Shown here piece by piece: positions 1-37,900 of a stretch of DNA of 37,900 nucleotides. Source of the DNA: Bacteroidia bacterium (GTDB taxonomy: Bacteria > Bacteroidota > Bacteroidia > Flavobacteriales_E > Vicingaceae). Where the stretch lies: the NCBI GenBank assembly GCA_030426475.1, contig JAUHYR010000019.1:1-37900 (forward strand), read 5' to 3'. The translations under genes were made by a program, and so were the position numbers. Position 1 is the first letter of the stretch, and each line of letters begins with the position of its first letter. Under the pieces are notes generated by a model. That model saw only the letters and a list, made by a program, of their open reading frames with translations. It was not told where the DNA came from and ran no database searches.

Positions 1-132
1 TTCCAACCCGTTGTTTACCAATATAAAAGCATCTAATATGTCTTTTGACACATTTAATGCTAATAATGCGGTGAGTACTAAGTACATCATACCAATCATT
101 TTTTGTCTGGGTGATAATTTATTTCCTGCCAT
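1..132 (-). CDS. gldM: GldM, T9SS/gliding motor protein (5' end only)
   Basis: The first 44 codons of a minus-strand gene that runs off the left edge. The ATG is at 132-130 and the product begins MAGNKLSPRQKMIGMMYLVL. The MAGxKLSPRQKMI...MYLV start followed by a hydrophobic helix (about residues 12-28) and the LNVSKDILDAF segment is the signature N-terminus of GldM (PorM). GldM is an inner-membrane protein that forms, with GldL, the proton-driven motor of type IX secretion and gliding; its periplasmic part reaches GldK/GldN at the outer membrane. The frame is open to the edge. The usual upstream partner gldL is not next to it: the gene upstream is a divergent sigma factor. It could be the main gldM of a split operon or a second paralogue; the missing C-terminal part cannot be judged. 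Confidence 0.9.
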   Translation of the reverse strand, partial: MAGNKLSPRQKMIGMMYLVLTALLALNVSKDILDAFILVNNGLE

Positions 133-194
133 AGCTGTAAGGTTTTAAAGTGAGGGCAATACTTTTTAATTGGGGTACTGCTTTCCCATGTCAC

Positions 195-207
195 CCAATA
201 TTATTGG
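195..207. repeat. 13-bp dyad between gldM and the sigma factor gene
   Basis: CCAATA and TATTGG are perfect inverted repeats around a single central T. The dyad lies in the 224-bp divergent region, about 63 bp upstream of gldM and 150 bp upstream of the sigma factor gene. It may be an operator; no binding protein is known from the sequence. Confidence 0.4.
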
Positions 208-237
208 CTGACTAAATACCTCTGCGCAGGATATTGG

Positions 238-266
238 AATCTTTATTTAGATTCTACTAATAGAAT
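238..266. repeat. Two overlapping small inverted repeats
   Basis: AATCT (238-242) pairs with AGATT (249-253) across a 6-nt loop, and ATTCTA (251-256) pairs with TAGAAT (261-266) across CTAA. They share ATT at 251-253, so the two hairpins exclude one another. They have no T-tract that would make a terminator. In AT-rich DNA short repeats like these can be chance. The rest of 133-356 holds nothing else that I recognise. Confidence 0.3.
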
Positions 267-338
267 GCAGGATTAAAAAAAAGATACAGGTAAATGAAAA
301 ATATTTTGTGTCTTTTTTAAAAAAGTGCGTTGTATAGT

Positions 339-346
339 TAGATTTG
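339..346 (+). promoter_or_regulatory. -7 promoter element TAGATTTG for the sigma factor gene
   Basis: It matches the Bacteroidota -7 consensus TAnnTTTG exactly and ends 10 nt before the ATG at 357. No TTTG at the expected -33 distance is seen. If used, the leader would be only a few nucleotides. Confidence 0.4.
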
Positions 347-356
347 GATAACTTTT

Positions 357-917
357 ATGGCGTTTTCTTTTTTTAGAAAAAATATAATTGCGGTTAATTC
401 AGAAGAAGAGTTAATCAACTTAGCGAAGAAAGACAGTCGCTATTTTGCGCCTATTTATAAAAGATATCACGAGCAAATATTCAGGTTTATTTATCAAAGA
501 ATGGATAGCATTGATGATGCTGATGACATCACATCACAGGTGTTTTTAAAAGCGTTGGTTCATTTACCTAAATACATAAATAAAGGCTTTCCTTTTTCTT
601 CTTGGTTATACAGAATTGCCTTAAATGAGGTAAATATGTTTTATAGAAAAACAAAAAAGTCACGTGCTATTAATATTGAAGAAAATGAAATAAAAGAGAT
701 TATTGAAGAAGCAAATGAAAACTATAGTGATGAAAACAGAGAGAAGCTGTTACAGCTTCTTGCGCAATTGGAAGAAGATAAACTAACTTTAATTGAAATG
801 CGATTTTTTGAAAAACGATCATTTAAAGAGATAAGTGAATTATTAGGAATAACTGAAAATAACGCTAAAGTGCGAACCTATAGGTTGCTGGAAGAGATGA
901 AGAAAAATATGTTGTAA
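357..917 (+). CDS. ECF-type RNA polymerase sigma factor
   Basis: A 186-residue sigma-70 family protein with only regions 2 and 4, as in extracytoplasmic-function sigma factors. Region 2 covers about residues 30-98 (FAPIYKRYHEQIFRFIY, then the DDITSQVF and FSSWLYRIALN helices that bind core and the -10 element). Region 4 covers about residues 128-183, with the helix-turn-helix FKEISELLGITENNAKVRTYR. The linker between them is acidic. It is divergent from gldM, and a small membrane protein gene follows 4 nt after its stop. In Porphyromonas gingivalis an ECF factor (SigP) controls T9SS genes; by context this one might do the same, but that is inference. No classical anti-sigma gene follows. The class is certain, the regulon unknown. 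Confidence 0.9.
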   Translation: MAFSFFRKNIIAVNSEEELINLAKKDSRYFAPIYKRYHEQIFRFIYQRMDSIDDADDITSQVFLKALVHLPKYINKGFPFSSWLYRIALNEVNMFYRKTKKSRAINIEENEIKEIIEEANENYSDENREKLLQLLAQLEEDKLTLIEMRFFEKRSFKEISELLGITENNAKVRTYRLLEEMKKNML

Positions 918-921
918 TATT

Positions 922-1140
922 GTGAGCATAAAGAAAATGTCTGAAAAGAAAAAGTATAGAATTAAGATTAATAGAAAACGACTTTCAAAAGAGGAAATTG
1001 AAAAGCGACAGAATATTGGCAAAGTTTTAAGGCATCACAGATTGATGACTAAGCGCCCGGTTTACCGTAGAAAACGTTTTTACTTTATCCTATTCTTAAT
1101 TTTACTACTACTGTACTTGATTTTTTTGAGCGATAAGTAA
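922..1140 (+). CDS. Small basic protein with C-terminal membrane helix
   Basis: A 72-codon gene directly after the sigma factor gene. The first 50 residues are strongly basic (many Lys and Arg, few acidic), and residues 53-69 form one very hydrophobic helix (FYFILFLILLLLYLIFL) followed by SDK. This predicts a tail-anchored inner-membrane protein with a positively charged cytoplasmic part. The start may be the GTG at 922 or the in-frame ATG at 937; the A-rich stretch just before 937 favours the latter. I do not recognise a family. Because it follows an ECF sigma factor it could be a membrane tether or modulator of that factor, but no anti-sigma domain is visible. It ends 3 nt before the end of convergent rluF. 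Confidence 0.65.
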   Translation: MSIKKMSEKKKYRIKINRKRLSKEEIEKRQNIGKVLRHHRLMTKRPVYRRKRFYFILFLILLLLYLIFLSDK

Positions 1141-1143
1141 TAA

Positions 1144-1875
1144 TCAATCAAAAGTTTTAGCAGAATCAGAAACAGAAGAATGAATTAACTCTAATTCCTT
1201 TTCGGTTAAATGTCTCCATTTTCCGGTAGGGACATCTAAACCAATATGCATAATACGTATGCGTTTTAGCTTTACTACTTTATAATCTAAATATTCACAC
1301 ATTCTACGAATTTGTCGGTTTAGCCCTTGCGTTAACACTATTTTAAACTTTTTATCGCCTATTTTTTCTACTTTACATTTACGGGTAACGGTATCTAAAA
1401 TAGGTATTCCATTGCTCATTTTTTCTATAAACTCATCTGTTATGGGTTGGTTAACGGTAACCAAATATTCCTTTTCATGATGGTTTCTGGCTCGTAATAT
1501 TTTATTTACAATATCACCGTCATTGGTAAGTAAAATAAGCCCTTCGCTAAACTTATCTAATCTGCCGATAGGGAAAATACGAGTGGGATAATTGATAAAA
1601 TCAATGATGTTATCGGGCTCTTTTTCGGTGTCGGTAGTGCAAACAATTCCGGGAGGTTTGTTTAATGCAATGTAAACCGGTTTTTCTTCATTGTCTTTTA
1701 CCAGTTTTCCATCCACTCTAACTTTATCATCTCTGGTAATTTTAGTTCCCAACTCAGGAACTTTTCCGTTGATGGTTACTCTTCCTTCTTCAATTAATTT
1801 GTCGGCAGCACGTCTGGAGCAAAATCCAATTTCGGTTAAGTATTTATTAATTCGTATGAGTTCTGTAGTAGACAT
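1144..1875 (-). CDS. rluF: 23S rRNA pseudouridine synthase RluF
   Basis: A 243-residue RsuA/RluB/RluF-family enzyme that isomerises a uridine in 23S rRNA (U2604 in E. coli). An S4 RNA-binding domain covers about residues 7-55 (INKYLTEIGFCSRRAADKLI). The catalytic Asp is D107 in GRLDKFSEGLILLTN, the same number as in E. coli RluF. The segment TQGLNRQIRRMCEYLDYKV near residues 182-200 and the following RIRIMHIGL are typical of RluF rather than RluB or RsuA. The gene lies 15 nt after the DEAD-box helicase gene on the same strand, suggesting joint expression in ribosome assembly. The ATG at 1875 sits 10 nt after a -7-like TAAATTTG that overlaps the helicase stop codon. Confidence 0.9.
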   Translation of the reverse strand: MSTTELIRINKYLTEIGFCSRRAADKLIEEGRVTINGKVPELGTKITRDDKVRVDGKLVKDNEEKPVYIALNKPPGIVCTTDTEKEPDNIIDFINYPTRIFPIGRLDKFSEGLILLTNDGDIVNKILRARNHHEKEYLVTVNQPITDEFIEKMSNGIPILDTVTRKCKVEKIGDKKFKIVLTQGLNRQIRRMCEYLDYKVVKLKRIRIMHIGLDVPTGKWRHLTEKELELIHSSVSDSAKTFD

Positions 1876-1885
1876 GAGTGCTTTT

Positions 1886-1893
1886 CAAATTTA
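1886..1893 (-). promoter_or_regulatory. Possible -7 element TAAATTTG for rluF
   Basis: It matches TAnnTTTG on the minus strand and ends 10 nt before the rluF ATG. Its first three bases are the TAA stop of the helicase gene. Without a clear -33 element this may be chance; readthrough from the helicase promoter is equally likely. Confidence 0.3.
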
Positions 1894-3207
1894 CGAAACC
1901 AACTTTATTTTTGGGTTTTTGTTTTTGATGGTTTTGTTTTTGGCGGCATCTAAAAGCGCTTTAACTTTTTCTCTTTTTACTGCTACAAATGCCGAATGGT
2001 CTTTTACTTCAATCAGTCCTAAATCATCTTTTTCCATAAAGTTAAATTGAAGAAAAAACCCAACCAAATCAATTTTATTGACTTTATCTTTTTTGCCTTT
2101 CCCAATGGAGAGAGTCGCCCAATCGGTAGTTTTTGTTTTTTGCTTTTCCTTAAATTCAAATGGTTTTGGTTTTTCATTTAAAAAAGAAGGCAAATGGTCT
2201 GTTTGAGTTAAAATTAAAATGCTTGTTCCGTTAGCTTTCATTCTTGCTGTTCTTCCGTTACGGTGTGTAAACACACTTTCTTGTAAGGGAAGCTGGTAAT
2301 GAATTACATAATCTAAATCGGGAATATCAATGCCTCTTGAAGCAATGTCGGTAGCTATTAAAACTTGGCTGGTACCGTTTCTAAACTTTAGTAATTCCAA
2401 TTCTCTTTGGTCTTGTTCTAAGCCTCCATGAAAAATGGAATAGGGAATTTTTTTGATGTCAAAATATTCGCTAATTCTGTTGCAGGCATCTCTGTGGTTT
2501 ACAAATACAATGGCATTTTGTCCTTTCTCAAAAGTGTTGACTATTGCTAATAAGCCTTCGGGTTTTTCATCTTTTTTTACAACTACTTTTCTTAAATCAA
2601 GCTTAGTAGTTGCGTTTTCTTCAAAGCTGATTTTGTAAGGAGAATGTATATTTAAATAGCTCGGAATAGTAATAGATTGAGTGGCGGAAACCAATATCTG
2701 GGTCTTGACATTTGGCAATCGCTTAAAGATGTATTCCATTTGATTAGAGAAACCGAACTCTAATGATTTGTCAAACTCATCAAATACCAATTGAGTAATG
2801 TTAGTTGTATCAAAAGTTTCCCGTTGAATATGGTCTTGAATTCTCCCGGGTGTACCCACTAAAATAGTGGGTGGAGAAGTAAAATTTTGACGTTCAATAC
2901 TAAACTTATGCCCACCGTAACAAGAGTTTACTTTAAAAGGCAGCTTCATTTGTTTTAGTACATTTTCAATTTGTATTACTAGCTCTCTTGTGGGCACTAA
3001 AATCAGAACCTGCACACCCGGCTTATCTTGTATCTTTGAAATAACGCTTAATAGGTAAGCAACCGTTTTACCACTTCCCGTTGGGGCAACCAATAAAAGT
3101 TGTTGATTTTTTTCAGCAGCTTTTAAGGTTGTTTTTTGAACTTTATTTAGCTGTTCAAAACCTAAGTTAGCAATAATACTTTTTTGATTGATTTTAGAAA
3201 ATGTCAT
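1891..3207 (-). CDS. DEAD-box RNA helicase, DbpA-like
   Basis: A 438-residue ATP-dependent RNA helicase. Visible motifs in order: Q motif GFEQLNKVQ (16-24), Walker A APTGSGKT (41-48), PTREL (72-76), GG (98-99), TPGR (119-122), motif II DEFD (143-146), SAT (174-176), IVFVNHRD (233-240), ATDIASRGID (285-294) and HRNGRTAR (315-322). A C-terminal domain (about 361-415, beginning TDWATLSIGKGKKDKVNKID) resembles the DbpA RNA-binding domain that recognises a hairpin of 23S rRNA. Motif II is DEFD instead of DEAD; the two acids needed for ATP hydrolysis remain. The tail is Lys-rich. With rluF downstream, a role in late 50S subunit assembly is likely. A -7 element ends only 4 nt before the ATG. Confidence 0.88.
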   Translation of the reverse strand: MTFSKINQKSIIANLGFEQLNKVQKTTLKAAEKNQQLLLVAPTGSGKTVAYLLSVISKIQDKPGVQVLILVPTRELVIQIENVLKQMKLPFKVNSCYGGHKFSIERQNFTSPPTILVGTPGRIQDHIQRETFDTTNITQLVFDEFDKSLEFGFSNQMEYIFKRLPNVKTQILVSATQSITIPSYLNIHSPYKISFEENATTKLDLRKVVVKKDEKPEGLLAIVNTFEKGQNAIVFVNHRDACNRISEYFDIKKIPYSIFHGGLEQDQRELELLKFRNGTSQVLIATDIASRGIDIPDLDYVIHYQLPLQESVFTHRNGRTARMKANGTSILILTQTDHLPSFLNEKPKPFEFKEKQKTKTTDWATLSIGKGKKDKVNKIDLVGFFLQFNFMEKDDLGLIEVKDHSAFVAVKREKVKALLDAAKNKTIKNKNPKIKLVS

Positions 3208-3211
3208 GGAG

Positions 3212-3219
3212 CAAAGGTA
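3212..3219 (-). promoter_or_regulatory. -7 element TACCTTTG for the helicase gene
   Basis: It is an exact TAnnTTTG match on the minus strand, ending 4 nt before the ATG at 3207, in the 35-bp gap after the upstream gene. The usual distance from -7 box to transcription start would put the start at or next to the ATG, giving a leaderless mRNA. Confidence 0.5.
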
Positions 3220-3242
3220 ATGGAAGAATGTTAAGTAAAGTG

Positions 3243-4274
3243 CTATTTATTCAGCAACCAAGCTTTTTGATTGTGATTGTTTTTCACTTTAAACAATTCT
3301 TCTAGGGCTTCTTCTCGGGTAGTAAAGCTATTGTAGCTTACGGCATAAAGGTCTTTATGCTTTCCTATTATAGAGGCATTGTAGCCTGCTTGTTTTAATT
3401 CTTCCACCATTTTTTCAGCGTTTTCAAACACTGAAAAACACCCGCCTATTACATGAAATCTAAAACTTTTGTTTTTACTGTGAACACTGGTGTTGTCGGC
3501 AATGGCAGATTTATTGGCTTCTGCTTCGTTTAGCTTTATAATTAGCGGCTGAGCATCTTCTATAAAACTATAAGAAATGGTTTCGGTACTCTCGTTTTCG
3601 GAAGCTATGTCTTTAAAACTTTTAGCTTCTTCAAAAGAAATGCTTTCTTCAACGCTAGTCCTATTTTCGTAAACTCTTTCATTCCAAAACTTTCCAATAC
3701 CTGCATAGCCAACATTAAGCGGTTCAACTTTTCCGGTAAAGTATAAATAACTATAGCCAAGGAGTGCTGCAATTGGCAATACAGATGCAGCCCAAACGAC
3801 TTTACTTCTTCTCTTTTCAGGAGAGGTAATAGGAACAACAGGAGTGATTTTTTCTTTTTCGACAGGGATAAGACTCACAGGAAACAAGCCGTAAGAAGAT
3901 TTTAGGAAATTAAGCTTATTGGTCGGCTCAAATAAAATAGATTGGTTGGCATTAACATGGAATACACCAATATTTCCAAACTGTAAATGCTTTTCTTTTT
4001 TAAGTTGCTCTTTCCATTTTAAGGCTTGCTGACTTATAATATCAACTGCTTCGGTGTATTTTTTTTTATATAGTTGTACTAGTGTGTTAGCTAGTAAACC
4101 GTCATTTTGTGTTAACCTATGATTAAAGCTAAGTTGCTTAGAAGGCGGATAAAAAGTGTGATTTAACTCATTATATGTTGCAGAGGATTTATTACCAATA
4201 ATTCCTCCAAAATTGGGTATTATCACACAATCGTGCTCAAGCAATAATGTTTCTATGACAGAAATTAGGTTCAC
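3243..4274 (-). CDS. HU-CCDC81 and SPOR domain membrane protein
   Basis: A 343-residue protein of a Bacteroidota family. The N-terminus (about 1-55, IETLLLEHDCVIIPNFGGII) and the next part (about 58-135, containing LQFGNIGVFHVN) match the two HU-fold CCDC81-type domains. A membrane helix lies at about 159-179 (VVWAASVLPIAALLGYSYLYF). The last 70 or so residues (FRFHVIGGCFSVFENAEKMV onward) form a SPOR domain, which binds denuded peptidoglycan glycans. The HU part would thus be cytoplasmic and SPOR periplasmic, suggesting a link between a cytoplasmic partner and the cell wall or division site. The start is GTG at 4274: the nearby ATG at 4278 is out of frame, and the family's N-terminus begins here. 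Confidence 0.85.
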   Translation of the reverse strand: MNLISVIETLLLEHDCVIIPNFGGIIGNKSSATYNELNHTFYPPSKQLSFNHRLTQNDGLLANTLVQLYKKKYTEAVDIISQQALKWKEQLKKEKHLQFGNIGVFHVNANQSILFEPTNKLNFLKSSYGLFPVSLIPVEKEKITPVVPITSPEKRRSKVVWAASVLPIAALLGYSYLYFTGKVEPLNVGYAGIGKFWNERVYENRTSVEESISFEEAKSFKDIASENESTETISYSFIEDAQPLIIKLNEAEANKSAIADNTSVHSKNKSFRFHVIGGCFSVFENAEKMVEELKQAGYNASIIGKHKDLYAVSYNSFTTREEALEELFKVKNNHNQKAWLLNK

Positions 4275-4279
4275 TCATG

Positions 4280-4287
4280 CAAAGGTA
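4280..4287 (-). promoter_or_regulatory. -7 element TACCTTTG for the HU-CCDC81/SPOR gene
   Basis: It is an exact TAnnTTTG match, followed by C as in many Bacteroidota promoters, and ends 5 nt before the GTG start. No -33 element is obvious. If functional it gives a leaderless or nearly leaderless transcript beginning with a GTG codon. Confidence 0.5.
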
Positions 4288-4310
4288 AAAATCTAAACCT
4301 AATGTGGGAA

Positions 4311-5087
4311 TTAATGAATAGTAAAATTATCGGCATCTAAATGAGCCGGGAACTTTTCTCTAAAATCAACTAATTCTTGGTGAGATAGTTGGGCGGAAAT
4401 AACGGTTTCTTCCTCCGCATTAGCCTGTTGAAGATAGTTTCCTTTAAAGTCTATAATTGCTGAATCACCGGAGTAAGGAATAGATTTTCCATCTTCTCCA
4501 ATTCTATTTACTCCAATAACATAACTTAAATTTTCAATGGCTCGGGCTTGTAGTAATGTTTTCCATGCAGAATTTCTGGCCATTGGCCAGTTGGCAACAT
4601 AAATGGCGATGTCATAATCATTTTTGTTTCTACTAAAAACAGAAAATCTTAAGTCATAGCATACTTGTAGTAAAATTCGCCAGCCTTTACAGTTAACAAT
4701 CACTCTTTCTTTTCCTCCCGAAAATGATTGGTGTTCTTCTGCCATTCTAAATAGATGCCTTTTATCGTAATGCGTAATTTTTCCGTCAGGTTCGGCCCAA
4801 ATCATTCTATTATAATAAGACTCATTTTCTTTAATGATTAAACTTCCCGTAACACAAGCATTTGTTTCTTTAGCTTTTTGTTTTAGCCACTCAACAGAAA
4901 TTCCACCCATTTCTTCAAACACGTTAGCTGTGTTCATGGTAAAGCCGGTAGTAAACATTTCCGGCAAAATAATGACATCGGCATTTTTGATTTTTGAAAG
5001 GATAGAACTAAAATGCTGTCGGTTTTTTTCAGCATTTTCCCAAAACAAAAAAGTCTGAATAGCAGTAATGTGAAGATTTTCTGCCAC
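4311..5087 (-). CDS. yafV: Omega-amidase YafV family (nitrilase superfamily)
   Basis: A 258-residue carbon-nitrogen hydrolase. The catalytic Glu-Lys-Cys triad is visible as E43 (LPEMFTTGF), K109 (HYDKRHLF) and C143 (LQVCYDLRFSVF). The motifs FTTGFTMN, CYDLRFSVFSRN and ANWPMARNSAWKTLLQARAIEN are those of the YafV/Nit2 omega-amidases, which hydrolyse 2-oxoglutaramate and 2-oxosuccinamate to 2-oxo acids and ammonia; some members repair deaminated metabolites. No signal peptide is seen, so it is cytoplasmic. The start is GTG at 5087, whose first base is the last base of the upstream TAG stop, so translation is probably coupled to the lytic transglycosylase gene. A functional connection between the two is not obvious. 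Confidence 0.88.
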   Translation of the reverse strand: MAENLHITAIQTFLFWENAEKNRQHFSSILSKIKNADVIILPEMFTTGFTMNTANVFEEMGGISVEWLKQKAKETNACVTGSLIIKENESYYNRMIWAEPDGKITHYDKRHLFRMAEEHQSFSGGKERVIVNCKGWRILLQVCYDLRFSVFSRNKNDYDIAIYVANWPMARNSAWKTLLQARAIENLSYVIGVNRIGEDGKSIPYSGDSAIIDFKGNYLQQANAEEETVISAQLSHQELVDFREKFPAHLDADNFTIH

Positions 5088-6097
5088 TAGTTATTACTTA
5101 GGTATAATTGTCCGCAATAATCGGTACAGTCGTATCGGTAGTTAGCTTCTGCGGCTATTTCGTATAATGTTAATAATGAAGCTAGTGCTACTTGACTATA
5201 ATTTTGTGAAGCGTTTTTAAATCCGCCCCATTGGTGTAACCACATATTAATGATAATTCCCATATCTCCATTTCCGGCTTCCGGACAAAATTCTCCTAAA
5301 ACTCCCTCAACATTTCCTGCTCCTGCGTGATAAATATGCATTACAAACAATCTAAACCATAAGTCTTTTTTATTATAAGTTACTCCATGCTTAGTAAGAA
5401 TACGCTCAGCTTCCGGAATACAAATACGCTTAACTAGCCTAGCTGCTGCCATAGCCGACTTATCAAAATCTTCTCTTTCATCTGTGTATCGGTTAACGGT
5501 AAGCCCCATTTCTCTGGCAACACCCTTCATTAATTGAAAAGGCCCGTAAGCACTTGCTGACGAGTATTGCAATTTATTTGGACTTTCTATTAAAAGGATA
5601 GATTGTGCATAAAAGGGGTCAACTCCTTCTTTCATAAAAGCCTCTATTCCTCTACTTATAGAGGGAAGAACTTTATCAAAAGCATAAAAATGATTTTTCC
5701 CTGAAGTAATATAAATTCTATCGGACTCCTCTAAACCATAAGCCATTTTAATGCTATCTCGGTAAAGGTCTTTTTCAGCATCACTTTTTTTATCCCACTC
5801 TTTAATTAAATATTCTGAAATTACTTTTCTGTTAGAAGCAATGTTAAGCAAACCCGAATCTTTGTCCATTTGCATGATTTTTTTCCAAAAAATAGGTTGG
5901 GCAAGCAAATGCCATCCTTCTTTATAAATAGAAGAATCCATTAAAATAAAGTGCGAAGCAGTATCTGCTTGCAGTACAATTTCATAAAACGATTCGTTCT
6001 CTGATTTTACAAATCGCTCATTATCAGATGAATTGTTATTGTTTGTCGCTCCGCAAGCCACAAAAACAAATAATATTATTCCCAAAAATCTACCCAT
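5087..6097 (-). CDS. Lytic transglycosylase lipoprotein (SLT family)
   Basis: The frame is open from 6121 (344 codons), but the ATG at 6097 is the better start: it gives MGRFLGIILFVFVAC, a lipoprotein signal with the lipid-bearing Cys at residue 15 (23 of the long frame). The mature part begins with an Asn/Ser-rich linker. The SLT fold is in the second half: catalytic Glu in LLIESPNKLQYSSASAYGPF (Glu179 of the long frame), the SAYGPFQLM glycan-binding motif, and MHIYHAGAGNV. Such enzymes cleave murein between MurNAc and GlcNAc, leaving anhydroMurNAc. It should act in the periplasm from a membrane anchor. It is coupled to the yafV-like gene and divergent from the fatty-acid operon. Confidence 0.85.
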   Translation of the reverse strand: MGRFLGIILFVFVACGATNNNNSSDNERFVKSENESFYEIVLQADTASHFILMDSSIYKEGWHLLAQPIFWKKIMQMDKDSGLLNIASNRKVISEYLIKEWDKKSDAEKDLYRDSIKMAYGLEESDRIYITSGKNHFYAFDKVLPSISRGIEAFMKEGVDPFYAQSILLIESPNKLQYSSASAYGPFQLMKGVAREMGLTVNRYTDEREDFDKSAMAAARLVKRICIPEAERILTKHGVTYNKKDLWFRLFVMHIYHAGAGNVEGVLGEFCPEAGNGDMGIIINMWLHQWGGFKNASQNYSQVALASLLTLYEIAAEANYRYDCTDYCGQLYLSNN

Positions 6098-6106
6098 ATC
6101 AACAGC

Positions 6107-6114
6107 TAAAGATA
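6107..6114 (-). promoter_or_regulatory. Possible -7 element TATCTTTA for the lytic transglycosylase gene
   Basis: It differs from TAnnTTTG in the last base only and ends 9 nt before the ATG at 6097, resembling the TGTTATCTTT context upstream of the tolC-like gene. It lies inside the longer open frame, which supports 6097 as the real start. Confidence 0.3.
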
Positions 6115-6197
6115 ACATCAAAATTTATTCCATAACGATAAATACGTATTAAATATTAAATAGGTACAGTTAATTAGTTAAATTGCGATATCAGTTT

Positions 6198-6227
6198 TTT
6201 GTAGAAATAAATAAATTAATACCTTTG
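6198..6227 (+). promoter_or_regulatory. Promoter of the DUF177-rpmF-plsX-fabH-acc operon
   Basis: TTTG at 6198-6201, an 18-nt spacer and TACCTTTG at 6220-6227 followed by C fit the Bacteroidota -33/-7 consensus very well. The TTG start of the first gene is 20 nt downstream. This is the clearest promoter in the window. Confidence 0.7.
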
Positions 6228-6247
6228 CGGACTTCAAAATTTTTGAG

Positions 6248-6748
6248 TTGGGATATTTAGAAGAGTTTAGAATCCCTTTTTCAGGGTTAAGTATTGGAAA
6301 TCACAACTTTGTATTTGAAGTAGGTAAAAAGTTCTTTGATTGCATTGAGTATTCTGAAGTAAAGGAAGGTAAAATTACGATTGAAGTTAATTTTACGAAA
6401 CATTCTAATTTCATGGAGCTTATTACTAAGCTAAGCGGCAAAGTTACCGTGCCTTGTGATAGATGTTTAGATAATCTTGATATTCCGATTAATAACCAAT
6501 TTATGTTGGTGGTTAAGTTTGGAGAAAAACAAGAAGAAGTTACAGACGAAATACTTACCATTCCTCATCAGGAACATCAGCTAATGTTGGCAGACTTGTT
6601 TTATGAATACATCATGATAAGTTTGCCTCATAAGCAAGCTCACGAAGAAGGAAAATGTAATAAAGAAATTGAAAAATATATTAATGTAAATAACAAAGCG
6701 ACTGAGATTGACCCAAGATGGAAAGATCTGGAGAAGCTTAAAAACTAG
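6248..6748 (+). CDS. DUF177 (YceD family) protein
   Basis: A 166-residue protein matching the Bacteroidota DUF177/YceD family: [20 protein letters not shown] at the start, CDRC (Cys70 and Cys73) in the middle, and the ending [12 protein letters not shown]. The family sits next to rpmF across bacteria, as here, where rpmF follows 5 nt after the stop. In plants and bacteria, members are linked to 23S rRNA processing and ribosome assembly; the exact activity is unsettled. The start must be TTG at 6248: no ATG or GTG is available upstream in the short leader, and the family's N-terminus begins at this codon. It is the first gene of a fatty-acid and phospholipid operon. Confidence 0.87.
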
Positions 6749-6753
6749 ATAAA

Positions 6754-6936
6754 ATGGCACATCCTAAGCGAAAAATATCCAAATCTAGAGGTAGAAAAAG
6801 AAGAACTACCTACAAAGCTAGTGTTCCTAATATCGTTACTTGTCCTACAACTGGCGAACCACACTTATTCCACAGAGCTTACTGGTACGAAGGAAAATTG
6901 TACTACAAAGGCCAAGTGGTAATGGAAAAGAACTAA
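6754..6936 (+). CDS. rpmF: 50S ribosomal protein L32
   Basis: A 60-residue protein beginning [20 protein letters not shown], the standard L32 N-terminus. It has one Cys (C30, in [17 protein letters not shown]) and lacks the paired CxxC motifs of zinc-binding L32, so it is the zinc-independent form. The arrangement DUF177-rpmF-plsX-fabH is conserved in many bacteria and couples ribosome supply to lipid synthesis. Confidence 0.97.
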
Positions 6937-6955
6937 TTAAAGTTCTTCTAAGCCA

Positions 6956-7897
6956 ATGAAAATTGGACTCGATATTATGGGTGGAGATTTTGCCCCACAA
7001 TCAACCTGTGGCGGAGCTCACCTAGCCTTATCCGAATTATCTTCTGATGAAAAAATAGTGTTAATAGGTCAAAAGTCTGTTGCAGAAGACTATTTTTCAA
7101 AAAGCGAAGGAAATCTATCTGATTTCGAATTTATTGATGCACCTGATGTAATTGAAATGGGAGAGCATCCAACCAAAGCATTCACGCAAAAACCCAACTC
7201 AAGCATTTCAATTGGCTTTAGCCTTCTAAAAAAGGGCGAAATTGATGTATTTGCTAGTGTGGGAAATAGTGGAGCAATGCTTGTGGGAAGTATGTATACT
7301 GTCAAAACAGTTTCCGGTGTTATACGTCCGTGTATTACAACTGCCATGCCTAGAGAGGATGGAGGAGTATGTATTATATTAGACGTAGGAATAAATGCAG
7401 ATTGTAAACCGGATGTTTTATATCAATTTGGAATATTAGGGTCTATTTTTGCTAAATCAGTCTATGGTATAGAAAATCCTAAAGTCGGGTTATTGAATAT
7501 TGGAGAAGAAGAGGAAAAAGGCAATATGCTTACCCTTTCTGCTCATAAAATGATGAAAGAGACCAATGAATTTAATTTTATTGGAAATGTAGAAGGCAGA
7601 GATGTTTTTGACCCAAAAGTTGATGTAATAGTATGTGACGGATTTACCGGAAATGTATTGTTAAAATATACCGAAGCATTTTATGCTCAAATAATGAAGC
7701 GGAAACGCTCGGATGACTTTTTTGACAAATTCAATTACGAAATTTACGGAGGCACGCCAGTGCTAGGGATTAACGGAAATGTGTTGATTGGTCATGGCAT
7801 ATCTAGTTCATTAGCAATTAAAAATATGTTATTATTGTGCCGAGATGTGGTGAAAGCCCGATTAACTGAAAAAATAAAACAAGCATTTAATGATTAG
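6956..7897 (+). CDS. plsX: Phosphate acyltransferase PlsX
   Basis: A 313-residue enzyme that converts acyl-ACP and phosphate to acyl-phosphate, the acyl donor for PlsY in phosphatidic acid synthesis. Typical segments are [13 protein letters not shown] at the start, [38 protein letters not shown] and [17 protein letters not shown]. It is cytoplasmic and membrane-associated. Length is slightly short of many PlsX proteins (about 330) but no motif is missing. Its last 8 nt overlap the start of fabH (ATGATTAG), which indicates translational coupling. Confidence 0.96.
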
Positions 7898-8882
7898 AGC
7901 TGCAATTACTGCCGTTAGTGGATATTTACCAGATTATGTTTTAACCAACAAAGAGTTGGAAACAATGGTAGATACCAATGATGAGTGGATTACTTCAAGA
8001 ACAGGTATAAAAGAGAGAAGAATATTAAAAGGAGAAGGTAAGGGAGCTTCTGATATGGGAGCGCCTGCTGTTTTAGAATTATGTAAAAAAAGAGGAATAT
8101 CTCCTGAAGAAATTGATTTGTTGATTTGCGCTACTGTGACTGCCGATATGATTTTCCCTGCTACGGCAAATATTATATGTGATAAAGTCGGAGCTACTAA
8201 TGCTTTTGGGTTTGACATTAACGCTGCTTGCTCAGGTTTTTTATATGCTTTAACCACAGGTTCAAAATTTGTTGAATCAGGCACCCATAAAAAAGTAGTA
8301 GTAGTGGGAGTAGATAAAATGTCTGCAATTGTTGATTATCAAGACAGAACTACATGTGTGATTTTTGGTGATGGTTGTGGTGCAGTTTTATTAGAGCCAA
8401 ATGAAGAAGGTTACGGTGTGATGGATGCAATATTAAGAAGTGATGGTTCAGGAAGAGTTTATTTACATCAAAAAGCTGGAGGCTCAGCTTATCCGCCAAC
8501 ATTAGAAACAGTAAAAAATAGGGAACACTTTATTTTTCAGGACGGACAACCGGTATTTAAAGCAGCGGTGAAAAGCATGGCAGATGTTTCGGCTGAAATA
8601 ATGGAAAAGAATAACTTAAGCAGTGATGATGTGGCATGGCTGGTTCCACACCAGGCAAACCTTAGAATTATAGATGCTACGGCAAGAAGAATGGGCTTAG
8701 GCACTGAAAAAGTAATGATTAATATCGAAAAATACGGCAATACAACTTCCGGAACTATTCCTCTTTGCTTATGGGAATGGGAGAAAAAGCTTAAAAAAGG
8801 AGATAATATTATTTTATCTGCTTTTGGAGGCGGTTTTACCTGGGGTGCCGTTTATGTAAAATGGGCGTATGATAGCCAATAA
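7890..8882 (+). CDS. fabH: Beta-ketoacyl-ACP synthase III (FabH)
   Basis: A 330-residue thiolase-fold enzyme that condenses acetyl-CoA (or a short branched acyl-CoA) with malonyl-ACP to start fatty acid synthesis. The triad is visible: C114 in [13 protein letters not shown]254 in [10 protein letters not shown] and N284 in [12 protein letters not shown]. The region [17 protein letters not shown] near the N-terminus is also typical. Flavobacteria make much iso-branched lipid, so branched primers are probable, but the sequence alone does not show this. It overlaps plsX by 8 nt and is followed after 58 nt by accB. Confidence 0.96.
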
Positions 8883-8940
8883 TCAGTTTTCAAATTCATA
8901 ATTATTTATACTTTTATCCCTTAATTAAATTAGTTTTCTT

Positions 8941-9447
8941 ATGAAGCTTAATGAAATTCAAGACCTTATCAAATTTGTAGCTAAGTCAGGTGTTAGCGAA
9001 GTAGAATTGGAGATTAAAGATTTTAAAATCAACATTAAAACTTGTAATCCAAAGAAAGAAAAAGAGCAACAGCAACCTATTTATGCTATGCCTCAAATGC
9101 AAATGATGCCTCAGCAACAACAGGTTCAAGCGGCTCCTCAACCTCAAGTGCAGGCTTCTGCTCCACAACCACAGGCAAAAGAATCAGCCCCTGCTGCTGA
9201 TTCAAATCTAATTACTATTAAATCACCAATGATTGGTACTTTTTACAGAAAGCCATCTCCTGAAAAAGATGCTTTTGTTAATGTAGGTGATTCAATTAAA
9301 AAAGGTGATACTATTTGTGTAATAGAAGCAATGAAATTATTTAATGAAATAGAAGCTGAATTAGGTGGTAAAATTGTTAAAGTACTGGCAGAAGACGGAC
9401 AGCCTGTTGAGTACGACCAACCTTTATTTTTAGTTGAACCTGCATAA
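8941..9447 (+). CDS. accB: Biotin carboxyl carrier protein of acetyl-CoA carboxylase
   Basis: A 168-residue AccB. The first 35 residues fit the AccB N-terminus. A flexible linker rich in Gln, Pro and Ala runs from about 43 to 88. The biotinyl domain follows (about 90-168), with the biotin-accepting Lys132 in [14 protein letters not shown]. It carries the carboxyl group between AccC and the carboxyltransferase. accC follows after 42 nt. No accA or accD is present, so the carboxyltransferase subunits are encoded elsewhere. Confidence 0.96.
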
Positions 9448-9489
9448 AATAGCAGTAAACTAAAAAAATTCACTTTTTAAAACCTTACT

Positions 9490-10824
9490 ATGTTTAAGAA
9501 AATTCTTATTGCCAACAGAGGCGAAATAGCTCTTAGAATTATTCGCTCTTGCAAAGAGATGGGAATAAAAACTGTAGCGGTTTACTCTACAGCAGATAAA
9601 GATAGTTTACATGTACGTTTTGCAGATGAAGCAGTATGTATTGGTCCGGCCCAAAGTTCCGAGTCATATTTAAATATGCCTAGAATTATTGCCGCAGCCG
9701 AAATCACAAATGCCGATGCAATTCATCCCGGGTACGGATTTTTATCTGAAAATGCCAAGTTTTCTAAGATATGCGAAGAAAATGGAATTAAATTTATTGG
9801 TGCGTCTCCAAAGATGATTAATGCCATGGGAGATAAAGCATCTGCCAAAGCTACCATGATAAAAGCAGGAGTACCTTGTGTTCCAGGTTCTCCGGGATTA
9901 TTAAAAGACTTAGCTGACGCAAAAAAAGTAGCTAAAAAAATAGGTTATCCGGTAATGATGAAAGCTACTGCCGGAGGTGGCGGTAAAGGAATGAGGGTTC
10001 TTTGGAAAGAAGAAGAATTAGAAGAAGCTTGGGAGAGTGCTCGTAAAGAAGCCAAGGCGGCTTTTGGTAATGATGGAATGTATATGGAGAAGTTCATTGA
10101 AGAGCCAAGACACATTGAAATTCAAATTGCGGGAGACGGAAAAAAAGCTTGTCACCTTTCCGAAAGAGATTGTTCTATCCAAAGACGTCATCAAAAATTA
10201 GTGGAAGAAACACCATCTCCATTTATGACGGCAAAACTTCGTAAAGAAATGGGAGAAGCTGCTATTAAAGGAGCAATGGCAATTAAGTATGAAGGTGTGG
10301 GAACTATTGAGTTTTTGGTAGATAAACACCGAAACTTCTACTTTATGGAAATGAATACCCGTATTCAGGTTGAACATACCATTACAGAAGAAGTAATTGA
10401 TTATGATTTAGTGAAAGAGCAAATTAAAATAGCGGCAGGAGAAAAAATTTCAGGAAAAAACTATACTCCAAATATGCATTCTATTCAATGTAGAATTAAT
10501 GCTGAAGACCCATATAGAAACTTTGCGCCATGTCCCGGAAAAATTACATCATATCATTCACCGGGAGGACATGGTATTAGAATAGATACTCACGTTTATT
10601 CCGGTTATACTATTCCTCCAAACTATGATTCAATGATAGGTAAACTAATTACCGTTGCTCAAACTAGAGAAGAAGCCATTACCAAAATGGAAAGAGCTTT
10701 AGATGAATATATCATAGAGGGTGTTAAAACTACTATTCCATTTCATCAAAAATTAATGAAAGATGAAAACTTTAGAAAAGGAAATTACAACACAAAGTTT
10801 TTAGAAGACTTTAAAATGGACTAA
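9490..10824 (+). CDS. accC: Biotin carboxylase subunit of acetyl-CoA carboxylase
   Basis: A 444-residue ATP-grasp enzyme that carboxylates the biotin of AccB using ATP and bicarbonate. Seen in order: [20 protein letters not shown] (N-terminal domain), [13 protein letters not shown], the Gly-rich ATP loop [12 protein letters not shown] (about 159-170), the [15 protein letters not shown] strand, and the active-site [17 protein letters not shown] (about 286-300). Length is close to E. coli AccC (449). It is the last gene of the operon: a strong terminator lies about 48 nt past the stop codon. Confidence 0.97.
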
Positions 10825-10860
10825 TTATAATTTCTGATTTTCAAAAAATAAAAATATTAT

Positions 10861-10890
10861 TTTATATCTCGCCCAAAGCTTTTAGCTTTG
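10861..10890 (+). promoter_or_regulatory. Possible promoter for the saccharopine dehydrogenase gene, inside a terminator
   Basis: TTTA (10861-10864), an 18-nt spacer and TAGCTTTG (10883-10890) fit the -33/-7 layout with one mismatch. The -7 element is made by the loop and the 3' arm of the accC terminator hairpin. The ATG of the next gene is 16 nt downstream, so little room remains for any other promoter. Confidence 0.4.
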
Positions 10891-10900
10891 GGTTTTTATT
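10872..10900 (+). terminator. Intrinsic terminator after accC
   Basis: CCCAAAGCT (10872-10880) pairs perfectly with AGCTTTGGG (10884-10892) around a TTT loop, followed by TTTTTATT. The 9-bp stem and T-tract make a textbook Rho-independent terminator. It ends just before the next gene. Confidence 0.85.
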
Positions 10901-10906
10901 TTAGTT

Positions 10907-12247
10907 ATGAAAAACGTATTAATTATTGGAGCAGGTCGTTCCACTTCATCTCTTATTAAATATATATGTGAAAGTGCGGAATCAGAGGGCTGGAAAATCA
11001 AAGTTGTTGATCAAGACTTAAAATCAGCAGAAAAGGCAATTGATTATTATGAAGAAGTGGCTTCTGCAGAACAGTTTGATGCAAACAATGAGTTTCAAAT
11101 GGAACTTTTTGTAAAAGAAGCAGACTATGTTATTTCCATGCTTCCCGCTCACATGCACGTGCCTGTTGCAAAGGCATGTCTAAAGCATTGTAAACATTTA
11201 CTTACTGCGTCATATATCTCTGATGAAATGAAAGAGCTTTCGGATGATGCAAAATCTTCAGGGGTTATATTTTTAAATGAAATCGGTGTTGATCCGGGAA
11301 TTGACCACATGTCTGCCATGAAGGTAATTCACGATATCAAAGAAGAAGGTGGCGTAATGAGAGATTTTGAAAGCTTTACGGGAGGCTTAGTGGCTCTGGA
11401 ATCAGATAACAACCCATGGAATTATAAGTTTACATGGAATCCAAGAAATGTAGTATTAGCCGGGCAAGGTGGAGCCGTTAAATTTATACAAGAAGGCCAA
11501 TATAAATTTATTCCCTATCACAGATTATTCAGACGTACAGAAATTATATCTATTGATGGATATGGGAAGTTTGAAGGCTATGCTAACAGAGATTCATTAA
11601 AGTATCGCTCTGTGTATGGCTTAGATGACGTCAAAACCATGTTTAGAGGAACATTAAGACGACCGGGATTTTGTAAAGCTTGGAACCTGTTTGTTCAATT
11701 GGGCGTGACAGATGATTCTTATATTCTTCCAAATACAGAAGAAATGACGCACCGTGAGTTTATTAATACTTTTTTGGCATATAATCCTAATGACTCTGTA
11801 GAAATAAAACTTAGACAATATTTAAAGATTGACCAAGATGATGTGGACTTATGGGAAAAGTTAGAGTGGCTTGGTCTATTTGAAAGAACTAAAATTGGTT
11901 TAAAAGAAGCATCTCCTGCTCAGGTGTTACAACATATTCTAGAAAAAAAATGGAAACTGGAGCAAAGAGATAAAGATATGATAGTGATGTGGCATAAATT
12001 TGTGTATGAAAAAGACGGAGAGCGAAAAGAAAGACACTCTTCTATGGTTTGCATAGGCGAAGAAAGACCTTACACCGCAATGGCAAAAACAGTGGGATTA
12101 CCATTAGGAATTGCGCTTAAATTGGTGCATAGAGGAGAAATAAAAACACCGGGAGTTCACTTACCAATTACACCTGAAATATATTTACCTATTCTAAGAG
12201 AATTAGAGAGTTTCGGAATTAAGTTTGAAGAAAAGCAAATTAATTAG
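10907..12247 (+). CDS. Saccharopine dehydrogenase family (Lys9-like)
   Basis: A 446-residue NAD(P)-dependent oxidoreductase. The N-terminal Rossmann motif is VLIIGAGRSTSSLIKYI (about 4-20), then VISMLPAHMHVPVAKACL and LNEIGVDPGIDHMSAMKVI, which are typical of the family and of yeast Lys9 (also 446 residues). The C-terminal half matches the saccharopine dehydrogenase C-terminal domain, including KTVGLPLGIALKLV. Lys9-type enzymes interconvert saccharopine with 2-aminoadipate semialdehyde plus glutamate; in bacteria this usually serves lysine breakdown, but no lysine-2-oxoglutarate reductase gene is nearby. The exact substrate and direction are inferred. Confidence 0.85.
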   Translation: MKNVLIIGAGRSTSSLIKYICESAESEGWKIKVVDQDLKSAEKAIDYYEEVASAEQFDANNEFQMELFVKEADYVISMLPAHMHVPVAKACLKHCKHLLTASYISDEMKELSDDAKSSGVIFLNEIGVDPGIDHMSAMKVIHDIKEEGGVMRDFESFTGGLVALESDNNPWNYKFTWNPRNVVLAGQGGAVKFIQEGQYKFIPYHRLFRRTEIISIDGYGKFEGYANRDSLKYRSVYGLDDVKTMFRGTLRRPGFCKAWNLFVQLGVTDDSYILPNTEEMTHREFINTFLAYNPNDSVEIKLRQYLKIDQDDVDLWEKLEWLGLFERTKIGLKEASPAQVLQHILEKKWKLEQRDKDMIVMWHKFVYEKDGERKERHSSMVCIGEERPYTAMAKTVGLPLGIALKLVHRGEIKTPGVHLPITPEIYLPILRELESFGIKFEEKQIN

Positions 12248-12251
12248 ATTC

Positions 12252-12755
12252 ATGAAAGCAAAAACACCTAAAGACTCATTTACCATTAAAACAGAATTAG
12301 TACTTCCAAACGATACTAATATGTTAGACAATTTAATGGGAGGAAAATTACTTCATTGGATAGATATTGCAGCAGCAATATGTGCTCACCGTCACTCTAA
12401 TAGAATTTGTGTTACGGCTTCGGTAAACAATGTTCATTTTGGCGACCCTATTCGTTTAGGCGATTTAGTAATATTAGAAGCAAAAGTTTCACGTGCTTTT
12501 ACATCTTCAATGGAAATTTTTGTGGATGTTTTCATTGAGACAAATGGAAAAAGAAAGCAATCCAATAGCGCAATTTATACTTTTGTGGCAGTAGACCAAA
12601 GAGGCAATCCTATTGAAGTTCCGGAGCTTGTTCCTGAGACGGAAGAAGAAAAAAATCGTTTTGACGGTGCACTAAGAAGAAGACAACTAAGTTTAGTTTT
12701 AGCCGGTAAAATGAAGGCTAATGATGCTACAGAATTAAAAGCTTTATTTACTTAA
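12252..12755 (+). CDS. Hotdog-fold acyl-CoA thioesterase
   Basis: A thioesterase of the YciA/cytosolic acyl-CoA hydrolase type. The conserved hotdog helix region is MLDNLMGGKLLHWIDIAAAICAH, with the catalytic Asp in HWID and the NLMGG turn, followed by TASVNNVHFGDPIRLGDLV. A long C-terminal stretch holds VPELVPETEEEKNRF. It cleaves acyl-CoA to free acid and CoA; chain-length preference cannot be read. The open frame begins at a TTG at 12225 inside the previous gene, but the ATG at 12252, 4 nt past that gene's stop, is the better start (168 codons). The 3' end overlaps the convergent glycosyltransferase gene by 12 bp. Confidence 0.87.
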   Translation: MKAKTPKDSFTIKTELVLPNDTNMLDNLMGGKLLHWIDIAAAICAHRHSNRICVTASVNNVHFGDPIRLGDLVILEAKVSRAFTSSMEIFVDVFIETNGKRKQSNSAIYTFVAVDQRGNPIEVPELVPETEEEKNRFDGALRRRQLSLVLAGKMKANDATELKALFT

Positions 12756-13730
12756 AAGTCGGTTCACAGAATTCACTACTTCTTGAGTTGAAATTCTTTC
12801 CGAACAAGTCGGTTTATTTTTACACTTGTCACCCAATTTACTGCATGGTTGAGGTTTTACATCCTTAGGTAAAATCATTACTGAATCAGGGTGTGGCTGA
12901 TAAGGATACATTCCTAAAACAGGACGAGTACAACACCAAATGGAAATTATTTTTTTCTTAAATGCCGAAGCAATATGCATTAAGCCGGTATCATGAGCAA
13001 TTACTAATTCACTTTGTTGAATAACAGAAGCAGATTGGTTTAAGCTTAATTTGCCACACAAATTAATGATTTTACTTCCCAACTTTTCTTCAATTTTTTT
13101 AGCTGCTTCACTATCCTCATTTCCGCCTAATAAAACGGCTTTCATTTCAACTTTTTCTAAAATTTCAATCCATTGTTTCGAAGAGATTTTTTTCCCGATT
13201 TGTTTAGCTCCAACGGTAATAGCTATGTATTTTTCATTTATTCCAAATTGTGAAAGCTCTACTTCGTCTTGTTTTGGAATAAAAAAATCTAAGCCTTTAT
13301 TGTCGTTTGTAACATCAAGTGGCTGAATAGCCTCAAAATATCTATCTACAATATGATTATCAGGAAGTTTATTAACCCCAAAATTTACTAACAACCATTT
13401 TTCTACATTTCTTTTATTGTATGTAAAATCTACTAGCTTTAATTTTCTTTTTACTTGTGAAGAACGGATGTTTTTATGTAAATCTACTATGTAATCGTAT
13501 TGTTCTTTTTTCAATTCTTTTATTACTTCGCCTGTGCTTTTTTCAATAGTATAAATCTTAGAAATATATGGGTTTGAAGATAAAATGGGCTGATATTGTT
13601 TTTTGGTTAAGTAGTGAATTTCTAAATCAGCATCTTCTTTGTTTTTTAAGCATCTCACAATAGGAGTTGTTAAAACAATATCTCCGATAGAACTAAATCG
13701 AATAACTAATATTTTAATCTTTACTTTCAA
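12744..13730 (-). CDS. Glycosyltransferase family 9 (heptosyltransferase-like)
   Basis: A 328-residue GT-B protein. The N-terminus KILVIRFSSIGDIVLTTPIV is the GT9 signature that binds the acceptor, and the donor-side motif is ELVIAHDTGLMHIASAF, with SIWCCTRPVLGMYPY following. Members transfer heptose or other sugars to the lipid A-core of LPS at the inner face of the cytoplasmic membrane. The C-terminal tail has clustered cysteines (QPCSKLGDKCKNKPTCSERI), seen in some family members. The start is TTG at 13730: an in-frame TGA lies directly before it and the signature motif begins seven codons later. A -7 element ends 5 nt before it. Confidence 0.88.
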   Translation of the reverse strand: MKVKIKILVIRFSSIGDIVLTTPIVRCLKNKEDADLEIHYLTKKQYQPILSSNPYISKIYTIEKSTGEVIKELKKEQYDYIVDLHKNIRSSQVKRKLKLVDFTYNKRNVEKWLLVNFGVNKLPDNHIVDRYFEAIQPLDVTNDNKGLDFFIPKQDEVELSQFGINEKYIAITVGAKQIGKKISSKQWIEILEKVEMKAVLLGGNEDSEAAKKIEEKLGSKIINLCGKLSLNQSASVIQQSELVIAHDTGLMHIASAFKKKIISIWCCTRPVLGMYPYQPHPDSVMILPKDVKPQPCSKLGDKCKNKPTCSERISTQEVVNSVNRLLSK

Positions 13731-13735
13731 TCACA

Positions 13736-13743
13736 CAAAAGTA
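13736..13743 (-). promoter_or_regulatory. -7 element TACTTTTG for the GT9 gene
   Basis: It is an exact TAnnTTTG match on the minus strand, ending 5 nt before the TTG start at 13730. It lies in a 52-bp region shared with the divergent tatD gene, whose own best -7-like site is the near match TAATTTCG at 13755-13762. Confidence 0.45.
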
Positions 13744-13782
13744 AAGGTATTTTGTAATTTCGCACCTTAGAATGGATATATC

Positions 13783-14562
13783 TTGAACTTAATAGATACA
13801 CATACACATCTTTTTTTAGAGCAATTTGAGAGTGATTGGCAAGAAGTCATTCAGAGAGCAATTGACCAAAATGTGACTAAAATGTTACTCCCGGCCATTG
13901 AAAGTAAATCTTACCCTGCCATCAAAAAACTTTGTGAAGCCTTTCCTGATAATTGTTTTCCTATGACAGGATTACATCCTTGTTCAGTAGATAAAAATTT
14001 TCAAAATGAATTGGAGTTGGTTTACAATAATCTAAAAAATCAAACGATGAATTGGGTAGCTATTGGAGAAATAGGAACTGATTTATACTGGGATAAAACA
14101 TTTATTAATCAACAAAAAGAGGCATTAGCTCAGCAAGTAGAATGGGCTAAAGAATTTCAACTTCCAATCGTAATTCATGTTAGAGATTCTTTTGATGAAA
14201 CTTTTGAAGTAATAGATAAGCTAAACGACAATAATTTAACAGGTGTTTTTCATTGTTTTACCGGAACCAAAGAACAGGCAGACCATATAATTTCTTATGG
14301 AGGTTTTAAGCTTGGAATAGGCGGTGTGGTTACTTTTAAAAATTCTGGAGTAGACAAAATAATTGAACAAATAGATGTAGAGCATTTGATTTTAGAAACG
14401 GATTCTCCTTATTTAACTCCTGTTCCTTACAGAGGACAAAGAAATGAAAGCTCTTACATAAATCTGATTGCAAAAAAGCTATCAGAAATTTATGACTTGC
14501 CTTTGACTAAAATAGCTGAAATAACTACAAAAAATGCTAATAACTTATTTAAGTTAAGCTGA
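13783..14562 (+). CDS. tatD: TatD family metal-dependent hydrolase
   Basis: A 259-residue TIM-barrel hydrolase related to TatD/YcfH 3'-5' deoxyribonucleases. The metal-binding residues are visible in IDTHTHL (His7 and His9), AIGEIGTDLYWD, IVIHVRDSFDE, GVFHCFTG and ETDSPYLTPVPYRGQRNE. It is cytoplasmic. The start is TTG at 13783: the nearby ATG at 13772 runs into a stop after four codons, and the family begins at exactly this place (LIDTHTH). The TGA stop shares its last base with the ATG of the GH3-like gene (TGATG), so the two are probably translated together. Confidence 0.9.
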   Translation: MNLIDTHTHLFLEQFESDWQEVIQRAIDQNVTKMLLPAIESKSYPAIKKLCEAFPDNCFPMTGLHPCSVDKNFQNELELVYNNLKNQTMNWVAIGEIGTDLYWDKTFINQQKEALAQQVEWAKEFQLPIVIHVRDSFDETFEVIDKLNDNNLTGVFHCFTGTKEQADHIISYGGFKLGIGGVVTFKNSGVDKIIEQIDVEHLILETDSPYLTPVPYRGQRNESSYINLIAKKLSEIYDLPLTKIAEITTKNANNLFKLS

Positions 14563-16049
14563 TGTCTTTCAAATCTTTTATAGGAAAAATTTATGCTAGA
14601 ATAGTTTACAAACGAATTCAGAAAGTGTCACGTAATGCTATAGAAGAACAGCAAAAGGTGTTTCAAAGTTTGATTTCTTCAGCAAAGCTCACTCAGTTTG
14701 GTAAAGACCATAATTTTTCGGAAATAACATCGTATGAAGATTTTAAAAAGCAAGTGCCAATAAGAGATTACGAAGGACTTAAAGATTATGTTGAAGAAAT
14801 AAAGCAGGGAAAAGAAAATATTTTATGGCCGGGATTACCTATTTACTTTTGTAAAACATCAGGAACCACTTCGGGTGTAAAGTATATTCCCATTTCTAAA
14901 GAATCTATTGTTTATCATATCTCGGGCGCTAGAAATGCCATTTTATCTTACATGGCAGAAACCGGAAAATCTGACTTTGTTGATGGGAAGATGATTTTTT
15001 TGCAAGGCTCTCCTGAATTAGATAACTCGGGTAAAATTCCTGTAGGTCGTTTATCAGGAATAGTTGCTCACCATGTTCCGGGCTATTTGCAAAAAAATAG
15101 AATGCCTTCTTATAAAGTAAATTGCATTGAAGATTGGGAAGAGAAAGTTAAAGCTATAGCGGACGAAACGCTTTCCCAAAAAATGACTTTAATAAGCGGA
15201 ATTCCTCCTTGGGTTCAAATGTATTTTGATGTTTTATTAGAAAAAACGGGAAAAGAATCTATTCAAGAAGTTTTTCCTCACTTCTCTCTTTTTATTTACG
15301 GAGGGGTTAATTTTGAACCTTACAGAAAAAAGTTTGAAGAGACCATTGGAAAAAAAGTGGATTCCATTGAAGTTTATCCGGCATCAGAAGGATTTATCGC
15401 CTACCAAGACTCACAAAAATCACAAGGCTTGATGCTTATTCCCGATGGAGGAATTTTTTATGAATTTATTCCCGCTAATGAATTTTTTGATGAAAGCCCA
15501 ACCCGAATCTCTTTAAAAGACGTTGAGCTAAATACTAACTATGTAATTATATTAAATACTAATGCCGGGCTTTGGGGATACAATATTGGTGATACTGTAA
15601 AGTTTCTTTCAAAAAACCCATATCGAATGGTTGTAACAGGCAGAATAAAACATTTTACCTCTGCATTTGGAGAGCATGTTATAGCTGAAGAAGTAGATTT
15701 TGTAATGAAGTTAGCCACAGAAAAATTTGGGTTGAAAGTGAAAGAGTTCCATGTAGCACCACAAGTAAATCCAGAAGGAGAAGATTTACCATACCATGAG
15801 TGGTTTGTTGAGTTTTCAGAACAACCAAATGAATTAAGAGAAATAGCGCTTTTCCTTGATGAACAGCTTCAGGAAAAAAACACCTACTACAAAGATTTAA
15901 TTACAGGAAATATATTACAACCACTTAAAATAAAACTACTTTCAAAAAATGCTTTTCAAAATTATATGAAAAGTGTTGGGAAATTAGGAGGTCAAAACAA
16001 AGTGCCTAGATTAGCTAATGACAGGAATATTGCGGATAAATTACTTTAA
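14562..16049 (+). CDS. GH3 family acyl-adenylating enzyme
   Basis: A 495-residue member of the GH3 family, named after plant enzymes that adenylate hormones such as indole-acetate or jasmonate and join them to amino acids. The nucleotide-binding motif CKTSGTTSGVKYIPIS (about 95-110) is clear, followed by the YPASEGF motif near residue 271 and VVTGRIKHFTSAFGEH near residue 358, the hinge region of this ANL-type fold. There is no signal peptide or carrier domain. Bacterial members have no agreed substrate. It is coupled to tatD. Its last 9 bp overlap the convergent T9SS protein gene. Confidence 0.87.
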   Translation: MSFKSFIGKIYARIVYKRIQKVSRNAIEEQQKVFQSLISSAKLTQFGKDHNFSEITSYEDFKKQVPIRDYEGLKDYVEEIKQGKENILWPGLPIYFCKTSGTTSGVKYIPISKESIVYHISGARNAILSYMAETGKSDFVDGKMIFLQGSPELDNSGKIPVGRLSGIVAHHVPGYLQKNRMPSYKVNCIEDWEEKVKAIADETLSQKMTLISGIPPWVQMYFDVLLEKTGKESIQEVFPHFSLFIYGGVNFEPYRKKFEETIGKKVDSIEVYPASEGFIAYQDSQKSQGLMLIPDGGIFYEFIPANEFFDESPTRISLKDVELNTNYVIILNTNAGLWGYNIGDTVKFLSKNPYRMVVTGRIKHFTSAFGEHVIAEEVDFVMKLATEKFGLKVKEFHVAPQVNPEGEDLPYHEWFVEFSEQPNELREIALFLDEQLQEKNTYYKDLITGNILQPLKIKLLSKNAFQNYMKSVGKLGGQNKVPRLANDRNIADKLL

Positions 16050-19000
16050 TAAGTTCACATGCCCATATCTGAAAAACTCCTTGCCAATTAAATCGGTATA
16101 TCTGATTTTCCATACGTAAGTATCCGTCTTAGCCATGTTACCTTTGTATCTTCCGTCCCAACCTATTTTAATATTATCGGTATAAAAAATTTCTTCGCCC
16201 CATCTGTCAAATATCCACATTTCAAATTCACCTACTTCTTCACTTACAGGCGCAAAAAACTCATTTTTACCATCTTCATCAGGAGTAAATGTGTTTGGTA
16301 CATACAAATCAGTGTTAATATAAATGGTAATAGTATCGTAAGCGTAACAGCCATTTTCGTCAAACACTCCAACATAATAGCTTGTGGTTTCTTTTGGATT
16401 TGCTTTCGGATTAACACATCTCACACAACTTAAAAAACTTCCCGGTGTCCAAAGAAGAGAATCAGTATCTCCTGTTGCTAATAATTGTACTTGTGACCCA
16501 TAGTCAATAATTTGGTCAGGTCCTGCATCAATAAATAATGGAGGATAAAGTTTAGCCACAACAGTTGCAGTCCACACACAACCAAAAGAATCGGTTATTT
16601 GAACGGTAAAGTTTACATCTTTATCAATAGTTGCCGTTGGAGTGGATATGGTGGCATTATCTAAATAACTTGAAGGGGACCAGAGATAGCTTTTTATTGC
16701 ATTTCCTGTTGCATACATTTCAAAAGGAATGTCTTTACATACCCATAAGGTATCAGGAACAGAAATATTCATATTTCGAACCGTAACTTTAACACTATCG
16801 TATCTGGTTCCACAACCATTAGACGCTGCCACAACATAAGTGGTAGTGGAAGATGGTGAAGCTCCCGGAGTTGCTGAAAATGGGTTGTCCAGTGAACCGG
16901 GTGGTGACCATTGATAAACACTTCCACCGCTAACACTTAATTGTGCGGATGTTAAAGGGCAAATTGTGGTGTCATTTGACACAATTGGAATAGGTAAAAG
17001 TGTGTCAACGGTTATTTTAACATTTTTAACCCAAGTGCAGCCATTTGCATCAGTAATACTAACAACATAAGTTATGCTATTAAAAGGAGTGCTTTGTGGA
17101 TTTGAAATGTTAGGATTGTTTAAATACGTAGAAGGAGCCCAGCTATACGAAACTCCACCGGAAGCACTTAACGTAACAGATTGCCCTCTGCATATTGTAG
17201 TATCAGAACTAACAGATGTTCCATCGGTATGTACCACAACGTTTAGTTGTGCCGTATCTGCACCGCAACTATCTGTAACAATAACCTGATAAGAGGTAGT
17301 AGCAGCAGGAGAGGCTTTAGGGTTTGCAATATTTGGATTGCTTAACCCGGTTGAAGGTATCCATTGGTAAGAACTTCCACCGGAGGCATTTAACTGAACA
17401 GAATCTCCCGGGCAAATAGCATTTACCGGATTTACCACTGCTACAGGAGGTGCCACAACGTGAATACTCATATAGGCAGTATCGGTTTTAACACATGATA
17501 GAGAGTCACTAACGATTAGCGATACTTGATAAGTTCCGGGATTTGTAAAAGTATGTGTGGGTTGAAATAATGTTGAAGTAGTTCCGTCTCCAAAATCCCA
17601 AAAATAATTGGTGCCACCGTTAGAAGTATTTGTAAATGTAATGGTAGAGGGTGAGCAATAATAAGGAGAAGCAGTAAATCCGATATCAGCAGTAAGTTGA
17701 GATAAGTCAAACTTAATCGCATATAAATTACAATTGTTACTTCCTTTACTTGTCGAATAAGATCCAACAGAACCTGATAAGTTAGATGTACCACAACCAC
17801 CACAAACTGCTTGGTATACAATTCCTTTTTTATCAAATCGGCTGGTTCCACCATCTACATGTTCAGCACCATTGGTACTTCCAAAAAAAGTTCCGTAAAG
17901 AAGGGTATCACAATCTTGTCCTAAAACCATTAAATAAAAATCACTACCATTTGTGCTGGTTTGGTGCGCTCCCGGAGTTGTGGGTAAGCCTGCAGTTGTA
18001 CTTGAAGTAGCTTGACTATATTGTGAATTAACTGTTCCTCCCCAACCGGAAATATATATCTGATCACATTGGTTAACTAAAAAAGCAGAAATAGATATGT
18101 CTACATTATTTAACCCCCTGCCAATTGATGTGGAGAGAAGCGATGTAGTGAGAGTATTATTAAATTTTTGAATAAACTGTCCACTATTTGGGTTACTATA
18201 AATTTTATTTGTGGGACCCGGGCTAATCGGGTAAGTACCTTTTGTTTGACCAACTACAAATGCATCATCATTGTTATCTAATTGAACAAAAAAGTTTTGG
18301 TCATAAGAAGAAGTACCGTTATAAGTTGATGCAAGTAACACGCTTCCCGAAAGATGAATTTTAGAAACGAAACCATCAGTTCCTCCTGTTAATGTAGTTT
18401 TATGAGCTCCTGCTGTGGTAGGAAAGTTATTGCTGGCTGTTCCTCCGGCTATAAATATATTACCTGCATTATCTCGTTCAACTGAGTAGGCAGCATCATT
18501 TCCACTTCCTCCAATATAACTGCTAAAAACAAGAGTACTTAAATTAGAGGATAATTTAAATACACACCCGTCAAGACCACCGCCATTAGCAGCTTGAAAA
18601 GCTAATGTTGTAGGAAAATTAGTTGAAAATGTACAAGACGAAACATAACAATCTCCGGCATTATCCACTATAATTTCTCCTCTGTAAGAATCACCATAGT
18701 TATATTCTGTTTGTGGATTAATGTTTAATCCGTCATTTCCACTGCCTCCTACATAAGTAGAGCCTATTAAAGCAGTTCCGGCTACATTAAATTTAGTTAT
18801 AATAATGTCACTTCCATTAGGGTAGTTAACAGTTGTTCCGGTAGTGGTTACATTTGTTCCTCCATTGTATGTGTTGTCGTAAGAACCAACTGTTACAGGG
18901 TAATTAGAAGATGAGGTCGTGCCTAAAACGTACAATTCATCATTAGCGTTCACTACTAAACTATGAGGACTTTCAGTACTATTTCCCCCCAGAAGTGTGG

Positions 19001-19946
19001 AATAAATTAATCCGGTTCCTTGAGGGTTAAATTTAGTGATAGAAATATCGATGGTACCTCCCCCAAATGTAGTTTGATATGCACCGGTTGTTTTTGGGTA
19101 CCCATTTCCAAAAACAATACCCCCTGCATAAGTATTTCCTGCATTATCGTAAGTAGCAGTATACCCCCAATTATCAGAAGTTGCTCCGGTAAAACTGGAA
19201 AAAATAAGTTGTGGGTCAATAATTAGTTCAAGATCTTGGTTATATCCTTTAGGAAAGGAAAAGCTAACTGAGTTCCCTTTAATTTGAAACTTACACTTTA
19301 TTTCTTTTTCAATCCCATCTATTAGTTGATAAGCGTAAGGCTTTAGTTCAACAATATCACCAATAGAAGTTTTAATAACTAAATTCCCTTTATTAATAGA
19401 TAGTTTGTCAACTCCTTCATAGAGCATATTTATGGCAAACGCATTAGCTAAGGGCTTTACAACGTAATCATATTTAAGCGAATTTTGAGAACTATAGTAT
19501 AAAAGGTCAATTCCCGGATAAATATTTTGATATTTTATCTTGGCAAACTGCTCAACTCCTCCTGCCCACTTGCTCTCATCATTTCCTAAAAAGTAATTAA
19601 CGTAATCGTCAAATTTATCAGAACCAACAGCTACAGGATTTTGATTAGCATTCAAAAAATAGGTTTTAAATGCATGGCCTCTTAGCACAATATCGTTTAG
19701 GTTTTCATTAGGAAAGTATCCGTGCCTAACATCGTGTATGTGAGCCAAATCTTCAGCTCTAAGAAAATCATAAGTAACACAGTTTTTTTCAAAATATGCT
19801 TTACCCGAAACAACATTTGTTTTGAAGAGAATATTACTATCCCATTGCCCTTTGTTTTGTTCAAACTTTAAATTATGATCATGGGAATGCCCATACACCA
19901 AAGAAAAGGTGAGAACAAAAAATAATATGTTTGCGAACTTTATCAC
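16041..19946 (-). CDS. Large T9SS type B protein with SBBP repeats, PKD and Ig-like repeats
   Basis: A 1301-residue secreted protein. A signal peptide (about 1-19, ILFFVLTFSLVYG) precedes a conserved N-terminal domain (KFEQNKGQWDSNILFKTNV, about 27-245) found on many Bacteroidota surface proteins. Beta-propeller-type SBBP repeats follow (about 255-735; ITKFNPQGTGLIYSTLLGG is one unit). A PKD domain with FWDFGDGTTS lies near 765-835. Next come about five Ig-like units of roughly 80 residues built on CxGxSVxLxASGGxSYxW. The last 88 residues (LYVPNTFTPDEDGKNEFFAP onward, with IFDRWGEEIF and YVWKIRY) form the type B sorting domain for T9SS. It is probably an extracellular adhesin or matrix protein. 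The start is GTG at 19946; no ATG is near. Confidence 0.92.
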   Translation of the reverse strand: MIKFANILFFVLTFSLVYGHSHDHNLKFEQNKGQWDSNILFKTNVVSGKAYFEKNCVTYDFLRAEDLAHIHDVRHGYFPNENLNDIVLRGHAFKTYFLNANQNPVAVGSDKFDDYVNYFLGNDESKWAGGVEQFAKIKYQNIYPGIDLLYYSSQNSLKYDYVVKPLANAFAINMLYEGVDKLSINKGNLVIKTSIGDIVELKPYAYQLIDGIEKEIKCKFQIKGNSVSFSFPKGYNQDLELIIDPQLIFSSFTGATSDNWGYTATYDNAGNTYAGGIVFGNGYPKTTGAYQTTFGGGTIDISITKFNPQGTGLIYSTLLGGNSTESPHSLVVNANDELYVLGTTSSSNYPVTVGSYDNTYNGGTNVTTTGTTVNYPNGSDIIITKFNVAGTALIGSTYVGGSGNDGLNINPQTEYNYGDSYRGEIIVDNAGDCYVSSCTFSTNFPTTLAFQAANGGGLDGCVFKLSSNLSTLVFSSYIGGSGNDAAYSVERDNAGNIFIAGGTASNNFPTTAGAHKTTLTGGTDGFVSKIHLSGSVLLASTYNGTSSYDQNFFVQLDNNDDAFVVGQTKGTYPISPGPTNKIYSNPNSGQFIQKFNNTLTTSLLSTSIGRGLNNVDISISAFLVNQCDQIYISGWGGTVNSQYSQATSSTTAGLPTTPGAHQTSTNGSDFYLMVLGQDCDTLLYGTFFGSTNGAEHVDGGTSRFDKKGIVYQAVCGGCGTSNLSGSVGSYSTSKGSNNCNLYAIKFDLSQLTADIGFTASPYYCSPSTITFTNTSNGGTNYFWDFGDGTTSTLFQPTHTFTNPGTYQVSLIVSDSLSCVKTDTAYMSIHVVAPPVAVVNPVNAICPGDSVQLNASGGSSYQWIPSTGLSNPNIANPKASPAATTSYQVIVTDSCGADTAQLNVVVHTDGTSVSSDTTICRGQSVTLSASGGVSYSWAPSTYLNNPNISNPQSTPFNSITYVVSITDANGCTWVKNVKITVDTLLPIPIVSNDTTICPLTSAQLSVSGGSVYQWSPPGSLDNPFSATPGASPSSTTTYVVAASNGCGTRYDSVKVTVRNMNISVPDTLWVCKDIPFEMYATGNAIKSYLWSPSSYLDNATISTPTATIDKDVNFTVQITDSFGCVWTATVVAKLYPPLFIDAGPDQIIDYGSQVQLLATGDTDSLLWTPGSFLSCVRCVNPKANPKETTSYYVGVFDENGCYAYDTITIYINTDLYVPNTFTPDEDGKNEFFAPVSEEVGEFEMWIFDRWGEEIFYTDNIKIGWDGRYKGNMAKTDTYVWKIRYTDLIGKEFFRYGHVNLLK

Positions 19947-20120
19947 AAGTTAAGAGAACTAAATTACCATTTTATCGACAAATTACATCATATAGACGAA
20001 AATCAATAGGTTATGGTTGTGTTGAGATGTTTAAAACATTCATTTATTATTGTGGATGATATTTAATAGTTCTAAAAATAAAAACTATTTTTACACTCCT
20101 TTTACAAAAAGGCAACATGA
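19947..20120. other. 174-bp divergent region
   Basis: This separates the T9SS type B gene (minus) from the purF-like gene (plus). It is very AT-rich. I find no exact TAnnTTTG in either direction; TATTTTTA upstream of the purF-like gene is the nearest match. No hairpin or repeat stands out. Confidence 0.5.
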
Positions 20121-22013
20121 ATGAGTGATAACATCAAACATGAGTGCGGAATCGCAATGATTCGCCTTCTGAAACCCCTTCAGTACTACATAGATAAATA
20201 TGGAAGTTTCGCCTACGGGTTAAACAAACTGTATTTATTAATGCAAAAAGAGCATAACAGAGGACAAGATGGTGCGGGAGTGGGCAATATTAAGTTAAAA
20301 GTTCAGCCGGGAAAAAAATACATTAGTCGGTATCGCTCTAATCGAACGAATGCGATTAAAGATATTTTTGAAAAAATTGGCCAAAAGTTTGAAAAGGAAG
20401 AGGTACAAAAGAACATTAAAAATGGTGAATGGCTGCAAGAAAATGTTGCTTTTACAGGAGAAGTTTTATTAGGTCATTTGCGATATGGAACTTATGGGGG
20501 TAATAGCATAGAGCAATGCCATCCTTTTTTGAGGCAAAACAACTGGAGAACAAGAAACTTAGTAGTAGCCGGTAATTTTAATCTTACTAATGTAGATGAG
20601 TTATTTGACTTACTTGTTAATATTGGACAACACCCCAAAGAAAAAGCCGATACTGTAACAGTAATGGAAAAAATAGGCCATTTTCTTGATGTAGAAAATG
20701 AAAACTTATTTCAAAAATACAAAGCTTTGGGCTATAGTAATATTGAAATTTCAGATTTAATAGCGGAAAATATTGATGTTCAAAATATTCTTCAAAATGC
20801 GGCAGAGTCTTGGGATGGAGGCTACGCTATGGCAGGAATTATGGGGCATGGAGATGCGTTTGTCTTAAGAGACCCTTCGGGAATTCGCCCGGCTTTTTAT
20901 TATGCTGATGATGAAATTGTTGTTATCGCATCTGAGCGTCCGGCAATTCAAACAGCGTTTAATGTAAAGTCAGAACAGGTAAAAGAAATTACTCCCGGCA
21001 ATGCATTAATTATAAAACGAGATGGCACATGGTCTGAAAAACAAATTCGTGAACCATTGCCAAAAACATCTTGTTCATTTGAGAGAATTTATTTTAGCAG
21101 AGGTAGTGATGTAGATGTATATACTGAGAGAAAAAAATTAGGCTTTCAATTAACTCCTGTAATTTTAAATGCTATTGATTCCGACATTAAAAATTCGGTG
21201 TTTTCATATATCCCCAATACCGCAGAAGTTGCTTTTTATGGCTTAATAGAAGGAATGACTAGTCATCTTAAAGAAGTACAAATCAAAAAAATTAAGAAAC
21301 TTGGAAATGACTTAACCGATGAAAGCCTTAAAGAAATTTTAAATATTAGACCAAGATTTGAAAAAGTGGCGATTAAAGATGCAAAACTCCGAACCTTTAT
21401 AACCCAGGATAGTAGCCGAGATGATTTAGTAGCGCATGTTTATGATATCACCTATGGTTCGGTAAAATCGACAGATAATCTTGTTGTAATAGATGATTCA
21501 ATAGTAAGGGGAACTACATTAAAAAATTCAATCATTAGAATTTTAGATAGATTAGAACCTAAGAAAATAGTAATAGCTTCCTCCGCTCCGCAAATTCGTT
21601 ATCCTGATTGTTATGGAATTGATATGGCTAAACTAGGAGATTTTATTGCTTTTCAAGCGGCTATTTCTTTATTAAAAGAAACAGGAAAAGAGAAACTGAT
21701 AACTGAGGTTTACGAAAAATGTAAAGCTCAACAAGGACTACCAAATAATCAGATTAGAAATTTTGTAAAAGAAATTTATGAACCTTTTAGTGCAGATGAA
21801 ATTTCTTCAAAAATCACCCAGCTACTTACTCCAAAGGACGTAAATGCTGAAGTGAAAATAGTTTATCAAACCATAGAAGGGTTACATAATGCATGTCCTG
21901 ACCATATAGGCGACTGGTATTTTACCGGAAATTATCCAACACCCGGAGGAAATAAGGTGGTTAATACTTCCTATATAAATTATATTGAAGGAAAAAATGA
22001 GCGAGCTTACTAA
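20121..22013 (+). CDS. Long amidophosphoribosyltransferase (PurF family)
   Basis: A 630-residue fusion of an N-terminal Ntn-type glutaminase and a phosphoribosyltransferase. Cys9 in HECGIA would become the N-terminal nucleophile after removal of eight residues. Glutaminase motifs EHNRGQDGAG and LGHLRYGTYGGNSIEQCHPF follow. The PRPP-binding loop is LVVIDDSIVRGTTL (about 454-467), followed by SSAPQIRYPDCYGIDMAK. The standard reaction is PRPP plus glutamine to 5-phosphoribosylamine, first step of purine synthesis. It is over 100 residues longer than E. coli PurF (505), with extra segments around 60-100, 165-215 and 375-425 and a longer C-terminus. It may be a paralogue beside a standard PurF elsewhere. 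ATG at 20117 is out of frame. Confidence 0.87.
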   Translation: MSDNIKHECGIAMIRLLKPLQYYIDKYGSFAYGLNKLYLLMQKEHNRGQDGAGVGNIKLKVQPGKKYISRYRSNRTNAIKDIFEKIGQKFEKEEVQKNIKNGEWLQENVAFTGEVLLGHLRYGTYGGNSIEQCHPFLRQNNWRTRNLVVAGNFNLTNVDELFDLLVNIGQHPKEKADTVTVMEKIGHFLDVENENLFQKYKALGYSNIEISDLIAENIDVQNILQNAAESWDGGYAMAGIMGHGDAFVLRDPSGIRPAFYYADDEIVVIASERPAIQTAFNVKSEQVKEITPGNALIIKRDGTWSEKQIREPLPKTSCSFERIYFSRGSDVDVYTERKKLGFQLTPVILNAIDSDIKNSVFSYIPNTAEVAFYGLIEGMTSHLKEVQIKKIKKLGNDLTDESLKEILNIRPRFEKVAIKDAKLRTFITQDSSRDDLVAHVYDITYGSVKSTDNLVVIDDSIVRGTTLKNSIIRILDRLEPKKIVIASSAPQIRYPDCYGIDMAKLGDFIAFQAAISLLKETGKEKLITEVYEKCKAQQGLPNNQIRNFVKEIYEPFSADEISSKITQLLTPKDVNAEVKIVYQTIEGLHNACPDHIGDWYFTGNYPTPGGNKVVNTSYINYIEGKNERAY

Positions 22014-22028
22014 GGCACATTTTTTGTT

Positions 22029-22036
22029 TATATTTG
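22029..22036 (+). promoter_or_regulatory. Possible -7 element TATATTTG for the SPOR-like gene
   Basis: It is an exact TAnnTTTG match followed by C, ending 13 nt before the ATG at 22050, just after the purF-like stop. No good -33 partner is seen, so readthrough from the purF-like gene is an alternative. Confidence 0.35.
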
Positions 22037-22049
22037 CTAAACTCTAAAA

Positions 22050-22466
22050 ATGAGAAGCTTATTTTTAATCATACTATCCGTATTTCTTTTTTCTTTTTCA
22101 TTAGGTGAGAAGGAATTTCCTATGGGTTTAATTTATACTGTTGAAATTGGTTCTTATCAGGGGGGAATTCTAGTTACAAAAAACATGGAGGCTGTGGGAG
22201 AAGTATATGTAGAAAAAGAAAAAGGTGGCTTAGATACTTATAGAATAGGAGCATATAAAAAATACGATGATGCTGAAGCCGCTCAAAAAAAGCTTGCTAA
22301 AATGGGTTATAAACTTTCAGAAATTAAAGCATTTTATAATAGAGAGCCTTTAAATGTAACTGCTGCAGTTGAGGTTCAGGATATTATTGAAAAGGTTGAA
22401 AAGCGGACGGTAGAAAGTATAACTGTTGAAGAAATGAACCTTTTAATAGAGTCTTTAGGCCAATAA
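22050..22466 (+). CDS. Secreted SPOR-like domain protein
   Basis: A 138-residue protein with an N-terminal signal peptide (LFLIILSVFLFSFSLG). The middle has the SPOR pattern of paired strands: IYTVEIGSYQGG, then YRIGAYKKYDDAEAAQKKLAKMGY, then EIKAFYNREPL. SPOR domains bind glycan strands lacking stem peptides, but many Bacteroidota variants have only a SPOR-like fold and unknown ligands. The C-terminus (about 108-138) is acidic and helical. The next gene starts 7 nt after the stop, so the two are probably co-transcribed. No membrane helix is seen beyond the signal peptide; it should be periplasmic. Confidence 0.7.
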   Translation: MRSLFLIILSVFLFSFSLGEKEFPMGLIYTVEIGSYQGGILVTKNMEAVGEVYVEKEKGGLDTYRIGAYKKYDDAEAAQKKLAKMGYKLSEIKAFYNREPLNVTAAVEVQDIIEKVEKRTVESITVEEMNLLIESLGQ

Positions 22467-22473
22467 TTTTGCC

Positions 22474-23454
22474 TTGAAATATATTCATCTAACTTTTTTT
22501 CTATTTCTTTTTTCGGTTGGTTTTTCTCAAACTAATTCAGTTGACAATTGGCTTAATTATTTTACGGCTGATGGCGGAAGTTGGTGGAGCGAAAATCAAA
22601 ACTATAAAAAGGGAAATGGACAAACTCCATTCCACACCTATCATTTTATTTGGGATGAAGAAGATAAAGTAATGCTTGTAGAAATTTCAGGAGTGGATGA
22701 AAATGGAAATATTAAGTCGTACTGGAAAGGTAAAACTATTCCTGATTATGATGCAAACCAACTTCAAATTATTAATGAAAGTAGCTTTGGAATTCATGGA
22801 ATTGGAAGTGGAGTTGTTGTGAACGACTCAACTTACATTGTTGCTTTAGAAATGGTAAGCAGCAATAACCCAAAACAGTTTTATATTGATACGACATGGA
22901 TTAAATCACAATCACAATTTTTTACAAAGAGTTATATTTCTGATACTTCAAAAAAATATTCTAAAATTTCTGAGAGCATTTGGTTTAATCAAAAAGGCAA
23001 ACCAATTCCAAGTCCAATTAATTACATAAACTCTAAATTTTCTACCATTGATGACAGTGGGTTCTCATTATCTCAAGAAATAATTATTAATAAAGAAATA
23101 ACTCTTGTATGGAAAGAGTTTACAGATACTACTTTTCAAAAAAAGTGGCTAGGGTATGATTTTTCCAATGAGTTTAAAGTGGATAATGAAATAATTTTTA
23201 AAGCAGATAAAGAAGATTCAAAATTTGTAGTTGTTTCTATAATACCTTTTAAGTCGATTGTTTTAAAGGAATTAACGGAAGATAACTCAATAATTACATA
23301 TCTGTTAGAAAGGATAAACAACAAGCAAACAAAACTTACCTTTTATCAGGAAGTATATTCGAAAAAAAATGAAACGAATAAAAAGCTAGCTCTTAAAAAG
23401 GTACAAAACGACCAATCGCTTATAAAACTAAAATTACTTTTAGAGGAGAATTAG
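22474..23454 (+). CDS. Secreted protein with a probable AHSA1/SRPBCC domain
   Basis: A 326-residue protein starting at TTG (22474). Residues 1-18 are a signal peptide ending VGFSQ. Residues about 25-165 form a beta-rich region (WWSENQNYKKGNGQTPFHTY, VMLVEISGVDENGNIKSYWKG) that I cannot assign with confidence; it looks like a small barrel. Residues about 190-310 follow the AHSA1 (SRPBCC) pattern: VWKEFTDTTFQKKWLG, EFKVDNEIIF, VVVSIIPFKSIVLKEL, ITYLLERINNKQTKLTFYQE. This fold has a hydrophobic ligand pocket and is normally cytoplasmic, so the export signal is unusual. The 3' end overlaps the convergent M43 protease gene by 4 bp. The function is unknown. Confidence 0.6.
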   Translation: MKYIHLTFFLFLFSVGFSQTNSVDNWLNYFTADGGSWWSENQNYKKGNGQTPFHTYHFIWDEEDKVMLVEISGVDENGNIKSYWKGKTIPDYDANQLQIINESSFGIHGIGSGVVVNDSTYIVALEMVSSNNPKQFYIDTTWIKSQSQFFTKSYISDTSKKYSKISESIWFNQKGKPIPSPINYINSKFSTIDDSGFSLSQEIIINKEITLVWKEFTDTTFQKKWLGYDFSNEFKVDNEIIFKADKEDSKFVVVSIIPFKSIVLKELTEDNSIITYLLERINNKQTKLTFYQEVYSKKNETNKKLALKKVQNDQSLIKLKLLLEEN

Positions 23455-25541
23455 TCTAAAATTATAAGCTTTTTGTTTACGCTAATCGTTTTACTTACAA
23501 TACTTAATATATAATTTCCCTTTTCTAGGTTTAGGTTAAAGTGTCTGGAAACATTTCCCGACCTCTCTTTGTTTGCCGAAGAATAAACAACTTCTCCTAA
23601 TACGTTATATATTCTGTATTCAACAAATTCATCATTAGCCAAAACATATTTTAGAGTAAACTCACCCGTTTTAGATGGATTTGGAAATACAGAGGCAAAA
23701 CTTTCTTGAGTTTCTATATTATTGATGGAAAGTGGATGACCTCCTATATTTATATTATCAATATATAAGTAATTATCGTTTCCTTGAGCGGTTAATTCAA
23801 ACTTAAAGCGTAAATTGTCATTGCCTATATAATTGGAAATATTACACTGAACCTCTGCCCAATCCCATTGTCCTCCGGGAATAAAAGGATGGTTTCTAAA
23901 AGAGCTCACACTTGCCAGGTATTTTGCCAGTTTACCATAACGCAAATACCAAGTATCTCCACAATCTGTAGAAACATAAACTCTAAAAATGCATTTTGAA
24001 TTGGTATCTTTTTGTGCATAAGCATATTTAAAAATCAAATAACCATTATTTGGATTAGTGAAATCTATGCTTGGAGAAATAAAGGAGTGGACACTACCGT
24101 CAGGAAGCGGGTCAGGATAAATTCTGAATGAAGCAGCGCTATCATAAGCAGCAACAGTTGTTCTATGCCAAGATGTGTTGGCAGAACTCTGAATAATCCA
24201 GTCTTTATCTGAATCAGAAGGATGTAAAGGAAATGTACTTGATTCTATCCCATTCCAAAAAGGCGCTACATAACCATTTCCATCGGCTAAAACATTAATT
24301 ACCTGATTTCTTGTATGACTATGAGATCCGTTGGCATTAGTTACAGTTAAACTCACATTATATACACCCGAAGAAGCATAAACTACTTTTGGGTTTTGAA
24401 GAGATGAAGTTGCTGGGCTTGCTCCGGGAAAACTCCATGACCAAATCCAGGTTGAATCTATGGTAGCATTATAACTTAAATCGAAAAACTGAACACTATC
24501 ATTTGTACAAGTGGTAGCTCTTTCGGGTTTGAAATCTGCGATAGGCTGACAGCTTGCAGTATATCCATTATTTGTTCCTGTGGCTATTAAGTTTGAATTC
24601 GTCCAAAGTTGATTTCTAAAACCTGCCCCTGAATTTAATGCGGCATGCATTCTTGATTTTTGTCCGTTTGTGAACATTTTTGAACAAGTAGTGTAGTCCA
24701 TATAATTTTGAACGTTATCTAACGACCCGCAAGAATTTCTACTTAAATCACAAGTTTGGCAATTTCCAAGTGTATTTGGAGTGTCTCCAACACCGTCATC
24801 AGAACCACAATTTCCTGAAGCACCGCAGCTATTAGAACTACCCCAAGTATGAGGTAGGTTAAGCCAATGACCTGTTTCATGAGTCATGGTTCTTCTTGCG
24901 AAATTACTTCCTCCCGATTGTCCAATTCCTCCAAACTGAGAATTTCTGCATACTACGCCTTCATGACTTTGTTGTGGCGCAGTACCCGGGTAGTAAGCAT
25001 AACCACCCGCCCCTGAAGCAATTGTTTGTACTACCCAAATGTTATAATATTTTTTAGTATCCCAGCTAATTAAACCTTTTACATTTTCACCGGCACTAAA
25101 AGTAAGCTCTGAAGCTGTCCTTGTTATACCTTCGGTACAAAGTCCGTTGGGGTCTTTTCTGGCCAATCTGAATTCAACTTCACTATCTGCCATAATGTTT
25201 TTGAAAGCAGAAACTACTTGATTTGTATCGGCATTTAATCTTTGAAAGTCTTCATTTAAAATACTAATGGCATTGTCAACTTGCGCTTTAGAAATGTTTT
25301 CAGGACCATAATTATGAATAATATGCACAACAACCGGAATGATATAAGTAACTCCCTTTTTTTCAGAGTGAGGGTTGTTTTTAATGTATTCAGCGGTAAA
25401 CCTTTCTAAATCTTCTAATATTAATTTTTTTGATGGGTCAAGCTGTAACGACCTGTCTACCATTTCATCAGTTCCACATATATTTTGTGAAAAGCCAAAT
25501 GAGCTGATTGTAATAAAAGCAGTAAAAAATATTCTTTTCAT
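23451..25541 (-). CDS. M43 metalloprotease with PKD and T9SS type A sorting domain
   Basis: A 696-residue secreted zinc protease of the pappalysin/cytophagalysin type. The signal peptide ends near FGFSQ (residue 19). The catalytic zinc motif is HETGHWLNLPH (H221, E222, H225, H231), followed by the Cys-rich loops and the Met-turn region NYMDYTTCSKMF typical of M43. A PKD domain covers about 335-420 (WIWSWSFPGASPATSS). A beta-sandwich region follows (about 430-610). The last 80 or so residues (SVFPNPSKTGEF onward) are a T9SS type A sorting domain, so the mature enzyme is exported to the surface or medium. Upstream sits a promoter embedded in a dyad. Confidence 0.93.
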   Translation of the reverse strand: MKRIFFTAFITISSFGFSQNICGTDEMVDRSLQLDPSKKLILEDLERFTAEYIKNNPHSEKKGVTYIIPVVVHIIHNYGPENISKAQVDNAISILNEDFQRLNADTNQVVSAFKNIMADSEVEFRLARKDPNGLCTEGITRTASELTFSAGENVKGLISWDTKKYYNIWVVQTIASGAGGYAYYPGTAPQQSHEGVVCRNSQFGGIGQSGGSNFARRTMTHETGHWLNLPHTWGSSNSCGASGNCGSDDGVGDTPNTLGNCQTCDLSRNSCGSLDNVQNYMDYTTCSKMFTNGQKSRMHAALNSGAGFRNQLWTNSNLIATGTNNGYTASCQPIADFKPERATTCTNDSVQFFDLSYNATIDSTWIWSWSFPGASPATSSLQNPKVVYASSGVYNVSLTVTNANGSHSHTRNQVINVLADGNGYVAPFWNGIESSTFPLHPSDSDKDWIIQSSANTSWHRTTVAAYDSAASFRIYPDPLPDGSVHSFISPSIDFTNPNNGYLIFKYAYAQKDTNSKCIFRVYVSTDCGDTWYLRYGKLAKYLASVSSFRNHPFIPGGQWDWAEVQCNISNYIGNDNLRFKFELTAQGNDNYLYIDNINIGGHPLSINNIETQESFASVFPNPSKTGEFTLKYVLANDEFVEYRIYNVLGEVVYSSANKERSGNVSRHFNLNLEKGNYILSIVSKTISVNKKLIILD

Positions 25542-25555
25542 ATAAAAAAGTAAGT

Positions 25556-25578
25556 GGCAAAGGTACTAATCCTTTGCC
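25556..25578. repeat. 8-bp-arm dyad over the M43 protease promoter
   Basis: GGCAAAGG (25556-25563) and CCTTTGCC (25571-25578) are perfect inverted repeats with a 7-nt spacer. The left arm contains most of the minus-strand -7 element TACCTTTG. The expected transcription start lies outside the dyad, so an RNA hairpin is unlikely; an operator, or a nearly symmetric two-way promoter, is more likely. Confidence 0.5.
25558..25565 (-). promoter_or_regulatory. -7 element TACCTTTG for the M43 protease gene
   Basis: It is an exact TAnnTTTG match followed by C, ending 16 nt before the ATG at 25541. It is the same nine bases (TACCTTTGC) as upstream of the helicase, HU-CCDC81 and DUF177 genes. No clear -33 element is seen. 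Confidence 0.5.
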
Positions 25579-25703
25579 GAATACTAGTCTAATTTATTTA
25601 TGGTATTGAATTCCTAATAGATGCCATTCAGTTCATCTTATTGCCTCTTACATTAATTTCTTGCCATTTAATTAAACAGTTGGCTTATTTTATATTAGGC
25701 TGT

Positions 25704-25711
25704 TATCTTTG
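25704..25711 (+). promoter_or_regulatory. -7 element TATCTTTG for the tolC-like gene
   Basis: It is an exact TAnnTTTG match ending 10 nt before the ATG at 25722; GTTG about 21 nt upstream may be a weak -33 element. It lies inside the longer open frame that begins at a TTG at 25641, which argues for the ATG at 25722 as the true start. Confidence 0.5.
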
Positions 25712-25721
25712 TAAGGTGAAA

Positions 25722-27146
25722 ATGTCTGCACTAAAGAAAAATAGCTTTTTGTTGTTATTGATGATAATTCCTTTTTTAGGAATTGGTCAAGGAGAGTGGA
25801 CATTGCAGAAATGTATTGATTATGCTTTAGAGAACAACCTTACACTTAAGCAAACTATTTTGGCAAGTGATATCGCCAAAGAAAATTTTTCAAGGTCTAA
25901 AGCTGTTTTATTACCAAGTGTAAATGGCTTTGCTTCTCATACATATAATTTTGGGCAAACCATAGACCCGTTTACCAATCAATTTGCTTCTTCACGTGTG
26001 AGGTCAAATAATTTTGCTTTACAAGCCAGTTGGACTTTGTTTAGCGGACTTCAAAATTTTAATAACTTAAAGCAAAACCAGTACAATTACTTAGCATCAA
26101 TGTATGATATTGAGAAAATGGAAAACGATATTTCAATGAATATTGCCCTTTCATATATGAATGTTTTGTTTGCAGAAGAACAATTAGAGCTTAGTCGTCA
26201 GCAACTAGAGTTATCTAAAAAACAAGTTGAGAGAACAACGGAACTAGTTGCCGTTGGAACACTCGCTAAAGGAGAATTACTTAACATCGAAGCACAATTA
26301 GCTAATGATGAAGTAAGCCTTATTAATGCAGAGAATCAGCTAAATATGGCTTATCTAGACTTAATTCAGCTACTTCAGCTAGAAAGTGGTAATGAGTTTA
26401 AAATTGTTAGTCCGGACTTTGAAATGATTGAAGCTGATTTTGAATCTGTATCAACCATTAAAATTTACGAAAATGCCTTGGTTAGTTTACCTCAAATTAA
26501 AAGTTCTGAAAATAAGTTGGCTGCATCAGAAAAAGCTATGCAATCTGCAAAAGGCGGATTTGTTCCTAGGATAAGTTTAAACGCATCTGTAGGAACCGGA
26601 TATTCTGGTTTAGCTAAAGAAATAGAAAGCGTTTCATTTAACGGTTATGATACTATTGGATTTACTCAAACTACTTTTGAAACCGTGCTAACCCCATCTT
26701 ATGATATTATTCAACGAAATATTTCATTTCAAGACCAGCTAGACAATAATTTTAATCAATCGGTTGGTGTAACTTTAAATGTTCCTATTTTTAATGGATG
26801 GCAAACGAAAACAAACTATAAAATAGCAAAAATTAATACAGATATTCGAACATTAGAACTTCAGCAGGCAAAAAACCAGTTACAACAAGATATTCAAAAA
26901 GCATACAATGATGCTGTCGCGTCATTAAAAAAATATAAAGCCACTGAAAAATCCATTAAAGCATCAGAAGAAGCATTTAAATATACTGAAATAAGGTTCC
27001 AAGAAGGATTGATAAATTCTGTAGATTTTGCTAACGCTTTAAATCAATTAAATGTTGCTAAGAGTGAGCGACTTCAATCTAAATATGACTTTGTTTTTAA
27101 AACAAAGATTTTGGAGTTTTATCAAGGCAAAGAATTAAAATTCTAA
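25722..27146 (+). CDS. TolC family outer-membrane efflux protein
   Basis: A TolC-type channel protein of about 474 residues from the ATG at 25722 (the open frame reaches 25641). The signal peptide is FLLLLMIIPFLGIGQG. The family start EWTLQKCIDYALENNLTLKQ follows. Long amphipathic helices with heptad-like Leu/Gln/Lys (ELSRQQLELSKKQVERT and LQQAKNQLQQDIQKAYNDAV) form the two coiled-coil halves of the periplasmic tunnel, each followed by an outer-membrane strand region. It should form a trimer that carries small molecules or peptides out of the cell. The adaptor gene follows 3 nt after the stop, so the two make one export unit; an inner-membrane pump is not encoded next to them. Confidence 0.92.
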   Translation: MSALKKNSFLLLLMIIPFLGIGQGEWTLQKCIDYALENNLTLKQTILASDIAKENFSRSKAVLLPSVNGFASHTYNFGQTIDPFTNQFASSRVRSNNFALQASWTLFSGLQNFNNLKQNQYNYLASMYDIEKMENDISMNIALSYMNVLFAEEQLELSRQQLELSKKQVERTTELVAVGTLAKGELLNIEAQLANDEVSLINAENQLNMAYLDLIQLLQLESGNEFKIVSPDFEMIEADFESVSTIKIYENALVSLPQIKSSENKLAASEKAMQSAKGGFVPRISLNASVGTGYSGLAKEIESVSFNGYDTIGFTQTTFETVLTPSYDIIQRNISFQDQLDNNFNQSVGVTLNVPIFNGWQTKTNYKIAKINTDIRTLELQQAKNQLQQDIQKAYNDAVASLKKYKATEKSIKASEEAFKYTEIRFQEGLINSVDFANALNQLNVAKSERLQSKYDFVFKTKILEFYQGKELKF

Positions 27147-27149
27147 AAC

Positions 27150-28448
27150 ATGAAAGGAAAAAAAGTTATATGGATTTTAGTTGGAGTAGTTGCTCTTTTA
27201 ATTTTAATAGCAATTATTAAGAAAAGTACTTCCAAAGAAAAAATAGTTGTTTATACCGAAAAGATAAGTAAAAGAAGCATTACTGAAACTATTTCTGCAA
27301 GCGGGAAAATAGAGCCTGTAACTGAAGTAAAAATTAGCTCGGATGTTTCCGGTGAGGTGATAGAAATTCATGTGAAAGAAGGGCAAAAAATTAAAAAAGG
27401 AGATTTGTTGCTTAAAATAAGACCTGATGTCTATGAGTCAGCTGTGGAAAGGGCGGAAGCTAATTTAAATAATATTAAAGCCAATTTAGCCAATAGCAAA
27501 GCAAGGTTAATCCAAGTTAAAGCTCAGTACGATAATGCAAAAAAATCATTTGACCGAAACAAAACACTTCATGAAAAAAAAGCAATTTCTGATGCAGAAT
27601 TTGATAATGCTTTAGCAAGTTTTAATTCTTCAAAAGCAGAATTTGAAGCGGCAGAACAAACTGTTATTGCAGCTGAGTTTAGTGTGCAAAGTGCTTACGC
27701 TACACTTAAAGAAGCCAAAGAAAACCTTGGAAAAACCGTTATCTATGCTCCGAGCGATGGGACCATATCTAAATTAGATATTGAGGTTGGAGAAAGAGTA
27801 GTAGGAACATTACAAATGGCCGGAACCGAACTATTGAGAATAGCCGATTTACAAAACATGGAATCTAATGTTGAAGTAAACGAAAATGATATTGTAAAAG
27901 TTTCTATTGGAGATACAGCAGTAATTGAGGTAGATGCATATTTAAGCAGACAGTTTTTTGGCGTAGTTACCGAAATTGCAAATTCTGCTAAAACAGATGG
28001 TATGAACATGGATCAAGTAACCAATTTTGAAGTGAAAATTAGTGTACTTCCTTCTTCTTACGAAGACTTAATTGATAAAGAAAAACCACATCTTTCTCCT
28101 TTTAGACCGGGAATGTCTGCAACTGTAGATATTAAAACTGACCATAAAAAAGGAATTCCATCTATTCCTATTCAGGCTGTTACTATGAGAGTGGATACGG
28201 CAGTTGAAAAATCAAAACAAAATGAAGCGGAAATGAAAGAATGTATTTTTGTGGTGGAAGACGGAAAAGCAAAAATTCGTTATATAAAAACTGGTATTCA
28301 GGATACAGAGTATATAGAAGTGATAGAAGGTGTGCAAGAAGGTGAAGAAATTGTGGCAGGTCCTTATGCTGCTATTTCTAAAAAAATAGAACACAATAAA
28401 TATCTTGAAATAAAAGATAAAGAAAGACTTTACGATAAAGAAGATTAA
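27150..28448 (+). CDS. Periplasmic adaptor of an efflux pump (HlyD/MacA type)
   Basis: A 432-residue membrane-fusion protein. A membrane anchor lies at about 4-24 (VIWILVGVVALLILIAI). The lipoyl-like half-motifs are VTEVKISSDVSGEVIEIHV and KTVIYAPSDGTISKLDIEVG, with a coiled-coil hairpin between them (about 95-190, Ala/Lys/Glu-rich). A beta-barrel part (NMESNVEVNENDIVKVSIGD) and a membrane-proximal part (EEIVAGPYAAISKKI) follow. The layout is that of MacA-like adaptors used with ABC pumps such as MacB. It is co-transcribed with the tolC-like gene, but the next gene is tsaB instead of a pump. Confidence 0.92.
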   Translation: MKGKKVIWILVGVVALLILIAIIKKSTSKEKIVVYTEKISKRSITETISASGKIEPVTEVKISSDVSGEVIEIHVKEGQKIKKGDLLLKIRPDVYESAVERAEANLNNIKANLANSKARLIQVKAQYDNAKKSFDRNKTLHEKKAISDAEFDNALASFNSSKAEFEAAEQTVIAAEFSVQSAYATLKEAKENLGKTVIYAPSDGTISKLDIEVGERVVGTLQMAGTELLRIADLQNMESNVEVNENDIVKVSIGDTAVIEVDAYLSRQFFGVVTEIANSAKTDGMNMDQVTNFEVKISVLPSSYEDLIDKEKPHLSPFRPGMSATVDIKTDHKKGIPSIPIQAVTMRVDTAVEKSKQNEAEMKECIFVVEDGKAKIRYIKTGIQDTEYIEVIEGVQEGEEIVAGPYAAISKKIEHNKYLEIKDKERLYDKED

Positions 28449-28457
28449 GCCTACCTC

Positions 28458-29144
28458 TTGTCACTAATTCTTCATATAGAAACTGCTACTCAAAACTGCT
28501 CGGTTAGTTTGTCAGATAACGGTAAACTGTTAGCTTTAAAAGAAGAAACAGGAAAATACACTCATGCCGAAAACCTAAGTCTTTTTATCAAAAGTATTCT
28601 TGAAGAATCTGGAGTTGAGTTTAAACAATTAAGTGCTGTTTCGGTGAGCAAAGGGCCGGGTTCTTATACCGGTTTGCGCATAGGGGTTTCTTCTGCTAAG
28701 GGAATTTGTTTTGCACTAGATATTCCTTTAGTTTCTGTGGATACTCTTAAAAATATGACCAACGGAGTTGTTTTACAAGGCATAGAAGCAGACTTATATT
28801 GCCCGATGATTGATGCACGTAGGATGGAAGTGTATGCAGAATTATTCGATAAAAACTTGAATGTTGTCAGAAAAGTAAATGCCGATATTGTTAATGAAGA
28901 AACATACAGTAAGTTTTTAAAAGCGAAAAAAGTTTGCTTTTTTGGAGACGGGATGACAAAATGTAAAGAACTACTTTCATCTTTTGATAATGCAATTTTT
29001 GTTGAAAATATAGAACCTTCGGCTAAGCATATGGTAGAATTAGCTACAGATAATTTTTTGCGAAAAGAGTTTGAAGATGTTGCCTACTTTGAACCTTATT
29101 ATTTAAAAGATTTTATAGCAGGAAAACCTAAAAAATTACTTTAG
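28458..29144 (+). CDS. tsaB: tRNA threonylcarbamoyladenosine biosynthesis protein TsaB
   Basis: A 228-residue ASKHA-fold protein. The N-terminus ILHIETATQNCSVSLSDNGK and the motif VSKGPGSYTGLRIGVSSAKG are typical of TsaB (YeaZ), the dimeric scaffold that works with TsaD and TsaE to make t6A37 in ANN-decoding tRNAs. It has no kinase or carbamoyl-transfer activity of its own. The start is TTG at 28458, 9 nt after the adaptor stop; no ATG or GTG is suitable and the family begins here. The DUF4296 gene follows closely. Confidence 0.93.
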   Translation: MSLILHIETATQNCSVSLSDNGKLLALKEETGKYTHAENLSLFIKSILEESGVEFKQLSAVSVSKGPGSYTGLRIGVSSAKGICFALDIPLVSVDTLKNMTNGVVLQGIEADLYCPMIDARRMEVYAELFDKNLNVVRKVNADIVNEETYSKFLKAKKVCFFGDGMTKCKELLSSFDNAIFVENIEPSAKHMVELATDNFLRKEFEDVAYFEPYYLKDFIAGKPKKLL

Positions 29145-29152
29145 CTTTGTAT

Positions 29153-29548
29153 ATGTTGTTTCATAAAAAATATATAAAATCAAGCCTTAAGTTATTGCCA
29201 ATCTTAGTTTTATTTTACTCTTGTGAAGCAGAACCTTTAGAGCAAAATATGCCTAAAGACGCAGATATTGTTTCTGAAGAAAAGATGACCCAAATAATTA
29301 TTGATTTGAATTTAATTGACGGAGCCATCAAAGCTAATCGGCATAATATTGATTCTATCCATACCAATGCCTTTTTTGAATCGGTTTTAGAAAAGCACAA
29401 GCTTTCTGAAGAGCTATTAGATAAAAATTTAAAGTACTATACTCAACGACCCGATGAAATGGAACAAATCTATGAAAAAGCCATTGCCAAAATGACCGAA
29501 GAGCAAGCCAAATTAAATGAACATCCTTTATTGGAACAGGTTGATTAA
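29153..29548 (+). CDS. DUF4296 lipoprotein
   Basis: A small lipoprotein found in Bacteroidota. The signal is LLPILVLFYSC, with the lipid-bearing Cys 24 residues after the ATG at 29153 (an in-frame TTG at 29147 is the alternative start). The mature part matches the DUF4296 pattern: an acidic helix VSEEKMTQIIIDLNLIDGAI, then FFESVLEKHKLSEELLDKNL and YYTQRPDEMEQIYEKAIAKM. It is probably anchored in the outer or inner membrane; the function is unknown. It lies between tsaB and the histidine kinase gene, within 10 nt of each, so it is probably in the same transcript. Confidence 0.85.
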   Translation: MLFHKKYIKSSLKLLPILVLFYSCEAEPLEQNMPKDADIVSEEKMTQIIIDLNLIDGAIKANRHNIDSIHTNAFFESVLEKHKLSEELLDKNLKYYTQRPDEMEQIYEKAIAKMTEEQAKLNEHPLLEQVD

Positions 29549-29557
29549 ATAAACTCT

Positions 29558-31522
29558 ATGAAGTTTATAATTTTAATAGTATTAATAGTCATTTTTCAAG
29601 TTGAACTTTTTTCAAGCAATTTAAAAGATAGTTTATACTCAAGATTAACCACTGAAACCGTTGATTCAGTTAGAGCAGAAATATTAGAAGAAATTTTATA
29701 TGAATTGGCCGAAAAAATGTTTGGAAACTATATTCCAGAAAACAATGGTCGTTTAACAATATTTAATTCAAATGTTCTTAGTCAGGATGATAGTGTTTAC
29801 TATGAGTTTAAATATATTGTAGAGGAATTAAAGCGAATTAGAAGAAGAGAAAACAATCCTGACAACTTAATACGAATAATAAACATGGAAGCCTCCATGC
29901 ATATTAATAAACAAAATTTTTTACAGGCACTATACCTCTATAAACCTGTTTTAAACATTATTAAAAATGCGAGTGAGGAAAAAAGAATGATAGTATATAA
30001 CAATGTTGCCCATATCTATGGAAAAATAGGAGAGTATGATCAACAGGTTTTTTATATGGAAGAAGCATTAAAAATTTCAACTAAAAATGCAGATACTTCT
30101 GCTATTTTATTACATTATGATAATATTGGCCAGGCTTATAGATCGTTTGGAAATCTTAATTTATCAGACTCAATTTCTACTTGTTTATTAAAAATGGCTA
30201 GAAATATTAAAGATAGTTTGTGGATTGTTAGGGGGCTAAATCAATGGGCTATAACTAAAAGAAAATTAAGTCAATATGACCAGGCGGAAAAATTGTACAA
30301 TAATGCTTTACAAATTGCAAAACAAACAAAATACCTCAGCTCAATAATTGAAATATATGGAAACTTGTCAGTATTTTATAAGTATAAACAAGATTATCCA
30401 AAATCGATTAAATATATAGATAGTGCTTTAGCTTTAATACCAAATAGTAAAATTGAAAGTAAATTTCAACTATTAATTAATAAGGCTTTTGTACTTGCAA
30501 GTGATAATAAAACAGCTTTAGCTTTAAATCTTAATAAACAATTAGAACAATCTATTGATTCATTTAGTGGTAATCAAAATCACTTAATATCTATTTATAC
30601 AAACTATCAAAAAATATATGAGATAACTAAAGATTATAAAAAAGCATTAATATATTCACAAAAAATAAACTTAATTAATGACTCAATATTAAAAGTAAAA
30701 GAAAAAGCTAGGTTTTCTAATTTAATTATAGACTATGAAGTTGCAAAGAAGCAAGCCGAAGACGACCTCTTAAAAATAGAACTTACTGAAAACATTAGAA
30801 AAACAAATAATATTAAGTACATGTTTGTTTTTATAATGGTTATGATAATACTTGTTGGTTTATGGCTTTATAGTAGGTACAGAAATAAACTCAAAATCTC
30901 AGAAAAAAATAAATTTATTGAAAGACAAAAAGGGGTTATTGAAGGACAAGAGGCTGAAAAGAAAAGATACGCCTTAGAGCTTCATGATGGAATAGGGAGT
31001 GAATTATCTGCATTAAAAATGCAAATGAGCGCTACTAATAATAAGAGTTTAATCGAATACCAGAATAAACTATCACAGATTTGTTCAGATGTACGAAAAT
31101 TATCTCACAACCTTTATTCTCCGGCACTTTATGAATCATCACTATTAAGTGCTCTAGAATCTATCATTGCTAAACATAGGCAATCAACAAGTATAAGGTT
31201 TGATTTAAACATTTTTCCTGAAGAAGAAGTGGATAGCATAGATATAGAACATAAGCATCATATATATAGAATAGTACAAGAGGCATTATTAAACGCAGTA
31301 AAATATTCTAATGCTACACATATAAACATAGGCATATTATGTAATAACAAACTTCTATCTCTATGTATAGAAGATAATGGAATTGGCTTTGATGTTAAAG
31401 CCAGCAAAGAAGGAATTGGTCTTAAAAACATAAAAGATAGGGTTAAAACAATGAATGGAAAGCTTACTCTAGATAGTATTATGGATAAAGGCACAACATA
31501 TTTAATTGAGTTTAAAGTATAA
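29558..31522 (+). CDS. Sensor histidine kinase with TPR sensor region
   Basis: A 654-residue two-component sensor. A signal sequence (about 1-19) exports the N-terminal part, which contains tetratricopeptide-like helical repeats (for example AHIYGKIGEYDQQVFYMEEA and NLSVFYKYKQDYPKSIKYID). One membrane helix lies near 419-437 (MFVFIMVMIILVGLWLYSR), followed by a coiled coil. The HisKA_3-type dimerisation box ELHDGIGSELSALKMQM contains the phospho-accepting His476. The ATPase domain has N box EALLNAVKYSNAT (about 575), DNGIGFD (about 606) and GIGLKNIKDRV (about 618). This class pairs with LuxR-type regulators, and the next gene, 3 nt on, is one. The signal it senses is unknown. Confidence 0.92.
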   Translation: MKFIILIVLIVIFQVELFSSNLKDSLYSRLTTETVDSVRAEILEEILYELAEKMFGNYIPENNGRLTIFNSNVLSQDDSVYYEFKYIVEELKRIRRRENNPDNLIRIINMEASMHINKQNFLQALYLYKPVLNIIKNASEEKRMIVYNNVAHIYGKIGEYDQQVFYMEEALKISTKNADTSAILLHYDNIGQAYRSFGNLNLSDSISTCLLKMARNIKDSLWIVRGLNQWAITKRKLSQYDQAEKLYNNALQIAKQTKYLSSIIEIYGNLSVFYKYKQDYPKSIKYIDSALALIPNSKIESKFQLLINKAFVLASDNKTALALNLNKQLEQSIDSFSGNQNHLISIYTNYQKIYEITKDYKKALIYSQKINLINDSILKVKEKARFSNLIIDYEVAKKQAEDDLLKIELTENIRKTNNIKYMFVFIMVMIILVGLWLYSRYRNKLKISEKNKFIERQKGVIEGQEAEKKRYALELHDGIGSELSALKMQMSATNNKSLIEYQNKLSQICSDVRKLSHNLYSPALYESSLLSALESIIAKHRQSTSIRFDLNIFPEEEVDSIDIEHKHHIYRIVQEALLNAVKYSNATHINIGILCNNKLLSLCIEDNGIGFDVKASKEGIGLKNIKDRVKTMNGKLTLDSIMDKGTTYLIEFKV

Positions 31523-31525
31523 TTT

Positions 31526-32167
31526 ATGGAAAAGATTAATGTTGCAATTATTGATGACCATAAAGTTTTTGCTGACGGAGTAAAGCTAATTCTTTCCACA
31601 GAAGATAAGATACGAGTTGTTGCTGTTACTAATTCTCATATTGAATTATTGGAAGCGCTTCAAAACTTTTCTGTAAATGTTTTAATTACTGACATTAATA
31701 TGCCTAATTATAGTGGATTTAAACTAGTATCTGAAATAACCGAAAAATACCCTAATACAAAGACATTAGCTTTGAGTATGCATGATGAAACCTCAGTAGT
31801 ATCAAAAATTCTTAAAGCAGGAGCAATTGGTTATTTACTGAAAGATACTGATAAAGAAGAATTAATACAGGCAGTATATAAAATAGCAAACGGAGAAAAA
31901 TATTATAGTAATTCCATTAAAGAAGCTTTACTAGATAATTTATCTAAAAACGAAAACGAAATTTCAAAATTTAATATAAAACTTTCAGAGAGAGAAATAG
32001 AAGTATTAATGCTTATTGCCAAAGGGCTAACTCAACAAGAAGTTGCCGATAAACTTTTCATTAGCCCACATACTGTAGTTTTTCATAAAAGAAACTTATT
32101 ATCCAAGCTCAATGCAAAAAATGCAATTGAACTTATACAAAAAGCCATTGATTTAGGCTTTTTATAA
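31526..32167 (+). CDS. LuxR/NarL-type response regulator
   Basis: A 213-residue regulator. The receiver domain (about 1-120) has the acidic pocket IIDDHKVF (D10, D11), the phospho-accepting Asp56 in NVLITDINMP, and the later conserved Ser/Thr and Lys in ALSMHD and YLLKDTDKEE. The C-terminal LuxR-type helix-turn-helix (about 150-205) reads LSEREIEVLMLIAKGLTQQE then ISPHTVVFHKRNLLSKL. It is 3 nt after the histidine kinase gene, its obvious partner. The promoter region directly downstream, of a T9SS cargo gene, carries two related dyads that may be its binding sites. Confidence 0.94.
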   Translation: MEKINVAIIDDHKVFADGVKLILSTEDKIRVVAVTNSHIELLEALQNFSVNVLITDINMPNYSGFKLVSEITEKYPNTKTLALSMHDETSVVSKILKAGAIGYLLKDTDKEELIQAVYKIANGEKYYSNSIKEALLDNLSKNENEISKFNIKLSEREIEVLMLIAKGLTQQEVADKLFISPHTVVFHKRNLLSKLNAKNAIELIQKAIDLGFL

Positions 32168-32170
32168 AAA

Positions 32171-32190
32171 ACCTACATAATTATGTAGGT
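32171..32190. repeat. Perfect 20-bp palindrome after the response regulator gene
   Basis: ACCTACATAA is followed directly by its inverse, TTATGTAGGT. It begins 4 bp past the regulator stop. On the plus strand no T-tract follows, so it is not a good terminator for the regulator; on the minus strand it is followed by six T, so it could end antisense transcripts. The half-site CTACATAA recurs 25 bp downstream, which favours a protein-binding site. Confidence 0.6.
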
Positions 32191-32197
32191 ATTAAAA

Positions 32198-32213
32198 CTA
32201 CATAAATATATGT
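32198..32213. repeat. Second dyad with the CTACATAA half-site
   Basis: CTACATAA (32198-32205) repeats the half-site of the palindrome at 32171-32190. ACATA (32200-32204) and TATGT (32209-32213) form an inverted repeat with a 4-nt spacer. It directly abuts the candidate -33 element of the next gene, a usual place for an activator site. Confidence 0.5.
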
Positions 32214-32243
32214 TTTACAAAAGTACCAACCGCTATACTTTTG
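32214..32243 (+). promoter_or_regulatory. Promoter of the T9SS type A protein gene
   Basis: TTTA (32214-32217), an 18-nt spacer and TACTTTTG (32236-32243) followed by C. The -7 element is an exact match and the -33 has one mismatch, as expected for an activator-dependent promoter. The ATG is 23 nt downstream. Confidence 0.5.
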
Positions 32244-32266
32244 CTTCAAATTAAAAAATAAAAATT

Positions 32267-33655
32267 ATGAAAACACTTTTTAACTATTTTATTTTAATTA
32301 TGGCTTTAGGTATAAGCTCTAATATAAAAGCACAATATCAAACCATTGCAAATGGAAATTGGCATAGCTCTTCAACTTGGTTGAACGGAAACATTCCTCC
32401 AGCCACTATAATACCAGCTATTCAGGCAATAGATAGTATAACAATTAAACATGATGTATTGTTTGACAACAATCAAGAAGAACTTTATTTTGTAAAGAAT
32501 AAATTTTCAATCAACCAAGGAGCAAAGCTTACAATTACAAGTTTAGATACTTTTTTAACGGCACAACCTTCACCTTCAGATACTCCGACTTTTATAGTAA
32601 ACGGAGAATTAAAAATACAAAATAGAGCGGCATTTCAAACTAATATTGGCTCAGCAACCTATCAAAGAGTATTTTTTAATAATACTGTAATTGTTGAAAG
32701 TAGCAGTTTTTGCTGGATAATTAGTCACAAAGAGTTTAAGAATATAGGGCAAGTTTCAATGTTAGATTCGAACGATTTTAGAATAGTGGTAGAAGATAGA
32801 GGTAATGCCTTTCAATATGGAGATATTACAATTGGTTCTGGCAACTATTTTATTCTATCAACAAATGACGGAGATGTTCAAAACAAGGCAACTATTTCTT
32901 CTATTAATGATAATCAAATTTCCATTTCATCAGGAAATACAGGAAATATAATAAATTATAAAAAAGTATTGTCTTCAGGAACAAATACTATGATAGATTT
33001 AATTGCAGAAAAAGGTAGTGTTTATAATTATGATTTAATCAATAGTCCTTTGGGTCCAATTACTATTGTTATAAATAATAAACTTAACTCAAATGACGGA
33101 TTAATTAATTCTACAAGTGGAGTTATACAGGGATCAACAGTGACAATTACAACAGGGAATGATACTACTCAAATTAGCAAGAATGATGGGGCAATTATTG
33201 GGGGAACAATTACATTAGATCATACATATTTTCAAGGCTTCGGTAATTTCTGTGCTCAATCAATGATAACAGTAAGTGAAAGTAGTATTACAGGAAATCT
33301 TGATTTATGTTCAACTAACTTTGGTAGTTTCGGAATAATAAATGTATCTTCTTATATAGCTTCCTCTATTACAAACTGTCAAAAAGGAATTTGTACTTAT
33401 ACAGGAGTTAATGAAAATACAGTTACAACTGAAGTAAATGTTTACCCTAATCCTGCTAATGAGTTTATTAAAATTGAATCACTAAACAAAATACATTCAA
33501 TATCTATTTACAATTCGTATGGACAAGAAGTTCTTTATAATGAAATAAATTCAACATTCAAGCAAATCGGTTTAGGAGAATTGTCTCCAGGAATTTATTT
33601 ATACAAAATCAAAACTGAATTTGGCTATAACTCGGGAAGAATAGTAGTTCAATAA
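32267..33655 (+). CDS. Secreted protein with T9SS type A sorting domain
   Basis: A 462-residue protein. The signal peptide (about 1-22, ending SNIKAQ) is followed by NGNWHSSSTWLNGNIPPATI, a start common to Bacteroidota surface proteins with beta-helix or G8-like folds. The middle is rich in Asn, Thr, Ser and Ile, with alternating short strands (VINNKLNSNDGLINSTSGVI and similar), which suggests a right-handed beta-helix. The last 75 or so residues (VNVYPNPANEFIKIE, then GIYLYKIKT and RIVVQ) are a type A sorting domain. No catalytic motif is visible. It may be an adhesin or cell-surface fibre. The gene stands alone behind the two-component genes and ends at a strong terminator. Confidence 0.82.
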   Translation: MKTLFNYFILIMALGISSNIKAQYQTIANGNWHSSSTWLNGNIPPATIIPAIQAIDSITIKHDVLFDNNQEELYFVKNKFSINQGAKLTITSLDTFLTAQPSPSDTPTFIVNGELKIQNRAAFQTNIGSATYQRVFFNNTVIVESSSFCWIISHKEFKNIGQVSMLDSNDFRIVVEDRGNAFQYGDITIGSGNYFILSTNDGDVQNKATISSINDNQISISSGNTGNIINYKKVLSSGTNTMIDLIAEKGSVYNYDLINSPLGPITIVINNKLNSNDGLINSTSGVIQGSTVTITTGNDTTQISKNDGAIIGGTITLDHTYFQGFGNFCAQSMITVSESSITGNLDLCSTNFGSFGIINVSSYIASSITNCQKGICTYTGVNENTVTTEVNVYPNPANEFIKIESLNKIHSISIYNSYGQEVLYNEINSTFKQIGLGELSPGIYLYKIKTEFGYNSGRIVVQ

Positions 33656-33663
33656 TTTCTTAA

Positions 33664-33690
33664 AGAGAGCTCTATCAGAGCTCTCTTTTT
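33664..33690 (+). terminator. Intrinsic terminator between convergent genes
   Basis: AGAGAGCTCT (33664-33673) pairs perfectly with AGAGCTCTCT (33677-33686) around the loop ATC, followed by TTTT. It serves the T9SS type A gene, and since the TonB receptor gene ends at 33691 on the other strand, it probably also ends that transcript; on the minus strand the tail (TTTAAG) is weaker. Confidence 0.88.
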
Positions 33691-36003
33691 CTAAAATTCA
33701 AAGCTGACTCTTAAGCTAAAGTTTATCCCTTGCTCGTGAGCAAAATATCTTAAACGATTCATATAGTTTTTATAGCTTGTATTTAAGAGGTTTGTTATTC
33801 CTCCTGCGACTTTAAGTTTGTTTTTTCCAACTGAAATAGACGTGCCGTAATACAAACTAACTAGCGTATAATCTTTAGGAGAAGTAGTTAGTTCATTTCT
33901 TGAAAGATTACTTTTTTGAGTAACATGTACCACATTAAGTTGGAAATAACTTCCTCTCATCTTTTTGGAGTCGTTAAAAGAATACTCTAATGTATTATCA
34001 AATCTAGCAGGAGGTATAAGCGGCACAAAATCTTTAACAGTTTCGTTATATGCACTCACAAAACTTGCTTTTGTGGTAAGGCTTAATGATGGGGTAAGAT
34101 AATATCTTACAAACCCATTTATTCCACTGAGGTTTACATTACCACTTAAAAAATAGGATGTAAATAAAACGCTACTATCTTGAAAAGTTAATTTGGAAGT
34201 GTTGTCAATGTATACATAGTTTTTAATATAACTGTAAAAGCTATTCAGGTTAATGGTAATTTTTTCTTTTTGAAACTGTAACGAAAGGGATGAATTATAT
34301 GCAATCTCTTGTTTTAAATTAGGGTTTCCTATTTCAAACGAAATAGCACCAAAGTGCTCTCCATTACTAAATAATTCATAAGCAGATGGCGATCTCCATG
34401 CAGTTCCAAGATTGGTGATAACAGAAAAGCTATTTCCTATTTTTTGAGCCCAACCTAGAGTAGCAGCAACATTAGAAAATTGTCGGGTAAATTCTTCTGT
34501 TGTCGAATCAGATGTTTGTGCTTGAGCTTCTAAGTTTTTTATATCATATCTCACACCTGCTTCAATAAGCGTTTTATTTATTTTGTACTGATGAATAGTA
34601 AATATTCCTCCATTATTAGAATAGTAGTTAGGAATTAAGTATTCGTATTTACCCTTGTTTTCTTGATAAATACCATTCAACCCAAAAGCTGAGTTAAATT
34701 TTTTACTCCAGTCAATGGTATAGGAAATATCAAATTGGTGTGTAGATAAATTTAATTCTAATTCAGGTAATGTCTCATTTTCATGAAAATGTTCATCTTC
34801 ATTATGTTCACCATGAAACTCTTTTCTATTATTATTTTGATATGCGTAAAGAAAACTCAATTCTGATTTGTTGCCCAGTTTAAACTTAGCAGATGTTTTT
34901 ATAGCATCATGTTTAACCTTTTGCATAGGAGCATCAAAATGGTAATCAAAGTCAAATTTTTCTAAGGGTCTTCCTAACTCAAGCGCTTCGTTAAATTCAT
35001 TAATATTATCAAAATGAGCAAAAGAAAGAATCCCACTTTCTAAATTAAAAGAAGAGTAAAAAGCTTCTAGTTCAACTTTTTTTCTTTTAAAAACTGTTGT
35101 AAAAGTGTAGTTGTAATTAATACTTCCGGTATTATCTAAATAATAATCAGGTGTTCGCTGATTCCCACTTTTGTTATAACTTCCTGTGGCTCTCCAGCTC
35201 AGTCCTTTTGTCTTTTTGAATTGACCTTCAAGCATTCCGTTAGTTGTAACCCTATTACCATTGCTCTGAAAGCCAGAAAAAATAGTTCCATTGATTTCGG
35301 CTGAGTCGGGTAGTTCTTTTTGTTCTATTAAAATTACTCCACCTAACGCATCAGAACCATATCTAACACTGTTAGCTCCTTGAACAATTTGGATTTTTTC
35401 AATAGAAAAAGGATCTATTTCTGGAGTATGTTCTAACCCCCACTGTTGCCCTTCTTGTCTTATTCCGTTATTAAGAATTAAAACTCTATTACCATAAAGA
35501 CCATTTACTACCGGTTTATTAAAATTAGAACCTGAACTTATATTACTAACACCGGGCACATTTTCCATAGCTTTACCAATATCTGATATAGGTAGCTTAT
35601 TAATATCTTTCTTATCAATAGATAAAATAGTTTGAGGTGATAATTCTTTTGGTTTCTCCTCTATCACTTCCATTAAACCTAGCTCATGGGCATGATGCTC
35701 CGGATAAAAATTCAAAATAGTGTTTCCTTTTACCTCTACTTTTTGAATAACAGGCTCACAGCCAATATGAGTAATGATTACTTTGTATTTTCCATCACAT
35801 ATATTCTTAATGTGGTAGTTGCCTTCTACATCTGAGGCGGCTCCTTTCTTTAATTCTTCTATATAGATGGTAGCATAAGCAAGAGGCTCGTTATTATGTT
35901 CATCCAGTATTTTTCCGCTTAAAGAGGAGTTACAATTGTTTTGTTTCTGTGCTATAATTAGAAAACTAACTAGCATCAAAAACAACGTTAAAAAACGTTT
36001 CAT
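33691..36003 (-). CDS. TonB-dependent outer-membrane receptor with His clusters
   Basis: A 770-residue receptor. After a signal peptide (about 1-18) a carboxypeptidase-regulatory-like domain (about 25-105, LSGKILDEHNNEPLAYATIY) precedes the plug (about 120-225; NVPGVSNISSG, IQIVQGANSVRYGSDALGGV) and a 22-strand-type barrel ending INFSLRVSFEF. Two His-rich spots are seen: EHHAHE just before the plug (about 100-106) and HGEHNEDEHFHE (about 396-408), in a loop of the barrel. Such loops occur in zinc-uptake receptors like neisserial ZnuD. With the His-rich secreted protein upstream, a metal substrate (zinc, copper or nickel) is likelier than a sugar; no SusD partner is present. Substrate is inferred. 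Confidence 0.88.
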   Translation of the reverse strand: MKRFLTLFLMLVSFLIIAQKQNNCNSSLSGKILDEHNNEPLAYATIYIEELKKGAASDVEGNYHIKNICDGKYKVIITHIGCEPVIQKVEVKGNTILNFYPEHHAHELGLMEVIEEKPKELSPQTILSIDKKDINKLPISDIGKAMENVPGVSNISSGSNFNKPVVNGLYGNRVLILNNGIRQEGQQWGLEHTPEIDPFSIEKIQIVQGANSVRYGSDALGGVILIEQKELPDSAEINGTIFSGFQSNGNRVTTNGMLEGQFKKTKGLSWRATGSYNKSGNQRTPDYYLDNTGSINYNYTFTTVFKRKKVELEAFYSSFNLESGILSFAHFDNINEFNEALELGRPLEKFDFDYHFDAPMQKVKHDAIKTSAKFKLGNKSELSFLYAYQNNNRKEFHGEHNEDEHFHENETLPELELNLSTHQFDISYTIDWSKKFNSAFGLNGIYQENKGKYEYLIPNYYSNNGGIFTIHQYKINKTLIEAGVRYDIKNLEAQAQTSDSTTEEFTRQFSNVAATLGWAQKIGNSFSVITNLGTAWRSPSAYELFSNGEHFGAISFEIGNPNLKQEIAYNSSLSLQFQKEKITINLNSFYSYIKNYVYIDNTSKLTFQDSSVLFTSYFLSGNVNLSGINGFVRYYLTPSLSLTTKASFVSAYNETVKDFVPLIPPARFDNTLEYSFNDSKKMRGSYFQLNVVHVTQKSNLSRNELTTSPKDYTLVSLYYGTSISVGKNKLKVAGGITNLLNTSYKNYMNRLRYFAHEQGINFSLRVSFEF

Positions 36004-36038
36004 GATAATTTTGATTTTAGTTTATGACTTAAAATTTT

Positions 36039-36055
36039 AACTCAAGAATTGAGTT
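36039..36055. repeat. Hairpin between the His-rich protein and the receptor genes
   Basis: AACTCAA and TTGAGTT are inverted repeats with a 3-nt loop. It lies 9 nt past the stop of the small gene and 35 nt before the receptor start. An overlapping 12-bp palindrome (TTAAAATTTTAA, 36029-36040) follows on the minus strand. It may adjust the ratio of the two products by partial termination or mRNA processing, or be an operator. Confidence 0.35.
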
Positions 36056-36064
36056 TGCTTAAGG

Positions 36065-36382
36065 TTAAACTAAAGGTGGTGCTCGTAAACTTTTGAGGGA
36101 AATTGTATTTTGGTGAGGAGAAGAAATTACTTTTTTTGATGGTAATACAGTAGTAATTTCTTGGGAGATATTTTGATTAGAAAAATCTATTGAAAATGTT
36201 TCAAAATGAAAATCACAAATAGTACAATCTTCATCTTCAGCATTTTGATAGTTACTTTCATAATCACTATGAATTTCAGTATGCTCGTGATGATGGAAAG
36301 ACTTAATGGGAAGAATAACAAAGGAAAATACTGCCAGCAAAAGACTGGATAACAGAACTCTATATGTATTAGTTGTTCTCAA
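36065..36382 (-). CDS. Small secreted His-rich protein with CxxC
   Basis: A 105-residue protein. The N-terminal signal sequence (VLLSSLLLAVFSFVILP) is followed at about residues 30-39 by HHHEHTEIH and at about 53-60 by CTICDFHF. Clustered His plus CxxC right after an export signal points to metal binding in the periplasm or on the membrane. I know of similar small proteins next to TonB receptors in Bacteroidota but cannot name a family. The start appears to be TTG at 36382; no in-frame ATG gives a signal peptide. The gene is 61 bp upstream of the receptor gene on the same strand, and 12 bp after the SDR gene. A -7 element overlaps the SDR stop codon. Confidence 0.7.
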   Translation of the reverse strand: MRTTNTYRVLLSSLLLAVFSFVILPIKSFHHHEHTEIHSDYESNYQNAEDEDCTICDFHFETFSIDFSNQNISQEITTVLPSKKVISSPHQNTISLKSLRAPPLV

Positions 36383-36389
36383 ACCTCCA

Positions 36390-36397
36390 CAAAATTA
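36390..36397 (-). promoter_or_regulatory. Possible -7 element TAATTTTG for the His-rich protein and receptor genes
   Basis: It is an exact TAnnTTTG match on the minus strand, ending 7 nt before the TTG at 36382. Its first three bases are the TAA stop of the SDR gene. No -33 element is clear; read-through from the SDR gene is the alternative. Confidence 0.35.
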
Positions 36398-37402
36398 ATG
36401 ATTATTTCTGATTATGTAGTAAGAGGCTGTTTCAGCAATACTTTCCCTTACAGGAATGAAATTATAATCCAATATGGATTTAATTTTTTCATTTGAGTAA
36501 ACATCTTTTGCGTGTGCAATTTTAGATGTTTCTTTAGTTATTACAGGTTCTTGTCCCGTAATTATAGTCTTTATTTTTTCTATAATCCAAGCAATTTTTG
36601 TTGCGGTTTTACCCGCCAATTTAGTTGGAGGTTTTACATTAAGTTCTTTTGCAATGATTTCAAAGTAATCTTTAAATGAAATGTTTTCTGAAACAAGACA
36701 AAATTTTTCATTAGCAATATCTTTTTTCATTAAGCTAAGCATAATATCACAAACATCTCTAACATCTATTATTCCTGTACTTCCATTTGTATAATATTTT
36801 AAACCTTTTTCTACCCTTTTGAAAATTGCCAAGCTGCCTTTATCAAAATTTCCCGGGCCTATAATCATGCTAGGTGCAATTAAGATACTGTCTAAACCCT
36901 CCTGTGTTCCTCTCCATACTTCTTGTTCGGCATAATATTTACTAATAGAATAGTTGCTGGGTTTCTTTTTTTCTTTCCAGTTACTTTTCTCATCTATAAC
37001 ACCATTTATATTAGGCGTTCCAAGTGTAGTTACTGAACTGGCGTAACAAAGTTTATTCACTTTGTTTTCAATGCATGCATTCACAATATTAGCAGTTCCT
37101 TCAATGTTTACTTTAAATAGTTTTTTTCTGTGTTTGGGGTTAAAAGAAACTATTGCAGCACAGTGAAAGACATTTTCGCATCCTTGTATTTGTTCATAGA
37201 TTAAATCAGCTTCTAAAATATCACCCTCTACCCATTCAATTTTTTCAAAAAGTTCAGGTTTTTGATAGTAGTTAAAAATTTGCTGAACTTCTTTAAGAGA
37301 AGATTTTGAACGGTATAAAGCCCGAACATTTTGTCCTTCATTTACTAGTTTAAAAAGTAAATGACTCCCCAATAAGCCTGTTCCTCCGGTAACAAAATTC
37401 AC
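36395..37402 (-). CDS. NAD-dependent epimerase/dehydratase (extended SDR)
   Basis: A 335-residue extended short-chain dehydrogenase. The nucleotide-binding motif VTGGTGLLGSHL is at 4-15, and WVEGDILEADLI and VFHCAAIVSF follow. The active site is the usual Ser (ASSVTTLG) and YSISK (Tyr and Lys near 151-155). The C-terminal half varies by substrate: sugars, dihydroflavonol-like compounds or sterol-like rings. The sequence looks closest to the dihydroflavonol-4-reductase-like bacterial group, whose substrates are mostly unknown. The start is GTG at 37402, with the fold beginning three codons later. It is divergent from tyrS, with a 77-bp gap. Confidence 0.85.
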   Translation of the reverse strand: MNFVTGGTGLLGSHLLFKLVNEGQNVRALYRSKSSLKEVQQIFNYYQKPELFEKIEWVEGDILEADLIYEQIQGCENVFHCAAIVSFNPKHRKKLFKVNIEGTANIVNACIENKVNKLCYASSVTTLGTPNINGVIDEKSNWKEKKKPSNYSISKYYAEQEVWRGTQEGLDSILIAPSMIIGPGNFDKGSLAIFKRVEKGLKYYTNGSTGIIDVRDVCDIMLSLMKKDIANEKFCLVSENISFKDYFEIIAKELNVKPPTKLAGKTATKIAWIIEKIKTIITGQEPVITKETSKIAHAKDVYSNEKIKSILDYNFIPVRESIAETASYYIIRNNH

Positions 37403-37454
37403 GATGTAAAAGTAGTGTTTTAAACGATTTAAAATATATTATCAAATGGCTTCT

Positions 37455-37462
37455 TATCTTTA
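37455..37462 (+). promoter_or_regulatory. Possible -7 element TATCTTTA for tyrS
   Basis: It differs from TAnnTTTG in the last base and ends 17 nt before the ATG at 37480. TTTA lies about 19-20 nt upstream as a possible -33 element. It is a weak call. Confidence 0.3.
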
Positions 37463-37479
37463 CCCAAAATTGACAAGCA

Positions 37480-37900
37480 ATGAAGAATTTTATTGAAGAA
37501 TTGAAGTGGCGAAATATGTTACATGATTCTATGCCCGGTACGGAGGAATATCTTTCTAAAGGCATGGCAAAAGGATACATTGGTTTTGATCCGACCGCAG
37601 ATTCCTTGGGAGTGGGAAATATGGTGCAGGTAATGACACTAGTTCATTTTCAGCAGTGCGGTCATAAGCCTATTGCGCTTGTTGGTGGTGCAACCGGAAT
37701 GGTAGGAGACCCTTCCGGAAAAAGTGCTGAAAGAAACTTACTTTCAGAAGAAGAATTACAGCATAACCTAGATTGTCAAAAGGCTCAACTTGAAAAATTC
37801 TTAGATTTTAATTGCGGTGAAAACTCTGCTCAAATTGTAAACAATTACGATTGGTTTAAAGATTTTAAATTTTTAGATTTTATTAGAGATGTGGGAAAGC
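37480..37900 (+). CDS. tyrS: Tyrosyl-tRNA synthetase (5' part)
   Basis: The first 140 codons of a gene that runs off the right edge. The product begins [20 protein letters not shown] and contains [40 protein letters not shown] and KSAERNLL, which are clearly those of bacterial TyrRS, a class I enzyme that charges tRNA-Tyr. The class I HIGH signature appears here as GVGN (residues 44-47), with both His replaced. The rest of the motif's surroundings are intact, and the frame is open. The KMSKS loop and the anticodon-binding domain lie outside the window. Confidence 0.95.

Follow-up and report, generated by a model that had tools for sequence, protein, structure and literature searches.

Paired dyads between a response regulator gene and a T9SS cargo gene: a predicted operator conserved at three Bacteroidia loci

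The window, the whole stretch of 37,900 nucleotides of a Vicingaceae genome (Bacteroidota) that was analysed, contains a run of six genes separated by short gaps only (25641 to 32167). These encode efflux outer-membrane and adaptor proteins (assigned by eye), TsaB, a DUF4296 protein, a sensor histidine kinase and a response regulator. In the Pfam search of its translation the kinase (29558–31522, plus strand) shows TPR_12, HisKA_3 and HATPase_c domains, the TPR part lying N-terminal to a hydrophobic segment judged by eye to be the membrane segment. The regulator (31526–32167, plus strand) is of the NarL/FixJ type, with a Response_reg receiver (PF00072, E 2e-25) and a C-terminal GerE helix-turn-helix (PF00196, E 4.6e-19) whose recognition helix reads HTVVFHKR. 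The next gene (32267–33655, plus strand), the predicted target, encodes an exported protein with a T9SS type A C-terminal sorting domain (PF18962/TIGR04183, 42.7 bits against a cut-off of 27). The Pfam domains and the C-terminal tail agree with the preliminary description, which had placed a LuxR-type regulator with its TPR kinase upstream and a T9SS surface protein downstream. No full-length relative of the cargo body was found in 60 genomes, no known domain was detected in it, and a single-sequence structure model was poor (pLDDT 44) and all-beta. A hairpin with a 12-bp stem (33662–33688), probably a shared terminator, separates the cargo gene from a convergent gene for a TonB-dependent receptor. 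The receptor, which has weak heme/ZnuD-like matches below cut-offs, lies beside a small histidine-rich protein on the minus strand (33691–36382), and the two are possibly a metal-uptake pair.

A gap of 99 bp separates the regulator stop (32167) from the cargo ATG (32267), and it contains two dyads. Direct reading of the sequence confirms a perfect 20-bp palindrome, ACCTACATAATTATGTAGGT, at 32171–32190, beginning 3 nt past the stop. Dinucleotide shuffling of the gap produced arms of at least 10 in 4 of 5000 trials, and just two perfect palindromes with 10-bp arms occur in 340 kb of the same genome. The core of the palindrome, CTAC-N8-GTAG (32173–32188), is the distal dyad. After a 9-nt spacer, GTATTAAAA (32189–32197), follows the proximal dyad CTACATAAATATATGT (32198–32213), CTAC-N8-ATGT, which adjoins the −33 region and is imperfect, with inner arms ACATA/TATGT. 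The half-site described earlier as common to both dyads was verified: CTACATAA recurs at 32198–32205, 25 bp beyond its first copy. The same description had placed the dyads on one face of the DNA, but 25/10.5 gives 2.4 helical turns and not 2.5, so the two do not share a common face. A fortuitous palindrome and repeat in an A+T-rich gap would draw on the fact that 8-mer repeats and weak dyads are frequent in such gaps. Repeated 8-mers with at least two G/C were present in 4 of 53 comparable gaps, and perfect palindromes in general are not enriched in the own-genome sample. A dyad with 5-bp arms, the strength of the proximal one, appeared in 4069 of 5000 shuffles (81%). Because dyads so weak arise often by chance, the proximal dyad alone meant little; its significance comes from its conservation across loci.

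The dyads are followed by a promoter. A −33-like TTTA (32214–32217, plus strand; three of the four letters of TTTG) abuts the proximal dyad and lies 18 nt before an exact −7 box, TACTTTTG (32236–32243, plus strand), with a predicted transcription start at 32248. Both elements are where they had been described. The promoter call is sound, since the −7 consensus TAnnTTTG is enriched ahead of genes in this genome (40 of 140 regions, against 15 antisense and 9 reversed). With the −7 box set at −12 to −5 (PMC9723704), the predicted centres of the proximal and distal dyads are −42.5 and −67.5, the latter becoming −68.5 at the related loci described below. These predicted positions resemble those at NarL/LuxR activator promoters. 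Within 32218–32243, CAAAAGTA and TACTTTTG also form an inverted pair, in which a −7-like box on the minus strand is directed towards the cargo promoter. A divergent promoter was considered for this arrangement and rejected, as the genome sample shows no enrichment of pairs of this kind.

Homologues and motifs were sought in up to 395 genomes of the class, and two relatives proved informative. The best regulator homologue among 60 relatives is that of G041 (44% identical to the window regulator), and the four residues D10, D11, D56 and K106, which include the phospho-acceptor aspartate and the acidic pocket, are conserved between the two. A profile built from both regulators and run against 395 genomes brought out the regulator of G139 at 321 bits, the next best match being a G041 paralogue at 249 bits. 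The relatives come from two families, neither of them that of the window. The three regulators share the recognition helix HTV[V/I]FH (HTVVFH in the window and G041, HTVIFH in G139), which is absent from the other 50 of 53 homologues. A DNA pattern search for HTVVFH across the 395 genomes found no regulator beyond those of the window and G041, its four further matches being out-of-frame coincidences. All three regulator genes are preceded by a histidine kinase and followed by an exported-protein gene. In G041 the order is kinase, regulator and same-strand T9SS cargo (sorting domain, 50.8 bits). In G139 a signal-peptide-like start is visible in the gene after the regulator, which the contig end cuts before the region where a T9SS tail would lie.

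The relationship among the three systems is otherwise loose. The kinases of the window and G041 are only ~29% identical, and the regulator tree joins G041 with G139 (100/96) without placing the window regulator with them; a grouping of all three is not rejected (AU p 0.41). No close kinase orthologue was found in 46 family genomes at thresholds of 1e-60 to 1e-80, the tsaB locus has no kinase within 1.5 kb in 29 relatives, and a genome-contig search with the window regulator gave two matches, both to distant regulators. The window and G041 cargoes align essentially over the sorting tail alone. Their bodies are not homologous, that of G041 being an NHL propeller. In G041 the genes downstream of the regulator (L118:2674-6066) lie on one strand and encode this NHL-propeller cargo, a small outer-membrane beta-barrel and an RCC1-repeat T9SS cargo, possibly a co-regulated display operon.

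The conservation evidence comprises these three loci. A first, free-ended pairwise test of the window and G041 gaps was suggestive (p about 0.025 to 0.1). A 26-mer test after that comparison used ends picked once the match was seen, and the case rests on the three-locus tests. The G139 locus serves as an out-of-sample test, because it had been selected on protein similarity before the sequence of its gap was looked at. An unsupervised search of both strands of the three gaps returned as its best 24-bp block CTACATAATTATGTAGGTATTAAA / CTACCCTTTTGTGTAGGTCTTAAA / CTACCTATTTGTATAGTTTTCAAA, which coincides with the window palindrome and its right flank; the same block appears in a MAFFT alignment. 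Its score of 41.9 compares with 19.4 ± 3.4 for shuffles (0 of 3000 as high) and with 18.0 ± 4.1 for triples of other regulator-downstream gaps (maximum 36.2; 0 of 1487 reaching 41.9). Leave-one-out matrices recover every site at 0.0005 to 0.0009 expected matches per gap. Trained on G041 and G139, the matrix finds the window site (0.0009 expected in the gap); trained on the window and G041, it finds the G139 site (0.0006).

The geometry of the element is also conserved. The first base of CTAC is 63, 64 and 64 nt away from the −7 box in the window, G041 and G139, whereas CTAC lies 5, 40 and 45 nt from the regulator stop and the ATG 23, 58 and 78 nt from the −7 box. A constant distance to the −7 box and a variable one to the stop tie the element to the promoter. 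When the CTAC-N8-GTAG template of the first dyad was tried at every position upstream of the −7 box, it matched best at an offset of 38 nt at all three loci. The sites at this offset are the proximal dyads CTACATAAATATATGT, CAACCTTTTCAGGTGG and CCATACTTATAGGTAG, which occupy the same 16-bp frame and match 17 of 24 template letters; the corrected chance of the coincidence is about 5e-5 (0 of 4000 shuffles). The one-base shift of the distal dyad among loci falls entirely within the inter-dyad spacer, which has 9 nt in the window and 10 nt in G041 and G139. With conservation at a fixed promoter distance at three loci, and this independent test of the second dyad, a chance origin of palindrome and repeat is very improbable. 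No −33 box can be recognised in the G041 or the G139 gap, which is what would be expected if these promoters depend on an activator. The G139 dyads (L145) are part of an imperfect inverted repeat of 42 bp, CTACCTATTTGTATAGTTTTC / AAAAACCATACTTATAGGTAG (17 of 21 positions paired, by eye), centred on an A/T spacer, with the appearance of two operators facing each other.

The position of the palindrome first made a terminator of the kinase/regulator operon the favoured explanation, because hairpins in this genome cluster just past stop codons: of the 22 intergenic hairpins in the own-genome sample, 14 begin no more than 40 nt from a stop, a zone holding 13% of intergenic space (p 4e-8). The hairpin formed by the palindrome has just this placement, and the fold that includes the second dyad reaches −10.9 kcal/mol (z −2.7). 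The palindrome might thus act in RNA, where it would either form an intrinsic terminator for the upstream operon or stabilise the 3' end of its transcript as a hairpin, or else stop transcripts of the minus strand and so protect the regulator gene from antisense transcription; a T tract is present on the minus strand, where alone it resembles a terminator. However, the plus-strand tail, ATTAAAAC, is not T-rich and lacks the T tract of an intrinsic terminator on the coding strand. Hairpin strength is not conserved either (−9.5, −5.2 and −2.2 kcal/mol; z −5.1, −0.65 and −0.38 at the three loci), and it is the distance to the stop that varies and the distance to the promoter that does not. Loss of hairpin energy with retention of half-sites and promoter spacing argues that the shared constraint is on the DNA. 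The operon terminator was rejected on this comparison of geometry and energy, and an RNA element of any of these kinds seems distinctly improbable as the function of the palindrome, which may, in the window only, also serve secondarily as a terminator. A search of Rfam gave nothing at gathering level, and a weak match to a family of viral RNAs, below threshold, was taken as chance.

The motif was not found in 49 other regulator gaps, where the best score was 6.5 against 33–40 at the three loci. The exact 16-mer has a single copy in the genome, and a search of 395 class genomes gave no other. Further CTACATAA dyads, for which the preliminary description had suggested a scan of the genome, did not exceed control level, so the element is apparently a dedicated local operator and not a regulon motif; the dyad pair looks like a one-target switch. 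A conserved cargo-promoter operator could nevertheless be bound by a global factor or by another regulator, its adjacency to the regulator gene being incidental. The genome encodes further LuxR-type regulators, and binding by the adjacent one is itself a prediction. Against this, motif and rare helix occur together at three loci, and 968 kb of the same genome (about a third) contain no other site at which the motif is combined with a suitably spaced −7 box, where a global factor should have comparable sites. As the cargo bodies differ, the regulator is the constant partner, and a different binder is considered unlikely. A separate dyad, TACATAAATATCTTATGTA (L116, about 1501; G000:C59:21916-21934), lies just ahead of a short gene with a PadR-type-like product (by eye) and overlaps a −7-like TATATTTG; it is possibly an autoregulatory operator unrelated to the kinase/regulator system.

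The two dyads are therefore best described as a predicted paired operator of the adjacent upstream response regulator, which would switch on the T9SS surface protein, and this reading is considered likely. The earlier proposal of a candidate operator for the adjacent two-component system gains support from the two relatives: both dyads recur there at a fixed distance from an exact −7 box, flanked by a regulator with the same rare helix and by an exported-protein gene. Recurrence at the same promoter distance in two distant relatives makes it very probable that the dyads are the sensor's switch for the neighbouring surface protein. In the mechanism suggested by this arrangement, the probably periplasmic TPR domain of the kinase would sense a signal and the kinase would phosphorylate the regulator. 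Regulator dimers would bind the strong distal dyad (32173–32188, centre about −67.5). They would also bind, in a probably cooperative manner, the weaker proximal dyad (32198–32213, centre about −42.5), which is set against the poor −33 element. The bound regulator would then help sigma-A RNA polymerase to start at about 32248, and the surface protein would be made. A proximal site at −42.5 beside a poor −33 element, with a stronger distal site, fits activation, which we infer in preference to repression. Several observations count against the operator: the dyads lie on roughly opposite faces of the DNA, making a dimer–dimer contact less simple, and the divergence of the kinases, the separation of the window regulator in the tree and the terminator-like minus strand of the palindrome weigh on the same side, as does a comparison of three loci, in one of which, G139, the cargo gene is truncated.

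The non-homologous cargo bodies imply either a cassette that has swapped its cargo or convergent wiring with a common type of regulator. A speculative and rather unlikely extension is a cassette with exchangeable cargo, in which a constant set of kinase, HTV[VI]FH regulator, promoter and double CTAC-N8-GTAG operator would be combined with displayed bodies that are swapped, the periplasmic TPR domain perhaps sensing the T9SS tail or the transiting cargo. If true, such sensing would close an export-feedback loop. The loci also offer a case in which sensor, operator and promoter are conserved and a different surface protein is displayed. For Bacteroidota there appear to be few descriptions of operators used by NarL-type regulators that are paired with TPR kinases; in the literature on them, FimR binding at mfa1 was found, with no defined dyad. 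The present loci provide a specific predicted operator whose spacing follows rules and which is linked to a helix that can be recognised, and regulator–target pairs could therefore be predicted elsewhere.

Several known systems share features with the one described here. The centre of the lux box, a dyad of 20 nt, lies 42.5 nt upstream of the start (PMC7585371). LuxR and the window regulator share the GerE-type DNA-binding domain, a 20-nt dyad and a site at −42.5, but LuxR is an acyl-homoserine-lactone receptor and not a phosphorylated response regulator, and in the window the perfect 20-bp dyad is the distal site, whereas the lux box itself occupies −42.5. The ends of the window palindrome, ACCT...AGGT, also resemble the lux box. 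DevR (DosR) promoters of Mycobacterium tuberculosis have paired, closely packed boxes that are bound cooperatively, the proximal one overlapping −35 (PMC3029386). DevR likewise belongs to the NarL family, and its closely packed pair with a start-proximal member at the −35 region recalls the window dyads, but it works with another sigma factor and promoter type and controls a large regulon, compared with the one local target seen here. The DevR box sequence also differs from the window dyads. Two-component signalling is tied to a T9SS C-terminal-domain protein in PorXY-SigP with PorA (PMC7712824). PorXY-SigP controls genes of the T9SS machine, whereas the window system has one cargo. PorX is not known to be a GerE-type DNA-binding regulator. 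In Porphyromonas gingivalis, FimS, a kinase with a periplasmic TPR region, and the regulator FimR, which binds and activates the mfa1 promoter, form a further such pair (PMC1974823, PMC11053733). The window kinase scores 58 bits against the FimS equivalog NF053520, whose cut-off is 600, and the FimS/FimR target is fimbriae and not a T9SS cargo beside the regulator. The likeness lies in the design, a TPR kinase and a regulator acting on the promoter of a surface structure in the Bacteroidota.
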